From Iodidimonas nitroreducens (lineage in GTDB: Bacteria > Pseudomonadota > Alphaproteobacteria > Sphingomonadales > Rhodothalassiaceae), in NCBI GenBank assembly GCA_000710935.1, contig BAYV01000011.1, forward strand, positions 62,001-126,000: a stretch of DNA of 64,000 bases, given 5' to 3'. Each line of letters starts with the position of its first letter. The first letter of the stretch is position 1. This document shows, piece after piece, positions 1 through 64,000 of this stretch. Position numbers and translations under genes: made by a program. The notes beneath the pieces were generated by a model that saw only the letters and a program-made list of their open reading frames with translations, was not told the DNA's origin and made no database searches.

Positions 1-1
1 G

Positions 2-1261
2 GTTTTGCGCGGCGAGCCAAAGGCGCTGGCAGATTTGATGGAAACCATCGAAGATATCGACGGCAAAAGTGCGGCGCGCAGTTCGATCCGGGTTTTTTAT
101 CTCAAACATGCCGAAGCCGCCGAGCTTGTGAGCCTGCTGCAGGAGGTCTCGCAATCGCTGGCGACATCAGGGGGAGAGGCGGCGGCGGGGCCACGGCGTG
201 CCAGCATTGCCATGCATGAAGAAACCAATGCCCTGATCATCAGTGCCGAGCCCGATATGCTGCTTGCTTTGGAACAGGTGATCAATCAGCTTGATATTCG
301 CCGGGCACAGGTGCTGGTCGAGGCGATCATTGTCGAAGTGTCGGATAATGCGGCCCGGGATCTGGGCCTGCAATATGTTCTGGGGGGTGGTTCGGGCAGC
401 AATATCCCTTTCACTGCAACCAATTTTTCCAATACCGCGCCCGATATTCTGGCCGCCACCGGGGCGATTGCCGTGGGGGAGCAAACCAGCGGCGATAGTG
501 ATCTCCTTGATGGCCTGCAGCAGGCGGCGATCAGCTCTTTGCTCGGCGTTGGCGGTTTTGCCGCAGGCATTGGCGGGCTGACCAATAATGGCACTTTATT
601 CGGGGTTATTCTCACGGCGCTGGCCGAAGATGTGCAATCCAATGTACTCTCAACCCCGCATATCATGACCATGGATAATGAATTGGCCAATATTTCGGTG
701 GGTCAGGAAGTGCCGATCACCACGGGCGAAGTGGTGGGGGCGGATCTGGTCAATCCCTTTCGCACGGTTGAGCGCAAGGATGTGGGGGTGCAATTGGAAG
801 TGCGCCCGCAGATCACCGAAGGCAATACGGTGCGGCTGGTCATCCGTCAGGAAGTATCGAGCATTTTAGGGCCGGTGAGCGCGGCCTCATCGGAACTGAT
901 CTTTAATAAGCGCGAAATTACCACCACGGTGATGGTGGATGATGGCGAGATCATCGTTTTGGGTGGGCTGATCGAGGATGATGAGCGGGTATCCCTGCAA
1001 AAAGTGCCTTTTTTGGGGGATATCCCCGGCATCGGGCGCCTGTTTCGCTCTGAAAGCCGATCGCGCGCCAAAACCAATTTGATGGTGTTTATCCGGCCCA
1101 CCATCGTGCGCGATAAAAAGACCGCCGCCAGCGTGACGGATCGCAAATATGATTATATCCGCGCGGAACAGATGCTGCGCTCGGATGGTGGCGAAGCCCG
1201 GCTTGATAGCTATCTGAATAAGGTTTTGGGAGCAGGCCCCGATGACCAACCCCAACCCTGA
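2..1261 (+). CDS. gspD: Type II secretion secretin GspD (5' end outside window)
   Basis: This is the C-terminal part of the outer-membrane secretin, the multimeric channel through which folded exoproteins leave the periplasm. The reading frame is already open at the window edge, so the N-terminal N-domains and signal peptide lie upstream; about 419 residues remain. Visible are an N3-like segment with RIxxxEETNALIISA-type text, the phrase RRAQVLVEAIIVEVSD that starts the secretin core, and the hallmark VPFLGDIPGIGRLFRS near the end, followed by LMVFIRPTIVRD. It overlaps gspE by 20 bp, which supports translational coupling in one gsp operon. gspC, usually upstream, is not in view. Identification is secure from motifs and neighbours. 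Confidence 0.96.
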   Translation, partial: VLRGEPKALADLMETIEDIDGKSAARSSIRVFYLKHAEAAELVSLLQEVSQSLATSGGEAAAGPRRASIAMHEETNALIISAEPDMLLALEQVINQLDIRRAQVLVEAIIVEVSDNAARDLGLQYVLGGGSGSNIPFTATNFSNTAPDILAATGAIAVGEQTSGDSDLLDGLQQAAISSLLGVGGFAAGIGGLTNNGTLFGVILTALAEDVQSNVLSTPHIMTMDNELANISVGQEVPITTGEVVGADLVNPFRTVERKDVGVQLEVRPQITEGNTVRLVIRQEVSSILGPVSAASSELIFNKREITTTVMVDDGEIIVLGGLIEDDERVSLQKVPFLGDIPGIGRLFRSESRSRAKTNLMVFIRPTIVRDKKTAASVTDRKYDYIRAEQMLRSDGGEARLDSYLNKVLGAGPDDQPQP

Positions 1262-2801
1262 GATCGTAACGCCGGATGCCTTTGATGCAGCGGCGGAGGA
1301 AAGCCGGGAGGAACAGGCCCCGCGCCTGAGCTATGGCTTTGCCCGGGCCCATGATGTGGTGCTGCTTGATTATGGGACAAAGGCGGTTTTGGGGGCGCGC
1401 GCACCCCTGGGCGGCCATGCTTTGCTGGAAGCCCGGCGGGTTTTGCGCCGTCCGCTGCGCGTGGATAGTTTGGACGGTGCGGATTTTGACCGGCTGCTGT
1501 CGGAACGCTATTCCCTAGAGGGCATGGCCGGGGATGATCTGGCATCCGGGGAAGGGGATCATGATCTCGATAGCCTGATCGATGATATTCCCCAAAGCGC
1601 CGATCTTTTGGATAGCGCCGATGATGCCCCGATCATTCGGCTGATCAATGGGTTGATCGCGCAGGCTGTGCGGCGGCGGGCCTCGGATATTCATATAGCC
1701 CCCTTCGAGCCGGCGCTTTTGATCAGCTTTCGGATCGATGGCATTTTGCATGAGGCCCTGCGCCTGCCGCCGCGTTTGGCGCCACGGCTGATTTCGCGGA
1801 TCAAGGTGATGGCCCGGCTCGATATTACCGAAAAGCGCATTCCCCTTGATGGTCGGGTGTCTTTGAGTTTGGGCGGCAAAAGCATCGATGTGCGGGTGTC
1901 GACTTTGCCCTCGCGCCATGGGGAGCGGGTGGTGATGCGCTTGCTTGATAAGGATCAGGCGCATTTCCATCTTGATGCTTTGGGCATGAGCCGCCGAGCC
2001 CTTGCCGATTTGCAGCAGGCATTGGCCCAGCCCAATGGCATCATTTTGGTGACCGGGCCCACCGGATCGGGCAAAACCACCACCCTTTATGCGGGCCTGA
2101 GCCAGTTGAATGATGGCAGCCGCAATATTCTCACCATTGAAGATCCGGTGGAATATGCCCTTGATGGGGTGGGGCAAACACAGGTGAACAGCCGCGTGGG
2201 GATGAGCTTTGCCGCTGGTCTCAGGGCGATTTTGCGCCAGGACCCCGATGTGGTGATGGTGGGTGAAATCCGCGATGTGGAAACGGCCCAGATTGCGGTT
2301 CAGGCCAGCCTTACCGGGCATCTGGTGCTTTCAACCGTGCATACCAATTCGGCGGTGGCGGCCATCACCCGCCTGCGTGATATGGGGGTGGAGCCTTTTT
2401 TGCTGGCCTCGACCGTGAAGGCGATCATCGCCCAAAGGCTGGTGCGGCGTTTATGCAGCCATTGCAAAGAGGCTTATGCCCCCGATCCGGCGGAACGGCG
2501 GATTTTGGGCCTTGATGCGGCAGCCCCTGCGCCGCTGCTCTATCGCCCCAAGGGCTGCGACAGGTGCAATCACAGCGGCCACGAGGGGCGGATCGGGCTA
2601 TATGAACTGGTCACCATCGAAGATCAGCTGCGGCAGATGATCCATGACAATGCGACCGAAGATGCGCTGGCCGAGGTGGCCTTCATGAAGCGCCAGACAT
2701 TGCTGCAAAGCGGGCTTGATCATTGCCTCGATGGGGCCTGCAGCCTCACCGAGCTTTTGCGGGTGTGTCAGCCAAAAGGAGCAACGGATGCCAGCCTTTG
2801 A
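1242..2801 (+). CDS. gspE: Type II secretion ATPase GspE
   Basis: Cytoplasmic hexameric ATPase that powers the pseudopilus of the type II secretion system. The 519-residue protein has a Walker A motif GPTGSGKTTT at about residues 272-281, the Asp box IEDPVEY, a Walker B-like DPDVVMVGEIRD stretch, a His box, and the four-cysteine zinc element CSHC (about 405) and CDRC (about 440), the last typical of GspE/PilB. The length is close to the usual 500 or so residues. It starts inside the end of gspD and ends 14 bp inside gspF, so it is the second gene of a compact operon. Confidence 0.97.
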   Translation: MTNPNPEIVTPDAFDAAAEESREEQAPRLSYGFARAHDVVLLDYGTKAVLGARAPLGGHALLEARRVLRRPLRVDSLDGADFDRLLSERYSLEGMAGDDLASGEGDHDLDSLIDDIPQSADLLDSADDAPIIRLINGLIAQAVRRRASDIHIAPFEPALLISFRIDGILHEALRLPPRLAPRLISRIKVMARLDITEKRIPLDGRVSLSLGGKSIDVRVSTLPSRHGERVVMRLLDKDQAHFHLDALGMSRRALADLQQALAQPNGIILVTGPTGSGKTTTLYAGLSQLNDGSRNILTIEDPVEYALDGVGQTQVNSRVGMSFAAGLRAILRQDPDVVMVGEIRDVETAQIAVQASLTGHLVLSTVHTNSAVAAITRLRDMGVEPFLLASTVKAIIAQRLVRRLCSHCKEAYAPDPAERRILGLDAAAPAPLLYRPKGCDRCNHSGHEGRIGLYELVTIEDQLRQMIHDNATEDALAEVAFMKRQTLLQSGLDHCLDGACSLTELLRVCQPKGATDASL

Positions 2802-4047
2802 TTATGAAGCGCTGGATGCCAGAGGCAAAAGCCGGAAGGGCATCATCACCGCCGATAGCCCCCGGCAGGCGCGGCTTGATCTGCGTGCCAGAAAGCTGAT
2901 GCCGGTGGCCCTTGGTCTGGCCCAAGGGGGCATGGGCAGCGCCGGGCAGGGGGCAGAGGCCGAAAGCACGGCCAAGAGCAGGATGAGAAACAAGATGGGG
3001 CCAAAGGGCTCCCTGAATCAGAAGCAATTAAGCCTTGTGACCCGCCAATTGGCAACCCTGCTCGATGCCGGTGCGCCGGTGGATGAAGCCCTGCAATCCA
3101 TTGCTATGCAGGCCGATCATCGGGCGGTGCGGCGGATTTTGCTGGCGGTGCGGGCCGATGTGATGGAGGGCCGCCGCTTATCGCAGGCGATGGCCCGGCA
3201 TCCCGGCAGTTTCAATCCGCTTTATCGGGCTTTGGTCGATGCCGGGGAAACATCGGGGGCTTTGGGCACGGTTTTGCTCAGGCTTTCGGTGCATCTTGAA
3301 AAATCCCGGGCGATGCGCACCAAAATCGTCACCGCCCTGATCTATCCCATCATGCTCGCGATCACGGCGGTGGTTGTGATCATCGCCCTGATGACCTTTG
3401 TGGTGCCAAAGGTTGTGGATCAATTCGACCATCTGGGCCAAAGCCTGCCAGCCCTTACGCTTTTCATGATCAGCCTGTCGGATATCATCCGGGATCATGG
3501 GCTTATGATTTTGCTTGGTCTTGGCGGGGTTGGGGGGGCGGTGCGCCTATCCTTGCGCCGGGAAGCCGTGGCGCGCCGGGTGAGCATCTGGCTTTTGGCG
3601 ATGCCCATATTGGGGCGGCTGATCCGCGCCGTGGAAGGGGCGCGCTTGGCCCGCACCTTGGCCACCCTGGTGGCTTCGGGGGTGCCGGTGGTGGAATCCC
3701 TTGAAAGTGCGCGGCCGGTTTTGCGGTCGATGCCATTGCAGGACGCTTTGGGGCAGGTAATCACGCAGGTGCGCGAGGGCAGCGCTTTGGCGCAGGCGCT
3801 GCGGCGGCTGGCGGTTTTCCCGCCTTTGATCGTTTATATGTCGGCGGTGGGGGAGCGTTCGGGGCAATTGCCGCAGATGCTGGAAAAGGCGGCGGATTAT
3901 CTGGAAAGCGAATTTGAACAGGCAACCCAGATCACGCTGGGCCTTTTGGAACCGGCGATCATTATCATCATGGGGGCGATGGTTGCGCTGATCGTGCTGT
4001 CGATCCTGCTGCCGATTTTGCAATTAAACAGTTTAAGCCTGTTATAA
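2788..4047 (+). CDS. gspF: Type II secretion inner-membrane platform protein GspF
   Basis: Polytopic inner-membrane platform protein that couples GspE to pseudopilus assembly. I chose the ATG at 2788 (MPAFDYEALDARGK) because the family begins with this M-x-x-F-x-Y-x-A-x-D/N text and an AAAGGA ribosome site lies before it; a longer reading frame from 2716 would run through gspE. The protein of about 419 residues shows the duplicated T2SSF domain (about residues 70-190 and 270-395) and three hydrophobic segments, the last being AIIIIMGAMVALIVLSILLPIL at the C terminus. It is followed after 10 bp by gspG. Confidence 0.96.
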   Translation: MPAFDYEALDARGKSRKGIITADSPRQARLDLRARKLMPVALGLAQGGMGSAGQGAEAESTAKSRMRNKMGPKGSLNQKQLSLVTRQLATLLDAGAPVDEALQSIAMQADHRAVRRILLAVRADVMEGRRLSQAMARHPGSFNPLYRALVDAGETSGALGTVLLRLSVHLEKSRAMRTKIVTALIYPIMLAITAVVVIIALMTFVVPKVVDQFDHLGQSLPALTLFMISLSDIIRDHGLMILLGLGGVGGAVRLSLRREAVARRVSIWLLAMPILGRLIRAVEGARLARTLATLVASGVPVVESLESARPVLRSMPLQDALGQVITQVREGSALAQALRRLAVFPPLIVYMSAVGERSGQLPQMLEKAADYLESEFEQATQITLGLLEPAIIIIMGAMVALIVLSILLPILQLNSLSLL

Positions 4048-4057
4048 GGAGATGACC

Positions 4058-4513
4058 ATGACCGCTCATGCTGCACAGTCCCGCCATCCGCGTGCGGATC
4101 ATCAGGCGGGCTTCACCCTTGTCGAACTGATGGTGGTGATCGTGATCATCGGCCTTTTGGCAACGGTGGTGGTGATCAATGTTTTGCCAAGCCAGGATCG
4201 GGCGATGGTGGATAAGGCGCGCACGGATATCGCCACCCTTGAGCAGGCGATTGAAATGTACCGATTGGATAATCTCGCCTACCCCAGCACGGAACAGGGG
4301 CTGGAAGCCCTGCTCAGCGCCCCCGGGGGGCTAAATCGCCCGGAACGCTATCGCACCGGCGGCTATATCAAACGCCTGCCGGCCGATCCCTGGGGGAATG
4401 CCTATCTGTATCTTTATCCCGGGGAGCGATCCACATTCGACGTGTTTTCCCATGGTGCCGATGGTCGGCCGGGCGGCGAGGGGCAGAATGCGGATCTGGG
4501 CAACTGGAATTGA
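4058..4513 (+). CDS. gspG: Major pseudopilin GspG
   Basis: Major pseudopilin, the main subunit of the periplasmic type II secretion pseudopilus. The prepilin site is plain: a short basic leader ending in G, then FTLVELMVVIVIIGLLATVVV, the N-methylated hydrophobic helix. The C-terminal part keeps the GspG features DNLAYPSTEQGLEAL and ADPWGNAYLY and the calcium-loop text FSHGADGRPGGEG. AAGGAG at 4046-4051 ends directly at the upstream ATG 4052 but is six bases from ATG 4058, so I prefer 4058 (151 residues). A prepilin peptidase gene (gspO/pilD) is not in the window. Confidence 0.95.
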   Translation: MTAHAAQSRHPRADHQAGFTLVELMVVIVIIGLLATVVVINVLPSQDRAMVDKARTDIATLEQAIEMYRLDNLAYPSTEQGLEALLSAPGGLNRPERYRTGGYIKRLPADPWGNAYLYLYPGERSTFDVFSHGADGRPGGEGQNADLGNWN

Positions 4514-4516
4514 GCC

Positions 4517-5035
4517 ATGGCCGATTGTCGCCCCTTTGGCCCGCAATGCGGCCTCAGCCTGATTGAATTGATGCTGGTCCTTTTCGTGGTGGGATTGTCA
4601 TCGGTCGTGGTCGTGTTCAGCCTTCCCCCCGCCACCCCCGATGTGGAGAAGAATGCGCAGGCTTTGACCCGCTCCCTGGAGATGGCCGGGCAGATGGCGA
4701 TTTTAGGCGGGCAAAGCATCGGCATTTTGATCGATCCCGATGGCTATGGTTTTTATCGCCGCCACGAAGGCCGCTGGCAGGCTTTTGAAAGCCGATCTTT
4801 GGGCGGCGGAGCGCATCGCCCCTGGCCCCATAAACAGGCGGAGGATGTCACCCTTTCCATTGAACGCAATGGCCGGCCCCTTGCCCTTGATAGCCGGGAA
4901 CCGCAGATTTTTTTCGATAGCACCGGGCAGGCGAGCCAGGCCCGGATCATGCTGGCGAGCCAAAATATGCAGGCAGAGATCGGGATCGAGGCCAATGGCC
5001 ATATCGCCCTTGATCTGCAAAGGCGCAATCCATGA
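4517..5035 (+). CDS. gspH: Minor pseudopilin GspH
   Basis: Minor pseudopilin of 172 residues. A short leader (ending CG) precedes LSLIELMLVLFVVGLSSVVVVF, the prepilin helix with the conserved Glu at +5. The remainder is the GspH-type globular domain; GYGFYRRHEGRW and the later IFFDSTGQAS resemble the family. It lies three bases after gspG and overlaps gspI by four bases (ATGA), as expected for the G-H-I-J-K block. Assignment as H rests on position and on the length. Confidence 0.9.
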   Translation: MADCRPFGPQCGLSLIELMLVLFVVGLSSVVVVFSLPPATPDVEKNAQALTRSLEMAGQMAILGGQSIGILIDPDGYGFYRRHEGRWQAFESRSLGGGAHRPWPHKQAEDVTLSIERNGRPLALDSREPQIFFDSTGQASQARIMLASQNMQAEIGIEANGHIALDLQRRNP

Positions 5036-5433
5036 ACGGGAAAGGCGGCATGGCGGGCTTCACCCTGATCGAGGTGATGGTGGCTTTGGGGGTTTTTGCC
5101 CTTGCGGTGCTGGCGCTTTTATCGGCGCAAACCCAAAGCCTCGTTACATCCGGGGGGGTGCGGGATCGGGCTTTGGCCCAGATCGTGGCGGAAAATCAGA
5201 TGGTTTTATGGATGAGCCAGCCGCAATTATCCGGCCCGGGGATTGATCAGGGCCGGATCGAGGAAGCCGGGATGTTGTGGATCTGGACCGGGCGGATCAT
5301 CGCCACCGCCGATCCTGCCATCAGCCGGATCGAGATCGATGTGCGGCGCGTTGAGGAAAGCAGGGTCGCCCCGGATCAGGGCAGCGGGGATGTTCTGGCC
5401 AGCCTCACGGCATTTCGCAGGGCAAGCCCATGA
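5032..5433 (+). CDS. gspI: Minor pseudopilin GspI
   Basis: Minor pseudopilin of 133 residues, part of the GspI-J-K tip complex of the pseudopilus. The leader MNGKGGMAG is followed by FTLIEVMVALGVFALAVLALL, then TQSLVTSGGVRDRALAQIVAENQM, the text typical of GspI (A-x-x-A-x-N). It is short, as the family is. Start and stop overlap both neighbours by ATGA, implying coupled translation. Confidence 0.92.
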   Translation: MNGKGGMAGFTLIEVMVALGVFALAVLALLSAQTQSLVTSGGVRDRALAQIVAENQMVLWMSQPQLSGPGIDQGRIEEAGMLWIWTGRIIATADPAISRIEIDVRRVEESRVAPDQGSGDVLASLTAFRRASP

Positions 5434-6110
5434 TCAAGGCGAGCCCCATAAAAATGACAGGCGATGATCAAGGGCGGCGGGCAACCGGCGGCTTTACCCT
5501 TGTTGAGGTGCTGCTGGCGGTGGCGATCTTCGCGGTGATTGCCGCTGCAGGGGCCGGGGTGCTGGCGGTGGCGGTGGATGGTCGGGGGCAAATGGCCGAT
5601 CTGGCGGATGATCTCGATCGCCTCAATAAAGCCCGGGCCTTGATGAAATCGGATTTCGCGCAGATCGCCCGTCGCCCGGTGCGCGATGCCATGGGCAATC
5701 GCCAGCCTTTTGTTTTTTATGGCAATGATCAAAGCGGCGCGGATCAACCCCTGCTGATCCTGACCCGGCATGGCTGGGATAATCCCGATGCCCTTTTGCC
5801 ACGCGGCGGATTGCAATGGGTGGATTATCGGCTGCAGGATGGGGTGCTGATCCGCCGGGCCTGCCTTTATCCGGATCGGGTGCCCGAAACCCCCTGTTTT
5901 GATCAGCCTCTGCTTTTGGGTATTGAAAGCCTTTCCTTGCGTTTTCGGGTGGGGGATCAATGGCTTGATCGCTATGAGCTGCGCAGCGGGGGCAATGCCG
6001 CCATCGCTGGCGGCAATCTGGTGATGCTCCCCCGGGCATTAGAGATCATCACCAAAAGCCAAAGCCTGGGGTCTTTGCGGCAGCTTTTCCTGCTTCCCGG
6101 AGGGCCATGA
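5430..6110 (+). CDS. gspJ: Minor pseudopilin GspJ
   Basis: Minor pseudopilin of 226 residues with a slightly long leader (about 20 residues) before GFTLVEVLLAVAIFAVIAAAGAGVLAV. The family text DLARLNKARALMKSDFAQIARRPVRD-like sequence follows the helix. The C-terminal half has the W-V-D-Y-R and LSLRFRVGDQW strands usual in GspJ. A second in-frame ATG at 5454 could be used, but the ATG at 5430 overlaps the gspI stop codon and fits the operon pattern. Confidence 0.92.
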   Translation: MIKASPIKMTGDDQGRRATGGFTLVEVLLAVAIFAVIAAAGAGVLAVAVDGRGQMADLADDLDRLNKARALMKSDFAQIARRPVRDAMGNRQPFVFYGNDQSGADQPLLILTRHGWDNPDALLPRGGLQWVDYRLQDGVLIRRACLYPDRVPETPCFDQPLLLGIESLSLRFRVGDQWLDRYELRSGGNAAIAGGNLVMLPRALEIITKSQSLGSLRQLFLLPGGP

Positions 6111-7105
6111 GGATGAGGGTGTACGATCCCGATCCCCGCCAAAAGGGTGCGGCTTTGCTCAGCGTTCTGGTGCTGGTGGCGTTATTATCGGCCATGGCGG
6201 TGGTGATGCTGGCGGATGGGCGCGCGGCCATAGAAAAGCTGGCTTTGCTGCGGCAATCCGATCAGGCCTTCTGGTATGCCTTGGGGGCCGAGGAACTGGC
6301 CGCAGCGGTGATCACCCAAAGCCATCGGATCAGCCCGGATCGCGATAGCCTTCAAAGCCCCTGGGCGCAGGGCGAACAGATCTTTCCCATCACTGGCGGG
6401 CTTATCAGGGGGAGGATCATCGATGGCGGGAATTGTTTTAATATCAATGGATTGGTCAGCGATATGGGGGGGCGGCTGGTGATCGACTCCCTAGCTGCCG
6501 AAGAATTGGCCCGGCTTTTGGATCACCTTGATGTGGATGAGGCACAGGCCGCCCGGCTGATCGCCCGCTTTGGCGATTGGATCGATAGCGATCAGCGCGT
6601 TTCCCCACGCGGGGCCGAGGATTTTGCCTATGGGGGGAAGAATATCGGCTATAGAACCGCCGATAGCCTGATGGTCGAGGGCATGGAAATGCGGGCTGTG
6701 GAGGGGATGGATGCGGGGCTTTATCAAACCCTGCGCGATTGGCTCTGTGTTTTGCCCATGGCCGGGCCATCGGTGATCAATATCAATACTTTGGGCCCCA
6801 GCCAATGGCCGCTGCTGGCGATGATTTTCGGGGATCGCTTCACCGAAAGCCAGCTTCGCGGGCTGATTCTTGATCGCCCCGAAGGCGGCTATCGCGGGCA
6901 GGGCAGCTTTTTGGCGCAGCCCCTGTTCGGATCGATGGTTATCCCCAGCGAGATGCAGCAGCGCATCGGGGTAAAAACCCGATTTTTCGTGATCAGATCA
7001 ACCATTTTACTGGATAGCCGCAGCCTTGTTATTCAAACGCTTTTTGAAAAGGCAGCCAATGGGCGGCTGACCCGCCATCGTCGGCAGATCGGACAGGATC
7101 TATGA
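6107..7105 (+). CDS. gspK: Minor pseudopilin GspK
   Basis: Largest minor pseudopilin (332 residues), thought to cap the pseudopilus. It has a leader followed by QKGAALLSVLVLVALLSAMAVVM; unlike the other pseudopilins the helix lacks the Glu at +5, which is normal for GspK. The central part contains FNINGLVSD and ARFGDWIDSDQRVSPRGAED, matching the GspK alpha domain with its D-W-I-D-x-D motif, then VININTLGPSQWPLLAMIFGD near the C terminus. Four-base overlaps join it to gspJ and gspL. Confidence 0.94.
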   Translation: MRMRVYDPDPRQKGAALLSVLVLVALLSAMAVVMLADGRAAIEKLALLRQSDQAFWYALGAEELAAAVITQSHRISPDRDSLQSPWAQGEQIFPITGGLIRGRIIDGGNCFNINGLVSDMGGRLVIDSLAAEELARLLDHLDVDEAQAARLIARFGDWIDSDQRVSPRGAEDFAYGGKNIGYRTADSLMVEGMEMRAVEGMDAGLYQTLRDWLCVLPMAGPSVININTLGPSQWPLLAMIFGDRFTESQLRGLILDRPEGGYRGQGSFLAQPLFGSMVIPSEMQQRIGVKTRFFVIRSTILLDSRSLVIQTLFEKAANGRLTRHRRQIGQDL

Positions 7106-8400
7106 CCAGAACGCTTTTGATCCGCCTTCCCGCATTGCCGGATGATCCTTTGGATTGGATCGTCTTGTCTGATGCGCCACTGTCCGAGAGTCTCGCAAAC
7201 GAAGAACGGGCAAACGAAGATCTGGCAAAAGCGGCGGCCGCGGCAGATCGGATCATCGCGCTGGTGCCGGGCAGTGATGTGGCCTCACGGTTCATGGCCT
7301 TGCCCCCGGCCCGGTTTTCGCAGATGCAAGCCGCAGCAGCCATCGCCCTTGATGATGATCTGGCCCATGATCATGAACGGCTGCATGTGGCGCTGGCCCC
7401 CGCCGATCAGCCCTCGATGGCGGGCGATGGGCCATCCCGGCGTTTGGTTCTGGCGCTTTCGGATCGGCTGATGGCGGGGTGGATCGCGCGCCTGCATGAT
7501 TGCGGCGTGACCCCGCATCTGATGCTGCCTGATTATCTGGCGCTGGCATCGGGGCAATCGGAAAAAGAAGTGCAGATTTTTGCCGATGGTCAGATGATGA
7601 TCGTCGCCTTGGGGCCCGATGATGGCTTTGCGATTGAAGCCGAGCATCTGATCCCGGTGTTAAAAACGCATTCCTGGCGGGCGGCGATGCTGGCCCATGG
7701 GGGCGGCGGCCATCTGCGTCTATATGTGGATGATCGGGCAGGCGAGCAGGCGGGTGCGGGGGCGAAACTGGCCCGGGATCTCGCCGATTTATTGCCGGAT
7801 GCTTGGGAAATCGACCATGCGCCTACGCCGCCATCTTTGCTTGATCATCTGCGAAAACGCGGTGTTGAGGGGGCGGCGGCCAATTTATTGCAGGGGCCTT
7901 ATCGGCGGGCTTCGGCCTTTCTGCCTGATATGCGGGCCTTGCGGCTTTTGGCGGGGCTTTTGGCGCTGGTATTTTTCGGCCATGGGCTGTGGCTTTATCT
8001 GGATGGCCAGCGCTATGCGGCGGAAGCCGATGCCGCTTTTGCGCGGGCCGAGGCGGTTTTTTCCCATGCCATGCCCGATCAGAAGCGGATCATCAATCCC
8101 CGGGCGCAATTGGATCAGGAACGCAGCCGCCTGATGGCGGCGGGGGGCGGGGCCGGTTTCCTGCGTCTTGCGGGTCTTTTGGTGGATGCCCTTGCCCAAA
8201 AGCCGGGCCTGCAATTGGTGATGATGCGCTATGATCATGAAAGCGAAAGCCTTCATTGCGATCTGGTTTATCAGGGCTTTGATGATCTGGAAGCCTTGAA
8301 GGCCGCCATCGAGGCGGGCGGTGGGGTGCTCGAAGATGGCGGGGTGCGCCAATCGGGGGATCGGATCGAGGGCAGCGTGGTGATAAGGATGGCCTCATGA
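7102..8400 (+). CDS. gspL: Type II secretion assembly protein GspL
   Basis: Bitopic inner-membrane protein that links the GspE ATPase to the periplasmic part of the machine. The 432 residues comprise an actin-like cytoplasmic domain (about residues 1-270), one membrane segment at about 276-294 (LRLLAGLLALVFFGHGLWLYL) and a periplasmic ferredoxin-like domain at the end (DALAQKPGLQLVMMRYDHESESLHCDL). Near the N terminus a short NEERANEDLAKAAA repeat-like stretch interrupts the first domain. The order K-L-M and ATGA overlaps confirm the call. Confidence 0.92.
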   Translation: MTRTLLIRLPALPDDPLDWIVLSDAPLSESLANEERANEDLAKAAAAADRIIALVPGSDVASRFMALPPARFSQMQAAAAIALDDDLAHDHERLHVALAPADQPSMAGDGPSRRLVLALSDRLMAGWIARLHDCGVTPHLMLPDYLALASGQSEKEVQIFADGQMMIVALGPDDGFAIEAEHLIPVLKTHSWRAAMLAHGGGGHLRLYVDDRAGEQAGAGAKLARDLADLLPDAWEIDHAPTPPSLLDHLRKRGVEGAAANLLQGPYRRASAFLPDMRALRLLAGLLALVFFGHGLWLYLDGQRYAAEADAAFARAEAVFSHAMPDQKRIINPRAQLDQERSRLMAAGGGAGFLRLAGLLVDALAQKPGLQLVMMRYDHESESLHCDLVYQGFDDLEALKAAIEAGGGVLEDGGVRQSGDRIEGSVVIRMAS

Positions 8401-8897
8401 AAAGCTGGTGGATGGATTTGAGCGGTCGGGAACGCAGGCTTTTGCAGGGTGCGGCTTTGATTCTCCTGATCCTTGGGGGCTGGCAATTTATCCTGCGGCC
8501 TTTGCTGGATTATCGGGCCGAGCAGATGGCGGTGCGCCAAAGCGCTTTAACCACTCTTGAGGAGATCGAAGGGCTGGCCGCCGATGTGCTGGCCTTGCGC
8601 GCCCGTCAAAAATCCATGGCCCCTTTGGCGGGCAAGGGCAATGCGACGGCGGATCCGGTGCGCAGCATCATCAGCCGCACGGCCAGCGAAAAGGGCCTGT
8701 CGATGACCCGCCTGATGCCAGAAGAGGATGGCGGGGTTACGATCTGGTTCGATCAGATTTCATCGCCGCAGCTTTTTAGCTGGATTGCCGATTTGCAAAC
8801 AGAACATGGGATCAGGGTGATGCGGGCCAGCCTGTCTGATAATCGCGAACAGGCAGGCATCCGGGCGCAGATCCGCCTGCAAAAAGGGGCGTTTTGA
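8397..8897 (+). CDS. gspM: Type II secretion protein GspM
   Basis: Small bitopic inner-membrane partner of GspL (166 residues). The N terminus MKSWWMDLSGRERRLL followed by one membrane helix (GAALILLILGGWQFIL) is characteristic of GspM, where W-x-x-L-S-x-R-E-R is common. The periplasmic part ends with a ferredoxin-like fold sequence (IRVMRASLSDNREQAGIRAQIRL). It overlaps gspL by four bases and gspN by one base. Confidence 0.92.
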   Translation: MKSWWMDLSGRERRLLQGAALILLILGGWQFILRPLLDYRAEQMAVRQSALTTLEEIEGLAADVLALRARQKSMAPLAGKGNATADPVRSIISRTASEKGLSMTRLMPEEDGGVTIWFDQISSPQLFSWIADLQTEHGIRVMRASLSDNREQAGIRAQIRLQKGAF

Positions 8898-9682
8898 TGA
8901 AAGGACGTTTGATCCTTTTGTTCGTGCTGGCCGCCTTGGTTTTATGGATCGCCACGCTGCCCGCTTCGCTTGTTTGGCGGAGCTTTGGGGATCGGTTGAT
9001 GGCCACCAATGGGGTGGGGGTGAGGCTGGTTGATGGCACGCTGTGGTCGGGCACATTGGATGGGCTGAGCCTTGATGGCCGCCTGCTGGGGGATTTTGGC
9101 TATCGCCTTGATGGCTGGGCTTTATGGCGGGGCAAGGCGGATATGGACTGGCAGCTTGCGGGCGGCGATCTGACGGGCCAGGGGCGCGCGGTGATGGGTC
9201 TGTTTGGGGGTGCTTTGGATATTGAGGGGGCGCTAGAGGGCGAGCTTGTCGGATTACCCCTGCGCCTGCCGCTTTTGGGGCGGTTTACCGCTGACATTGA
9301 TGATCTGCGGTTCGTGCCCGGGGAAGGCTGCCGCGCGGCTTCCGGCACATTATGGAGTGATGCCCTCAGCCGCAGCCAATCGCTGCTCGGCTGGGTGGGG
9401 CCTGAATTGGACGGACGCCTTTTATGCCGCGATAAGATTGTGCATTTGCCCCTTAGCGGGCAGGATGCACAGATCAGGATCGAGGCTTTGATGCGGATAT
9501 TCCCCGATCAGCATTGGCAGGTGGATATGGTGGTTGAAATGCGTGACCAGGCGCCCGATGAAGCTTTGGCCGGGCTTTTGCCGATGCTCGGCTTTCGCGC
9601 CGATGGCCGCCGCTATCTCTTTCAGCAGGCAAGCCCCGGTGCCCCATTGGTGCCGCTTTCCCTTGGCAGAAAGGACGGCTGA
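8897..9682 (+). CDS. gspN: Type II secretion protein GspN
   Basis: GspN is an accessory type II secretion protein present in a subset of systems, anchored by one N-terminal membrane helix (LILLFVLAALVLWIATLPASLVW). The family text GVRLVDGTLWSGTLDGLSLDGRLLGDFGYRLDGWALWRGK is clear in the first 80 residues. I start it at the ATG at 8897, which overlaps the gspM stop codon by one base; a TTG codon directly before could extend it by one residue. About 261 residues, slightly above the usual length. A frame overlap of one base joins it to the lipoprotein gene. Confidence 0.9.
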   Translation: MKGRLILLFVLAALVLWIATLPASLVWRSFGDRLMATNGVGVRLVDGTLWSGTLDGLSLDGRLLGDFGYRLDGWALWRGKADMDWQLAGGDLTGQGRAVMGLFGGALDIEGALEGELVGLPLRLPLLGRFTADIDDLRFVPGEGCRAASGTLWSDALSRSQSLLGWVGPELDGRLLCRDKIVHLPLSGQDAQIRIEALMRIFPDQHWQVDMVVEMRDQAPDEALAGLLPMLGFRADGRRYLFQQASPGAPLVPLSLGRKDG

Positions 9683-10248
9683 TGATTATGTGCCATTATA
9701 TTGTTGGTCTTATGTTGCGGCTGGGGCGGGTGGTGTTTTTGTTGCTGGGGGCGGGGCTTTTATTGGCCGCCTGCACAACGGGTTCGCCATCCGCGCCTTT
9801 ATCCCCCAGAGCATCAAACCCGGCAGCGTCTATCTGGGATGATGAGGGCCTGCACAGAATCGGGCGGCTGCCCTCCCAAGACCTGCCGGCGGGCACCTGC
9901 GGGCTGTTTCTCTTTTCCAAAACCCCCGAACCGGCGCTGGTTTTTTATGAAAATTCCGCATCCGCCGCAGCCTTGATGCGCATCGATGGGGCGCTGATGA
10001 CAATCCCCCGGATTGCGGCCGAGGGGGATGTGGAAGCCGGATATTTTACCCGTCAGATTTTTGCCACGGCGGATGGCGCTTTGCGGCTTCAACTGAGCTT
10101 TGAAACTGAGATCAGCGAGCAGATCATCGGTGGTGCGCTGGTCCCTAAAGGCACGCTGCGCCTGAGCGGCCTCGATGGCTGGGACCAGATGCGGCCGGTG
10201 GGCGGGTTGATCGCTTGCCGACAGGCGGATGCGCCTGCTAAGAACTGA
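9682..10248 (+). CDS. Putative lipoprotein at the end of the gsp operon
   Basis: A 188-residue exported protein with a lipobox, LLLAAC, after a long hydrophobic stretch (about residues 17-33), so it is probably lipid-modified and sorted to a membrane. I do not recognise its family. It overlaps the gspN stop codon by one base, so it is co-translated with the secretion genes. Type II secretins usually need a small outer-membrane lipoprotein pilotin to reach the outer membrane, and this protein is a positional candidate; that is inference only. Two cysteines (GTCGLFLF and IACRQ) remain in the mature part and could form a disulfide. Confidence 0.75.
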   Translation: MIMCHYIVGLMLRLGRVVFLLLGAGLLLAACTTGSPSAPLSPRASNPAASIWDDEGLHRIGRLPSQDLPAGTCGLFLFSKTPEPALVFYENSASAAALMRIDGALMTIPRIAAEGDVEAGYFTRQIFATADGALRLQLSFETEISEQIIGGALVPKGTLRLSGLDGWDQMRPVGGLIACRQADAPAKN

Positions 10249-10303
10249 AGCCATGCATGAAAGGCGGTTGTCTTTCAATGAAAGTGAATAATGCAAGGAT
10301 TTT

Positions 10304-10858
10304 ATGATGCGCCTCAAAATGGGATTCGCCCTTCTTTTTTGCCTGTTTGCGATGCCATTGGCGGCGCAGGATCTGGAAACATCATCGGCAACGCGGTTCA
10401 TTGAAAGCCTGCCAGAGGTGATCCGTTTGGGTGAAGATTTACAGGAAAGCGGCTTGGCTGAAGGTTTTCAAAATGCCCTGAAGCCCAGCGCCGAGCATGG
10501 CTTTTCCCCCTATCAGCGGGGCACGGATTGGATGAAGACGGCCGCCCCCGAAAGCTACCAGAAAATGAAGGATGTGGCCGCCGATCATGGTTTTTCCGAT
10601 GTGGATGAATGGGCCAAAGTTGGCGATCAGGTGATGGGCGCTTTCATGGCCATGGAAATGCAAAATATTCCCGATGAAAGCCGGGCCATGGCCGAACAGA
10701 TGACCCCGGACATGCTGGCGCAGATGCCCCAAGCGGTGCGCGAACAGATCGAAGGCATGAAGATCATGCTGGCAGCGATCAAGGATGTCCCGGAACAAAA
10801 TATCGAAACGGTGCGGCCCTTAGTGCCGGATCTGAAGGCGGTTCTGGGCGGGCAATAA
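10304..10858 (+). CDS. Small exported protein of unknown function
   Basis: A 184-residue protein with a clear signal peptide (MMRLKMGFALLFCLFAMPLAAQD, cleavage likely after AAQ). The mature part is alpha-helical and rich in Met, Glu and Asp, with FSDVDEWAKVGDQVMGAFMAMEMQ and a run of MAEQMTPDMLAQMPQAVREQIEGMK. I do not recognise a named family. An AAGGA site at 10295-10299 precedes the ATG. It stands alone: a short spacer separates it from the gsp operon and a hairpin terminator follows, so it is probably its own transcription unit. Confidence 0.75.
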   Translation: MMRLKMGFALLFCLFAMPLAAQDLETSSATRFIESLPEVIRLGEDLQESGLAEGFQNALKPSAEHGFSPYQRGTDWMKTAAPESYQKMKDVAADHGFSDVDEWAKVGDQVMGAFMAMEMQNIPDESRAMAEQMTPDMLAQMPQAVREQIEGMKIMLAAIKDVPEQNIETVRPLVPDLKAVLGGQ

Positions 10859-10891
10859 GCCAAAACATGATGGCGAGGGATGAAGCGGAGC

Positions 10892-10918
10892 AGGGCGCGA
10901 CAATAGACCGCCCTTTTC
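10892..10918 (+). terminator. Hairpin terminator after the small exported protein
   Basis: AGGGCG (10892-10897) pairs with CGCCCT (10909-10914) across an 11-base loop and is followed by TTTC. It sits about 35 bp after the stop codon of the preceding gene. The stem is short, so strength is uncertain. Confidence 0.5.
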
Positions 10919-11047
10919 GATCTCCTCATTCATGCCATATCTGTTTTATAGGCTATGATAAACGGTCTTTCATGTCCGGTAAGATCATTGGCCGGGATCA
11001 TGGCTCATGTGTTGTAAAGACCAGGCAGCTATAAAAGGAGAGTGGAT

Positions 11048-11461
11048 GTGCCAAGGATGCGTTTATTATCGGCGATCTTAGCGGTTTTAGGTTTTGGGGC
11101 TTTGGGCGCGGGCGTTTCTGCCTTGCCTGTGATGGCTCAGGAAGCAGGCAATGCCGATGAGGGGGCGAAGATTTTCCGCCGCTGCCAGGCTTGCCATACG
11201 GTCACCGAAGGCCAGCATCGCGTGGGCCCCTCGCTCTATGGCGTGGTGGGCCGTCAATCGGCTACGGCTGAGGGCTTTCCCCGCTATTCCGATGCCATGA
11301 AAGCATCCGATATCACATGGACGGAGGAAAACATCTCGAAATATCTGGAAAATCCGCGGGCGTTTATTCCCGGGAATATCATGGCCTTTCCCGGTCTGCG
11401 GAAGGAACAGGATCGCTTGGATGTCATAGCTTTTTTAGAGCGTGCCGCCGAAGCGGAGTAA
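11048..11461 (+). CDS. Soluble class I cytochrome c (c2 type)
   Basis: Periplasmic electron carrier of about 137 residues. A signal peptide (hydrophobic LLSAILAVLGFGALGAGVSALPVMA, cleavage before QE) precedes the haem site CQACH at about residue 50, followed by VGPSLYGVVGR. The distal methionine ligand is in GNIMAFPGL. This pattern is that of class I cytochrome c2/c-550 proteins feeding terminal oxidases. I place the start at GTG 11048, seven bases after AAAGGAG (11034-11040); GTG 11042 and ATG 11057 are alternatives with worse spacing. It is monocistronic with a terminator behind it. Confidence 0.9.
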   Translation: MPRMRLLSAILAVLGFGALGAGVSALPVMAQEAGNADEGAKIFRRCQACHTVTEGQHRVGPSLYGVVGRQSATAEGFPRYSDAMKASDITWTEENISKYLENPRAFIPGNIMAFPGLRKEQDRLDVIAFLERAAEAE

Positions 11462-11835
11462 GCGACCGGATTAAGCGGCCGGCCTATGCTTTGGCCGCGA
11501 GCCGTCTTCTGACTGTGTGAAAAAATCCTACATGTGTCCAAGCTTTTGAGGGCCCAAAGATCACCGCCATCTGGCGCGCCGGTCTTTGGGTCTTTTTCAT
11601 TTTGACTAAAAATTGCTTATTTACAATAACTTGCAAATTTAACCCTTATAAAGCGCAGAATGCTGAAAAGGGGTATGTGCCAGCTTGACTAAAGATATTT
11701 AATATCATAAGTCATATAAATAAACGGGTGAAAAGGATTGCCCGTTCGATCAGGGCCCGGATGCGTCTGTGCAAGAAAAAGCACAATAAAAACAAGCACC
11801 CGTGCCCATTTGGATTTTTTGGGAGGGAGAATGAG
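11462..11835. other. Intergenic region before the first TonB receptor
   Basis: About 370 bp without a convincing gene. The first part holds a GC-rich inverted repeat just after the cytochrome gene and a strong terminator (separate entry). The second part, from about 11600, is markedly AT-rich and is the leader of the TonB receptor gene. It contains the 13-bp perfect palindrome GATATTTAATATC at 11694-11706 and, directly after it, TCATATAA at 11712-11719, an element also seen at 24371 and 34184. These are likely promoter and operator sequences. Confidence 0.6.
11553..11597 (+). terminator. Rho-independent terminator after cytochrome c
   Basis: CCCAAAGA (11553-11560) pairs perfectly with TCTTTGGG (11583-11590), followed by a T-rich run TCTTTTT. 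The loop of 22 bases contains further partial pairing. It lies about 90 bp after the cytochrome stop codon. Confidence 0.7.
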
Positions 11836-14616
11836 ATGACACATAAGGCCCCGGATGCGCCCTGTTCCCGGCGTTTCTTCACATCCATGACCAGCCGTTT
11901 TGCGCTGTTGTCTATGCTGGCTTCGGCCCCGGTGCTGGCGCAGGACGCGGGCACATCAGGCGAAGATGAACCTTTTGAAATCGATGAGATCGTCGTTACC
12001 GGGATTCGCGGCAGCTTGAACCGGGCGATGGATATCAAGCGCAATTCTGATCGGATCGTTGATTCCATTTCATCAGAAAATCTTGGCAAATTCCCGGATT
12101 CGAATGTGGCCGAATCCCTTCAGCGGATTTCCGGGGTTTCCATTGATCGGTCCGGCGGCGAAGGCCAGTTCGTCACCGTGCGCGGCTTTGGGCCGTCGTT
12201 CAATACGGTGCTGGTGAATGGCCGCACCTTTGCCACCGAAAATCAGGGGCGGGAATTCAGCTTTGATCTTTTGGCCGCCGATCTGATCACCGGCGCCGAT
12301 GTTTATAAAAGCTCGGTCGCCACCACCCAAACCGGGGCTTTGGGGGCTACCATCAATGTGAAAACGGCCCGGCCCCTTGATATTGGCGGCTTCAAATTCG
12401 TGGCCAGCGCCAAGGGCATGTATGAAGAGCTGTCGGAAAGGGTGCAGCCTCAGGGTTTTGCCTTTATCAGCGATACCTTCATGGATGATCGTCTGGGCCT
12501 TTTGCTTTCGGTTTCCCATCAATCGCGCGATGCCCAGATCGATTCTGTGGAAACCCGTGGCTTCAATCCCAATAGCAGCCTGCCACAGGCCGGGCTTGAA
12601 GGGGTGTTTGTGCCGCAAAATTTCGATCAGATCACCAATTTTGAAAATCGGGATCGCACCGGGGTCACCGGGGTGATCGAATATAAGGCAACAGACCGGC
12701 TGCATTTCACGGTGGATGCCCTGTGGAATCGCTTCAAGGTGAAAAGCAATGCGGCCTCTATCGGCCATTGGTTCACCGCCGATCAGATTTTGGATGCCGA
12801 GATTGACAGCAATCGCACGGTCACCAATCTCACGCATTCTGAAAATGGGGCCACTGATTTCATCAGCCGCACCTTTAATCGGCCCACTAAGATCAAGGCC
12901 CTTGGCTTCAATGCCGATTGGCAGCTCAATGATATGATCAATCTGGTGTTTGATAGTTCATGGTCGCGCGCCACTTCCAATAATGGCGGCAATGATAGCT
13001 TTGCGGTGATCGGCTTTAATAATGGTGTCAGCTTCAGCAATGATGGCACAACCGATCTGCCTTCGGTGACCGGCCTGCCCGCCAATCTGCAGGATCCATC
13101 CATTGGCCGGGCCCATATCGCCATTCGCGAGGGATGGGATGTGACCGATGAGATTTTTGAAAACCGCCTCGATAGTGCATGGGAAGTGGATGGCGAGCAT
13201 CTCAAGCGATTGAAGATCGGTGCCTATTATGCGGATCGCACCAAAACCAACGAGCTTGTGCGGACCGATCCCAATACCCTGTGCCTGTTTTGCGGCTATT
13301 TCGTGGATGTGCCGGATTCGATCCTTCGGCCTTTTGAAAATAGCGGCTTTCTGGCCGGATTTTCTGGCGATATTCCCCGCGCGTTTCAAACCTTCGATCC
13401 TGATGATCTTTTTGCCTTCCTCGAATCTCCCGAAGCCGCCACAGCCCGGGATACGCTGTTGAATCTGGCGCCCGGCACCACCGCATCCCTGATCGGACCC
13501 AATGGATTTTCCGCACAGGTGCAGCCCGATAGCTTTCGGGTGAATGAAATCGTCGCCGATGCCTATATCGAAGCGGATATCGAGGGCGAAGTGGGTGGCC
13601 TGCCATGGTTTGTGAATTTGGGCGCGCGCTATACCCACACCAATCTCACTGCAACCGGTTCGCAGCTCACTTTGAATGATCTGCGCACGGTTTTTGGCGA
13701 TGAAACAATTTTCCAAGGCGTGTTTGCGGGCGGGGTGGAAACGGTTCGGCAGTCCAATTCCTATGATAAATTCCTGCCCAGCCTGAATGCCAAGATCGAA
13801 TTCACCGACGAGATCATCGGGCGCTTTGCGGCTTCGAAAACCGTGACCCGGCCGCAATTGACCGATCTCGCCCCCCGGGTGAATTTCGATGTGCTGCGCC
13901 CGGGCAATCTGATTGCCAGCGGCGGCAATCCCGATCTGAAGCCCTTTACATCGGATAATTTCGATCTGTCTTTTGAATATTATTATGCGCCGGGCGGCTA
14001 TTTCACCGTTGCCCTGTATTATAAGCAGATCGACGATTTCATCGTCTCGACTTTGGCGGTGGAAGATTTCCCGGTGGATAATGCCGATAATATCTTCCCC
14101 GGTGGCCTGGCTCCGTTCAATGTGCGGCGGCCACGCAATTTTGAAAGCGCGAATGTGCGCGGTGTTGAAATTGCCTTCCAGCATCTGTTCGATTATCTGC
14201 CCGGTGTGCTGAGCGGCTTTGGGGTGACGGCGAACGCCACGTTTGTTGCCAGCAATGCCGATGTGGATCAGGGCAGTATCAACCAGACCTTTGCCCTTGA
14301 AGGGCTAGGCAATTCGCAGAATTTCATTCTGTTCTATGATAAGGGCGGCTTTGAAAGCCGGATTGCCTATAATCGCCGGGGCGAATTCCTCCAAACCGTT
14401 TCCAATCCGGTGGGGGGTGATCCGATTTTCGTCAAAACCTTCGATCAGATCGATGCCCGGGCAAGCTTTGCCATCACGCCCAATGTTTCGGTTTTTGTGG
14501 AAGGCATCAATATCACCAATGAAAAAGTGTTCAAAACCGGACGTTTTGACAATCAGCTTTTGCAGGTGGTGAATACCGGTGCGCGCTATGCCTTTGGGGT
14601 GCGTACGGAATTCTGA
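11836..14616 (+). CDS. TonB-dependent outer-membrane receptor (galactoside locus)
   Basis: Outer-membrane 22-stranded barrel with plug that imports substrates using TonB energy. The ATG at 11836 follows GGGAGGGA with good spacing; the frame can be extended upstream to 11728 but that stretch is AT-rich leader. The mature N terminus carries FEIDEIVVTGIRGSL, the TonB box region, then the plug text LGKFPDSNVAESLQRISGVSIDR and VRGFGPSFNTVLVNGR, which is the style of the large receptor family linked to carbohydrate loci in Caulobacter and Xanthomonas. The C terminus RYAFGVRTEF ends with the aromatic residue of barrel proteins. About 926 residues. Position before GH36/GH42 genes suggests uptake of galactosides or galactosylglycerols; the substrate is not proven. 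Confidence 0.93.
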   Translation: MTHKAPDAPCSRRFFTSMTSRFALLSMLASAPVLAQDAGTSGEDEPFEIDEIVVTGIRGSLNRAMDIKRNSDRIVDSISSENLGKFPDSNVAESLQRISGVSIDRSGGEGQFVTVRGFGPSFNTVLVNGRTFATENQGREFSFDLLAADLITGADVYKSSVATTQTGALGATINVKTARPLDIGGFKFVASAKGMYEELSERVQPQGFAFISDTFMDDRLGLLLSVSHQSRDAQIDSVETRGFNPNSSLPQAGLEGVFVPQNFDQITNFENRDRTGVTGVIEYKATDRLHFTVDALWNRFKVKSNAASIGHWFTADQILDAEIDSNRTVTNLTHSENGATDFISRTFNRPTKIKALGFNADWQLNDMINLVFDSSWSRATSNNGGNDSFAVIGFNNGVSFSNDGTTDLPSVTGLPANLQDPSIGRAHIAIREGWDVTDEIFENRLDSAWEVDGEHLKRLKIGAYYADRTKTNELVRTDPNTLCLFCGYFVDVPDSILRPFENSGFLAGFSGDIPRAFQTFDPDDLFAFLESPEAATARDTLLNLAPGTTASLIGPNGFSAQVQPDSFRVNEIVADAYIEADIEGEVGGLPWFVNLGARYTHTNLTATGSQLTLNDLRTVFGDETIFQGVFAGGVETVRQSNSYDKFLPSLNAKIEFTDEIIGRFAASKTVTRPQLTDLAPRVNFDVLRPGNLIASGGNPDLKPFTSDNFDLSFEYYYAPGGYFTVALYYKQIDDFIVSTLAVEDFPVDNADNIFPGGLAPFNVRRPRNFESANVRGVEIAFQHLFDYLPGVLSGFGVTANATFVASNADVDQGSINQTFALEGLGNSQNFILFYDKGGFESRIAYNRRGEFLQTVSNPVGGDPIFVKTFDQIDARASFAITPNVSVFVEGINITNEKVFKTGRFDNQLLQVVNTGARYAFGVRTEF

Positions 14617-14621
14617 CCCTG

Positions 14622-14645
14622 AGGGATGGGGTTGTTCCCATCCCT
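14622..14645. terminator. First hairpin after TonB receptor
   Basis: AGGGATGGG (14622-14630) and CCCATCCCT (14637-14645) form a perfect nine-pair stem with a six-base loop immediately after the receptor stop codon. There is no T-run directly after it, so it may act as an RNA 3'-end stabiliser or as part of a tandem terminator with the next hairpin. Confidence 0.55.
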
Positions 14646-14650
14646 GATTG

Positions 14651-14684
14651 AACCGGCCGGGGCCCCACCCCGGTCGGTTTTTTT
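14651..14684. terminator. Strong bidirectional-type terminator between convergent genes
   Basis: A twelve-pair stem with one G-T pair (14651-14662 with 14668-14679), loop CCCCA, then a run of T. It lies between the TonB receptor on the plus strand and the alpha-galactosidase gene ending on the minus strand at 14709, where transcription from both sides must stop. Confidence 0.8.
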
Positions 14685-14708
14685 ATCAGGGGGCGGCCCA
14701 AATGGGCT

Positions 14709-16931
14709 TCAGATCGCCTGCAGATGCAGGATCAAAAGGCTGTGGGGCATCATCCGGGGCGGCAAAAGGCCCGATTGCATCAAAACCGCGCCCGATGCGG
14801 TGATCCCGCCGTCAAATAATTCGGCCCAGAAAGCACTGTTGCCGGGGTCGGGATTTTGCGGCCATAGGGCGCGCATCTGATAAGTGCGATGGGGTTCCAG
14901 ACCAGAAAAGCGGATTTTGGGCGGCAGGCTTGTAGGGGCGAGGCTGCTGGCAGCGAGATCATGGCCAAGATGGGCGATGCTGACCAGCGCCTGCCCGCCA
15001 CCATCTTCGATCATGGCAAAGGCATCAAAGGGGGCGGGGCTATCAAAGCGCACCAATTGGCCGGAATGGATCAGCCCGCGCGTGCGTTTATAAAGCGCGA
15101 TGGCCTGGGCCAGAATGGCTTTATCGGAGGGTGTTTCCTGCCGCAGATCGGCTTCGATCCCCATATGCCCAAACAGCGCCACCGCCGCCCGGGTTTCCAT
15201 GGGGAAAGCCCGTTTGGTAATGTGGCACAGATGCGGCCCCACATGCGCCCCCATGATTTCGGGCGGAAAAAACAGCGAAAATCCGCGTTGGATGGCCAGC
15301 CGGTCCATGGCGTCATTGCTGTCGGATGTCCAGATGCGATCGGCGCGGGCCAGAATGCCATAATCGGCGCGGCCTCCCCCCGATGCGCAGCTTTCGATCT
15401 CGACCTTGGGATGGGCCGCGCGCAGGCGATCCAAAAGGGCATAAAGGGCATGGATCTGCCGCTCCATCACCGGTTCACCCATTGCCCCGCCGGGATGAAG
15501 ATTATCGCGGTTCATATCCCATTTCAAATAGGCGATGGGATAGGTTTTCAAAAGATCATCAAGCCGGGAAAACAGCATTGCGCTCACCTCCCCGTGGCTG
15601 AGATCAAGGCAAAGCTGATGGCGGTAGGGGATGGGATCGGCCCCTGATGCTGCCAGCACCCAATCGGGATGGGCGCGAAAAAGATCGCTATCGGGATTGA
15701 CCATTTCCGGCTCGACCCACAGCCCGAAATCCATGCCCTTTTCGTGCACATGATCGATCAGGGGCCCGAGGCCATCGGGATAGATTGCGGGATCGACGAA
15801 CCAATCCCCCAATCCTGCCCGATCATGGCGCCGGCCTAAAAACCAGCCATCATCAAGCACGAAGCGCTCCGCCCCCACCGCTGCCGCTTCATCGGCCAAT
15901 TGGCATAAGGTTTTAAGATCATGCTGGAAATAGACCGCTTCCCAGCTATTATAATGAACCTTGCGCGGCATGTTTTTAAGGCCGGGCGATAAAAGGCTGT
16001 GGCGCACAAAATGATGGAAATGTGCGCTCAGCCCGTTCAGGCCCTGATCGCTGATGCTGATGAACACATCGGGGCTTTGATAATGCTCGCCCGGTGCAAG
16101 GCGAATTTCGCCGGGCAGGAACAAAGACCCTGCCTGTAGATAGCATCGGCCATCGGGCAATTGCCCATGGATGAGGCGGTGATGACCGCTCCATCCCAAA
16201 TGAAGGGCAAGGGCCGATCCGCGATGATAATCAGTGCTGCTTTCCTTCAAAATCAGCGCCGGGAAGCTGTCATGAGATGTGCGCCCCCGGCGGTTTTCCC
16301 GCACGAACTGGCCCATGAAGCCTTTGGTTTCGCGCATTTGAAATTCGCCCGCCCAGCGCCCCTCGAACGATAGAATCTGATCGAGATGATCGGGGACCGG
16401 GATGGTGATCGCAGCACAATGATCGATGATTAAAGGCTCGGGCTCGGCGGATTGATTGCACACTTCCGTTGAGGCTTTCAAAACATCGCCGATCATCGCC
16501 AGCCGATGGATGATCATGATCCCTAATCGCGGATCGGATGCGGTGATCATGAGGGCCTGGCCGCCCGCGATTTCATCGGTTTTGATCCTGTCCCAGCGGG
16601 GATTGAAATCCCAGCCACACCCCCCCTGATGCAGGCTGATCGCCGGAGCGCCCAGCCAGCCCGCGGCAGTGGTGGGGCTGAGGGAGAGCGGGGCATCGAT
16701 GGCCGGGCCGCCGGGCACTTCATAGCGTTCATCAAAATGGGCCAGCATGGCGGGGGTGGTTTCGGCGGAGAGATGCCGGCCCAGATAAAGCAGCGCCGGC
16801 AGACTGCCCCGCAGATCGATGATGGCGCTGAGATGATCGCCCTTCAGCACATGGAAAGCAGGGCGATTTTTTTCGGGCTTCAGGGCGCGCCGTGCATCCA
16901 ATGGCTGGTCAGATCGCTTTTTGCTGGTCAT
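14709..16931 (-). CDS. GH36 alpha-galactosidase
   Basis: Retaining alpha-galactosidase of glycoside hydrolase family 36, releasing terminal alpha-linked galactose. About 740 residues, the usual length of the long bacterial GH36 enzymes. The N-terminal beta-supersandwich is followed by the barrel with ERFVLDDGWFLGRRHD, the nucleophile motif YLKWDMNRD, the substrate loop ESCASGGGRADYGIL and the acid/base motif WTSDSNDAMDRLAIQRGF. No signal peptide is visible, so it is probably cytoplasmic. I take the ATG at 16931, five bases from AGGA; ATG 16934 or 16943 are possible. It is divergent from the GH42 gene and shares its promoter region. Confidence 0.94.
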   Translation of the reverse strand: MTSKKRSDQPLDARRALKPEKNRPAFHVLKGDHLSAIIDLRGSLPALLYLGRHLSAETTPAMLAHFDERYEVPGGPAIDAPLSLSPTTAAGWLGAPAISLHQGGCGWDFNPRWDRIKTDEIAGGQALMITASDPRLGIMIIHRLAMIGDVLKASTEVCNQSAEPEPLIIDHCAAITIPVPDHLDQILSFEGRWAGEFQMRETKGFMGQFVRENRRGRTSHDSFPALILKESSTDYHRGSALALHLGWSGHHRLIHGQLPDGRCYLQAGSLFLPGEIRLAPGEHYQSPDVFISISDQGLNGLSAHFHHFVRHSLLSPGLKNMPRKVHYNSWEAVYFQHDLKTLCQLADEAAAVGAERFVLDDGWFLGRRHDRAGLGDWFVDPAIYPDGLGPLIDHVHEKGMDFGLWVEPEMVNPDSDLFRAHPDWVLAASGADPIPYRHQLCLDLSHGEVSAMLFSRLDDLLKTYPIAYLKWDMNRDNLHPGGAMGEPVMERQIHALYALLDRLRAAHPKVEIESCASGGGRADYGILARADRIWTSDSNDAMDRLAIQRGFSLFFPPEIMGAHVGPHLCHITKRAFPMETRAAVALFGHMGIEADLRQETPSDKAILAQAIALYKRTRGLIHSGQLVRFDSPAPFDAFAMIEDGGGQALVSIAHLGHDLAASSLAPTSLPPKIRFSGLEPHRTYQMRALWPQNPDPGNSAFWAELFDGGITASGAVLMQSGLLPPRMMPHSLLILHLQAI

Positions 16932-17017
16932 CATGATCCTCATCTGGGGCAAAGCTTAGAAAATGGGGTGGAAAAACTTTACAGCATCGGAAGCCGCCAG
17001 CCTTGCATCCTTATAAA

Positions 17018-17033
17018 ATCTTATTAATATGAT
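17018..17033. promoter_or_regulatory. Candidate operator between GH36 and GH42 genes
   Basis: ATCTTATTAATATGAT is a 16-bp palindrome with a single mismatched pair, centred in the divergent promoter region of the alpha- and beta-galactosidase genes. Its ATATGAT arm resembles the TCATATAA element found before the TonB receptor (11712) and between the dehydrogenase and KDGal kinase genes (24371). The most obvious regulator is the FadR-type GntR protein encoded at 27108. This is inference from position and symmetry. Confidence 0.45.
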
Positions 17034-17123
17034 CAATAGGCAGCGATCTAAAAATAAAGCCTGCCATATAATCAGAACAAAGGATTGGCAGCATAAGCCG
17101 ATCTTGATGAAAGGGGAGGGGGA

Positions 17124-19091
17124 ATGCTTGGCGTTTGTTATTATCCTGAACATTGGTCGCCCGCTTTATGGCCCGATGATGCCAGGCGCATGGCCGATCT
17201 GGGCCTGAAGATGGTGCGAATCGGGGAATTTGCCTGGTCGCGATTAGAGCCAAAGCCCGGAGCATGGCAGATCGATTGGCTGGATCAGGCGATTGAAACC
17301 CTTGCCAATGCCGGATTGAAGATCGTGATCGGCACCCCCACCGCCACGCCGCCGAAATGGCTTATCGATGCGCATCCCGATATTTTGCCGGTCGATCCCC
17401 ATACGGGCCGGGTGCGGGGCTTTGGATCGCGGCGTCATTATGATTTTTCAAGCCGCCTTTATCGCGATCTGGCGGCAGGCATCAGTGAAAAGCTCGCCCG
17501 GCATTATGGCGGGCATAAAGCGGTGATCGGCTGGCAAACCGATAATGAGCTCTGTTGCCATGAGACGGCGCTGTCCATCTCGCCACAGGCGGTGGTGGCT
17601 TTTCGCGATTGGTGCAGGGCGCGCTACGGCACCATCGCCGCCCTCAATGAAGCCTGGGGAAATGTATTCTGGTCGATGGAATACAATGATTTCAGCGAGA
17701 TCGAAGCCCCCTATGGCGCGGTCACGGAAACCGCCCCGGCGCATCGCCTGGCTTTTCGCCGCTTCACATCCGATCAGGTGGCCTTGTGGCATCGCGCGAT
17801 GATCGCGGCCATCCGCCCCCATGCGGGGGATCAGTTCATCACCCATAATTTCATCCCCATGGCGGAAACCGGGGTGGATAATTTTGCTCTCGCCCGGGGG
17901 CTCGATTTTGCATCCTATGATAATTATCCTTTGGGGCGCACCGATCTGGTGCTGGCCGATGCGGGGGCGGAGGAATTTCAGCGTTTCATGCGCACCGGCC
18001 ATCCCGATCTGGGGGCCTGGACCTTCGATCAAAGCCGCTGCCTCACACCCTCTCGCCAATTCTGGGTGATGGAACAGCAGCCCGGGCCGGTAAACTGGGC
18101 CCGGCACAATCCCCGCCCGGCTTCGGGCATGGTGCGGCTCTGGACATTGGAAGCCTTTGCCCACGGGGCCACATGCGTCAGTTATTTTCGCTGGCGCCAA
18201 GCCCCTTTTGCGCAGGAACAGATGCATGCCGGGCTTTTGCGGCCCGATCATAGCGAGGCGGAAGCCTGGCCCGAAATCAAGGCTGTTGAGGCCGAAATCA
18301 GGCAGTTGAAACTGGCCGATCTGCCTGCCCCAAAGCCAAAGATTGCAATGATCGTTTCGGCCCCATCACAATGGGTGACCGAGATCGAGCGCCAAGGCGA
18401 CAGCTATGATCATGAAAGCCTGATGCGGCAATATTACACGGCCTTCCGGTCTTTGGGGCTGGATGTGGATATCGTGAGCACAGAGGATGATCTGACAGGC
18501 TATCGGCTCATCTGTGCGCCGGTTTTATCGATCATCAGCGAAGCCGAGGTGGAGGCTTTGCAAAAAAGCGGGGCGACGCTGGTTTTCGGCCCCCGCAGCG
18601 GGGGGAAAACGGCGGATTGTGCGATCCCCGAAGGATTGGCCCCCGGGGCCTTGCGGGCCTTGTTGCCGATCAGGATTTTGATGGCGGAAACCCTGCGCCC
18701 CGGCTGCGGTGGCAGCCTCCTATGGCAGGGGAAACATTATAGCGCCCGGGCGTGGCGCGATCATGTGGATCCCGGCCCGGCTGAATGCCTTGCCCGCTTT
18801 GATGATGGCAGCCCGGCGCTGGTGCAGTCGGGGCAGGCCTATTATCTGGCGGGCCTCACTGATGCGCCATTCCTGCGCGATTTTTTCCGCCATTTATGCG
18901 CCTTGCCCGGCCTTGATCTGCCGACGCTCGATTTGCCTGATGATCTGCGGATCAGCCGCCGGGGTGGGCTGGTTTTTGCCTTTAACTACGCCGCCAAAGC
19001 TCAGCCGGCCCCGGCCCCCGATGGGGCGGATTTCGTGCTGGGTTCGGCGATGATCCCCGCCCATGATGTTGCTATTTGGAAGGATATCTGA
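17124..19091 (+). CDS. GH42 beta-galactosidase
   Basis: Retaining beta-galactosidase of family GH42, 655 residues. The N terminus [43 protein letters not shown] is diagnostic. The acid/base Glu is in [11 protein letters not shown] and the nucleophile Glu in [19 protein letters not shown] and YDNYPLG are further GH42 text. A trimerisation domain and small C-terminal beta-sandwich follow. There is no signal peptide, so it should act on imported small galactosides. GGGGAGGGGG precedes the ATG. It is the first gene of an operon that continues, with overlap, into an exported esterase, a symporter and glpD. Confidence 0.95.
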
Positions 19092-20437
19092 TGATCCGTC
19101 TCGTTTTATTGGCCTGTGCCGCCCTTGTGATCAGCCCTTTTGCGGCGGGGGCCTTTCCACCCTCTGATGCCCCGGAACTGGCGGCACGGGGCGATTATGC
19201 GGTGGGTTATTCCGGCTTGACACTGGTCAATCCCGATCAGCCTGATCCCCAAAGCGGCGGGCGCGCCGATCGCTCCCTTGATCTCGCCATCTGGTATCCC
19301 GCAAAAGCCCTGCCCGATCAGAAGCAGGAGATCACCTATCGCAGCCCCACCCCCTTTACCCCCACCATCGATCCTGCCGATCTGCCTGCGGAAATCACAA
19401 GGCAGGGCCGGGCGATCTTGGATGGCGAACCGGTGCGGGGCGAAGCGTTTCCGCTTTTGGTGGTGTCGCATGGCTATCAGAACTGGACCAGCCTTTATAG
19501 CTGGCTGGGGGAAGCGATGGCATCGAAAGGCTATGTGGTGGTGGCCATTGCGCATCGCGATATTTTGCCGGTCAACGCCATGGTGCAGCAATTATCATTC
19601 GCCACCACCGTGGCCCATCGCAGCCGGGATCAGCGCTTTGTGATCACGGCCTTACAAGAATTAGCGGCGGATGGCGAAAGCCCGTGGCATGATCTTTATG
19701 ATCCCCAAAAGATCGCCCTTTTGGGCTATTCCATGGGGGGCTTTGGGGCGATCACCACCGCCGGTGCGGGCTATGATCCGGCCTCATTGGTGATGCAATC
19801 CATGCCCAAGGATATCATGCAGGGCCTGTTGGAAGATGATGCCCCGCCGCCGCCCGCAGGGGTGAAGGCGCTGGTGGCTTTTGCCCCCTGGGGCTATCAG
19901 CCGCCTTTTTCATCCTGGCGGCCTGAAGCGCTCGCCCGGATCACCCTGCCCAGCCTGTTCATCGATGGGGATCTTGATGATGTATCCGATTATGCCAAGG
20001 GCGTGCGCCCCTTATGGCAGGCGATGACCGGCTCGGATCGCTATCTTTTGAGCTTTCAAAATGCCCGGCATAATATCGCGGTCAATGATGCGCCCCCGGA
20101 ATTGAAGGATTATTTCCAGTTTCGCGAAAGATTGGAAGAGCCGGTTTGGCGCACGGATCGAATCCTCGCCATCAACATTCATATGATCACCGCTTTTCTT
20201 GATTGGACCTTGAAGGGCGATGATGCGGCCCGCAGCTATCTCGATGTGCCCACGCCTCTGGCTCAGGATGGGGTTTGGCCGATTGGTCAGGGCGAGCAGG
20301 TGGGCGCGGCATTGGCTGATGAGGCCGGGGCGAGCGCGGGCTATTGGCGGGGCTTTCATCGGCGCTGGGCGGTGGGGTTGCAGCTTGAACATCTGCTCCC
20401 TTCAGCGGATGGGGCAGCGAACGTGACAGGGGATTGA
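19091..20437 (+). CDS. Exported alpha/beta-hydrolase (esterase-like, dienelactone hydrolase/PAF-acetylhydrolase style)
   Basis: A 448-residue alpha/beta-hydrolase with an N-terminal signal peptide (IRLVLLACAALVISPFAAGAF). The nucleophile elbow is GYSMGG, preceded by LVVSHGYQNW with the oxyanion His-Gly; FIDGDLDDVSDYA probably holds the acid residue and NARHNIAVND the His. The PDPQSGGRADRSLDLAIWYPA opening resembles PAF-acetylhydrolase/dienelactone hydrolase proteins. The ATG at 19091 overlaps the GH42 stop codon by one base (TGATG). Linkage to beta-galactosidase and glpD suggests removal of acyl groups from a galactosyl-glycerol substrate; the actual substrate is unknown. Confidence 0.8.
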   Translation: MIRLVLLACAALVISPFAAGAFPPSDAPELAARGDYAVGYSGLTLVNPDQPDPQSGGRADRSLDLAIWYPAKALPDQKQEITYRSPTPFTPTIDPADLPAEITRQGRAILDGEPVRGEAFPLLVVSHGYQNWTSLYSWLGEAMASKGYVVVAIAHRDILPVNAMVQQLSFATTVAHRSRDQRFVITALQELAADGESPWHDLYDPQKIALLGYSMGGFGAITTAGAGYDPASLVMQSMPKDIMQGLLEDDAPPPPAGVKALVAFAPWGYQPPFSSWRPEALARITLPSLFIDGDLDDVSDYAKGVRPLWQAMTGSDRYLLSFQNARHNIAVNDAPPELKDYFQFRERLEEPVWRTDRILAINIHMITAFLDWTLKGDDAARSYLDVPTPLAQDGVWPIGQGEQVGAALADEAGASAGYWRGFHRRWAVGLQLEHLLPSADGAANVTGD

Positions 20438-20450
20438 GATCGTGGAGGAG

Positions 20451-21926
20451 ATGGATCTCAAATCGGTTCAGGTCATCGTTTTTTTTGCCGTCACTGCGCT
20501 CATCGGCTTTGCCACCTGGCGGAAAGTGCGCGGCGCGGGGCGGAAAAGCAGCGATAGCAACAAGGAATTCTTCCTCGCGGGCGGGGGGCTTTCCTGGGTT
20601 TTTGTGGCGGGGTCGATCACGCTTACCAATCTTTCCACCGATCAATTGGTGGGGATGAATGGCAATCAGATGGCCCTCTTGGCCTGGTGGGAATTATTCG
20701 CGGTGCTGGGGCTGATGATATTGGCTCGGCTTTTCCTGCCGGTTTATTATCATTATCAATGCACCACCACCACGGAATTGCTGGAAAAGCGCTTCAAGGA
20801 TCATCATGTGCGGGCAGTGATTGCCCTGCTGTTTTTACTGGGCAATGTGTTCATCTATCTGCCGATCATGCTTTATACCGGCTCGTTATTCATGAAATCG
20901 ATGTTCGGGGTGGAGGCGCCGATTTTATTGATCGCCACGGCCTTTGCCATTGTGGGGGCGGCCTATGCCATTCTGGGTGGCCTGCGGGCGGTGGCGGTAT
21001 CGGACACCTATAGCGGCATCCTGCTTTTGGGCATGGGGATTTTGGTGGTGTATCTGGCCCTTGATGCCATTGGCTTTGATTTATCGGGCATCCCGCGTGA
21101 AAGGCTGACGATGCTGGGCGGCAATGATAGCCCCATCCCCTGGCATACCTTGCTCACGGGGATGATTTTCATCCAGATTTTCTATTGGTCCACCAATCAA
21201 ACCATCACCCAGCGGGCGATGGCCGCGCCCACGGTGAAAGAAGCACAAAAAGGCGTTTATGCGGCGGCCCTGATCCGGCTGGTGCTGATCCCGCCGATGA
21301 TCGTTTTGCCCGGCATTGTTTCTTATAAGCTTTATGGTCCTATCGGCGATGCAGCCTATGGCCGGATCGTGGGCGATGTTTTGCCCTTGTGGCTTTCGGG
21401 GCTGTTTGCGGCCGCCATCGCCGCCGCCGTGCTGACCAGCTTTAATAGTGTGCTCAATTCATCGGCCACCCTTTATGTGTGTGATATTCATGAACGCTAT
21501 ATCAAGGCAAAGCCCAATGTGGTGCGGTTGAATGCGGCGATCACCTTGGGGTTCGTTGTGGCCGCGCTGATGCTGGTACCGGTTTATGATGGGGCGGCCA
21601 GCATCATCAATCTGGTGCAGCAATTGAATGGTTTATTGTCGATGCCGATTTTGTCTGTTTTCATTCTTGGTCTGTTGTTCCAGAATGTGGATGCCCGGGC
21701 GGCGATTATCGCGGTGGTTTTCGGGGTGGGGCTTTATGCCATCTTCACCTTTTTATGGACTCCCTTACACTATATCCATCTGATGTTTCTGACCCTGATC
21801 AGCACGCTTTCGGTTTCTTTGCTGGTCAATAGGCTGGTTTTTGGCCGCCATGTCCGATTTGAACTGCCCATGCGCAGCCAGCAGGCTGTTAGCATCCCTA
21901 ATGAGGAGAGCGTGACAATCTCATGA
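20451..21926 (+). CDS. Sodium:solute symporter (SSS/SGLT family)
   Basis: Inner-membrane sodium-driven transporter of about 491 residues with roughly 14 hydrophobic helices. It begins with VIVFFAVTALIGFATWRK and has the SSS motif region EFFLAGGGLSWVFVAGSITLTNLSTDQLVGMNG, followed by YRITTELLEKRF-like text (CTTTTELLEKRFKD), all typical of the sugar-transporting SGLT branch. The start could also be GTG at 20442; neither has ideal ribosome-site spacing. It sits between the esterase and glpD and overlaps glpD by four bases. Likely cargo is galactose or a galactosylglycerol, by context. Confidence 0.9.
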   Translation: MDLKSVQVIVFFAVTALIGFATWRKVRGAGRKSSDSNKEFFLAGGGLSWVFVAGSITLTNLSTDQLVGMNGNQMALLAWWELFAVLGLMILARLFLPVYYHYQCTTTTELLEKRFKDHHVRAVIALLFLLGNVFIYLPIMLYTGSLFMKSMFGVEAPILLIATAFAIVGAAYAILGGLRAVAVSDTYSGILLLGMGILVVYLALDAIGFDLSGIPRERLTMLGGNDSPIPWHTLLTGMIFIQIFYWSTNQTITQRAMAAPTVKEAQKGVYAAALIRLVLIPPMIVLPGIVSYKLYGPIGDAAYGRIVGDVLPLWLSGLFAAAIAAAVLTSFNSVLNSSATLYVCDIHERYIKAKPNVVRLNAAITLGFVVAALMLVPVYDGAASIINLVQQLNGLLSMPILSVFILGLLFQNVDARAAIIAVVFGVGLYAIFTFLWTPLHYIHLMFLTLISTLSVSLLVNRLVFGRHVRFELPMRSQQAVSIPNEESVTIS

Positions 21927-23458
21927 GTATGATGGAGCAAGACCCGGAACAGACCTATGATGTGCTGATCGTTGGGGGCGGGGTGAATGGTGCGGGCATT
22001 GCCGCCGATGCCGCCGGGCGGGGCTTATCCGTTTTATTATGCGAAAAAGATGATCTGGCCAGCGCCACCTCTTCATCGAGCAGCAAGCTCATTCATGGTG
22101 GCATCCGCTATCTTGAGCATTATGAATTCCGGTTGGTAGCCAAGGCTTTGGCCGAGCGTGAAGTGCTCCTTCGGGCCGCTCCGCATATCATCTGGCCCCT
22201 GCGCTTTCGCCTGCCGCATCTGCCATCTTTGCGCCCGGCCTGGATGATCCGCATCGGCCTTTTTCTCTATGATCATCTGGCCCGCCGCGCCAGCCTGCCG
22301 GGATCGCGATCTGTGCGCTTTGGCCCCGATAGCCCGCTTAAACCCGGTATTCAAAAGGGCTTTGAATATTCGGATTGCTGGGTGGATGATGCCCGGCTGG
22401 TGGTGCTGAATGCCATGGCGGCGCGCGATCATGGGGCGCTGATCTTGCCGCGCACCCGCTGTGTTTCGGCGCAATATGAGGGCGCGGTTTGGCAGGTGCT
22501 TTTGCATAATGAGTTCAGCGGCGAGCAACAGCGGGTGAAGGCCCGGCTTTTGGTGAATGCTGCAGGGCCATGGGTGCAAAGCTTCATCGAAGAAAAGCTG
22601 CATCGCCCCTCGCCCCGCCATGTGCGGCTGGTAAAGGGCAGCCATATCGTGGTGCCCCGGCTTTATGAGGGCCCGGAATGCTATATCTTGCAAAATGATG
22701 ATAAGCGGATTGTTTTTGCCATCCCCTATGAGGGAGAATTTACCCTGATCGGCACCACCGACAAGGAAATCAGCGGCGATCCCGGCAAGGTTGAAATCGA
22801 TGCCGACGAACAGGCCTATCTTTTGTCGATCATCAATCATTATTTCAAGCGCCAGATCACGGATCGCGATATCTGCTGGAGCTATGCGGGGGTGCGCCCC
22901 CTGCTTGATGATGAAAGCAGCGATGCCTCCACTGTGACCCGCGATTATCTGCTGACCCTGACCGGAATGGCCGAGGGTGGGGAAGATGGGGCCAGGGCAG
23001 AGGGCGGGGCGCCCCTGCTATCGGTTTTCGGCGGCAAGATCACCACTTTTCGCCTGCTGGCAAAAGAAGCGGTGGATAAAATGCAGGCGGTCTTCCCCGA
23101 TCTGGGGCCATCCCGCACCCAGGAACAAACCCTGCCCGGCGGTGATTTTGATAACCCCGCCACCCTTTATGATCGGCTGAAGGCTGAAGCCCCGTGGCTG
23201 CCCGATGATGTGGCGCGCCGCTATGTGCGCAGCTATGGCACGGCGGTTTTTGCATTGCTTGATGGATGCACCTCGCTTGCTGCCATGGGCGAAGATTTCG
23301 GTGCCGGGCTTTATGAGGCGGAAGTGCAGTATCTGCGCCGCCATGAATGGGCGGTGCAGGCCGAAGATATTGTGTGGCGGCGCAGCAAGCGCGGCCTGTT
23401 CATGACCAAGGCGCAGCAATCGCGTTTGCAGGAATGGCTCAACAGCCGTAATGATTAA
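21923..23458 (+). CDS. glpD: Aerobic-type glycerol-3-phosphate dehydrogenase GlpD
   Basis: FAD-dependent membrane-associated enzyme oxidising glycerol 3-phosphate to DHAP and passing electrons to quinone. The 511-residue protein has the dinucleotide fold YDVLIVGGGVNGAGIAADAAGRGLSVLLCEKDDLASATSSSSSKLIHGGIRYLE, which is almost a signature of GlpD, and LIGTTDKEISGDPGKV and SVFGGKITTFRLLAKEAVDKM later. It overlaps the symporter by four bases, so it is expressed with beta-galactosidase, esterase and transporter. No glycerol kinase gene is in the window, so the source of glycerol 3-phosphate must be elsewhere. Confidence 0.95.
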   Translation: MSMMEQDPEQTYDVLIVGGGVNGAGIAADAAGRGLSVLLCEKDDLASATSSSSSKLIHGGIRYLEHYEFRLVAKALAEREVLLRAAPHIIWPLRFRLPHLPSLRPAWMIRIGLFLYDHLARRASLPGSRSVRFGPDSPLKPGIQKGFEYSDCWVDDARLVVLNAMAARDHGALILPRTRCVSAQYEGAVWQVLLHNEFSGEQQRVKARLLVNAAGPWVQSFIEEKLHRPSPRHVRLVKGSHIVVPRLYEGPECYILQNDDKRIVFAIPYEGEFTLIGTTDKEISGDPGKVEIDADEQAYLLSIINHYFKRQITDRDICWSYAGVRPLLDDESSDASTVTRDYLLTLTGMAEGGEDGARAEGGAPLLSVFGGKITTFRLLAKEAVDKMQAVFPDLGPSRTQEQTLPGGDFDNPATLYDRLKAEAPWLPDDVARRYVRSYGTAVFALLDGCTSLAAMGEDFGAGLYEAEVQYLRRHEWAVQAEDIVWRRSKRGLFMTKAQQSRLQEWLNSRND

Positions 23459-23474
23459 GCCTTGATAACAGCCT

Positions 23475-24275
23475 TTAGCGCATCACCCGGCCGCCATCGA
23501 CAAACAGCGTTTGGCCGGTGATCATGGCCGCCATCCGCGAGGCCAGAAACAGCGCCGCATGGGCGCAATCTTCGCCCGATATGGTTTGCTTCAGCGCCTG
23601 TTGCGCCAAACACTCCGCCAAAGCCTCGTCGGTGACCCATAAGTCCTTTTGCCGTTCGGTCATCACCCAGCCGGGGATCAGGCTATTGACGCGAATACCA
23701 TCCGGCCCCAATTCCCGGGCCAAAGCGCGGCTCAGCCCCTCAATCGCGGCTTTCGCCGCCACATAGGCCGGATAGCCCGAAAGCCCCAGATGGGCGGAGT
23801 TCGACCCCACATTGATGATCGCGCCCCGGCCTTTTTCGCGCATGGCGGGGGCGGCTGTTTGGGCCGTGAAAAAATGCGGGCGCAGATTGGTATCAAGGCT
23901 ATCGGCCCAGCCTTTTTCATCCAGATCAAGCAGGCTGTGGCGGGTATCGCGGGCGGCATTATTGATCAGAATATCGATGCTGCCATGCTGATCGGCAGCC
24001 TTTGCCATTGCCGCGCAGAGGGTGCTAAGATCGCGAATATCGCACGGGATGAACAAGGGCCGCTGGCCGGTTTCCTCGGCCACCGCATCACAGAGCGCCA
24101 AAGCCGGGGCTTGGGTCAGCGACACAAAGGCAACCCGTGCGCCCTGACTTGCGAAGGCATGGACGAAATACGCCCCGATGCCCGATCCGCCGCCGGTGAT
24201 GAACACGGACTGCCCATCCAGATCGGTAAGCTTAGGATATGGCTGGCTGGCAATGCCTTCAGTTTTTGGGGCCAT
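23475..24275 (-). CDS. Short-chain dehydrogenase, candidate D-galactose 1-dehydrogenase
   Basis: Classical NAD(P)-dependent SDR of about 266 residues. Visible are the nucleotide site VFITGGGSGIG, the structural motif NNAA (ILINNAARDTRH), the catalytic Ser in VGSNSAH and the Tyr-x3-Lys in YPAYVAAK, and the VNSLIPGWVMT segment. The start is uncertain: ATG 24275 gives the usual spacing to the Rossmann motif, ATG 24332 would add 19 residues. Being divergent from KDGal kinase and next to aldolase and lactonase genes, it is a good candidate for the first, sugar-oxidising step of a De Ley-Doudoroff pathway; other polyol or sugar substrates cannot be excluded. Confidence 0.85.
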   Translation of the reverse strand: MAPKTEGIASQPYPKLTDLDGQSVFITGGGSGIGAYFVHAFASQGARVAFVSLTQAPALALCDAVAEETGQRPLFIPCDIRDLSTLCAAMAKAADQHGSIDILINNAARDTRHSLLDLDEKGWADSLDTNLRPHFFTAQTAAPAMREKGRGAIINVGSNSAHLGLSGYPAYVAAKAAIEGLSRALARELGPDGIRVNSLIPGWVMTERQKDLWVTDEALAECLAQQALKQTISGEDCAHAALFLASRMAAMITGQTLFVDGGRVMR

Positions 24276-24370
24276 GATCAATTCTCGTGCCAAATAAAGA
24301 GGATGAGATGCGGAAAAGACAGATAAGTTCATGCTTTAGCAGCGGCGGGGCTTTACAACAAGATTATTTA

Positions 24371-24378
24371 TCATATAA
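24371..24378. promoter_or_regulatory. TCATATAA element in the SDR/KDGal kinase divergent promoter
   Basis: TCATATAA lies inside the imperfect palindrome ATTTATCATATAAAT (24366-24380) in an AT-rich stretch between two divergent genes of the galactose locus. The same octamer is found at 11712 (before the TonB receptor) and 34184 (before the halogenase). A role as an operator or half-site is inferred. Confidence 0.35.
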
Positions 24379-24522
24379 ATTTAGCACAACAAGATCGAAC
24401 CATCCCGATTTTTCCCATAAAGTTCGAGAATCTATAGAGACCAAGAGACTATGTTGCCTTTAAAGCCTATGAAAGAACCAAAGAATGGTCGGCATGAAAA
24501 TGCCCAAGCGGGGACCGCGCGG

Positions 24523-25488
24523 ATGAATATGAATGCGGATAGGGCGTTTTCGATTGTCGGGGATTGGGGAACCAGTCATCTCAGGCTTTTTCTGGTTCAT
24601 GATAACCGGATCATCGATCAGTGTGATGGGCCGGGTCTGGCGGCGGCGATTGCCGATCCCGGCGATGCCTTCATGCGGGCCACAGCAGGCTGGCGGGCGG
24701 ATCATGGTGCTTTGCCGGTGCTTTTGGCGGGCACGGTGGGATCGAATATCGGCTGGCGCGAAGTGCCTTATCGGCCATGCCCCATTGCCTGTGATAAGCT
24801 GGTGGATGGGGCGGTTCATTTCCGCCATGAAGGCCATGATCTGGCGATCATTCCCGGGCTCAGCTGTATCAATCCTTTGGGCTATGCCGATTATATGCGG
24901 GGCGAGGAAACGCAGATCCTGGGGGCTTTGATGAGCGATCCGGCCCTGAAAAGCGGGCGGCAGATCATTTGCCTGCCCGGAACCCACAGCAAATGGGTGA
25001 TTTTACAAGATGGGGTGGTGGAGCGGTTTTTTTCCAGTTTGACCGGCGAATTTTATGGGATCATCAAGGATCATAGCGTTTTGTTGCTGGGGTCTGCGCC
25101 TGATGACGGTTTTCATGAAACCGCCTTTATCGAAGGGGTGAAGCGGATTTGCGCAAACAAAGGGGCGATGTTGCTCAATCGCCTGTTTGAAGTGCGGGCC
25201 CGGCAGATTTCCAAAGAATTGACAGTGGGCGAAGCGGCCTCGTTTTTATCCGGGCTTTTGATCGGCGCGGATGTGGATGCCGCCCTGCGTATTCTGGATT
25301 GGCGCCATGCGGGCTATGATCGGGTGAGCATCATCGCCACCCGGCATTTGTCCGATCTTTATGCCTTGGCCCTTGATCGTTATGGGGTGGCGTCCCAGTC
25401 TTTGGATGGCAAGCAGCAATCGGGCACCGGATTGATGGCGATGGCGGCCCGCTTGCGTGATTTGGAAAGGTCTGTCGATGTCCCTTGA
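24523..25488 (+). CDS. dgoK: 2-keto-3-deoxy-galactonate kinase (DgoK)
   Basis: Phosphorylates 2-keto-3-deoxy-galactonate at C6 in the De Ley-Doudoroff galactose pathway. The family opening is seen in FSIVGDWGTSHLRLFLV, and GEETQILGAL and CLPGTHSKWVILQDG are characteristic of DgoK proteins. I prefer ATG 24523 (about 321 residues), which places the phosphate-binding GDWGTS near the N terminus as in the family; ATG 24451 and 24469 are also in frame and no start has a good ribosome site. Its end overlaps dgoA by 11 bp. The SDR gene is divergent. Confidence 0.92.
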   Translation: MNMNADRAFSIVGDWGTSHLRLFLVHDNRIIDQCDGPGLAAAIADPGDAFMRATAGWRADHGALPVLLAGTVGSNIGWREVPYRPCPIACDKLVDGAVHFRHEGHDLAIIPGLSCINPLGYADYMRGEETQILGALMSDPALKSGRQIICLPGTHSKWVILQDGVVERFFSSLTGEFYGIIKDHSVLLLGSAPDDGFHETAFIEGVKRICANKGAMLLNRLFEVRARQISKELTVGEAASFLSGLLIGADVDAALRILDWRHAGYDRVSIIATRHLSDLYALALDRYGVASQSLDGKQQSGTGLMAMAARLRDLERSVDVP

Positions 25489-26161
25489 AACAGTCTCTGA
25501 ACGATCCATTGATCAAAAAGCCCAAGCGCTGCGCCACCGGCTGGGTGAGAGGCTTGCAGCGATGCCGATCATCGCCATTCTGCGCGGCATCACCCCCGAT
25601 GCGGTGGAGGATGTGGGGGCGATCCTTGTGGATGCCGGAATCACGATCATCGAGGTGCCCTTGAATTCGCCCAATGCGATGGATAGCATTGGCAGGCTGG
25701 CCCAAGCCCTGAAGGGCCGCGCCGTGGTGGGGGCGGGCACCGTGCTCACGCCCATGGATGTGGATCGGGTGGTGGAAGCGGGGGGCGAGATCATCGTTTC
25801 TCCCGATTGCCATGCCCCGGTCATCCGGCGCGCCATTGCTTTGGGGGTTGAGCCCATGCCCGGTTTCGCCACGGCCAGCGAGGCGTTTTCGGCCCTAAGG
25901 GCGGGGGCGCGCTTTTTAAAATTATTTCCCGCCGCCAGCTATGGCCGGGGGCATATTTCGGCACTGAAGGCGGTTTTGCCCGATGATGTGCGGGTTCTGG
26001 CCGTGGGTGGCGTGGGGCCGGATCATCTGGCGGATTGGGCGGCGGCGGGGGCGGATGGCTTTGGCATCGGCACGGGGATCTATAAGCCGGGTCTGCATCC
26101 TGATGCTGTGGCAAAGGCCGCAGCGGCCCATGTGGCGGCATGGCATCGTCATGTTGGCTGA
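25478..26161 (+). CDS. dgoA: 2-dehydro-3-deoxy-6-phosphogalactonate aldolase (DgoA)
   Basis: Class I aldolase of the KDPG/KDPGal family, cleaving KDPGal to pyruvate and glyceraldehyde 3-phosphate. About 227 residues. The text MPIIAILRGITPDAVEDVGAILVDAGITIIEVPLNSPNA is the KDPGal form of the family; the Glu of IEVPLNS (about residue 58) and the Schiff-base Lys of FLKLFPA (about residue 148) are present, and VLAVGGVGPDHLADW provides the phosphate site. GGAAAGG seven bases before ATG 25478 fixes the start. Coupled by overlaps to dgoK and the lactonase gene. Confidence 0.94.
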   Translation: MSLETVSERSIDQKAQALRHRLGERLAAMPIIAILRGITPDAVEDVGAILVDAGITIIEVPLNSPNAMDSIGRLAQALKGRAVVGAGTVLTPMDVDRVVEAGGEIIVSPDCHAPVIRRAIALGVEPMPGFATASEAFSALRAGARFLKLFPAASYGRGHISALKAVLPDDVRVLAVGGVGPDHLADWAAAGADGFGIGTGIYKPGLHPDAVAKAAAAHVAAWHRHVG

Positions 26162-27089
26162 AGCTTATGGGCGGATCGCCTGCGGGTGCACTTTGGGCGA
26201 GGGCATTCAATGGCACGAACCCTCACAAACTTTATGGTGGACCGATATTGAAAAGGCCCGGCTTTGGCGGGCAAAGCCGGATTTCCCGGCATTGGAACGC
26301 AATCCGGGCGCGGTGATCGAAGCAACCGCGATCCCCCTGCCGGAACGCTTATGCTCTTTTGCCTTTACCAAAGAACCGGATGTGATTGCGGCGGCCTTTG
26401 CATCGGGGCTGGCCTTTTATCATCTGGAACATCGCACGATCGATTGGATTGCCCGCCCGGAATTGGGGAAAACGGGGCGGCGCTTCAATGATGGCCGGGC
26501 CGACCGGGCGGGGCGCTTTTGGGTGGGCAGCATGGTCGAAGACGAAGGCATCGCCGGGGCGGCCAGCGCCAGCCTCTATTGTCTCGATCTTGATGCCCGG
26601 CTGCATCTGCGGCAAGGCGGGATTGCCATCTCCAATGGGCTGTGTTTCAGCCCCGATGGGAAAAAAGCCTATTTTGCCGATAGCCCAACCCGGCGGATCG
26701 TGGTTTCTGATTATGATGGAAAGAGCGGTGATCGCCGGGCACAGCGTCTTTTTGCACAAACCCCGGATGGCGCTTTTCCCGATGGGGCGGCGATTGATGC
26801 GAAGGGCGGTTTGTGGAGCGCATTCTGGGGGGCGGGGCTGGTGCGGCATTTTGCCCCGGATGGCCGCCTGATGGATGATCTATCCCTGCCGGTGCCTCAG
26901 CCAAGCTGCGTTTGTTTTGCCGGGCCGGATTTGGATTATCTGTGCATCACCACAGCCCGAGCCGGGCTTTCCGCCGAAGCCCTTGCCATGGCGCCGCAAT
27001 CGGGCGATGTTTTTATTTATAAAATAAAACAGGCGGGTTTGCCGGAAAATCGGTATGAGGGGCTCATTCCGGGCAAACGTTCCTTCTAA
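26151..27089 (+). CDS. SMP-30/gluconolactonase-family sugar lactonase
   Basis: Six-bladed propeller lactonase of about 312 residues that hydrolyses a sugar lactone to the acid. LGEGIQWHEPSQTLWWTDIEKARLWR is the family N terminus with the metal-binding Glu of GEG; RFNDGRADRAGRFWVGSM contains the N-D-x-x-x-D metal region and ISNGLCFSPDGKKAYFADS and FPDGAAIDAKGGLWSAFWGAGLVR the further ligands (Asn, Asp). ATG 26151 overlaps dgoA by 11 bp. In this setting galactonolactone made by the SDR is the likely substrate. A galactonate dehydratase, needed for the next step, is not in the window. Confidence 0.92.
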   Translation: MLAEAYGRIACGCTLGEGIQWHEPSQTLWWTDIEKARLWRAKPDFPALERNPGAVIEATAIPLPERLCSFAFTKEPDVIAAAFASGLAFYHLEHRTIDWIARPELGKTGRRFNDGRADRAGRFWVGSMVEDEGIAGAASASLYCLDLDARLHLRQGGIAISNGLCFSPDGKKAYFADSPTRRIVVSDYDGKSGDRRAQRLFAQTPDGAFPDGAAIDAKGGLWSAFWGAGLVRHFAPDGRLMDDLSLPVPQPSCVCFAGPDLDYLCITTARAGLSAEALAMAPQSGDVFIYKIKQAGLPENRYEGLIPGKRSF

Positions 27090-27107
27090 TCCAAGGGTGG
27101 GTGAGAA

Positions 27108-27860
27108 ATGCAGAATCATTCAGGTCGTAACCTGACCTATGTCATCGTGCATGATCTGGGGCGGGCGATTGTGAAAGGCCATTATGATCAACATAATCCT
27201 TTCCCGATCGAAGCCGCCCTTTGCACGCAATATGGAGCCAGCCGCAGCGTGCTGCGCGAAGCGGTCAAGATGCTGACAGCTAAAGGCTTGCTGAGAGCGC
27301 GTCCCCGTCAAGGGACCTGGATCGAGCCGGAAGAAAACTGGAATCTGCTTGATCCTGATGTGCTGCAATGGCTGTTGGAGCGAAAATATTCTCCCCAATT
27401 GCTGGTGGAATTTACGGAAATGCGGCTGGCCTTCGAGCCGATGGCCGCTGCCCTTGCTGCTCAGCGCTGTCAGCCCGAAGATATCCAGAATATTCTGGCG
27501 GCCCTGGATCGCATGCGCGAAGCCGAAAAGGGCAATGATGATCCCTTGAGTTCGGATATCGCTTTTCATGTGTCGATCCTCAATGCCTGCGGCAATCGCT
27601 TTTATGCGCAGTTGAAAGGCATGATCAACACCGCCTTGCGGATTTCCATCCGCCTGACCAACCAGCGCAAAGGCGTGCCTTTGGCCAGCATCCGCGATCA
27701 TAAAAAGGTGGTGGATGCGATCATGGCCCGTGATCCCGAAGCGGCCAGCGAAGCGATGCGCGCCCTGATCGTTGAAGCGATGATGCTCATTCAGCAATCA
27801 AAGGCTGATGAACTGCAAAAAGCTGCCAGCATCGGTAGCTCAATAAAAAGCGCGCAATGA
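27108..27860 (+). CDS. GntR-family regulator, FadR (FCD) type, DgoR-like
   Basis: Transcription regulator of 250 residues. The N-terminal winged helix (FPIEAALCTQYGASRSVLREAVKMLTAKGLLRARPRQGTWIEP) is GntR-type; the C-terminal all-helical FCD ligand domain contains EMRLAFEPMAAALAA and later D..FH and H..... ligands (DIAFHVSILNACGNRF; SIRDHKKVVDAI) expected for metal binding. Located directly after the dgoKA-lactonase genes with 18 bp spacing, it resembles DgoR, which controls galactonate genes in E. coli. Its probable targets are the palindromic elements at 17018, 24366 and near 11700. Confidence 0.9.
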   Translation: MQNHSGRNLTYVIVHDLGRAIVKGHYDQHNPFPIEAALCTQYGASRSVLREAVKMLTAKGLLRARPRQGTWIEPEENWNLLDPDVLQWLLERKYSPQLLVEFTEMRLAFEPMAAALAAQRCQPEDIQNILAALDRMREAEKGNDDPLSSDIAFHVSILNACGNRFYAQLKGMINTALRISIRLTNQRKGVPLASIRDHKKVVDAIMARDPEAASEAMRALIVEAMMLIQQSKADELQKAASIGSSIKSAQ

Positions 27861-28005
27861 TAGAATTGAAGATATTTTTATAAACTGATAGTTTGTATTT
27901 CTCACCTTTTTCAGAAGGGCTGAACGCTTCTGGACAAGGTCCATGATGGCTTGCCGCTCGGGCTTTATCCCCAGCGCTCGGGCCGGATCCATGAGGAGTG
28001 CAAAC

Positions 28006-29013
28006 ATGAAAAGACAATCGATTCTGGCGATCCTGACCACTTGGCTGCTTCTGGCTTTCGGGAGCACCGCCATGGCCATGCCCTGCATGATTTTTGTGCA
28101 TGGAAAACAAACCGATACGGGAAGTTTTACCAATTGGACCCAGGCCCGGGATTATTGGCGTTCGGGGGGGTCGGATTTCATCGGTATTTCGACCAAGAAT
28201 TTCAATGCCTCGCATTATGTGGTGGGCTATAATGGCACCCGGCCCTTTTGGGATTCTCTGGCGGCGGGTGAGGTTGCGGCTGAAATTATCAATGCAACCA
28301 ATGGCGGAGCCGATGGCGGCGGCAATCGCTGTGCCACAAGCTGGGCGGCGGGCGGCAATTTCTGGATCATCGCGCACAGCATGGGCGGCACGGTGATGGA
28401 TTTCATTCTGGGCAATGCCAATAGCAGCACCCCCAATTTCAATCTCAATGGCGCCTATGATGTGGTGGCTCAGCGCACCAGCCTCGTGGTGTCGGTTGGC
28501 GGGGCCCATCGCGGTTCTCAAGGGGCGGATGCGGTTTGCGGCGATGCGGCGTTATTGTGTAATTTCATTGCCGGTTTCATTCAGGATTGTGATGATGCCA
28601 CCTTCTGGCTGCGCAGTTCCGATGATGTGCAGGTACGGACATTTTCCAATGCGCCGGCCCGCAATGTCTATTTGATTGGCGGTTTTGAAGCCATTTTCGG
28701 GGCCAGCGCCTGTTTATCGGGCGAAGATGATGGGGTGGTGCAATATGCCTCGATCTTTGCCTGTGGGGGCAGTGCCACCGCCAGCTATAATAACAGCAAT
28801 GTCTGCAATAATGGCTTCAAGCAGGAAGCATCGGGCTTTTTCAATCTCGATTCCGCCCATGAAAATCATAATGATGAGCGGAATGCGGTTGATTCCGATG
28901 AGCGCCGTCAGGTCCCGGATGGTTTCTGGACCTGCGGTGGCGCAAGCTGTGCGCCCAATACCCGGGTGCAAACAGGCATGACGACGGCCCGTTTCATCAG
29001 TACCCTTTATTGA
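28006..29013 (+). CDS. Secreted lipase-like alpha/beta-hydrolase
   Basis: A 335-residue exported alpha/beta-hydrolase. The signal peptide (about residues 1-25, ending in STAMAM) follows AGGAG eight bases before ATG 28006. CMIFVHGK gives the oxyanion HG, AHSMGGTVMDF the nucleophile elbow, SGEDDGVVQYAS a probable acid residue and DSAHENHNDERN the probable catalytic His. There are many cysteines, with paired CGDAALLC, IQDC and TCGGASC, fitting a disulfide-stabilised extracellular enzyme. It could be a substrate of the type II secretion system encoded at the start of the window. Exact lipid or ester substrate cannot be read. Confidence 0.82.
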   Translation: MKRQSILAILTTWLLLAFGSTAMAMPCMIFVHGKQTDTGSFTNWTQARDYWRSGGSDFIGISTKNFNASHYVVGYNGTRPFWDSLAAGEVAAEIINATNGGADGGGNRCATSWAAGGNFWIIAHSMGGTVMDFILGNANSSTPNFNLNGAYDVVAQRTSLVVSVGGAHRGSQGADAVCGDAALLCNFIAGFIQDCDDATFWLRSSDDVQVRTFSNAPARNVYLIGGFEAIFGASACLSGEDDGVVQYASIFACGGSATASYNNSNVCNNGFKQEASGFFNLDSAHENHNDERNAVDSDERRQVPDGFWTCGGASCAPNTRVQTGMTTARFISTLY

Positions 29014-29035
29014 TATGTACAAAGGATCAAGGATC

Positions 29036-30124
29036 ATGAAAAGACTGTTGTCTTCGATTACGCCGAAGATTGTGGGCGCGATCATGGCCGGATCGGTGCT
29101 GATGGGGTCGTCATCGGCCCGCGCGCAAGGGTCCGCCGAAACCATCCCCGATCTGGCGGCCCATGCGGCGGCCAGCTATCGCCAGCAGGCCCGCTTTCCA
29201 GCCTGGTCGCAGCCGGTGGCGCGCGGAGCGGTGGACCCGGTGCTTGCCGAACGCATCCCAACCCGCCAGATCCTGCCGAGCGAAAGCGGCATGGGCTTAA
29301 GTGTTTGGCCCGATGATATGCGCTTTGAATCCGGGGATGAGGCCCGGCTTTATGCGCGCCTGGAAAGCACGGGCAAAAATGATGAGGATCTGCTCAGCAT
29401 TCCCAATGCTGATGGGGCCACAGGGCCATGGCAGATCAGCGCTGTTGTCACCGGCCAGCTTTCCGGGCCGCTGGGCACGATCAGCTATCAAGATGATGGC
29501 CGCAATGGCGATGAGCAGGCGGGCGATGGCATTTATACCGCCCGCTTCACCTTGCCCGAAGCCTTTGATCCCTTGCCGGGCTATGCTGAAAATATTGCCG
29601 TGGTCGTCACCGCCAACAATGGCAAGGGCGAGGAATATAAAGGCATCACCGGCTTTTTATACAGCCATCCCGCGGCCCGCCTCACCGGCCAATATGTTGA
29701 AAAGCTGGTGGATGGCGATCTGGTGATCAGTGCCGAGATCGAGGCCACCACAAAGGGCCGCTTTCATCTTTCGGGAACCATGCACAGCCTGCGCGGGGTT
29801 CCTTTGGTCACAGCCCAAAGCGCGGAAAATCTCGATGCCGGCACCCATTGGATCGATCTTCGTTTTTATGGATTGGCATTGAGCGAGGCCGGGGCGAAAG
29901 GGCCCTTGACCCTTGGCAGTGTCACCCTTGCCAGCATCAAGGGGCTGCCCAATGCTTTGGGCCCGGTTTTGCATGATGTATATCGCACCATGCCTTTCGT
30001 GCCCGAGCAATTCCACAGCCGTTCCTTTGATCGGCCGGATCTGATGGAACAGGCACGGCGGCTGGATGTGGGCCGGATCGATCTCGATCATCAGCGCGGC
30101 GATAAAAAACCGCCTCGCAATTAA
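29036..30124 (+). CDS. Exported partner protein of the lipase-like enzyme, unknown function
   Basis: A 362-residue protein with a signal peptide (KRLLSSITPKIVGAIMAGSVLMGSSSARAQ). The middle contains YQDDGRNGDEQAGDGIYTARFTLPE, an Ig-like 'D-x-G-x-x-GD-x-x-x-GDGIYTA' motif seen in choice-of-anchor type beta-sandwich modules. The rest is predicted beta-rich; I do not recognise a catalytic family. It follows the lipase gene by 22 bp with AAAGGA before ATG 29036, so the two form an operon. It might assist folding, bind substrate or act as a surface partner of the lipase; this is inference. Confidence 0.7.
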   Translation: MKRLLSSITPKIVGAIMAGSVLMGSSSARAQGSAETIPDLAAHAAASYRQQARFPAWSQPVARGAVDPVLAERIPTRQILPSESGMGLSVWPDDMRFESGDEARLYARLESTGKNDEDLLSIPNADGATGPWQISAVVTGQLSGPLGTISYQDDGRNGDEQAGDGIYTARFTLPEAFDPLPGYAENIAVVVTANNGKGEEYKGITGFLYSHPAARLTGQYVEKLVDGDLVISAEIEATTKGRFHLSGTMHSLRGVPLVTAQSAENLDAGTHWIDLRFYGLALSEAGAKGPLTLGSVTLASIKGLPNALGPVLHDVYRTMPFVPEQFHSRSFDRPDLMEQARRLDVGRIDLDHQRGDKKPPRN

Positions 30125-30447
30125 AGCCTTTTAAGCGGGGCTTACTATAGGGGCCGGTGCCGGATCAGGGCATCGGCTCAATTTTTATGAGGCAAGGAGA
30201 TGCGCTGCTAGTGTCCATTGTGTGGATTTAAGCGATTGTCTGTGATGGGACGATCCGAAAGGGGAAAGGCTCCGGGTTACATAAATTGATAAGGGACTAA
30301 TTTTGAATTATAACTCTTTTAGGTTGCATATTTTTCTTATTTGTATAAATAAGTCGTATAATTAGGACTTCTTCAAAAAATTTTTGAGATTAACAGGTTA
30401 ATCAAGACGCATGTGATTGAGCAGGTATCCCTTATGAAGGCTGGAGA
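30125..30447. other. Intergenic region at the left edge of the DUF3800 island
   Basis: About 320 bp without a gene. It contains the first copy of the 26-bp terminator repeat (30152-30177) and then, from about 30290, AT-rich sequence unlike the surrounding genes, including the inverted repeat CTTATTTGTATAAATAAG at about 30334-30351. This AT-rich part is the probable promoter region of the DUF3800 gene. Confidence 0.55.
30152..30177. repeat. 26-bp direct repeat, copy 1 (also a terminator hairpin)
   Basis: A 26-bp sequence identical to 31808-31833. Within it GCCGGTGCC and GGCATCGGC pair as a nine-pair stem with one G-T pair and a seven-base loop, followed by TCAATTTTTA, so it also serves as the terminator of the lipase-partner operon. 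The two copies bracket the DUF3800 gene pair exactly, 1656 bp apart. Confidence 0.85.
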
Positions 30448-31167
30448 ATGACTGAAGAGCGATTGTTCAATGTTTATTGTGACGAGAGCTGTCATCTTGA
30501 GCATGATGGTTCACCAGTAATGGCTTGGGGTGCCATCTATTGCCCTGAAGCTGCGAGCCATATCATTTCCCTAGCTGTGCGGAAGCTGAAGTCCGAGCAC
30601 GGCCTTGCACCTGATTTTGAGGCCAAATGGACAAAGATTTCCCCAGCTAAAGTGGAATTCTACTTAGCATTATTAGATTTATTCCTGGCCGATGAACGAA
30701 TGCGTTTTCGTGGCATCCTCGTCCCTGATAAGGGTCTTCTGGATCACGCGCGCTTCGGTCAGTCACACGATGACTGGTATTATAAAATGTATTTTACAAT
30801 GCTGCGCCCGATCTTTTGCGCACCGCATCACTATCGCATTTACCTCGATATAAAAGACACGCGTGGTGGGCCAAGAACTCGCAGGCTTCACGAGGTACTA
30901 GCCAACAGCCTTTATGATTTCAACCAAGAATGCGTCGAGCGGGTTCAGCAGGTCCGATCACATGAGAGCGAACAGTTACAATTAGCCGATATTTTGATCG
31001 GCGCGCTCACATACGCGAACCGTGGCCTCAGAACCAGTCCCGCAAAGACAGCGATTGCAGCGCGGCTATGTGAGCGCCTTGGGCAGAACATACTTACCCG
31101 CACATCCTCTTTTTCTGCAACGAAATTTAACATTCTAGTATGGCGGGCACGGGATCTAACTGGATGA
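30448..31167 (+). CDS. DUF3800-domain protein
   Basis: A 239-residue protein of the DUF3800 type, a family with an RNase H-like arrangement of acidic residues often found in mobile or defence-related islands. The opening VYCDESCHLEHDGSPVMAWGAIYCP has the first Asp-Glu; YRIYLDIKDTRGGPRTRRLHEVL the next acidic centre; and SEQLQLADILIGALTYANRG the final Asp in the conserved Q-L-A-D motif. A nuclease role is suggested for the family but not proven. The region is AT-richer than its neighbours. It overlaps the next gene by four bases, and the pair lies between 26-bp repeats. Confidence 0.82.
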   Translation: MTEERLFNVYCDESCHLEHDGSPVMAWGAIYCPEAASHIISLAVRKLKSEHGLAPDFEAKWTKISPAKVEFYLALLDLFLADERMRFRGILVPDKGLLDHARFGQSHDDWYYKMYFTMLRPIFCAPHHYRIYLDIKDTRGGPRTRRLHEVLANSLYDFNQECVERVQQVRSHESEQLQLADILIGALTYANRGLRTSPAKTAIAARLCERLGQNILTRTSSFSATKFNILVWRARDLTG

Positions 31168-31649
31168 CGCCGCCCGATCTGATAATGTTCGGCGGAGAAT
31201 GGGCCGTCTATGAAGCTGAACTCTACCGCATCTTCAAAGAAGAAATCGCGGGGGGTAGTTTGATGTTTTGCCATTCTCCCGTTAAATGCCGCCGATTGCC
31301 AGAAGCAGCAGGTCGCTGGGCTTCATTCTGGCATCTTGTGCAGGAGGGCCGCGTGGAGGATGATCGCACGCCCGATCTACGCCGCTGTGAGCGAATTCGC
31401 TGGGTGCGCTGGGTAATTGAAAATGCGGCAGATCATTCCGAGATTGACATATGGCAGAACACTCGCAATGGAAGAGTGAGCAGGCTACTTTGGTTTCGTG
31501 AGGAATATCTGGTCGTTCTGGCAGAGCGTACAGGCTATTGGTTGCTTTTGACAGCTTACTGCACCGACAAAAGTGGTCGGATCAAGCAGCTTAGGAAGGA
31601 GCGTGACGTTTTTCTTCGCGCTCATATGACGGGAGTCCAAAACGACTGA
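31164..31649 (+). CDS. Unknown basic protein paired with the DUF3800 gene
   Basis: A 161-residue protein starting at ATG 31164, which overlaps the DUF3800 stop codon (ATGA). It is rich in Arg and Trp. The C-terminal half reads IDIWQNTRNGRVSRLLWFREEYLVVLAERTGYWLLLTAYCTDK...RKERD, a beta-rich pattern that reminds me of small phage- or toxin-related RNase-like modules, but I cannot assign a family. Tight coupling to DUF3800 suggests a two-protein unit such as toxin-antitoxin or anti-phage. A hairpin at 31651-31674 follows the stop codon. Confidence 0.65.
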   Translation: MTPPDLIMFGGEWAVYEAELYRIFKEEIAGGSLMFCHSPVKCRRLPEAAGRWASFWHLVQEGRVEDDRTPDLRRCERIRWVRWVIENAADHSEIDIWQNTRNGRVSRLLWFREEYLVVLAERTGYWLLLTAYCTDKSGRIKQLRKERDVFLRAHMTGVQND

Positions 31650-31650
31650 A

Positions 31651-31674
31651 GCCGCCCGAGTGAACTAGGGCGGC
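31651..31674 (+). terminator. Hairpin after the island gene pair
   Basis: GCCGCCC (31651-31657) pairs with GGGCGGC (31668-31674) across a ten-base loop directly after the stop codon of the second island gene. No T-run follows, so efficiency is uncertain. Confidence 0.5.
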
Positions 31675-31807
31675 CTCGAATGCTCTTCCTACTCATGGCA
31701 GGTGAGACAGATACAAAATGCGTGTATCAAGGTCGTTTGTCAAGAAAATTCAGAGAGACAAACGCAAGGCATCGAGTCAAACAGATCTTTTTGATCAAAT
31801 TGGACTT

Positions 31808-31833
31808 GGCCGGTGCCGGATCAGGGCATCGGC
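31808..31833. repeat. 26-bp direct repeat, copy 2 (also a terminator hairpin)
   Basis: Exact second copy of 30152-30177, carrying the same hairpin. It lies just beyond the end of the minus-strand SapC-like gene (31841) and can act as its terminator. The simplest history is one original terminator between convergent genes that was duplicated when the island entered. Confidence 0.85.
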
Positions 31834-31840
31834 CCCTTAT

Positions 31841-32587
31841 TTATGGCATCGAAACATGGGCGGAGACGAGATCGTCGCCCCGGCGGATTGCTAAATGAAG
31901 CAGGCGCTGAAGATGGCGCTCCGATTGGAGCATCGCAAAAATCAGCCCCAGATACTGATCGAGATTGAGGCTTTGAAGGCTTGCCCCATCAAGATCGGCC
32001 AAAGCCTCTTCATCGATGCCATAAAGCCCGGTGATCTGCGATGTGGCGCCCGTTTGATGGGTCAGTTCAATATCCTTGCGCCGGATCAGATGACAAGACA
32101 GCAGCCTTTCGATGAAGGGGATCGTTTCCTGATGATCCTTGCGCATGAACAGCAAAAGCCGCAGGGCATCATCCAGAAGGGGGCTGGGGGCCCCCCTTTC
32201 ATCATAAAGGCGCAGAGCTGAAGGCGCATCGCGCACCAGCGAGGGTGAGGCGAAATCGGCGCATATGAGTGGCGCTGCATCGTCATTTTCCCCCAAAATA
32301 AAGGGATAGCGCAGGAGATTGAGGGGGATATAAGCCGCCCCCCAGCCACCATCCCGGCAAAAAAGATTGCAGGGTTCGGATAATCCCAAAAGGGCGCTGA
32401 GGTGGAATGTGCCCGATGGTTCGCCCTTCATCAGAAAAAGGGGGAAACAGCCTGCGGCTTCCAGAATTTCCGAAAGGCCAAGGGGCGTGCTGCGCCAATT
32501 GGCGGCATGGGCAAAGCTGCGATCGGGGCGCAGGCCATAATCCCCATGTTGGGCGGGGCTGAGGGCGGTGATCATTTCATCCATCAT
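31841..32587 (-). CDS. SapC-like protein
   Basis: A 248-residue protein of the SapC family (the family named from S-layer associated genes but widespread in alphaproteobacteria beside TonB receptors and tryptophan-halogenase genes). ITALSPAQHGDYGLRPDRSFAHAANWRSTPLGLSEILEAAGCFPLFLMKGE near the N terminus and YIPLNLLRYPFIL fit the family. Its ATG overlaps the stop codon of the halogenase gene by one base, so both are one unit transcribed leftwards. The molecular role is not known; no signal peptide is visible. Confidence 0.85.
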   Translation of the reverse strand: MMDEMITALSPAQHGDYGLRPDRSFAHAANWRSTPLGLSEILEAAGCFPLFLMKGEPSGTFHLSALLGLSEPCNLFCRDGGWGAAYIPLNLLRYPFILGENDDAAPLICADFASPSLVRDAPSALRLYDERGAPSPLLDDALRLLLFMRKDHQETIPFIERLLSCHLIRRKDIELTHQTGATSQITGLYGIDEEALADLDGASLQSLNLDQYLGLIFAMLQSERHLQRLLHLAIRRGDDLVSAHVSMP

Positions 32588-34125
32588 CAGATCGCCTGAA
32601 AACCGTGGCGATGCACATGGTTGATCAGATCCCGATGGCGGGGCAGGGTGCTTTCCATCCGCCCCATAAGGCCATCCAGCATCTGTTGCCAGCGGGCGGG
32701 CGCGCCCTGGCCCCGAGGCGGATTCCTTGGGGCGGCAAAGCCCATGCCATAGAGCACATAGCGATAGCTGAGATAGGAAAAAACCTCATTTTCAGCGCCC
32801 AGATGATCGGGCAGGGGGGGCTGATCGCGCCAAAGGGCCAGCAGTTCGGCCAGATCATCGGGCCAGCTTTGGGCATCGCGGTTTGCCAGCCAGAAAGGCT
32901 CGGTGCGGCGGCTTAAGATATAATGGAGCTTCAGGAATTTCAGGATGGCGGGCCAGAAATGCGCAAAGCGCTGATTATAGCGGCGGCTGGCAATGGCCAG
33001 ATCGCCGTGATCAAGGGGCAAAAGGGCGCATAAAGCCTGGGCTGAAAGCTCGGCCAGCATCAGGGCCGAAGCTTCCAAAGGCTCGAAAAATCCGGCAGAA
33101 AGCCCGATGGCCACGCAATTTTTCTGCCACAGGCTTTGGCGATAGCCCGATTTGATCTTTAAAAGGCGGGGCGTGGCCTCGGCTTCTTTCATCCCGGCAT
33201 GTTCGAGCAGGATCTTTTGTGCTTCATCATCGGAGAGAAAATCGCTGGCATAAACATGGCCCAGCCCCCGCCGTTCCTTAAGCGCGATATCCCAGATCCA
33301 ACCGGCTTTTTGCGCTGTTGCATGGGTTTGGCAGCTTAAAGGGGCATCTGCTGTGGCATGGGGCTTTTGCACGGCAATAGCGCGATCAGCAAACAGGATG
33401 TGGTTGCAATCCCGAAAAGGCACCCCCAGCGCCGTGCCAATCAAACGGGCCGAAAAGCCGGTGCAATCGACAAAAAAATCGCCGTCCACCCGCCCGCTTT
33501 GCTGGCAGATCAGATGGCCGATGGCACCATCTTCATCCAGCCCCACATCCAATACATCATCGCGCAGATGCCTGATGCCCAGATTTGTGGTGCCATGCTG
33601 GCATAAAAGGCTGGCGAAAGCCCCGGCATCCAGATGATAGCCATAGTTGAGATGCCCCTCATAATCGGCTTGCAAAGGGGTTTTGGGGCCAAAACCGGCA
33701 GCGCATAATCGCGCCTGCACATGGTGGAAATCGGCAAAAGCCGGGCGCTGCTCTGCCCCCATCGCACACCAAAGGGCAAAGGGATCAAAGCCATGGGCAT
33801 CAAGCGGCGGGGAAAAAGGGTGATCATAATGATCATCAGCCGATCCATCCGCCCAGCCGATGAAGCGGCTGCCCTGTTTCAGCCCTGCTGTGGTGGCGCG
33901 CAGGAAATCGGTTTCCGTAAGGCCGATGCGTTTTAAGCTTTGGCGCATGGTGGGCCATGTGCCTTCGCCAACGCCGATGGTAGGGATGGAGGGGGATTCG
34001 ATCAGGGTCACCGTGCCACCCCGGCCCTGTTCGGTTTTGCAATGGCTGGCCAGCAAACAGGCGCTGAGCCATCCCGCCGTGCCGCCGCCCACGATGATGA
34101 TATTCCGGATAGGGCGCTGGGGCAT
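32587..34125 (-). CDS. Flavin-dependent tryptophan-halogenase family protein
   Basis: A 512-residue FAD protein of the tryptophan-7-halogenase family. The FAD motif NIIIVGGGTAGWLSACLLA is near the N terminus; IGVGEGTWPTM and the Lys in TAGLKQGSRFIGW correspond to the active-site lysine region, and GWIWDIALKERRGLGHVY carries the W-x-W-x-I motif of halogenases. ATG 34125 lies six bases after AAAAGG. Genes like this are common in carbohydrate and TonB loci of alphaproteobacteria and their substrates are unknown. It is coupled to the SapC-like gene. An AT-rich palindrome-like element (34181-34194) is upstream. Confidence 0.87.
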   Translation of the reverse strand: MPQRPIRNIIIVGGGTAGWLSACLLASHCKTEQGRGGTVTLIESPSIPTIGVGEGTWPTMRQSLKRIGLTETDFLRATTAGLKQGSRFIGWADGSADDHYDHPFSPPLDAHGFDPFALWCAMGAEQRPAFADFHHVQARLCAAGFGPKTPLQADYEGHLNYGYHLDAGAFASLLCQHGTTNLGIRHLRDDVLDVGLDEDGAIGHLICQQSGRVDGDFFVDCTGFSARLIGTALGVPFRDCNHILFADRAIAVQKPHATADAPLSCQTHATAQKAGWIWDIALKERRGLGHVYASDFLSDDEAQKILLEHAGMKEAEATPRLLKIKSGYRQSLWQKNCVAIGLSAGFFEPLEASALMLAELSAQALCALLPLDHGDLAIASRRYNQRFAHFWPAILKFLKLHYILSRRTEPFWLANRDAQSWPDDLAELLALWRDQPPLPDHLGAENEVFSYLSYRYVLYGMGFAAPRNPPRGQGAPARWQQMLDGLMGRMESTLPRHRDLINHVHRHGFQAI

Positions 34126-34180
34126 GATGGGCCTTTTACTGCAGAGGGACAATGGATCGGGATGCGCAAAGCAACAGAAT

Positions 34181-34194
34181 TAATCATATAATTA
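34181..34194. promoter_or_regulatory. Imperfect palindrome upstream of the halogenase gene
   Basis: TAATCATATAATTA, symmetrical except for one pair, lies about 55 bp before the halogenase start codon and includes TCATATAA at 34184-34191, shared with promoters at 11712 and 24371. This suggests that the halogenase/SapC unit may belong to the same control circuit as the galactose genes; inferred only. Confidence 0.35.
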
Positions 34195-34231
34195 GAAAGA
34201 GCAAGCCGGAAAGCAATGCAAGCTTCGGCCT

Positions 34232-35122
34232 TCAGGGATCGGGAAAGGCTTCGAGATCGGCGCGGCTGGGCACCCCGGCGCGGCCCCCGGGGCGGCTGAC
34301 CTTGATCGCCGCCGCCTGATTGGCAAAGCGCACGGCATCGGGTTCGTCTTTGCCCTCGCCCAAAGCAAGGGCAAAGGCCCCATGCCACACATCGCCCGCC
34401 CCCAATGTATCGCGCACCGTCACTTTTGGGGCCGGAAAATGAGTGATCGCCCGCTGATCATGGACCAAAGTTCCGGCGGCGCCCAAGGTGACACAACACC
34501 ACGCCCCGGTTTTCCGGGCGATCATCGCCAGCATCGCTTCGGGATCATCCTTGCCGCAATAATCGGCCAGGCCCGGCTGGGAAAAGGCGATATGGCTGGC
34601 CGCCCTGATCAGGCCATCCTGGCCCGCCAGCGGCATATCCGCATCCAATATCGCCGGAATCCCATGCTTTTTGGCCTGATCGAGCAGGGCAGTGGCCCCT
34701 TTTGGCCAGCGGCAATCCGCCAAACAGGCGGCAAAGGGGCGGATATCCACCGAGGTCAACCAATCACAGGCATCGGGGATCGCAGGATCAAGGAAATTGA
34801 CGATCATCCGTTCGCCGGACCGGTCCACACAGACCGATGAGAGCGAGGATCGGCAGCCAGGATAACGCCGGAGATGGCTAAGCTCTACCCCATAATCGGC
34901 CAATTCGGCAGTGATCAGATCGGCAATGGGATCATCCCCCAAGCGGGTGATCAGCGAGGCTTCGCCGCCCAGCCGGACAATGGCCACTGCTGCCGTCGCC
35001 GCCGGACCGCCCCCCATCTGGCTGCAGGCACTGGCCCGATATTTTTCGCCGCGATCGGGCAGGCTTTCCACAGAAAACAAAAGATCCTGAACGGCATGGC
35101 CAAGACAAAGAATTCGTGCCAT
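34232..35122 (-). CDS. PfkB-family sugar kinase, YihV-like (candidate 6-deoxy-6-sulfofructose kinase)
   Basis: A 296-residue ribokinase/PfkB-family kinase. From memory of E. coli YihV, the sulfofructose kinase, similarity runs along the whole chain: the opening LGHAVQDLLFSVESLPDRGEKYRA, the substrate region QMGGGPAATAAVAIVRLG, the DRSGERMIVNFLDP segment, LADCRWPKGA, HIAFSQPGLA, the catalytic GAGDVWHGAFA (Asp about 243) and the end KVSRPGGRAGVPSR. These shared phrases are not general to PfkB kinases, so sulfofructose as substrate is a serious proposal. It is divergent from the YeiH-type exporter, with an operator-like palindrome between them. Confidence 0.88.
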   Translation of the reverse strand: MARILCLGHAVQDLLFSVESLPDRGEKYRASACSQMGGGPAATAAVAIVRLGGEASLITRLGDDPIADLITAELADYGVELSHLRRYPGCRSSLSSVCVDRSGERMIVNFLDPAIPDACDWLTSVDIRPFAACLADCRWPKGATALLDQAKKHGIPAILDADMPLAGQDGLIRAASHIAFSQPGLADYCGKDDPEAMLAMIARKTGAWCCVTLGAAGTLVHDQRAITHFPAPKVTVRDTLGAGDVWHGAFALALGEGKDEPDAVRFANQAAAIKVSRPGGRAGVPSRADLEAFPDP

Positions 35123-35234
35123 CCCTTTATGCTCCTTTCATCTCAGCCCTGTTCAGCCACTCGCCGCTGATCTATAAAGCCATGAGCTTGGGCAATAGTT
35201 TTTCTATTGATATGCAAAAGCAAATATTGCTAAC

Positions 35235-35248
35235 TCTTTTATAAGATA
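35235..35248. promoter_or_regulatory. Palindromic operator copy between kinase and YeiH genes
   Basis: TCTTTTATAAGATA differs at one base from the 14-bp core TCTTATATAAGATA of the operator found at 46125, 49869 and 39268. It lies in the divergent promoter region of the kinase (minus) and the exporter (plus), 113 bp and 90 bp from their start codons. Confidence 0.6.
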
Positions 35249-35337
35249 TAAAAGCCAGAAGGCTGGCGGTTTGTCCAGCCCGGAAGCCATGCCATCTGAA
35301 TGCGGCCCGCAGATCAAGAGAAAGGCGTTTCATCACA

Positions 35338-36321
35338 GTGACCCAATATCTGGCGCAGATGCGAAGCCTTGTCCCCGGCCTTGTGCTGTGTTTCACCATC
35401 GCGGCGGCGGCGAATTTTCTGTCCGAGCATTATGGCGCGCCGGTGATGCTGTTTGCCCTGCTTTTGGGGATGGCCTTTCATTTTCTGGCCGAAGATGGCA
35501 AATGCCTTGCGGGGATCGAGTTCACGGCCAAGCGTCTGTTGCGGATCGGGGTGGCGCTTTTGGGGGCGCGGGTGACGGCCGGGCAGATCACCAGCCTTGG
35601 GATCGGGCCGGTGATTGCGATCCCGGCGCTCGTTCTGATCACCATTTTATTTGGCATTCTGTTTTCCCGCCTGCTTGGAAAATCGGTGCGTTTGGGCCTT
35701 CTCACCGGCGGTGCGGTGGCGATCTGCGGGGCCTCAGCGGCATTGGCCATTGTCGCTGTTTTGCCCCCTGAAGATGGCGAGACGGATACCCTGTTCACGG
35801 TGATTGCGGTCACCACATTATCCACCATTGCGATGATCGCCTATCCCATTTTCTATGCCACATTGGGGCTGGATGATGCCGGGATCGGCTTTTTGCTGGG
35901 GGCCACCATCCATGATGTAGCGCAGGTGGTGGGGGCTGGCTATGCGGTATCGGATGGGGCAGGGGATGTGGCCACCTATGTGAAAATGCTGCGGGTGAGC
36001 CTGCTGCCGATTGTGGTGCTGGCCATTGCCTTTATGTATCGCAAGCAGAAAAGCGGCGATAAAAAAGCTGCGATTCCGGGCTTTGCCATCGCTTTTGGGC
36101 TGATTTTACTGGCCAACAGTCTGGGCCTGATCCCGCCGGTTCTGGCCGGGGCGATGACCGAAGCCTCGCGCTGGTTGCTGGTGGCGGCAATTGCTGCTTT
36201 GGGGGTGAAAACATCCCTGAAAGCGATGACCGATCTGGGGCCGCGCTATCTGGGGCTGGTGCTGGGGCAAACGGTATTTTTGGCTTTTGCCGCGATTGGC
36301 GCACTCTATCTGATCGCGTGA
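35338..36321 (+). CDS. YeiH/UPF0324-family putative sulfate (sulfite) exporter
   Basis: A 327-residue inner-membrane protein with about ten hydrophobic segments of the YeiH (putative sulfate exporter) family: YGAPVMLFALLLGMAFHFLAED, RIGVALLGARVT, LTGGAVAICGASAALAI and GATIHDVAQVVGAGYAVSD are the family blocks. Members occur near taurine and other sulfonate genes. In a locus that should release sulfite through SuyAB, it is the natural candidate for exporting sulfite or sulfate. GTG 35338 is taken as start though the ribosome site is weak. Its 3' end overlaps the convergent dctP gene by 16 bp. Confidence 0.88.
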   Translation: MTQYLAQMRSLVPGLVLCFTIAAAANFLSEHYGAPVMLFALLLGMAFHFLAEDGKCLAGIEFTAKRLLRIGVALLGARVTAGQITSLGIGPVIAIPALVLITILFGILFSRLLGKSVRLGLLTGGAVAICGASAALAIVAVLPPEDGETDTLFTVIAVTTLSTIAMIAYPIFYATLGLDDAGIGFLLGATIHDVAQVVGAGYAVSDGAGDVATYVKMLRVSLLPIVVLAIAFMYRKQKSGDKKAAIPGFAIAFGLILLANSLGLIPPVLAGAMTEASRWLLVAAIAALGVKTSLKAMTDLGPRYLGLVLGQTVFLAFAAIGALYLIA

Positions 36322-37367
36322 CCCCGGGATGATCCGCCCAAGCCTTCACAGCGGGCGATTTCCGCCGTCAAAAGATCCAGCCATTCCGGCCCATAGCGAT
36401 CCTTATACCATGCACGCAAAGGCTGGGCGGCCTTGACGAAGGCCGCTTTTTCTTCGGCATCAAGGGTGATCACCGTGCCGCCGGCGGCTTTGAACGCATC
36501 AAGGGCTTGTTGCTCGCCTTCTTTTGGCAATCTGCGGGTGATGGTTTTTAGGGCTGCAAAGCCCTTTTCCACCGCTGCGCGATCCTGTTCGGGCAGCATC
36601 GCCCATTGCTTTTCGGAATACCACCACATGGCCGCCATATAGGCATGGCCATCAAGGGTGAGATAATCCAGCGCTTCATGCAGCTTGGCCCCCACAATAT
36701 CCTGCACGCTGTTTTTGGTGCCTTCCACCACACCGGTTGCGAGGGCTGTATAAACCTCGCCCCAGGCGATGGGGGTGGGATTGGCCCCAAAAAGCCGCAA
36801 AAGTTCCTGCTGCATGGCCGAAGGGGTGGAGCGGATTTTCAAACCCGCCAGATCCTGGGGTTTGTGGATCGCTTTGTTTGCAGTGGCCAGATGCCGCCAG
36901 CCGCCGGTATCCGAGATCACCATCAGGCGCAGGCCCAGATCCCGTTCGAGGGCGGCGCGGCGCAACTGATCGAGCATCGGCCCATCCAGCACACAATGTG
37001 CCACCGCATCATTGGGTAAAAGATAAGGCAGATCAAGCACCTGAGCCGCCCCAAACAAACGGCCAATGCCGCCGACCGTGGTCATGTGAATATCCAAAAG
37101 GCCGCTGCCCAGCCCATCGAGACATTCCCGCTCATTGCCGCAAAATTGCCCGGATGGAAATATATCCACCCGCACCCGGCCCACTGTTTCGCGCTCCACC
37201 ACCTCCTTGAAGGCGGCAGCGCCTTTATAATCCTCATCTTCAGGCGAGCTTAAAAAGCCGATGGTGATGATGCGTTCGGGCTGGTCTTTTGCCGATGTCA
37301 AAACGCCGATGATCGCGATCACGAACAGGGCCGCCAGAATGATCATCGCGCGGATTTGCGGGTTCAT
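36306..37367 (-). CDS. dctP: TRAP transporter substrate-binding protein DctP
   Basis: Periplasmic solute receptor of a tripartite ATP-independent transporter, 353 residues with an N-terminal membrane anchor or signal (MIILAALFVIAIIGVLTSA). AAFKEVVERETVGRVRVDIFPSGQFCG and DLAGLKIRSTPSAMQQELLRLFGANPTPIAWGEVYTALATGVVEGTKN are the DctP hallmarks; the Arg of KIRS is the usual anion-binding residue. GAGGGGGA precedes the ATG and dctM ends 10 bp before. Context suggests a sulfonated sugar, sulfoglyceride or sulfolactate as cargo. The gene's end overlaps that of the convergent exporter gene. Confidence 0.93.
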   Translation of the reverse strand: MNPQIRAMIILAALFVIAIIGVLTSAKDQPERIITIGFLSSPEDEDYKGAAAFKEVVERETVGRVRVDIFPSGQFCGNERECLDGLGSGLLDIHMTTVGGIGRLFGAAQVLDLPYLLPNDAVAHCVLDGPMLDQLRRAALERDLGLRLMVISDTGGWRHLATANKAIHKPQDLAGLKIRSTPSAMQQELLRLFGANPTPIAWGEVYTALATGVVEGTKNSVQDIVGAKLHEALDYLTLDGHAYMAAMWWYSEKQWAMLPEQDRAAVEKGFAALKTITRRLPKEGEQQALDAFKAAGGTVITLDAEEKAAFVKAAQPLRAWYKDRYGPEWLDLLTAEIARCEGLGGSSRGHAIR

Positions 37368-37377
37368 GGCATCCCCC

Positions 37378-38664
37378 TCAGCCCAAACCCATAAGCCGGG
37401 GCAGGGTCATGGTGAGGGCGGGGATATAGGTGATGAGGAAAATGACAAACACCTGCACCGCCAGAAAGGGCAGCATTTCGCGAATGATGCTTTCCACCTT
37501 TTCGCCTGAAACCGAGGCCGCTACGAACAAAACAAGCCCCATCGGCGGGGTGGCCAGCCCCACGGTCACATTCACGCACATCACGATGGCGAAATGCAGG
37601 GGATCGACCCCCAGATTGATGAACAAAGGCCCCAAAACCGGCCCCAAAATCATGATCGCCGGGCCGGCATCCAGAAACATGCCCACGATGAACAAAAGGA
37701 TATTCACCGCAAAAAGCAGGATCAGCACATTATCCGATACGCCCCCAAGGCCGCTGGCGATGGTATCGGCCATGCCGGAAACCGAAATCATCCAGGCAAA
37801 GGATAAAGCCGCCCCCACCAGTAAAAGCACCACGCCCGATTGCATCGCCGCTTCACGAAACACATCGGGCAGATCGCGAAAGCGCAAGGTGCGGGTGACG
37901 AACAAGGCCACTACAAGGGCATAGGCGGCGGCAATGGCTGCGGCTTCGGTGGGGGTGAAGATTCCGGCCAAAATCCCCCCGAGCAGGATCACCGGGGTAA
38001 GCAGGGCGGGAAAGCTGATTTTGAAGATATCATAGCGTTCGCGCAAACTGGCCTTGCGGTTTGAGATGGGATAATTGCGGCTGCGGGCGAGCCGTGCTGT
38101 GAGCACCATCATGCCCCCGGCGATCAGAATACCGGGCACGATGCCTGCGGCAAACAACCCACCCACCGAGACATTCATGATGAAAGCATAGATGATCATG
38201 ATGCCCGATGGTGGAATGATTGGCCCCACAACCGAGCTGGCCGCGGTGATGGCGGCGGCAAAGGGGCGGGAATAGCCGCTTTTATGCATGGCCGGGATGA
38301 GCATTTTGCCCAAGGCCGAGGTATCGGCCACCGCCGAGCCGGACAGCCCCGCAAACAGGATGGATGACAGGATATTCACCTGAGCCAGGCCGCCCCGCAC
38401 ATGGCCGATCAGCGATTGGGAAAAACGCACCAGGGCTTCGGTGATGCCGCCCCGGTTCATGATTTCACCCGCCAGAATGAAAAAGGGCACGGCCATCAGG
38501 GGGAAGCTATCCATGCCATTATAAAGCCGCGATAAAAGAGCGGGCAGATAGCGCCCCTGCCCATCGATCACAAGGCTTAATCCCGGCCCGATCAGAAGGG
38601 CAAAAACCACCGGCGTGCCAATCGCCAGCAAAAAGATGAAAATCCAGAAATAAGCCAGCGACAT
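37378..38664 (-). CDS. dctM: TRAP transporter large permease DctM
   Basis: The 428-residue, roughly 12-helix permease of the TRAP system, which couples uptake to the sodium gradient. The sequence contains FPLMAVPFFILAGEIMNRGGITEALVRFSQSLIGHVRGGLAQVN, SGSAVADTSALGKMLIPAM and PTEAAAIAAAYALVVAL, all DctM signatures, and VGLATPPMGLVLFVAASVSG near the end. GAGGGGGAA precedes the start. Middle gene of the dctQ-dctM-dctP operon. Confidence 0.95.
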   Translation of the reverse strand: MSLAYFWIFIFLLAIGTPVVFALLIGPGLSLVIDGQGRYLPALLSRLYNGMDSFPLMAVPFFILAGEIMNRGGITEALVRFSQSLIGHVRGGLAQVNILSSILFAGLSGSAVADTSALGKMLIPAMHKSGYSRPFAAAITAASSVVGPIIPPSGIMIIYAFIMNVSVGGLFAAGIVPGILIAGGMMVLTARLARSRNYPISNRKASLRERYDIFKISFPALLTPVILLGGILAGIFTPTEAAAIAAAYALVVALFVTRTLRFRDLPDVFREAAMQSGVVLLLVGAALSFAWMISVSGMADTIASGLGGVSDNVLILLFAVNILLFIVGMFLDAGPAIMILGPVLGPLFINLGVDPLHFAIVMCVNVTVGLATPPMGLVLFVAASVSGEKVESIIREMLPFLAVQVFVIFLITYIPALTMTLPRLMGLG

Positions 38665-38667
38665 CGG

Positions 38668-39246
38668 CTATTCCCCCTCGATCACGGGGCGGGCAGGGGC
38701 GAGAGGATAGCCGCCATCGGGATCGATCAGATGCATCACCCCGCGCAAAAGATGTTCGATCGCCACCGACATTAGGGTCAAAAGCCCGATGGGCATGATC
38801 GCATAGAAAAAAGCCATGGGGATGGGCAGGCTGGCGGCGCTGATATCGGCCCCGCGCGCCACAAATCCAAAGCTCAGTTCAAACAGAACGAACAAAATCC
38901 ACAAAACCAGCGCATCGATCAGAATTTTGAGGGCGGCCTGAAGGCGAACCGGCAGCGGGGTGATCAGCATCAGAATGGCCACCGCCGCCCCCCGGCGATA
39001 AGCCCAGGGGGCAACCAGAAAGGCCGACCACACCATCAGCGCCTTGGCCAGTTCCTCGGTCCAGATCAGGCTATCATTGAGAGCATAGCGGAAAAGCACC
39101 TGCAACAGAACGATCCCCAGCATGGCCATCAAAAAGACCACCGAAAGCGTGCGCCCGGCGCGCGAAAGCCCTTGATTGATGCGCCCCAGACCATGAATGA
39201 TGGACAGGATCGAAAAACCTGAGGGCTTGGGCTGGTTTTCGGGCAT
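38668..39246 (-). CDS. dctQ: TRAP transporter small permease DctQ
   Basis: The 192-residue four-helix small permease of the TRAP system. RTLSVVFLMAMLGIVLLQVLFRYALNDSLIWTEELAKALMVWSAFLVAPWAYRRGA is typical (the N-x-x-x-x-W-x-E-E-L-A motif). First gene of the operon; only three bases separate it from dctM. Upstream, between it and the divergent mutarotase gene, lies a near-perfect operator palindrome at 39268-39283. Confidence 0.93.
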   Translation of the reverse strand: MPENQPKPSGFSILSIIHGLGRINQGLSRAGRTLSVVFLMAMLGIVLLQVLFRYALNDSLIWTEELAKALMVWSAFLVAPWAYRRGAAVAILMLITPLPVRLQAALKILIDALVLWILFVLFELSFGFVARGADISAASLPIPMAFFYAIMPIGLLTLMSVAIEHLLRGVMHLIDPDGGYPLAPARPVIEGE

Positions 39247-39267
39247 TCCTGACTATCCCAACTTATC

Positions 39268-39283
39268 TATCTTATATATGATA
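39268..39283. promoter_or_regulatory. Operator palindrome between TRAP operon and mutarotase
   Basis: TATCTTATATATGATA matches the 16-bp perfect palindrome of 46125-46140 at 15 of 16 positions. It lies 22 bp before the dctQ start and 114 bp before the mutarotase start, able to control both divergent units. Confidence 0.7.
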
Positions 39284-39396
39284 GCTTTTATGATGCAGTA
39301 AGGATAGGCTTTTTTGCCACATCTGAAACCGCGCTATTCAGGCCATTCAGGCCAATTGGGGCATGTAAAATCAATTTTGGGGCACGAAAACAGATT

Positions 39397-40437
39397 ATGC
39401 AGCGGATTATTATATCAGGCCATGGGCTGATGGCCGACCTCATCCCCATGGGGGCGGTTTTGCAGCGTTTGCAGATCAGCCTGCCCAATAGCTTACCCAA
39501 CAATTTACCCAATAGATTACCCAATAGCTTACCGAGGGCGGACTCTCCTCGCGATCTGACTTTGGGCTTTCCCGATCCGGCCGCCTATCCTGATTTTTCG
39601 CCTCATTTCGGGGCCACCGCAGGCCGCTATGCCAATCGCATCCGGGATGGCCGTTTTGAGCTTGATGGGAAAATTATTCAGCTCAGCTGCAATCAGGATG
39701 GTCGCCATCATCTGCATGGGGGCCAGCGCGGCTTTGGCAAAAGGGAATGGACGCTTTTGGATCATGGGGCGGATTGGGCGGACTGGGGCTATGAGGCAGC
39801 GGATGGCGAAGAAGGCTATCCCGGTGCCTGTGAGGTGCGCTGCAGCTATCGCCTTTTGCCCGGGCCCATTTTGCGGGTGGAGCTGATGGCCCGCAGCACC
39901 AAGCCCACTATTATCAATCTAGTGCATCACAGCTATTTCAATCTTGATGGCGGGGGTACGATCCATGAGGCCCGGCTTGAAATCGACGCCGATCATTATG
40001 TGCCCGTGGATGAGGCTGCGCTGCCTTATGATGGGGTGCAGCCGGTGGCTGGTACCCCCTTTGATTTTCGCACCGCCCGGCCGATCCACGCCAAAGCCGC
40101 AGGGGATGAACAGGCCTTCCCCTATGATCATTGTTTCATTCTATCGTCGCCCATCGGTGCCGATGGCCTGCGCCGGGCTGCCCGGCTATCGGGGGCGCGG
40201 CAGGATCTGGCGATGGAGCTATGGACCAATCAGCCCGCCGTGCAATTTTATGCCGGGCACAAGATCAAGACCGCCATTCCCGGGCATCAGGGCGTGGCCT
40301 ATGGTGCCTTTTCCGGTTTGTGCCTCGAACCGCAAATCCCCCCCGATAGCCCGAACGGGCCCTTTCGGGCGCATGCCATCCTCCGCCCCGGTGAAGACTA
40401 TCACCAGATCAGCGAATTTCGCTTTTACCCGCTATGA
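39397..40437 (+). CDS. Aldose 1-epimerase family mutarotase (GalM/YihR type)
   Basis: Interconverts alpha and beta anomers of an aldose. The 346-residue protein has the catalytic His in NLVHHSYFNLDG and the catalytic Glu in SGLCLEPQIPPDSPN, plus FGATAGRYANRIRDGRFELDG near the N terminus. A loop at about residues 29-46 consists of repeated LPN(S/N/R) units encoded by 12-bp tandem repeats, not expected in the family. E. coli has a related sulfoquinovose mutarotase, YihR, in its sulfoquinovose cluster, and this gene is probably its functional counterpart. The ribosome site is weak, so the start is uncertain. Its end overlaps the convergent GH31 gene by six bases. Confidence 0.9.
   Translation: MQRIIISGHGLMADLIPMGAVLQRLQISLPNSLPNNLPNRLPNSLPRADSPRDLTLGFPDPAAYPDFSPHFGATAGRYANRIRDGRFELDGKIIQLSCNQDGRHHLHGGQRGFGKREWTLLDHGADWADWGYEAADGEEGYPGACEVRCSYRLLPGPILRVELMARSTKPTIINLVHHSYFNLDGGGTIHEARLEIDADHYVPVDEAALPYDGVQPVAGTPFDFRTARPIHAKAAGDEQAFPYDHCFILSSPIGADGLRRAARLSGARQDLAMELWTNQPAVQFYAGHKIKTAIPGHQGVAYGAFSGLCLEPQIPPDSPNGPFRAHAILRPGEDYHQISEFRFYPL
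39481..39534 (+). repeat. 12-bp tandem repeats inside the mutarotase gene
   Basis: Four and a half in-frame copies of a 12-bp unit close to TTACCCAATAGC (units at 39481, 39493, 39505, 39517 and a half at 39529), encoding LPNS, LPNN, LPNR, LPNS, LP. The copies differ at a few bases, so the expansion is not brand new. It lengthens a surface loop of the GalM fold. Confidence 0.9.
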
Positions 40438-42600
40438 AGCGATGAACCCGCTGCCCGCTTCCCAGATCAGGCTGATGGGCGGGCGGCCCTCCACAAGGCT
40501 GAGGGCATCTGTGCGGCTGACCGCCGGGCCAAGGGGGATCTGCGCGCCCTTTCTGGCGAAAACAGCGATCTCGTCCAGCGCCAGTTGCAGGTGATGGCAG
40601 CGCCCGCCCATGAAAGCTTCGCCCGCTGCGGGTGTTGTGGCCTCGCCCCTGATCAGGGCCGGAATCGGCAGGCGAATCCAATCCCCTTGAGGTAGAAAGG
40701 CCGTTACATTTCCATCGGGATCAAGGCAGGGGGCCACCAAAAGATCGGGGCCACATAAAAATTGGGTGTCAAAGCCCCAGGCGGCGCGATCATCGGGAAA
40801 GCCTAAAACCATCGCGCGCTGCACCGGCAGGCCGCTTTGATGGGCCATTTCCATGGCCTGCCAAAGATAAGGCAGCAGGCGATAGCGCAGGCGCAGGGCA
40901 TCCATCACCGCCCCTTCGGCCGTCTCGCCATAGCTCCAGGGTTCGCGCGGGCCAATGCCATGAAGGCGCATATGGGCCGCGAAAACCGCCGCCTGCGCCC
41001 AGCGGGTATAGAGCACCTGATCGCGTTGATCGCCATAAAACCCGCCCACATCCGTGGCATAAAAAGGCCCGCCCGATAGGCCCCAGCTTTGCCCGCCGCG
41101 CAGGCTGGCCGCCAGCCCTTCAAAATCGGCCTGCGGGTCGCCCCCCCAATGGGCGGGATAGCGCTGGGAACCCGCCCAAGCAGATCGGCTGAATAAAAAG
41201 GCCCCCGAAGGGCAAAAGGCGGTCGCCGCCTCATAGCAGCAGCGATTATATAAAAGGCTGTAAACATTGTGTAATTCTGCACCCGTTGCGCCATTATAGG
41301 CGATCATGTCCTCGGTGACCTGCTCGCCGAAATCGGGCTTGAGCATATCGATGCCCAGATCAAACAGGGCCTGATGGGACTCGCGCCAGAAGGCATAGGC
41401 ATCGGGATGGGTGAAATCGATGAGGCCTGAGGCCGGCAAAGGCGTGAGCACCGCGCCGAACGGCTCCAGATCCCATTCATAGCGATAGGGCTCGCCGCTT
41501 TCGGCATCCTTTAAAAGCCAGCCTTTGGCGGCCAGATCGTCAAATAAGGGGCCATCGACCGAGACCATGGGATATTCCCAGACACAGATGCGAAAGCCCA
41601 TGGATTTCAAGGCGCTGATCACCTGCTTGGGATCGGGATAGCGTTTGGGATCGAAACCGAATTGAAAGCGGCGATCGGTATCCTGCCAGGCCCGGCCATC
41701 AAAGGTGATGACATCGCACGGCATATCATGATCCCGCACGGCCTTGGCGGCGTCCAGAATCTCGTCGGCGGTGCGGTAATAGGCTTTCGATAAAATAACC
41801 CCAAGGCTCCAAAGCGGGGGCATAGGGGGGCGGCCGGTCAGCGCCGTATACTGGCCGATGATCGCCGCCCCATCATCGCCGGTGAAGAGAAAGAGATCGA
41901 GATGTTCATCGGCCAGATCAAGCACATAGCTGCGATGTGACCAGGGCGCATAGCCAATGGCGTGGGTCACATCAAAAGGGGTGTGAACGAACAGACCCCA
42001 GCCTTTGGGGCTGAAGGCAAAGGGGGTGTTTTTATAAGAATGTTCACCATTCACCCCCAGCGCATCTTCATTATGGCTGCAAATGATCTGGCCGCGCCGA
42101 TCCAGCCGCCCCCATTTTTCGCCCAAACCATAGATCGGCTCATCATGATCCAAGGCAAGGGAGATGAGCCAGCCCCGGGATGTGCTCCCGCTTTTGGGCC
42201 GGCGCGCGAAAGGCGGCAGGCGGTGGCGGCGCACGAAATGGCCATCATCGGCGCTTTTGATCAGGCATTTGCCGTTTTTTTCGAGCGCAAAGGAAAAAGG
42301 ATCGAACTGGATCACAAGGCTGAGATCACCAGCGTTGACGCGGGCGGTCTCGCCATTCTCCGCCAAAGCAAGGCTGGGCGCGCGGGCATCCGGTTCGTGG
42401 CTGATGATCCCATAATCATGAAGGATGGCCCCCTCATCAAGGCTGCGCAGGCGCAAACCCTGATCATAGAAGCTGATGGCAAGGGACCCTTGGTTGCTGA
42501 TCAGAAGGACGGATCGATCCTTCATGATTTCGGGGGGTGCGATGATGCGTAAAGGCGCAATCCGGCCCCATGATGGGGTGGGGATCGTGGCGTCAGCCAT
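40432..42600 (-). CDS. GH31 alpha-glycosidase (candidate for releasing the sulfosugar)
   Basis: Retaining alpha-glycosidase of family GH31, 722 residues, without a signal peptide. The barrel text PMPPLWSLGVILSKAYYRT, the nucleophile motif IDMLKPDFGE (Asp about 423) and the acid/base region RSAWAGSQRYPAHWGGD (Asp about 488), then LRGGQSWGLSGGPFYATDVGGF, are plain. Overall it looks nearer to YicI-type alpha-xylosidases than to E. coli sulfoquinovosidase YihQ; I could not find the YihQ-style QDW...G-K-R...W sequence that forms the sulfonate pocket. It is the third gene of the aldolase-isomerase-GH31 operon, so a sulfoquinovosyl-glycerol substrate is implied by context but not by motif. Confidence 0.9.
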   Translation of the reverse strand: MADATIPTPSWGRIAPLRIIAPPEIMKDRSVLLISNQGSLAISFYDQGLRLRSLDEGAILHDYGIISHEPDARAPSLALAENGETARVNAGDLSLVIQFDPFSFALEKNGKCLIKSADDGHFVRRHRLPPFARRPKSGSTSRGWLISLALDHDEPIYGLGEKWGRLDRRGQIICSHNEDALGVNGEHSYKNTPFAFSPKGWGLFVHTPFDVTHAIGYAPWSHRSYVLDLADEHLDLFLFTGDDGAAIIGQYTALTGRPPMPPLWSLGVILSKAYYRTADEILDAAKAVRDHDMPCDVITFDGRAWQDTDRRFQFGFDPKRYPDPKQVISALKSMGFRICVWEYPMVSVDGPLFDDLAAKGWLLKDAESGEPYRYEWDLEPFGAVLTPLPASGLIDFTHPDAYAFWRESHQALFDLGIDMLKPDFGEQVTEDMIAYNGATGAELHNVYSLLYNRCCYEAATAFCPSGAFLFSRSAWAGSQRYPAHWGGDPQADFEGLAASLRGGQSWGLSGGPFYATDVGGFYGDQRDQVLYTRWAQAAVFAAHMRLHGIGPREPWSYGETAEGAVMDALRLRYRLLPYLWQAMEMAHQSGLPVQRAMVLGFPDDRAAWGFDTQFLCGPDLLVAPCLDPDGNVTAFLPQGDWIRLPIPALIRGEATTPAAGEAFMGGRCHHLQLALDEIAVFARKGAQIPLGPAVSRTDALSLVEGRPPISLIWEAGSGFIAS

Positions 42601-42612
42601 GGGTCGAAACCC

Positions 42613-42644
42613 CTTGTGGGCCCTCTTGTGGGCCCTCTTGTGGG
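42613..42644. repeat. 12-bp tandem repeat between isomerase and GH31 genes
   Basis: Two and two-thirds perfect copies of CTTGTGGGCCCT (42613, 42625, partial at 42637) occupy most of the 51-bp gap between the isomerase stop and the GH31 start. On the transcribed strand the repeat lies just before the GH31 ribosome site, so copy number could change the spacing or structure of the leader. Confidence 0.9.
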
Positions 42645-42651
42645 ATGAGCA

Positions 42652-44067
42652 TCAGCAAAGCTCCAGAACGGGCAGGGACAGCCTTTGGGCCACTGTGCGC
42701 AAGGCCGCCCGATGATCGCCATAGGCAATGGCGAAATGATGCTCCAGCCCTTCATCCATGATGGTGTCACAGACCTGCCGGGAGGGCAGATCAAATCGGA
42801 TGGTGCCCGATGTGCCGGTAAAGGCCATGGGTGCGGGGATGACCTCGGCCCCGCCGATGACCATCTTGTTTTCGCCCCCGGCCTGGGATATGCGGGCGAT
42901 GGTGATGCGCCCGGGCTTGATTTTATATTGATGGAGCAGGGGCATCTTGCGATTGGTGTGGATTGTGGCTTCGGCCTTTGAAGCCGGATCGCGCATCGAT
43001 AAAGGGGCCGATCCGCAATGCCACAAAACCGCGGTATCGTCGGCGAAATCCAGATCAACCAGATCGGTCATCCAGGCCGGTTCGCCCGCCAGTTCCTGTA
43101 AGAGCAGCTGGCTCATCGCCCCATGCACATCGGCTTCGCAGGCGGTGGGAATTCTGGCTTCATTGAGCATCGCCACCGGACCGCAGGCCGCACAGCCATA
43201 ATCGGTGAAAAATTCCGGCCAGCAGCGCACCGCAAGGCTTTTGGCTCCGGTTTCCGCCTGCACATCTTCAAGGGCGCAAAAGCTGCGCAAAGAGCGATCA
43301 AGCTGATCGGCATCCACCTCATCAAGATTGCCAAGGGCATCGGATTCGGCCTGATGATGGCGGGCCACCCGCGCCGCATCGATGCCCCGCGCCCGGCTGA
43401 ACAGATCATCCATGCTGATCCGGTTGACCGACAGCCCGCCCAGCCCCTTCAGCACGCCTTCATCAAAAGCACAGGTATCAAAGCCATCGGGATGCTGGCC
43501 GATCACGGTGATTTTGGCATCCTTGATGGCATCAAGCGCGCGGATCACGGCTTCATCCGTGCTTTCATCATGGGGCTTTTCGTTGGCTTTGGAGGAAGGC
43601 GCTTTTGCCGAAGATTTTACTTTGGGGCTTGCCAAAGCCCGCAGATCGGGCCCCAAATCCGGGGCTTTGGGATCGCTATAAAGCCAGCCCAGATCATGGC
43701 CCGATTTTTTAAGAGCATGGGCCGCCAGATTAAGCCCGCATAAGGCATTGAGCCGCAGCCGACCCCCCAATCGTGGTTCGGGCACCGCCCAGATTGCCAC
43801 CGGGGCTTTCAGGACATCGGCCAGAGTACGGGTCATGGTGGCATCGGTGAAGGTGATCTGCATGATCAGCACAAGATCAAATGTTTGCCCCTTCAGGCTT
43901 TCCATCGCCTGATTAACGGCATCGGCATCGAATAAAAGATCGCGCGGGCCGATGGTTTTGATCCCCGCCCGATCCAAGGCGGCAAAGGCCTGATTCTTCA
44001 TTTCGGTGGCAAAGGGCACGTCGAAGGTGGGGCGCGCCAGCGGGAAGACGGCATAGCTGAGACTCAT
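42652..44067 (-). CDS. L-fucose isomerase-like protein (candidate sulfoquinovose isomerase)
   Basis: A 471-residue sugar isomerase with the L-fucose/L-arabinose isomerase fold. The C-terminal domain shows RCWPEFFTDYGCAACGPVAMLNEARIPTACEADVHGAMSQLLLQ and later DLDFADDTAVLWHCGSAP, with the Glu of CEAD, an Asp and the His of WHCG as expected metal ligands. A low-complexity Lys/Ser/Pro linker at about 150-175 separates two Rossmann-like parts. It stands where a pathway from sulfoquinovose needs an aldose-ketose isomerase; E. coli uses the unrelated YihS for this. Two bases separate it from the aldolase gene. Substrate is inferred. Confidence 0.85.
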   Translation of the reverse strand: MSLSYAVFPLARPTFDVPFATEMKNQAFAALDRAGIKTIGPRDLLFDADAVNQAMESLKGQTFDLVLIMQITFTDATMTRTLADVLKAPVAIWAVPEPRLGGRLRLNALCGLNLAAHALKKSGHDLGWLYSDPKAPDLGPDLRALASPKVKSSAKAPSSKANEKPHDESTDEAVIRALDAIKDAKITVIGQHPDGFDTCAFDEGVLKGLGGLSVNRISMDDLFSRARGIDAARVARHHQAESDALGNLDEVDADQLDRSLRSFCALEDVQAETGAKSLAVRCWPEFFTDYGCAACGPVAMLNEARIPTACEADVHGAMSQLLLQELAGEPAWMTDLVDLDFADDTAVLWHCGSAPLSMRDPASKAEATIHTNRKMPLLHQYKIKPGRITIARISQAGGENKMVIGGAEVIPAPMAFTGTSGTIRFDLPSRQVCDTIMDEGLEHHFAIAYGDHRAALRTVAQRLSLPVLELC

Positions 44068-44069
44068 GA

Positions 44070-45119
44070 TCAGCCTCCAAAACCTTTATATACATGACGA
44101 AAGCGCGCATCGGCCGGGACCAGCCCCGGTCCATCGGGACCATAGCAATCATGCGCCATGAAGGGCAGGGCCTTTTCATCGGTGAGCCGGTTCAGATCCT
44201 TCATATAAGGGATGGCTTCATCTCTTAAAGCCTGTCGGATCGCCGCCATGTCGGGAAATGCCTGGAAGGCTTCGAGCCAGATCGCCCGGCCCGCCAGATA
44301 TCCCGAGGCCCCGGCCGCATAGGCATGGGTGAGGATATTGCGAAAGGCCGCCATGCCCGCCCCCGCCGAGAGCATCACCCAGGGCCTGCCCGCGGCCTCG
44401 TTCATGGCATCAAACCAGCTTTGGACCCGTTCCCAATCATCGCCCCCCACGCCGGGGACATCATCGGCGGCCAGCGGGCTTTCCAGCTTGAACAGATCGA
44501 CCCCATAATCGGGATGAGAAAAAACCCGCACGCTTTCCAGCACCAGATCGGGCTTTTTGCTTTTCATTTCCACATAATCGCCGGTGCGTTCGGCATCATG
44601 GGCCAAGGGATAGACGAGCAATTCAAAAACGAAAGGCAGATCGAAACGGGCGCAGGCCTCGCCAATGCGCTTGGTGAAATCCTGCTGCGCCCGGCAGATC
44701 GCGGCATCGGCATCGGGGCGATACCAGGCCAGAACCTTGACCGCATCGCCGCCCACGCGCTTGATTTTTTCCACCGACCAATCATCGATTTCCGATGACA
44801 GGCGGCCTTTGTCGGTTTCCTTGAAAATGGAATCCTCAAGGGTGAGGATCAAGCCCAAAGCCGGATCATAAAGCGACAGGCCCGCAGGATAAGCATAATG
44901 GGGATCGAGCAGCATGGCGGTGGATTGGCTTTGCAATTCTTCGATCAACAGCGCCTTGAACGCGGCCACATCCTCCCACGGGGCTTCATCCAGCCCCCTG
45001 ATTTTGGCGATGGGGTTTTTGATCGGCGGACGTTGATCCACCGCAGTCATCTTGAAACGGCCCTGACGATCAGCCATGCGCCGCATGCCCCATAATTTTC
45101 CTGCGCTCAGGCTCATCAT
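44070..45119 (-). CDS. LacD/YihT-type class I aldolase (candidate sulfofructose-1-phosphate aldolase)
   Basis: A 349-residue class I aldolase of the tagatose-bisphosphate aldolase (LacD)/DeoC group, to which the E. coli sulfofructosephosphate aldolase YihT belongs. GMRRMADRQGRFKMTAVDQRPPI is the family N terminus; GGDAVKVLAWYRPD, the probable Schiff-base Lys in VDLFKLESPL, and PWVMLSAGAGMAAF...AAGASGYLAGRAIW are the other blocks. Expected products are DHAP and an aldehyde, here sulfolactaldehyde. First gene of a minus-strand operon with isomerase and GH31. ATG 45116 is an alternative start with slightly better spacing to GGAG. Confidence 0.87.
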   Translation of the reverse strand: MMSLSAGKLWGMRRMADRQGRFKMTAVDQRPPIKNPIAKIRGLDEAPWEDVAAFKALLIEELQSQSTAMLLDPHYAYPAGLSLYDPALGLILTLEDSIFKETDKGRLSSEIDDWSVEKIKRVGGDAVKVLAWYRPDADAAICRAQQDFTKRIGEACARFDLPFVFELLVYPLAHDAERTGDYVEMKSKKPDLVLESVRVFSHPDYGVDLFKLESPLAADDVPGVGGDDWERVQSWFDAMNEAAGRPWVMLSAGAGMAAFRNILTHAYAAGASGYLAGRAIWLEAFQAFPDMAAIRQALRDEAIPYMKDLNRLTDEKALPFMAHDCYGPDGPGLVPADARFRHVYKGFGG

Positions 45120-45303
45120 CGCTCTCCATCACAGATTGGAACAGGGGTGGGCGGCCGTGTGGGATCGGGCCTCAAGGCACGGCTGCGCGTCCGCATTATT
45201 GCAGTTATCTATAAGAGTTATATGACATAAGAAAAGATAATGGCAAGCCTTGTAAAAGGGGCGTGCCTAAATTCCAGGATATTTTTATCGATGTCAGGAA
45301 ATT

Positions 45304-46023
45304 TCAGCGAATGCTGACGGCATAAACCAGCCGCGCGGTATCGCAGCGCGATGTGCGTAATTCCACCGGTCGCCCGGCAATATCAATGGCGATCCGGTCG
45401 ATCTGCAAAATCGGCGACCCCAAGGGCAGATCAAGACGGCTGGCATCTTCCTTGCGCGCGATATCGGCGTGCAATTCTTCTTCGGCCTGCACGATATTGA
45501 TGTCGAATTCCGCCTGATAGAGGGTGTAAAGGGCATTGGGCAGGGGATCATAGCGATCAATATCGGGAAACAGCGCCAAGGGCAGCACGATCATCTCGAA
45601 AATCGCCGGGCGCCCCTCTACCCAGCGGGTGCGGCGCAATTCCACCACCATATCATCGGGCTTGATGGCCAGCTTGCGCGCTTCGGTGGCATTGGCCGGA
45701 CGGCGGCTGATGGATTTTTCACCGCAATCGGGGATCACCTTTTCGCCCCCCGGATGGGCCATGCGAAAAAACCGAAACAAAGCGCTTTGCTCGTTATATT
45801 GGCTGACATAGGTGCCTTTGCCCTGCCGCCTTTCGATCAGATTTTCCGATGCCATGGCATCCAGCGCCTTACGCACCGTGCCTTGAGACACCCCAAGGCT
45901 GGAGGCGAGGGCATGTTCGCTGGGCAGGGCTTCGGCGGCTTTCCACACACCTGTGCTGATCTGCTTGACCAGATGATCATAGACTTGTCGATATAAGGGC
46001 CGGAAACCGGGCGCTCCATCCAT
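45304..46023 (-). CDS. GntR-family regulator, HutC (UTRA) type
   Basis: A 239-residue repressor-type regulator. The N-terminal winged helix PLYRQVYDHLVKQISTGVWKAAEALPSEHALASSLGVSQGTVRKALDAMASENLIERRQGKGTYV is GntR, and the C-terminal half (about 90-239) is a UTRA ligand domain with VVELRRTRWVEGRPAIFEM and PLGSPILQIDRIAIDIAGRPVELR. It is divergent from suyA, with the perfect operator palindrome TATCTTATATAAGATA between them, 102 bp from its start. It is the best candidate for the regulator of the whole sulfosugar regulon, likely including itself. Confidence 0.93.
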   Translation of the reverse strand: MDGAPGFRPLYRQVYDHLVKQISTGVWKAAEALPSEHALASSLGVSQGTVRKALDAMASENLIERRQGKGTYVSQYNEQSALFRFFRMAHPGGEKVIPDCGEKSISRRPANATEARKLAIKPDDMVVELRRTRWVEGRPAIFEMIVLPLALFPDIDRYDPLPNALYTLYQAEFDINIVQAEEELHADIARKEDASRLDLPLGSPILQIDRIAIDIAGRPVELRTSRCDTARLVYAVSIR

Positions 46024-46124
46024 GGATCGGGGCCTTGAAAGCGGGAGGGTGAGGGTGAGCTAAAGACTGATGGACCTTCAGAATATCGCGCATTGGCCCC
46101 TTTTGTCTATCATTTGTTGTATTG

Positions 46125-46140
46125 TATCTTATATAAGATA
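46125..46140. promoter_or_regulatory. Perfect 16-bp operator palindrome before suyA
   Basis: TATCTTATATAAGATA is its own reverse complement. It lies between the divergent gntR (HutC type) and suyAB-comC-slcC genes. Near copies are found at 39268 (15/16), 49869 (15/16), 35233 (13/16) and, with a perfect 11-base core, at 50022. Palindromes of about this length are usual for GntR/HutC regulators. Confidence 0.75.
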
Positions 46141-46294
46141 GCTTATAAAAGGAGCGAGTCTGAGGGATGGCTGTTCGACCGGCCCATGATAAGTGGCTTG
46201 GGGCTTGCCTGGGGCCGTGATCAGGATGCTATCGAGGCATTGGGCGACAAAAGACACGTCAAAAGCTCATTCTAAAAAAGCAAAGGAAATCGCC

Positions 46295-46582
46295 GTGAGT
46301 ATTCCACATCTTTTGGTTCATGATAAACGCGATAATGTTGGCGTTGTGGTGGTTGAGGGTTTGACCGCAGGCACCGAGATGCTGTGCGTGGTCACTCAGG
46401 ATAATTCAGATTTTAAATTGGTGGCGCGTCAGGATGTGCCCATCGGCCATAAAATCGCCCTGACCGATCTGAAGCTCGAAGAGAATGTCGTCAAATATGG
46501 CGAAAATATCGGCCGGGTGGTGGCCGATATATCCAAAGGCGAGCATGTGCACACCCATAATCTGAAAACCAGACGCTGGTAA
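46295..46582 (+). CDS. suyA: (R)-sulfolactate sulfo-lyase small subunit SuyA
   Basis: A 95-residue SAF-domain protein of the UxaA-N type, the small subunit of (R)-sulfolactate sulfo-lyase. [22 protein letters not shown] and [26 protein letters not shown] are the family text. The GTG at 46295 is chosen because AAAGGA at 46282-46287 is seven bases upstream and the domain starts there; the frame continues upstream without a family match. suyB follows after 11 bp. Alone it could be part of an altronate-type dehydratase, but the partner sequence and the two sulfolactate dehydrogenases next to it favour SuyA. Confidence 0.88.
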
Positions 46583-46593
46583 GGAGCCGAAGA

Positions 46594-47766
46594 ATGAGCA
46601 ATTCCCAAAAAATCATGGCCTATCGGCGCGAAAACGGGCGGGTTGGTGTGCGCAATCATGTGGTGATCCTGCCCCTTGATGATATTTCAAATGCCGCTTG
46701 CGAAGCCGTGGCGAATAATATCAAGGGCACTTTGGCGCTGCCCCATGCCTATGGCCGCCTGCAATTTGGCGCCGATCTCGATCTTCATTTCCGCACCATG
46801 ATCGGCACGGGGGCCAATCCCAATGTGGCGGCCTGTGTGGTGATCGGTATCGAACCGGGCTGGACCCAGAAAGTGGTGGATGGCATTGCCGCCACGGGCA
46901 AACCGGTGACCGGCTTTTCCATCGAGCAGAATGGCGATATCGCCACCATCGCCAAGGCATCGCGGCAGGCGAAAGATTATGTGCATTGGGCAACGGCGCT
47001 TTTGCGCGAGCCTTGTGATCTGTCGGAGCTTTGGATTGCTGCCAAATGCGGGGAAAGCGATACCACCACCGGCCTCGCATCCTGCCCCACGGTTGGCAAT
47101 ATGTATGACAAGCTGATCCCAAAAGGCATTTATGGCTGTTTTGGGGAAACATCCGAACTGACCGGGGCCGAGCATCTGTGTCAGGCGCGGGCTGCAACGC
47201 CTGAGGTCGGTGAAAAATTCACGCGCACCTTCATGGCCTATCAGAACGAGGTGATCGAGCCGCATAAAACATCCGATCTTTCCGATTCCCAGCCCACCAA
47301 GGGCAATATCGAAGGGGGGCTGACCACCATCGAGGAAAAGGCCCTGGGCAATCTTGAAAAGATCGGCAAGAAAGTCAGCTATATCGATGTTCTGGAGCCT
47401 GCCGAAGCGCCGGCAAAGGGGCCGGGGCTTTATTTCATGGATACATCATCAGCGGCGGCGGAATGTTGCACCCTGCAGGCGGCGGCGGGCTATGTGGTGC
47501 ATATCTTCCCCACCGGTCAGGGCAATATCATCGGCAATCCGATCATGCCGGTGATCAAGCTGACGGGGAATCCGCGCACCGTGCGCACCATGTCGGAACA
47601 TGTGGATCTCGATGTTTCCGCCATCGTGCGACGGGAGTGGACCATCGATGATGCGGGCGATGCCCTGATCGATCTGATCGCCGCCACGGCCAATGGCCGC
47701 TTTACTGCGGCCGAGGCTTTGGGCCATCGGGAATTTGTGATGACCAAACTCTATCGCAGCGCCTGA
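46594..47766 (+). CDS. suyB: (R)-sulfolactate sulfo-lyase large subunit SuyB
   Basis: Catalytic, probably iron-dependent, subunit that splits (R)-3-sulfolactate into pyruvate and sulfite. The 390-residue protein opens with [26 protein letters not shown] and has [34 protein letters not shown] and [26 protein letters not shown], phrases I recall from characterised SuyB proteins; altronate and galactarate dehydratases have ECGGSD-type text at the same place. The length matches SuyB. AAGGAG precedes the ATG. Second gene of suyA-suyB-comC-slcC. This is the desulfonation step of the locus. Confidence 0.9.
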
Positions 47767-47793
47767 CCGGATGATCATCATGGGCTTTTTTAC

Positions 47794-48810
47794 ATGACGG
47801 AACCCGTTCGCCTGAGCCTTGATGCGGCGCAGGATCTGGTGGCCCGCGCTTTGCTGGCCGCCGGATGTTCGCCCGATCAAGCCGCGATCACCGCCCGGGC
47901 TTTGGTGGCTGCCGAGGCGGATGGGCAGGCGGGCCATGGTCTGTCGCGTGTGCCATCCTATGCTGCTCAGGCGAAAAGCGGCAAGGTGAATGGCCATGCG
48001 GTGCCCCATGCGCAATCGGTGTCCCCAGCGGCGCTGCGTATTGATGCAGGCTATGGCTTTGCTTATCCGGCGCTGGATCTGGCGGTTACAAAGCTGGTGC
48101 AGTTGGCTCCCACGATGGGCATTGCCAGCGCCACGCTTTATCGCTCGCATCATTTTGGGCAGGCGGGGGCGCATGCTGAAAAGCTTGCCGATGCGGGCCT
48201 GATCGGGCTGGTTTTTGGTAATTCACCTAAGGCCATTGCCTTTTGGGGTGGGCAGGCCCCGATGCTGGGCACCAATCCCGTGGCCTTTGCCGCTCCCTTG
48301 CCCGAAGGACCGCCGCTGGTGATCGATTTTGCGGTTTCGGTGGTGGCCCGGGGTAAGATCAATGCTGCCAAACAGGCCGGTGAAACCATTCCCGAAGGTT
48401 GGGCGCTGGATCGTGATGGGCAGCCCACCACCGATCCCGATGCGGCTTTGGCGGGTTCGATGCTGCCCATTGGCGGTGCCAAGGGGGCGGCGTTGGCGAT
48501 GATGATCGAAATATTGGCGGCGGCCTTGAGCGGATCGCATTTCGGCTTTGAAGCCAGTTCCCTTTTTGATGGGGAAGGACCGCCTCCCGATCTGGGGCAA
48601 ACTTTGGTGGCTATCGATCCCATGCGGCTGTCTGCCGGGGCCTATCAGGATCGGATGGCGGTGTTTCTGGCGGTTTTGGGGGCCGATGCGGATGTCCGCC
48701 TGCCCGGCAGCCGTCGTTTGATCAATCGCCAGCGGGCCGCGGAAAACGGCCTTTTGGTGCCCGCCGCACTTTATCAAAGCCTGCAGGAACTGGCAGCATC
48801 AACAGCATGA
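47794..48810 (+). CDS. comC: Malate/L-lactate dehydrogenase family protein, candidate (R)-sulfolactate dehydrogenase ComC
   Basis: A 338-residue NAD(P)-dependent oxidoreductase of the Ldh2/MDG family (not the classic Rossmann LDH). AITARALVAAEADGQAGHGLSRVPSYA, the SHHFGQAGAHAEKLADAGLIGLVFGNSPKAIAFWGG segment and GTNPVAFAAPLP are family blocks, and GGAKGAALAMMIEILAAALSG the C-terminal one. In Chromohalobacter salexigens a member, ComC, works with SlcC and SuyAB to invert sulfolactate; the same partners flank it here. It would reduce sulfopyruvate to (R)-sulfolactate. Confidence 0.85.
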   Translation: MTEPVRLSLDAAQDLVARALLAAGCSPDQAAITARALVAAEADGQAGHGLSRVPSYAAQAKSGKVNGHAVPHAQSVSPAALRIDAGYGFAYPALDLAVTKLVQLAPTMGIASATLYRSHHFGQAGAHAEKLADAGLIGLVFGNSPKAIAFWGGQAPMLGTNPVAFAAPLPEGPPLVIDFAVSVVARGKINAAKQAGETIPEGWALDRDGQPTTDPDAALAGSMLPIGGAKGAALAMMIEILAAALSGSHFGFEASSLFDGEGPPPDLGQTLVAIDPMRLSAGAYQDRMAVFLAVLGADADVRLPGSRRLINRQRAAENGLLVPAALYQSLQELAASTA

Positions 48811-48822
48811 AGGGAATTGGCC

Positions 48823-49764
48823 ATGGCTGATATCGTGATCAGTGAATTCATGGATGAAACAGCGATTGCCGAAGTGCTACAGGGCTTTGATGTGCTTTAT
48901 GATCCTGATCTGGTGAATGAACCGGCGGCGCTTTTGGCGGCTTTGGCGGATGCCCGGGCTTTGATCATACGCAATAAAACCCAGGTGCGCGGGGATTTGC
49001 TGAAGGCAGCGCCCCATTTGCGGGTGATCGGGCGATTGGGGGTGGGGCTTGATAATATCGATCTTGATGCCTGTGCGGCGCGGGGGATCAAGGTGTGCCC
49101 GGCGCGGGGGGCGAATGATCTCTCGGTAGCGGAATATGTGCTGAGTGCCGCGATGAATCTGTTGCGGGATATGTGGTCGGGGCGCGATCAGATGCTGGCC
49201 GGGGATTGGCCTAGGCTGCAAATGATCGGGGCCGAGCTTTCAGGCCGGACGCTGGGGCTTGTGGGCTTTGGCAGCATTGCCCGCGAAGTGGCGCGTCGGG
49301 CCCGCATCATGGGGATGCGGCTGGCCATTTATGATCCCTATCTTGATGCAGACGATCCGGCGCTGGCGGCCGATCTTGCTGGAGTTGTGCGCCTGGATTT
49401 GGCGGATATGCTGGCCGAAGCCGATGTGCTGAGCCTGCATGTGCCCCTGACCGAGGAAACCCGCCATCTGATCGATGCTCTGGCCTTGGCGCGGATGCAA
49501 CCGGGTGCGATCCTGATCAATGCCGCGCGGGGCGGGGTGGTGGATGAAATGGCTTTGGCCGATGCCTTGCGCGCGGGCCGCTTGGCGGGGGCGGCGCTCG
49601 ATGTTTTTGAAACCGAGCCGATGACCGCCGAAAGCGGGGCGCATCTGCGCGATGTCCCCAATCTTTTGCTGACCCCGCATATTGCCGGGATCACCGAGGA
49701 AGCCAATCTGCGTGTGAGCCTGATGACCGCACAATCTGTGGCGGCGGTACTGGCCAGCGCCTGA
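48823..49764 (+). CDS. slcC: D-isomer-type hydroxyacid dehydrogenase, candidate (S)-sulfolactate dehydrogenase SlcC
   Basis: A 313-residue NAD-dependent 2-hydroxyacid dehydrogenase. The opening DIVISEFMDETA resembles SlcC; catalytic residues are visible as Arg in INAARGGVVDE, Glu in DVFETEPM and His in LLTPHIAGITEE, with the nucleotide motif LGLVGFGSIAREVARRA. ATG 48823 is seven bases from AAGGGA; TTG 48817 would add two residues. It would oxidise (S)-sulfolactate to sulfopyruvate for ComC. Phosphoglycerate-type dehydrogenases look similar, but the SuyAB-ComC neighbourhood is decisive. Confidence 0.85.
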   Translation: MADIVISEFMDETAIAEVLQGFDVLYDPDLVNEPAALLAALADARALIIRNKTQVRGDLLKAAPHLRVIGRLGVGLDNIDLDACAARGIKVCPARGANDLSVAEYVLSAAMNLLRDMWSGRDQMLAGDWPRLQMIGAELSGRTLGLVGFGSIAREVARRARIMGMRLAIYDPYLDADDPALAADLAGVVRLDLADMLAEADVLSLHVPLTEETRHLIDALALARMQPGAILINAARGGVVDEMALADALRAGRLAGAALDVFETEPMTAESGAHLRDVPNLLLTPHIAGITEEANLRVSLMTAQSVAAVLASA

Positions 49765-49868
49765 GCATCGGGCCATGCGCCGGATCAGATTATCTTCACA
49801 ATAAAAACGTTAAATCGTCTCTCGGATGCCCTGATTCTGGCGTTGGAGTCTGGCTTTTCTATCTGTTA

Positions 49869-49884
49869 TGTCTTATATAAGATA
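49869..49884. promoter_or_regulatory. Operator palindrome before the second TonB receptor
   Basis: TGTCTTATATAAGATA matches the suyA operator at 15 of 16 positions. It lies 165 bp before the receptor start codon, in the only gap between slcC and the receptor, tying the receptor to the sulfosugar regulon. Confidence 0.7.
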
Positions 49885-50021
49885 TATCTCACAGCATGGC
49901 AGTTACATGCTGATGGAACGGCATCAAGATCGCAGGCGGCCTTCTAAGAGCCGCAAAGGCTAGGTCGAATTGATAGGGACAAGATGCGGACAGAGCCGGG
50001 CGGAGCGCCGGTTTCAATCCG

Positions 50022-50037
50022 GGTCTTATATAAGGGA
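50022..50037. promoter_or_regulatory. Second operator-like copy over the receptor's ribosome-binding site
   Basis: TCTTATATAAG (50024-50034), the perfect 11-base core of the operator, runs directly into the ribosome-binding sequence AAGGGAGGA (50032-50040) of the TonB receptor. The flanks diverge from the 16-bp consensus. With the site at 49869 it makes a pair about 153 bp apart, which could support looping or roadblock repression. Confidence 0.5.
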
Positions 50038-50048
50038 GGATAAAATCC

Positions 50049-52484
50049 ATGACACGCAGATTTCTGGCAACAACAGCCCTTGGCACGATGTCTGTGCTTT
50101 TGGGTTTGCCTTTATCGGGAGCTTCATCAGAAGTCGTGGCGCAAACGGTGCTCGATGAAATCGTGGTGACCGCGCAAAAACGTCAGCAAAGCCTCACCCG
50201 GGTGCCGGTGGCGGTCACCAGCATCAGCGGTGCGAAGCTGGAAGCGGCGCAGGTCAATACCGTTGAAGATATTCAAAAGCTGGTGCCCAGCCTGTCATTC
50301 GGCAAGGGCGGCACCAATCGAAATTCGAATCTCTCCTTGCGCGGTGTGGGGACCATTTCCTTCAGCGTGGGGGCCGAACCCAGCGTCTCCACCCTTGTGG
50401 ATGGCGTGGTTCTGGCCCGGGCCGGCCAGGCCTTTACCGAGCTTTATGATCTGCAACGGGTGGAGGTGCTGAAGGGCCCCCAAGGCACGCTTTATGGTAA
50501 AAATGCCTCGTCAGGGGTGGTTCATTTCATCAGCAAAGGCCCCACCGAAACATTGGAGGCATCAGCCAGCGCGCTGTTTGCCGAAGATGGGGAATATCGT
50601 GTGCGGGGTATGGTTTCAGGTCCCCTGACCGACAAGATTGCGTTGCGGGTCAATGGCTTTTATGGCGAATTGGATGGCATTGTGCGGAATGTGACCCAGG
50701 ATCGCGATGTGGATGGCTATGAACGCTATGGCGCCCGGGCAATGCTGGATTTCAAGGTCACCGATCGCCTGTTCACAAGGCTAACCGCCGATTATTCTGA
50801 AACGGAAGATAACTGCTGTGCCGAATTCGTGCGCGGGGATGATGGCTCGATCCGGGCGCAGGCGGTGCTTTTGGGCGGGGCGACCCTGCCCACCGGCGAA
50901 GAAGATATCAAATTCGCCGCCATCAATGCCTTGCAGCGATCAGATAATGAAAATATCGGCTTCTCCCTTGATTCCACCTATGATTTCGATGGGTTTTCGC
51001 TGACATCCATCAGCGCCTATCGCGAATGGGATAATACCGAGCGCCAAGATATCGATGATGGCCCCTTTGGCGCCACCGAACGCGATGGTGATAATCCTGC
51101 CAATATCACCCTTGATAGCGTGGATGGCGTTTTGGTGGGGCAGCCCACGGCGCGCGATTTCGGTCCCCAAACATGGGAGCAATGGACCCAGGAATTTCGT
51201 ATTTCATCCGATGATGATGCCCGCTTTACGTGGCAGGCCGGGGCGTATCTCGGTTTTTCCAATGTGGATCGGCAATTCTCGCGCTTTGATGCTTTATGCG
51301 TGAACGATCCCGGCGGGCTGATCGGGGGTGTTGATATCGGCGGCCTGGGGGCCACGGATTTCTGCCCCACGACCAATATCGTGCTGCCCAGCGCCACGGC
51401 GGATATGACCATCGATAATGACAGCTATGCCCTGTTTGGCCATGGTAATTATAATATCGATGAAAAATGGAGCGTCACCGGCGGCATCCGCTATACCTAT
51501 GACGAGATTTCCTTCACCCATCAAAGAGAGCGGGTGGGCGATGAATTCATCGATATTCTGGGTAATCAGGATGGCAATCCCAATAATGATGGTGGGGTTT
51601 TTGCCCTGCAAACGGATCAATCCCTGCAATCGGGCAGCACAGATAATGCCAATCTTTCGGGCACCTTCTCGGTCAATTATCAGGCGAGCGAAAATCTGTT
51701 CGTTTATGCCAAATATGCCCGGGGCTATAAGGGGCCAGCCTTCAATAATTTCTTCAATGCCCGCACGGCGGAAAGCCTTGGCCTGGAGCAAACGGCTGAT
51801 TTCAACGGCAGCTTTACCCCGATTGAAGGCGAAACATCCAATGCCTATGAGCTTGGATTTAAATGGCAATTGGATCATGCGGTTTTCAGTGTGGTGGGCT
51901 TCCGGCAGGATTATTCAAATTTTCAGGCGAATAATTTTATCATCACCGCCGGCGCTGTGACCACCAATCTCACCAATGCCGGTGATGTGCGGACCCAAGG
52001 CATTGAATTTGAAGGCTCTGCCGATCTATCTGAACATTTCAGCATCTATGGCGGGATCACCTTTGCCGATGCGGAAATCGATAATTTCTGCGCCGGATTT
52101 GATTCAACCCAGCTTGGCGGTAATTGCGACCCTCGCAAAGGCGAGGATCTGCCCTTTGCGCCCAAGGTAAAGGGTTCGGTCACCCTTGATTACGATCGCC
52201 CCGTGGGCAACGGCATGGCGCTTCTGGTGAGCAATAATCTGGTTTTCCAAAGCGAATCCTTTGGGGCTCTGAATGAAAATCCCAATGAGGAAATCGATGG
52301 CTATTATCTTTATAATGCCAGCATCGGGGTGTCTTTGGATGAAGGGCGCTATGAAGTGCGGGTCTTTGGCAAAAATCTGTTCGATCAATCCTTTATCGTG
52401 GCGACCAATGAAGGCGGGGCGGTGGCCCGTTTGCCGCGCGATCAATCCCGCTATTTCGGCATTCAATTAAAAGCAGGTTTTTGA
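50049..52484 (+). CDS. TonB-dependent outer-membrane receptor (sulfosugar locus)
   Basis: An 811-residue outer-membrane receptor. A signal peptide (about 1-32, ending VVAQ) precedes TVLDEIVVTAQKRQQSLTRVPVAVTSISG, the TonB box and plug start in the sphingomonad/Caulobacter style, with RGVGTISFSVGAEPSVSTLVDGVVLARAGQAFTELYDLQRVEVLKGPQGTLYGKNASSGVVHFISKGP as the plug core. The C-terminal strand ends SRYFGIQLKAGF. GGGAGGA is nine bases before ATG. Operators at 49869 and 50022 link it to the suy/TRAP genes, so uptake of sulfoquinovose or sulfoquinovosyl glycerol is a reasonable guess. Confidence 0.93.
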   Translation: MTRRFLATTALGTMSVLLGLPLSGASSEVVAQTVLDEIVVTAQKRQQSLTRVPVAVTSISGAKLEAAQVNTVEDIQKLVPSLSFGKGGTNRNSNLSLRGVGTISFSVGAEPSVSTLVDGVVLARAGQAFTELYDLQRVEVLKGPQGTLYGKNASSGVVHFISKGPTETLEASASALFAEDGEYRVRGMVSGPLTDKIALRVNGFYGELDGIVRNVTQDRDVDGYERYGARAMLDFKVTDRLFTRLTADYSETEDNCCAEFVRGDDGSIRAQAVLLGGATLPTGEEDIKFAAINALQRSDNENIGFSLDSTYDFDGFSLTSISAYREWDNTERQDIDDGPFGATERDGDNPANITLDSVDGVLVGQPTARDFGPQTWEQWTQEFRISSDDDARFTWQAGAYLGFSNVDRQFSRFDALCVNDPGGLIGGVDIGGLGATDFCPTTNIVLPSATADMTIDNDSYALFGHGNYNIDEKWSVTGGIRYTYDEISFTHQRERVGDEFIDILGNQDGNPNNDGGVFALQTDQSLQSGSTDNANLSGTFSVNYQASENLFVYAKYARGYKGPAFNNFFNARTAESLGLEQTADFNGSFTPIEGETSNAYELGFKWQLDHAVFSVVGFRQDYSNFQANNFIITAGAVTTNLTNAGDVRTQGIEFEGSADLSEHFSIYGGITFADAEIDNFCAGFDSTQLGGNCDPRKGEDLPFAPKVKGSVTLDYDRPVGNGMALLVSNNLVFQSESFGALNENPNEEIDGYYLYNASIGVSLDEGRYEVRVFGKNLFDQSFIVATNEGGAVARLPRDQSRYFGIQLKAGF

Positions 52485-52510
52485 TCGACTTTCTATCATG
52501 GCTCTATCAC

Positions 52511-52561
52511 GCCGGGATGAGAGGGGGCATCGTGCTTGTCCTTTTCTTGTCCCGGCTTTTT
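52511..52561 (+). terminator. Probable terminator after the second TonB receptor
   Basis: GCCGGGA (52511-52517) pairs with TCCCGGC (52550-52556) and is followed by TTTTT. The loop of 32 bases is long. It is the only terminator-like structure at the right end of the sulfosugar locus. Confidence 0.55.
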
Positions 52562-52656
52562 GGGCATGAAATATCTTGAAATTCTCTTTGGTTAATGGTG
52601 GAATGAGAAGTCTAGTATTTCGCCAAACCCTTTGAATTGATAGATTTATAGCCCCT

Positions 52657-53529
52657 ATGCCCCATCTTATCGCCTGCACGGATGGTTCTTATTATGCCAG
52701 CGGGGTTTATGAAGCTGCCGCGTGGATTGCCAACAGAACCCATATTTCCATCAAGCTCTTGCATGTTCTGGATCAAAAGCAGGAACAGCCCGATGATGTG
52801 GATTTGAGCGGTGCCCTGCATCTGGAGGCAAGCCGGGAATTATTTGCTGAACTGGCCGCCCTTGATACGGCGCGGGCGCGCTTGTTGGAAGTGAAAGCCC
52901 GCGCTTTGCTCGAAACCGCAGTGAAATATCTCAGGGGAAAAGACGCGCGATCGGTGGCCACCGTCTTAAAGCAGGGCACCCTTGTGGATGCCTTGGCCGA
53001 ATTGGAGCGTGAGCCGAAAGCGCAGATGGTGGTGATCGGCAAGCGGGGCGATTATGCGGCTTATGATCACCAGCATCTGGGGGCAAAGCTCGAACGCGTG
53101 ATCCGGGCCTGTCGGCGGCCCATTCTGGTGGCAAACCAAACATTCCGCCCCATCAAGCGGGTTCTGATCGCTTTCGATGGAGCGGCAAGCTCGGAAAAAG
53201 TCATCGCCTATGCGCTGGATCAATCTTTATTGAAAGGGCTGGATCTGCATGTTTTATCGGTGGGGGCGCCGCGTTCGCCTATTGATCAGGCACTGGCAAA
53301 GGCCGCAGATCGTTTGCAGAATGCAGGTTATAACGTGACATCAGTTTTGCGTCAGGACAATGCCGAGGGAGATATCGAGCAGTTGATCACCGATTATGTG
53401 CGTGATGAACAGATGGATATGCTGATGCTGGGGGCCTATGGCCATGCGCGCCAGCGTCATCTGATCGTGGGTAAAACCACCACCAGCCTTGTGCGTTTGT
53501 GCAATATCCCACTTTTGATTTTTAAATAG
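52657..53529 (+). CDS. Tandem universal stress protein (UspA family)
   Basis: A 290-residue protein with two Usp domains (about 1-150 and 158-290). The second domain carries the ATP-loop-like [32 protein letters not shown], close to the G-x2-G-x9-G-S/T pattern; the first has [34 protein letters not shown]. Such tandem Usp proteins act in stress adaptation. No clear ribosome site precedes the ATG; the gene stands alone and ends at a terminator hairpin. Confidence 0.9.
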
Positions 53530-53540
53530 ATGCCAAGAAA

Positions 53541-53575
53541 AAAACCCGGAGCAGTGATGCTTCGGGTTTTTCAGT
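53541..53575. terminator. Bidirectional terminator between usp gene and tRNA-Pro
   Basis: A 13-pair stem with one G-T pair (53541-53553 with 53558-53570), loop GTGA, with an A-run on its left and T-run on its right. It can stop transcription of the usp gene (plus) and of the tRNA gene (minus). Confidence 0.85.
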
Positions 53576-53585
53576 TTCGATAGAA

Positions 53586-53662
53586 TGGTCGGGGAGAGAG
53601 GATTCGAACCTCCGGCCCCTGCGTCCCGAACACAGTGCTCTACCAGGCTGAGCTACTCCCCG
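53586..53662 (-). tRNA. tRNA-Pro (anticodon CGG)
   Basis: A 77-nt tRNA read on the minus strand, with the CCA end encoded. The acceptor stem CGGGGAG/CTCCCCG is perfect, the D arm contains AGCTCAGCCTGGTAGAGC, the anticodon stem CTGTG/CGCAG has one G-T pair around the loop TTCGGGA (anticodon CGG), and the T arm reads GGAGGTTCGAATCC. It lies 59 bp downstream of the polyprenyl synthase gene. Confidence 0.97.
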
Positions 53663-53721
53663 AGAATATTGACGCAGGATCGGCTGTATAGCTGTGCTGG
53701 CCCCGGTATGCAAGCCCTGTT

Positions 53722-54756
53722 TCAATAGGCCCTTTCCACACAAAAGCGGACGATATCATTCAGTGTTTTGCGGGTATTGTTGGGCTTGAACAGGGCGAGA
53801 GCATCGCGGGCAATGGCCCCATAATGACGGGCGCGTTCGATGGTATCGCTCAGCGCTTCATGTGTTTCCATTAAATGGATGGCATGGCTCAGATCGCCTT
53901 CTTTCTGATCCATTTCTTCGATGGTCCGCCGCCAGAAAGCGCGTTCGGTCTCATCGCCCCGGCGAAAAGCCAGAATGACCGGCAAGGTGATTTTGCCCTC
54001 CCGGAAATCGTCGCCCACGGTTTTGCCAAGGGTGGCCTGGCGTGCCGAATAATCAAGAGCATCATCGACCAATTGGAAGGCAATCCCGAAATGACGGCCA
54101 AAGCTGGCGAGCGCCAGCTCCTCGTTTTCCGGGCGTTCGGCAACCACCGCAGCGATCTGGGTTGCGGCCTCGAACAGGGCGGCGGTTTTGGCCTCGATCA
54201 CCTGCAAATAGGATTCTTCGGGGGTATCAAGATCATTGGAAATAGAAAGCTGCAAAACTTCGCCTTCGGCAATCACCGAGGACGCATGGCTCAAAAGCTT
54301 TAAAACCTTGAGCGATCCATCCTCGATCATCAGTTCGAAAGCACGGGAAAACAGGAAATCGCCCACCAGCACGCTGGGCTTGTTGCCCCACAGTACATTG
54401 GCAGAATCCTTGCCCCGGCGCAGATCGCTTTCATCCACCACATCATCGTGCAAAAGCGTGGCGGTATGGATGAATTCCACACAGGCCGCGAGCTTGGTGT
54501 GGCGATCCCCTTTATAATCAACGAGCTGGGCACCGGCCAGGGTCAGCATGGGGCGCAGCCTTTTCCCGCCCGAGGCAATCAGATGCCCGGCAAGCTGGGG
54601 GATCAGGGCCACAGGGCTGTGCATCCGCGCCAGAATCGTTTCATTGACGCGAGCCATATCGGCGGAGACCTGCGTTTGCAGACATTCAAGCGCTTCATCA
54701 ACGGAATTGACGGCCCGACCTTTTTTATGCTGGTCGATTGACGCGATATTTGCCAC
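53722..54756 (-). CDS. ispB: Polyprenyl (octa/decaprenyl) diphosphate synthase, IspB-like
   Basis: Trans-prenyltransferase making the side chain of ubiquinone. GGKRLRPML starts the family blocks, followed by the first Asp-rich motif LLHDDVVDESDLRRG, GDFLFSRAFE, and the second Asp-rich motif QLVDDALDYSA with GKTVGDDFREGKITLPVI. The GTG at 54756 is chosen because AGGAG is five bases upstream; the frame open to 54876 has no ribosome site and reads unlike the family. About 344 residues, usual for the family. Divergent from the DUF2007 gene. Confidence 0.94.
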   Translation of the reverse strand: MANIASIDQHKKGRAVNSVDEALECLQTQVSADMARVNETILARMHSPVALIPQLAGHLIASGGKRLRPMLTLAGAQLVDYKGDRHTKLAACVEFIHTATLLHDDVVDESDLRRGKDSANVLWGNKPSVLVGDFLFSRAFELMIEDGSLKVLKLLSHASSVIAEGEVLQLSISNDLDTPEESYLQVIEAKTAALFEAATQIAAVVAERPENEELALASFGRHFGIAFQLVDDALDYSARQATLGKTVGDDFREGKITLPVILAFRRGDETERAFWRRTIEEMDQKEGDLSHAIHLMETHEALSDTIERARHYGAIARDALALFKPNNTRKTLNDIVRFCVERAY

Positions 54757-54915
54757 GGTTTCTCCTGGGTTCTGTTCGATTGGGATCATCAGTGGCAAAA
54801 TAGGGTGCCCGATGCTTTGAAAACAAGTGATTTCGCTGTCACGGTTGATCACAGCTTTGATGGGTGAGGAAAACACGTTTATGCTGATGATTCCTTTAAA
54901 GCTGGTGGAGGCATT

Positions 54916-55146
54916 GTGCGGACCCTGATCGCAACGTCTAATCCCGTCCTTTTATCATACGCGCAATCTCTTTTGGCGGATGCCAGAATGAGGTCGGAAA
55001 TTTTCGATCAGCATGTCAGCTTCATCGAAGGGGGGATCGGGGCCTTTCCCCGTCGCCTGGTGGTGGCCGATGATGATTATGAGGCGGCCCGCAGGCTTTT
55101 GATCGATGCCGATCTGGAAGCCGATCTTTTGAAAAACGAGGGCTGA
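54916..55146 (+). CDS. DUF2007 small protein
   Basis: A 76-residue protein of the DUF2007 (putative signal-transducing) family, recognisable by the start RTLIATSNPVLLSYAQSLLADARMRSEIFDQHVSFIEGGIGAFPRRLVVADDDYEAARRLL. Role unknown; in alphaproteobacteria it is typically found here, between the polyprenyl synthase and the NPPY methyltransferase. GTG start with GGAGG five to six bases upstream. Possibly co-transcribed with the next gene. Confidence 0.88.
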   Translation: MRTLIATSNPVLLSYAQSLLADARMRSEIFDQHVSFIEGGIGAFPRRLVVADDDYEAARRLLIDADLEADLLKNEG

Positions 55147-55196
55147 GATGCCAAAATTGTTCTTTACGCCCATTCCGGCGGGGGGGCGGGGATTTT

Positions 55197-56006
55197 ATGT
55201 CGGCGCATAAGGTGAATGCCGAAGGGCTGACCGAAGATCGCCTGTTGGGCGGGCGCTTGCGGCTTTTGCAGCCGGATCGGGGGGCCCGGGTGAGCACCGA
55301 TACCCTGTTGCTGGCGGCCTGTGTGCAGCCTTTGCCCGGCGAGCGGGTGATCGAAGCCGGATCGGGGAGCGGCGGGGCGGCTCTGTGCCTTGCGGCGCGC
55401 TGCCCCGATGCCCTGATCACCGGGATCGATATGGATCGCGATATGGTCGATCTGGCCAGCCGCAATGCCGCGCTTAATGATTTTCAGGATCGGGTTTCGT
55501 TTCTTGAGGCTCGTGTCACTGAACGACCGGCCCTTTTGCCGCGCGGGCACTTTGATCATGCCATGGCCAATCCGCCTTATTTCGAGGATCAGACGAGCTT
55601 TGCCTCTCCGGCTGAAATGCGGGCGCGGGCTTTTATCGATCGCGAAGCCCGCCTGGCCGATTGGGTGGCTTTCTGCCTTGATATGGTGCGCGAGCGCGGC
55701 AGTGTCAGCTTCATTCATCGGGCGGATCGCCTTGATGAATTGATCGCTCTTTTATATGGCCGGGCGGGAGAGATCGTGATCCAGCCTTTATGGCCGCGCG
55801 CGGGCCTGCCGGCGAAAAGGGTGATCGTGCAGGCGCGCAAAGGGATGAAGGGGGTATCGATGCTGATGCCGGGGCTTGTTTTGCATGAAGGGAGCGGGGC
55901 TTTCACGGAGATGGCCGATGCCATTTTTCGAGAAGCCAAAGCCCTTGATTTGAGCCGGGCGGCCTGGTCGCGCTTGATGCATCCCGGGCGTTCGCCGCAA
56001 AATTGA
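55197..56006 (+). CDS. Class I SAM-dependent methyltransferase (TrmN6-like)
   Basis: A 269-residue methyltransferase with the SAM site VIEAGSGSGGAALCLAARCPDALITGIDMD and the catalytic NPPY motif (HAMANPPYFED) of N6-adenine or glutamine methylases. The N terminus TEDRLLGGRLRLLQPDRGARVSTDTLLLAACV matches the tRNA1(Val) A37 N6-methyltransferase group (YfiC/TrmN6). A tRNA or rRNA target is therefore likely. The start is ATG-type at 55197 with a G-rich upstream stretch. Confidence 0.87.
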   Translation: MSAHKVNAEGLTEDRLLGGRLRLLQPDRGARVSTDTLLLAACVQPLPGERVIEAGSGSGGAALCLAARCPDALITGIDMDRDMVDLASRNAALNDFQDRVSFLEARVTERPALLPRGHFDHAMANPPYFEDQTSFASPAEMRARAFIDREARLADWVAFCLDMVRERGSVSFIHRADRLDELIALLYGRAGEIVIQPLWPRAGLPAKRVIVQARKGMKGVSMLMPGLVLHEGSGAFTEMADAIFREAKALDLSRAAWSRLMHPGRSPQN

Positions 56007-56124
56007 TGAGATGTCCCTTTATTTGCCCCCTGTTGGGGGCTAGGGAAGGGGGCGATCGATGTGATCGTGCAGCAGATCATGGAAAAAGGCGCCAAGGGAT
56101 CAGGCGCCATGATGGAGTGGATGG

Positions 56125-56979
56125 GTGAGTGTATTCAGCAAGATATTGCGGCGCAGTCGGCCCGTTGTGGGTGTTTTGCGCTTTAGCGGACCGATTGGCA
56201 TCAGCAGCCGTTTCAAGCCGGGGGTGAGCTTTGAAAATGCCGCTCCCCAGATTGATGAAGCCTTTTCACTGGGGGGCCTGAAGGCGGTGGCTCTGGTGAT
56301 CAATTCGCCCGGTGGCTCGCCCGTGCAATCGGCCCAGATCATGCGCCGCATTCGCGATCTGGCGCGTGAAAAAGATGTGCCGGTGCTTGCCTTTACCGAA
56401 GATATCGCGGCATCGGGGGGCTATATGCTGGCCTTGGCGGGGGATGAGATTTTCGCCCATGAAGCCTCGATCATCGGTTCGATCGGGGTGATTGCCGGGG
56501 GCTTTGGCTTTACCGGGCTGATGGAAAAGCTGGGGGTTGAGCGCAGGCTTTATACCGCTGGCACCAATAAGGCCCGGCTCGATTCCTTTTCACCCGAAAA
56601 GCCCGAAGATGTGGCCTGGCTCAAATCCCTGCAGGCGCAAATCCATGACTATTTCAAGGATATGGTGAAAGAGCGGCGCGGGCGGCGGCTGAAAACCGAG
56701 ACGGATGGTTTGTTTACCGGTGATGTGTGGCTGGGCGGCCCGGCGGTGGATATCGGCCTTGTGGATGCGGTGGGGGATGTGCGCACGGTGATGCGCCAGC
56801 GTTTTGGCAAAAAGGTGAAATTTCGCACCATCGGGGCGCGGAAAGGGCTGCTGTCCGGCCTTTTTGGCGGCGGCGGGGCGCAGGCATCAAGCCATGCTCT
56901 GATGGCCGATAAGGGGCTGGCCGATGATCTGCTGGCGAGCATCGAAGCGCGGCTGATCTGGGGGCGCTTTGGCCTTTAG
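56125..56979 (+). CDS. S49-family serine peptidase (SppA-like)
   Basis: A 284-residue peptidase of the SppA/SohB type. LVINSPGGSPVQSAQIMRRIR contains the conserved SPGG, EDIAASGGYMLALAGDEIFA the catalytic Ser of the S-G-G-Y motif, and the Lys of the dyad is probably in the region KARLDSF. No long N-terminal membrane segment is visible, so it is a short soluble or peripheral form. GTG start with GGAG nine bases upstream. A small hairpin (56025-56040) separates it from the methyltransferase gene. Confidence 0.9.
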   Translation: MSVFSKILRRSRPVVGVLRFSGPIGISSRFKPGVSFENAAPQIDEAFSLGGLKAVALVINSPGGSPVQSAQIMRRIRDLAREKDVPVLAFTEDIAASGGYMLALAGDEIFAHEASIIGSIGVIAGGFGFTGLMEKLGVERRLYTAGTNKARLDSFSPEKPEDVAWLKSLQAQIHDYFKDMVKERRGRRLKTETDGLFTGDVWLGGPAVDIGLVDAVGDVRTVMRQRFGKKVKFRTIGARKGLLSGLFGGGGAQASSHALMADKGLADDLLASIEARLIWGRFGL

Positions 56980-57067
56980 GGCGAACGCCTCCTTGACCAC
57001 AGCCGGGGTGCTGCCTACTGTCCGCCCGACTTTTTCCGATTGTTGATGCCTTTTGTGGAAATCTGAT

Positions 57068-57952
57068 ATGAGCGTTGATGCCACGGACCCCAAACGAAGC
57101 TTTCAGGGGCTGATTTTAAGCCTGCATCGCTATTGGGCGGAACAGGGCTGCGTGATCTTGCAGCCTTATGATCTGGAAGTGGGGGCAGGCACCTTTCATC
57201 CGGCGACCACCCTGCGCAGTTTGGGGCCAAAGCCATGGCGTGCGGCCTATGTGCAGCCTTGTCGGCGGCCTACTGATGGCCGCTATGGGGAAAATCCCAA
57301 TCGCCTGCAGCATTATTATCAATATCAGGTGATCTTGAAGCCCAATCCGGCGGATATGCAGGATCTGTATCTGGGGTCGTTGAAGGCCATCGGGATCGAT
57401 ATGCGCCGCCATGATATCCGCTTTGTCGAAGATGATTGGGAAAGCCCCACTTTGGGGGCCTGGGGGCTGGGCTGGGAAATCTGGTGCGATGGCATGGAGG
57501 TGACCCAATATACCTATTTCCAGCAGGTGGGTGGGATCGATTGCCGCCCGGTTTCGGGTGAATTGACCTATGGGCTGGAGCGGCTGGCGATGTATGTGCA
57601 AGGCGTTGATAATGTTTATGATCTGGATTTCAATGGCTGCGGCGTGCGCTATGGCGATGTGTTTTTAGAAAATGAAAAGCAGTTTTCCGCCTATAATTTT
57701 GAAGCCGCATCCACCGAGATGCTGTTGCAGCATTTCCGGGATGCCGAAGCCGAATGCGCCGCTTTGGTGGATCGCAAGCTGATCCTGCCCGCCTATGATC
57801 AATGCATCAAAGCCAGCCACAGCTTTAATTTGCTCGATGCACGCGGCGTTATTTCGGTAACGGAACGACAGGCCTATATCGGCCGGGTGCGGGCCTTGGC
57901 CAAAGCCTGTGCCGAAGGCTGGGCAGCGCATGAGGAGGCGGCCCATGTCTGA
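57068..57952 (+). CDS. glyQ: Glycine-tRNA ligase alpha subunit
   Basis: Alpha subunit of the bacterial heterotetrameric glycyl-tRNA synthetase, 294 residues. [82 protein letters not shown] is the invariant class II core of GlyQ. ATG 57068 is the start consistent with the family; the frame extends a few codons upstream to a TTG. It overlaps glyS by eight bases. Confidence 0.97.
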
Positions 57953-59978
57953 ATTTCTGCTTGAAGTTTTCTCCGAAGAAATCCCCGCCCGGATGCAGGC
58001 AAAAGCCATTGCCGATCTGGAACGCCTGATGGCCGAAAGCCTCAAGGCCGCCGATCTGGCTTTCAGCGGGATGCGCCGTTTCGTGACCCCGCGCCGCCTT
58101 GTGCTGGTGGTGGATGGATTGCCTGCCCATCAGCCTGATCGCACCGAGGAACGCCGTGGCCCGCGCATCGATGCCCCCGAACGGGCGATTGCGGGCTTCA
58201 AGGCCTCCTTGCCTGATGGTGCGGTGATCAGCGAACGGGCTGAGAAGAAGGGCACTTTTTTGTTCGCCGCTATCCATCAGCGGGGGGAAAAAAGCGTTGA
58301 TGTGCTGGCGCCGCTTACCGAAGCCATCATCCGTCAATTCCCCTGGCCGAAATCCATGCGGTCCGGCACCTCCGAAAGCCGCTGGGTGCGGCCATTATTG
58401 TCGGTTCTGGCGCTGTTTGATGGCCAGATCGTGCCCATCGAGATTGATGGCATCAAGGCCGGTCGCATCAGTAAGGGGCATCGCTTTTTATCGGATGGCG
58501 CCTTTTCGGTCACTGATTTTGCCGATTATCGCGCTCGACTGTTAGATGCTCATGTGGTGCTTGATGCCGCAGAACGACGCCGGATCATTCTGGATCGGGC
58601 GCGGGCCTTGGCCGCCGATCATCATCTGGAATTGATCGAAGATAGCGATCTGCTCGATGAAAATGCTGGGCTCACCGAATGGCCGGTGCCCTATCTGGGG
58701 CGGTTTGATCCCGGTTTTCTGGATGTTCCGGCAGAAGTTCTGATCACATCGATGAAGGTGCATCAGAAATTCTTTTCCCTATCGGATCCCAAAAGCGGCG
58801 CTTTGGCACCGTGCTTTATTTGTGTGGCGAATACAAAAGCCGTGGATGGCGGGGCCACCATCATCGCCGGGAATGAGCGGGTTTTATCGGCGCGCCTGTC
58901 GGATGCCCGGTTTTTCTGGCAGCAGGATCTGAAAATTCCGCTCGAAGATCGCGTTGCGGCTTTGGATGCGATTATTTTCCATGAAAAGCTGGGAACATTG
59001 GCCGAGCGTGTGGCCCGGATCGAGGATTTGGCCGCAACCCTTGCCGCCTTTGTGGAAAAAGATGGGCAGGGGGTCGATGAAGCCTTCCTGCGCCGGGCGG
59101 CACGCCTGTGCAAGGCCGATCTCACCACCGGCATGGTGGGCGAATTTCCTGAATTGCAAGGGCTGGTGGGGTGCAGGATTGCCAAAGCCCAGAACGAGCC
59201 TGATGCGTTGTGCCGGGCCCTGCAAGATCATTATGCCCCCAAAGGGCCGGATGATCGCTGCCCCGATGAAGGTCTTTCGGTTTGTTTGGCGCTCGCTGAA
59301 AAGCTCGATACGCTGATCGGGTTTTTCGCCATCGATGAAAAGCCCACCGGATCAAAGGATCCCTTTGCCCTGCGCCGGGCGGCTTTGGGGGTCATTCGCC
59401 TGATCCTTGAAAATGATCTGCGTATTCCGCTTTTGCGCCTGTCGGGTTTTAATGCCGATCTGCTCGCGTTTTTCGCCGACAGGCTGAAGGTGCAGCAGCG
59501 GGCAGTGGGTGTGCGCCATGATCTGATCGATGCGGTTTTCAGTCTGGGGGGCGAGGATGATCTGCTGCGGCTTCTGGCCCGGGTTGCGGCGCTCAGCCGC
59601 TTCATCGAAAGCGATGATGGGGCGAATTTATTGGCGGGCACCAAGCGGGCGGCCAATATCTTAAAAATCGAAGCCAAAAAAGATCAAGGCACGGATTGGG
59701 GCGCGGTGCAGCCCGCCCTTTTGAAGGATGCGGCGGAAAAAACCCTTTATGAAAAGCTGGGCGCTGCAAAAACAGAGGCAGCGCGGGCCTTGGAGGTGGA
59801 AGATTTCGCCGCCGCCATGCGGGCTTTGGCGGAATTGCGCGCCCCCATCGATGCCTTTTTCGATCAGGTGACGGTGAATGCCGATGATGCGGATTTGCGG
59901 CGCAATCGCCTTGCCCTTTTGGCGCATATCCGCGCGGCCGTGCATCAGGTGGCGGATTTCTCGAAAATCGAAGGCTGA
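57945..59978 (+). CDS. glyS: Glycine-tRNA ligase beta subunit
   Basis: Beta subunit (677 residues) that binds tRNA and carries an HD-like domain. The N terminus [27 protein letters not shown] is diagnostic; FRTPxR-type text appears as [14 protein letters not shown], and the C-terminal anticodon-binding part has the usual [24 protein letters not shown] 57945 is preceded by GAGGAGG and overlaps glyQ. Confidence 0.97.
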
Positions 59979-59989
59979 TGCTGAAAGAT

Positions 59990-60043
59990 TGAGGCGGCGG
60001 CGGGGTGAGCGCCCCCATCCGCCGCCCCATCCGCCGCCTTTAA
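59990..60043. terminator. GC-rich inverted repeat after glyS
   Basis: GGCGGCGGCGGGG near 59993 can pair, with a small bulge, with CCCCATCCGCCGCC ending at about 60039, followed by TTTAAT. It lies between the convergent glyS and amidohydrolase genes. Repeated CATCCGCCGCC units allow alternative pairings, so the exact structure is uncertain. Confidence 0.5.
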
Positions 60044-60047
60044 TGGC

Positions 60048-63000
60048 TCAGTTTTCCCAGTAGAAGGGCTTGCGCTGGCGATTGCCGGTGATGGTTTCAT
60101 CCAGCGTTTCGGCATCATAAAGCCTGCCATTGAGCATGATTAACGAGAGATCGTCGGTCGCCTCGATATCCTCTAATGGATTGCCATCCAAAATAATCAG
60201 ATCAGCAAGCTTGCCGGTTTCCAGCGAGCCGATTTCGGCATCCATCCCCAGATAGCGGGCCGGATTGATGGTGGCGGTGGATAAAGCCTCCATCGGCGAC
60301 ATGCCGGCCATGGTAAAGGTCCAGATTTCCCAATGCGTGCCCAGCCCTTCGCGTTGGCCATGGGCGCCGCTATGGATGGAAACGCCGCGATCCATCAGCC
60401 TTTTGGCATTGGCGGCGCTATCGAGAAGGGGCTGATAATCGCGCATCGGCGCTTTTATGCGGCGGATGCTGCGCGGCTCTAAGATGTGCGGCGGTACATA
60501 TTTCGACAGATGCGGATGCAGCCACACATCATCGCGTTGATAAAACATCACTTCAGCCGCCGGGCCACCATAATTCACAACAAGGGTTGGGGTATTGCCC
60601 ACCTCTGTCTGGCTCCAGAATTGCAAAACATCCTCGTAAAAACGCTCGCCGGGGACATTATGCTCCACCCCGGTATTGCCATCGGCGATCAGCGACATAT
60701 CCATATGATAAAGAGAGCCGCCCTCGGCCACCACCATCAGCCCTTCTTGGCGGGCGGCTTCCACCACCATCTGGCGCTGCTCACGCCGGGGCTGATTATA
60801 GTTTTTCACAGAAATGGCCCCCTGCGCCTTCAGGCGGCGCACCGCATCAAGGGCATCTTCGGGGGTTTTGATATCCACGAAAAAGCGGCTTTTGGCACCA
60901 TAGAGAATTTCGCCGGTGGAAAAGATACGCGGCCCTAAAATCAGGCCCGCCCTTTGATATTCGCTGGCGGCAAATATATGGGCTGCGCGATTGGATGGAT
61001 CATGAACCGTGGTGACCCCCAGGCCGAGATGCGCCATTTGCGCCCAATTTTGTTGCGGGATGATGCCATCCACGCCTTGCGGCCCATGGGCATGAATATC
61101 GATGAAGCCGGGCAGGATCGTTTTTCCGGCCACATCAACCCGTTTCGCATCATCGGGCACCGTGATGGCGTCAGCCGCCCCCACCGCCATGATCTTGTTG
61201 TTTTCAATCAGGATCGTGCCATTCTCGATAACGGTGCGATCCGCATCCATGGTGATGATCCGCGCCCCAACAAGGGCCACGCGCCCCTGCGGCTTATCGG
61301 CTTTGCGGCTGAAACCAAGATCGATGCCGCTGTCTGTGGGCTTGAAATCCTCATCCAGAACCGTTGCCATATCCACATGATGCAAAACCGGTCCCACCGA
61401 CCAATTAAGTCTTTGGGCTGCCGACCAGCCCATGAAGGCGCCGCCGGTGGCCGACAAACGCTTCATCGGCAGGGATTTGCCATTGGGGGAAAGCTCCACC
61501 TCGCCCGATGGCGGGAAGGGCAGGGCATAGACCTGATAGCCTTCGCTATAAGCCAGCCATGATCCATCGGGCGAAATCCTGAAATCACTGCCATAAAGCG
61601 AGGTCGCGTGGGTTCGCTGGTCATTCCCATCGAGATCGGTGCTGACAAGGCTTTGTTTTTCGCCGCCGATGGTGAAATAAACCCGATCATTGGTTTGGCC
61701 GAAATGGGCATCACGGCCATTATCGGCGATTTTTTTGAAGGCCCCGCTGTCCACCGAAAGCCGGTAAAGCCCCGGGTCCATCGACCAGAGATCGCTGGTC
61801 AGCATCCCGCCTTCGCCGCGCTCCACGATAATGGTTTTGCCATCGGGCGAAAGGGCCGGGCGGCGATAATGGCCCGGCGTTTTGCTGATCAGCCGCGAAG
61901 TGCCGCCGCTGGCTTTCACCATGCGCACATGGCCCAGGTCCTGATCATCCCATGAAATGAAAACGATAGTTTTGCCATCGCGGGAAAAGCTTGGATAAAG
62001 TTCGAACTGATCGCCTTCATCACGGGTCAGCCGCTTGGGCGTGCCGCCATCGGTTTTTTTGATCCACAGCTTGCCGAAAGCCTCATAAACAGCCTGCCCG
62101 CCATCGGGGGATTGGATGGCAAAGCGCAGCATTTTGGCGGCCACCTCATCAGGGGCCACATCCACCTTGAAGCGCGGGGGGGCGATCACCGTGCGGCTGT
62201 CTTTCACATGGAAAGGAATGGTGGAAACGCGGTTATCGGCCAGATCAATCCGCTTGATCCCGCCCCCGGCCCAAAAAAGCAGGGATTGGCTGTTTGGTGT
62301 CCAGGCCATGGTGGGATAAACGCCCTGAGTGGCCCAGGTTTCCTGCATATCCTGATCGAGATCATCATGGATCAGGGTTTCCGCGCCCGATGCCAGATCC
62401 TTGATAAACAGGGCCGAACGGGTTTGGATGCGGCGCACGAAGGCGAGCTTTTTGCCATCGGGCGAAGGGGTGGGGCGCACCGCGCCGCCGGGGCCATCGA
62501 TCAGGGTTTCGATCTTGCCGCTGGCCATATCATAAGCGCGGATCTGGAAAATTTCATCATTGCTATCCTGCGCATAGATGAAGCGATTGCCCGGCGTGGC
62601 ATTGCGGGTGAAATAAAGGGTTTTGCCATCGGGGGAAAAGGCCGGTTCGCCCTGTTCTTTCTGGAAATCCTCATTGGGGCGGGCCACCAGCTTCACCCCT
62701 GATCCGCCTTGAGCGTGATACAGCCAGATTTCTCCGGTGCCCAGCGAACGCTGGGTGGTGAAATGCTTGCGCGCCGCGATGAAGCGGCCATCCGGGCTCC
62801 ATATGGGGCTGTTGATCAGGCGGAAATCCTCGCGGGTGACCTGCCGGGGATCGCTGCCATCGGCCTTCATGATCCAGATATTCTCGCCCCCCGCCCGATC
62901 GGAAATAAAGGCAATCTGGCTGCCATCGGGGGAAAAGGCGGGATGCATATCCCATGACAGGCCCGATGCCAGCGCTTTCGCCTCGCCGCCCTTGATGGGC

Positions 63001-63257
63001 AGGCTATAGATATCGCCCAAAAGATCGAAAAGAATGGTTTTGCCATCGGGGCTGAGGGCAAGGCTCATCCATGTGCCTTCCCGCACATCGATCTCGACGG
63101 CAGACTGCGGCCCCGTGGGAGGATTTGAGACATCCCATTTGGCTTCTTTGGCCTCGCCGTCCTCTTTTGTTTCGGTATCCTGGGCGAAAGCGGATGCGCC
63201 CGCTAGCGCCAGCATGGGCATCGCCAGCAGGGCGATGAGACGGGTTAATTTGAGCAT
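60048..63257 (-). CDS. Exported TolB-propeller/amidohydrolase fusion protein
   Basis: A very large (1069-residue) exported protein. After a signal peptide (LTRLIALLAMPMLALAGASAFA) come about 600 residues with many PD40/TolB-type repeats of the form SPDGKxIxFxS, a beta-propeller, followed by a C-terminal amidohydrolase domain: GKTILPGFIDIHAHGPQG (metal His-x-His), GAISVKNYNQP (possible carboxylated Lys), MVVAEGGSLYHMDM, and IHSGAHGQREGLGTHWE, then LETGKLADLIILDGNPL. Proteins of this build are found in many marine bacteria and may act on cyclic peptides or N-acyl compounds; the substrate is unknown. ATG 63257 chosen for the signal peptide; AAGGG is upstream. Confidence 0.9.
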   Translation of the reverse strand: MLKLTRLIALLAMPMLALAGASAFAQDTETKEDGEAKEAKWDVSNPPTGPQSAVEIDVREGTWMSLALSPDGKTILFDLLGDIYSLPIKGGEAKALASGLSWDMHPAFSPDGSQIAFISDRAGGENIWIMKADGSDPRQVTREDFRLINSPIWSPDGRFIAARKHFTTQRSLGTGEIWLYHAQGGSGVKLVARPNEDFQKEQGEPAFSPDGKTLYFTRNATPGNRFIYAQDSNDEIFQIRAYDMASGKIETLIDGPGGAVRPTPSPDGKKLAFVRRIQTRSALFIKDLASGAETLIHDDLDQDMQETWATQGVYPTMAWTPNSQSLLFWAGGGIKRIDLADNRVSTIPFHVKDSRTVIAPPRFKVDVAPDEVAAKMLRFAIQSPDGGQAVYEAFGKLWIKKTDGGTPKRLTRDEGDQFELYPSFSRDGKTIVFISWDDQDLGHVRMVKASGGTSRLISKTPGHYRRPALSPDGKTIIVERGEGGMLTSDLWSMDPGLYRLSVDSGAFKKIADNGRDAHFGQTNDRVYFTIGGEKQSLVSTDLDGNDQRTHATSLYGSDFRISPDGSWLAYSEGYQVYALPFPPSGEVELSPNGKSLPMKRLSATGGAFMGWSAAQRLNWSVGPVLHHVDMATVLDEDFKPTDSGIDLGFSRKADKPQGRVALVGARIITMDADRTVIENGTILIENNKIMAVGAADAITVPDDAKRVDVAGKTILPGFIDIHAHGPQGVDGIIPQQNWAQMAHLGLGVTTVHDPSNRAAHIFAASEYQRAGLILGPRIFSTGEILYGAKSRFFVDIKTPEDALDAVRRLKAQGAISVKNYNQPRREQRQMVVEAARQEGLMVVAEGGSLYHMDMSLIADGNTGVEHNVPGERFYEDVLQFWSQTEVGNTPTLVVNYGGPAAEVMFYQRDDVWLHPHLSKYVPPHILEPRSIRRIKAPMRDYQPLLDSAANAKRLMDRGVSIHSGAHGQREGLGTHWEIWTFTMAGMSPMEALSTATINPARYLGMDAEIGSLETGKLADLIILDGNPLEDIEATDDLSLIMLNGRLYDAETLDETITGNRQRKPFYWEN

Positions 63258-63318
63258 ATTGAGATCCCTTGGATATGTTTTTTTTATAATAAAGCCGGAT
63301 AATTGGTGGATATTGTGG

Positions 63319-64000
63319 TCAGGACCGGGTGAGATCGCGATAGGCATGCCATGTGGCCAGCCCCACCAGCGGAAAGGTGAGAACCAGACCGATAAAGGCC
63401 GTGGCGACGCCGAAAGCGATCAGCAACAAGATCAGCCATGCCCATAAAAGCATTGGCGCAAAATTGGTTTTCACGGCTTCAAGGCTGGCGAGAATGGCGG
63501 TGATGGCATCGAGATTGCGATCCATCAACAAGGGGATGGAGAGCGCGCTCATGGCAAAAATAACAAAAGCGATGAGACCACCCGAAAGTGTGCCGATGAT
63601 CAAAAGCCCCAAACCATCAGCGGTGAAAAACAGATTGGAAAAAAAAACATCCAAAGGCGGCATTTCACCCCCAATGCCTGAGAAAAAGGCAAACAGCAGC
63701 ATGGCAATCCGCACCCAGGCAAAATAGGCGAGCAACAGCACAACGCCCACAAAAGCCAATTGCGAAGGGGCCGCTGTTTTCACGAAAAGCGCCTGTTTGA
63801 AGCTGATTCCCTCACCTTTGCCAAAGCGCCGCGCCGCTTCATAAAGCCCCACCGCCAGCATCGGCCCCAAAAGCAGAAAGCCCCCCACCAAAGGCAGGAT
63901 CAGGGGCAGGGCATTGCTGAATAAAAGCAAGACCACAAGGCCAAAGGATATGATGGAAAAAACCAGCCCATAGCCCAAAGGCACGGCGGGGGCGCGCAAA
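63319..64000 (-). CDS. DUF2189 membrane protein (5' end outside window)
   Basis: The C-terminal 226 or so residues of an integral membrane protein with about six hydrophobic helices, of the DUF2189 family: PLVGGFLLLGPMLAVGLYEAARRFGKGEG and the end FVLTFPLVGLATWHAYRDLT are its blocks. The reading frame is still open at the window edge, so the start lies outside. Function unknown. It precedes the propeller/amidohydrolase gene on the same strand by about 60 bp. Confidence 0.85.
   Translation of the reverse strand, partial: LRAPAVPLGYGLVFSIISFGLVVLLLFSNALPLILPLVGGFLLLGPMLAVGLYEAARRFGKGEGISFKQALFVKTAAPSQLAFVGVVLLLAYFAWVRIAMLLFAFFSGIGGEMPPLDVFFSNLFFTADGLGLLIIGTLSGGLIAFVIFAMSALSIPLLMDRNLDAITAILASLEAVKTNFAPMLLWAWLILLLIAFGVATAFIGLVLTFPLVGLATWHAYRDLTRS

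Follow-up and report, generated by a model that had tools for sequence, protein, structure and literature searches.

A conserved convergent RNA accompanies the rlfA-rlfB gene pair in a repeat-flanked island of Iodidimonas nitroreducens

A small island in the genome of Iodidimonas nitroreducens, enclosed by an exact 26-bp direct repeat, carries a gene pair of the phage P1 rlfA-rlfB family and, on the opposite strand, a conserved structured RNA that is tied to this pair. We read the unit as cargo of a defense type that carries a new RNA, and not as an element that moves itself. We give roughly even chances to the following reading: the island was acquired horizontally as an intact RlfA-RlfB-RNA module, an RNA-regulated toxin or abortive-infection system put in at a terminator by recombination, and lone copies of the RNA in phages neutralize the system in trans. 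Coordinates refer to the window, which is the whole 64,000-nucleotide stretch of DNA analyzed, and the features are collected in Table 1.

Table 1. Features of the island, in window coordinates
Feature	Position	Strand	Basis
Left 26-bp repeat copy, terminator hairpin core	30152..30177	+	Repeat search, genome search, folding
AT-rich noncoding leader (36.7% GC), presumed rlfAB promoter region	30178..30447		Composition
rlfA homolog, DUF3800 (PF12686), PDC-M04A	30448..31167	+	Homology, profile matches, predicted RNase HII-like fold
rlfB homolog, PDC-M04B, predicted weakly RelE/HigB/colicin D-like fold	31164..31649	+	Homology, profile match, structure prediction
Small structured RNA, 5' conserved hairpin and 3' terminator hairpin, convergent with rlfAB	31643..31708	-	Alignment, folding, covariance model
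Weak -10-like CATTTT, 17 nt past the TTGACA box	31715..31720	-	Alignment
TTGACA box, presumed -35 of the RNA promoter, kept by most relatives	31738..31743	-	Alignment; promoter role presumed
Right 26-bp repeat copy	31808..31833	+	Repeat search, genome search, folding

Island layout and the 26-bp repeat

The original prediction described an AT-richer two-gene unit, free of transposase and integrase genes, between convergent neighbors, and this description holds. The 1,630 bp between the repeats have a GC content of 47.9%, compared with 57.2% for the whole window; a DUF4785-type open reading frame (plus strand) lies to the left and sapC (minus strand) to the right; and no transposase or integrase was recognized in the island. 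The structured minus-strand RNA had been overlooked. The start of rlfB overlaps the stop of rlfA (ATGA), and an earlier in-frame ATG lies at 31140. The leader upstream of rlfA matches nothing in the organism's own genome, in plasmids, or in phages. An integrase remnant in these left 270 bp was rejected for lack of a significant phage match, and positions 29000 to 33000 have no plasmid DNA match.

The claim of two identical 26-bp copies was verified in position, spacing, and identity: the sequence GGCCGGTGCCGGATCAGGGCATCGGC occurs twice with no mismatch, start to start 1,656 bp apart, and is the longest exact direct repeat of the window. Further copies, at up to 3 mismatches, are absent from the 3.08-Mb genome, and shuffled sequences gave zero; with just two copies, a genome-wide terminator family is ruled out. 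The likeness of the two copies extends weakly past the repeat itself (38 nt at 89%), and two related terminators may have come together here. Folding also bore out the claim that excising the intervening segment restores a single terminator. When the outer flanks are joined over one core, they form one hairpin with a 13-bp stem at -29.5 kcal/mol; the present copies fold at -22.5 and -21.9 kcal/mol, and the inner-inner junction folds at -20.3 kcal/mol. The rebuilt terminator is thus stronger than either present copy, which supports, short of proof, an earlier state in which the two outer halves adjoined. Because the repeat is unique and the rebuilt terminator is stronger, insertion by recombination is the reading that we favor, and a recombination footprint at the 26-bp repeat is likely.

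Foreign origin and the search for an empty site

The gene pair looks foreign. RlfA matches were found in 3 of 99 other related genomes (two at 33% identity and one short fragment) and in neither of the two same-genus genomes, and its close relatives by DNA similarity come from other taxa, including Paracoccus, Sphingobium, Sphingopyxis, Beijerinckiaceae, and Roseomonas records. This similarity spans roughly positions 30434 to 31754 of the window, so the conserved module stops inside the repeats. None of 11 related rlfAB loci is flanked by a repeat longer than 13 bp (two of these loci have less than 210 bp of upstream sequence), indicating that the repeat belongs to the insertion event here and not to the module. 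The lipase-DUF4785 pair is still present in both same-genus genomes, followed there by different sequence and genes, with no SapC. Neither genome has both flanks, and no empty site with one 26-bp core was found; this result and the lack of such a repeat around related modules count against the insertion reading.

The right flank (31841 to 34152, with sapC and a large open reading frame behind it) may itself be accessory, as SapC is absent from both same-genus genomes. A SapC paralog (38%) is encoded elsewhere in the genome.

For the repeat alone, a different origin is possible, if somewhat doubtful: a target-site duplication left by a transposase, or integration at an att-like core by a recombinase supplied in trans, instead of short-homology recombination. 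The precision and uniqueness of the repeat would suit such an enzyme, and att cores commonly have a length of 26 bp. Site-specific integrative elements likewise have a short core repeated directly at their two ends, as the exact 26-bp copies are here. Such an element, however, carries its own integrase gene, and the only genes recognized in the island are rlfA and rlfB. Likewise, the terminal inverted repeats and transposase of an insertion sequence or transposon were not found, which rules out an element of that kind, and the related modules have no comparable repeat. A second island sharing the left end was sought in the organism's own genome, and none was found. Of the original proposal of a small mobile unit or recombination product, the recombination footprint stands as likely; the self-mobile element does not, as there is no mobility gene and none of the 11 relatives has the repeat. 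The accompanying idea that such a unit used the terminator hairpin as its target lacks support on the same two counts and because the genome has no further copy of the hairpin. Recombination at the terminator is the account of the repeat that we prefer. As for the DUF3800 gene, it is half of a conserved pair that was already known, and cargo is the best description of it.

The RlfA-RlfB gene pair

The two proteins are 47.7% (RlfA) and about 40% (RlfB) identical to their P1 counterparts, and homologs of the pair also occur in phage P7 (rapA-rapB) and in a Bifidobacterium phage. Both match the PADLOC profiles of a candidate defense system, PDC-M04, as adjacent proteins in the order A then B (PDC-M04A, 1.5e-85; PDC-M04B, 9.8e-53). 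The name PDC-M04 had no match in the literature searched. In five related loci (L035, L037, L040, L041, and L042), rlfAB lies directly behind type I restriction-modification genes, with a 4-bp overlap of rlfA with the end of hsdS; these neighbors were checked by Pfam on L035. In Sphingobium wenxiniae (L038, 33-5312), the pair stands in another restriction context, behind genes for an MmeI-type methylase, a helicase-like protein, and a T5orf172 protein.

Across the same five type I loci (3600-5312), hsdS consists of two variable stretches in a common conserved frame, corresponding to two target recognition domains. The I. nitroreducens genome has a type I specificity gene of its own on another contig (G000 contig C7, 24810-25886), far from the island.

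Structure prediction gave confident models for both proteins (pLDDT of 89 for RlfA and 90 for RlfB). The overall predicted fold of RlfA is clearly RNase HII-like (Foldseek E value of 2.8e-6 at a probability of 1.0; Z of 12.7 over 170 residues, rmsd of 4.8 to 1eke), in keeping with an earlier description of the DUF3800 domain as RNase H-like (PMC10910872). Four acidic residues that are invariant in 15 sequences, D12, E13, D134, and D181, form a putative active site. RlfB has no Pfam match. The top structural matches of its model are nearly all RelE, HigB, YafQ, BrnT, and colicin D, at weak scores (Z of 4 to 5.7; Foldseek E value of >0.1), and a Foldseek comparison with viral structure models returned one unnamed phage protein and nothing else. 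The invariant residues of RlfB (F63, H65, R82, R85, W105, and T138) would suit a ribonuclease. No sequence relatives were found in the PDB.

A conserved RNA convergent with rlfB

The DNA just 3' of rlfB is highly conserved, noncoding, and present in P1 too. It specifies an RNA of about 65 nt with two hairpins, on the opposite strand, that meets the end of rlfB. Hairpin 1 is nearly invariant in sequence, and the terminator hairpin varies while its pairing is kept. Across 14 sequences, 97.6% of alignment cells pair, and 7 of 18 pairs have changed on both sides. For 75 sequences, the figures are 96.7% and 14 of 18, a result that no shuffle reaches, in an alignment that was fitted to the covariance model and so leans toward it. 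In 59 of 66 distinct cases, folding is better for the minus strand, and the balance of G-U against A-C pairs, runs of T, the TTGACA box, and the orientation of neighboring tRNAs also place the RNA on this strand and not on the plus strand.

All 24 rlfB loci searched have the RNA next to them, ranging from Alphaproteobacteria through P1 to the Bifidobacterium phage, with E values of 1e-7 to 1e-21; 15 of these loci are outside the set from which the model was built, and several are close relatives of one another. A search next to two DUF3800 genes that have no rlfB did not detect it. Among 372 alphaproteobacterial genomes, the RNA occurs in all three that have rlfB, in one clear additional genome (G340, 6e-10), and in three weaker cases. 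It is unannotated in the P1 record, and none of the covariance models of Rfam 15 matches it at an E value of ≤10, a comparison that does not extend to published motifs outside Rfam. Collectively, these data establish a conserved minus-strand structure that is tied to rlfAB. The RNA is presumably transcribed, and because the TTGACA box is so close, the transcript would start at about the conserved hairpin.

The G340 copy is an orphan (L171, 191-266) with an enlarged loop and a TTGACA box of its own, and it lies right after the apparent end of a transposase gene.

The nature of the RNA bears on an unlikely alternative, in which RlfA, RlfB, and the RNA make up an RNA-guided or RNA-processing nuclease linked to restriction-modification, with no toxin and with the RNA as a cofactor that directs or activates RlfA. 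The predicted RNase HII-like fold of RlfA, the placement behind hsdS or an MmeI-type gene, and the published links of DUF3800 to noncoding RNAs and a Cas12 sub-branch (PMC10910872) are all consistent with such a nuclease. However, the RNA seems to be without a variable guide part, judging from the closeness of the TTGACA box, and restriction-modification genes do not accompany the pair in P1 or in the window. We prefer an RNA-restrained toxin.

Orphan RNAs in phages

An 18-nt pattern of the hairpin core matches 95 viral contigs, of which just 13 encode RlfA and RlfB; about 80 viral contigs, and SPbeta among named phages, have the RNA without rlfAB. The core hairpin of these orphans is conserved by virtue of the pattern search that selected them, and the second hairpin provides independent evidence: orphans also keep the covarying terminator, some of them with weak stems. 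Since plain MAFFT alignment of many orphans failed to align hairpin 1, a covariance model was used.

A tRNA or tmRNA lies within 1 kb of 32 of 82 orphan loci, with 90 tRNAs on the strand of the RNA and 1 on the opposite strand. Orphans also adjoin other structured RNAs. In related phages, a DUF3800-VIII RNA lies beside the orphan (L084, L090, L105, and L143); in one viral contig (L076), an abiF RNA and the orphan are 136 nt apart on the same strand (10230-10266 and 10402-10462); and in a phage tRNA array (L141, 445-1139), about 75 nt separate the end of a ROOL giant RNA from the orphan that follows it, again on the same strand. SPbeta, phi3T, and two Vibrio phages are named phages with the RNA, and RlfA was matched in none of them. 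In SPbeta (NC_001884.1; L176, 1823-3503), the 1.7-kb noncoding gap between yonN and yonK holds the RNA, a second copy-like stretch, and then a DUF3800-VIII RNA that is 98% identical over 63 nt to the copy in L105. This gap looks like a small-RNA array; no literature on yonN-yonK RNAs was found.

The abundance of RNA without proteins, including orphans with weak terminator stems, also enters into another improbable explanation, according to which RlfAB and its RNA serve gene control or replication in phages or plasmids and were captured here by chance, with the orphans as remnants or as regulators of the phages' own genes. In P1, rlfAB lies behind repL and the C1 operator, where its annotation suggests a possible link to lytic replication, and PHROG 16230 labels RlfB a "replication protein." Nevertheless, the pair is chromosomal and stands behind restriction-modification genes in several bacteria, rlfA and rlfB both scored as nonessential in a CRISPR interference screen of P1 (PMC10695390), and retention by orphans of the core hairpin (by search design) along with a covarying terminator fits mere remnants poorly.

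Proposed mechanism

We favor a model in which the module entered the chromosome by recombination at the terminator between convergent genes, leaving the 26-bp core duplicated, with the recombination enzyme encoded outside the island. RlfB, weakly RelE/colicin D-like in its predicted fold, would be an RNA-cleaving effector or the partner of one, and RlfA would be a nuclease, with RNA or hybrids as what it binds or processes. The RNA would keep the proteins inactive until an infecting phage disturbs it; freed RlfA and RlfB would then cause infected cells to stop growing. Where a phage has the RNA but not the proteins, that RNA may act as a decoy and neutralize the system in trans.

Toxicity, control by RNA, defense, the role of orphans as decoys, and a recombinational origin of the repeat are all inferred. 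In favor of the model as a whole are the P1 and P7 homology, the matches to PDC-M04A and PDC-M04B, and the linkage to type I or MmeI-type restriction genes in relatives. So are the RNA at every rlfB locus searched, its covariation, the predicted folds of both proteins, and the precedent of AbiF, which is reported to be neutralized by its noncoding RNA (PMC12373285), a parallel that covers the restraint and not the release by phage attack. The orphans in tRNA arrays, with their strong strand bias, and beside DUF3800-VIII or abiF RNAs also fit the model. The weak fold match of RlfB (Z of ≤5.7; Foldseek E value of >0.1) and the replication annotation behind the C1 operator in P1 count against the module reading.

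A broader and more tentative proposal is that RlfAB and its RNA represent a new kind of RNA-restrained abortive infection, and that phages of unrelated hosts (SPbeta, Vibrio phages, and phages with tRNA arrays) keep arrays that mimic the RNAs of several such systems simultaneously (the RlfAB RNA, DUF3800-VIII, and abiF) as a general RNA counterdefense. If the orphan copies in SPbeta and elsewhere do quiet such systems, then phage tRNA and small-RNA arrays would acquire a further function, that of keeping RNA-restrained suicide systems at bay. Even in the classic laboratory phage P1, the function of rlfAB is still just a guess; the conserved RNA, next to the pair at every locus examined, opens the system to direct tests and provides a concrete partner for one branch of DUF3800. 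The insertion itself shows a minimal cassette placed in a terminator between convergent genes, breaking nothing.

Comparison with known systems

Defense or toxin-antitoxin systems that combine protein with noncoding RNA are an established class; the RNA described here, and its tie to RlfAB, are new with respect to the databases and papers searched. The nearest relatives are P1 rlfA-rlfB, P7 rapA-rapB, and PDC-M04, which have the same two proteins with the same overlap and order, and P1 also has the convergent RNA. The setting differs, as the P1 pair follows repL and the C1 operator, whereas the island stands alone as a cassette, flanked by two bacterial genes and marked by a 26-bp duplication.

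The Rfam families DUF3800-I, -VIII, and -IX likewise place a small RNA by a DUF3800 gene, phages included, and DUF3800-VIII adjoins the orphans in SPbeta-like phages; nevertheless, the island RNA belongs to none of the Rfam 15 models. The proposed logic also resembles that of AbiF and its noncoding RNA (RCd22 in Clostridioides difficile), in which the RNA neutralizes a toxic defense protein by direct binding (PMC12373285), although the protein family is unrelated and the RNA is different.

Type III toxin-antitoxin systems, such as ToxIN, are alike in that an RNA restrains a ribonuclease, as proposed for the island. Phages can escape ToxIN with a copy of its RNA. In type III systems, however, the antitoxin is a tandem-repeat RNA encoded upstream on the same strand, whereas the island RNA is single, downstream, and on the opposite strand, and it accompanies two proteins.
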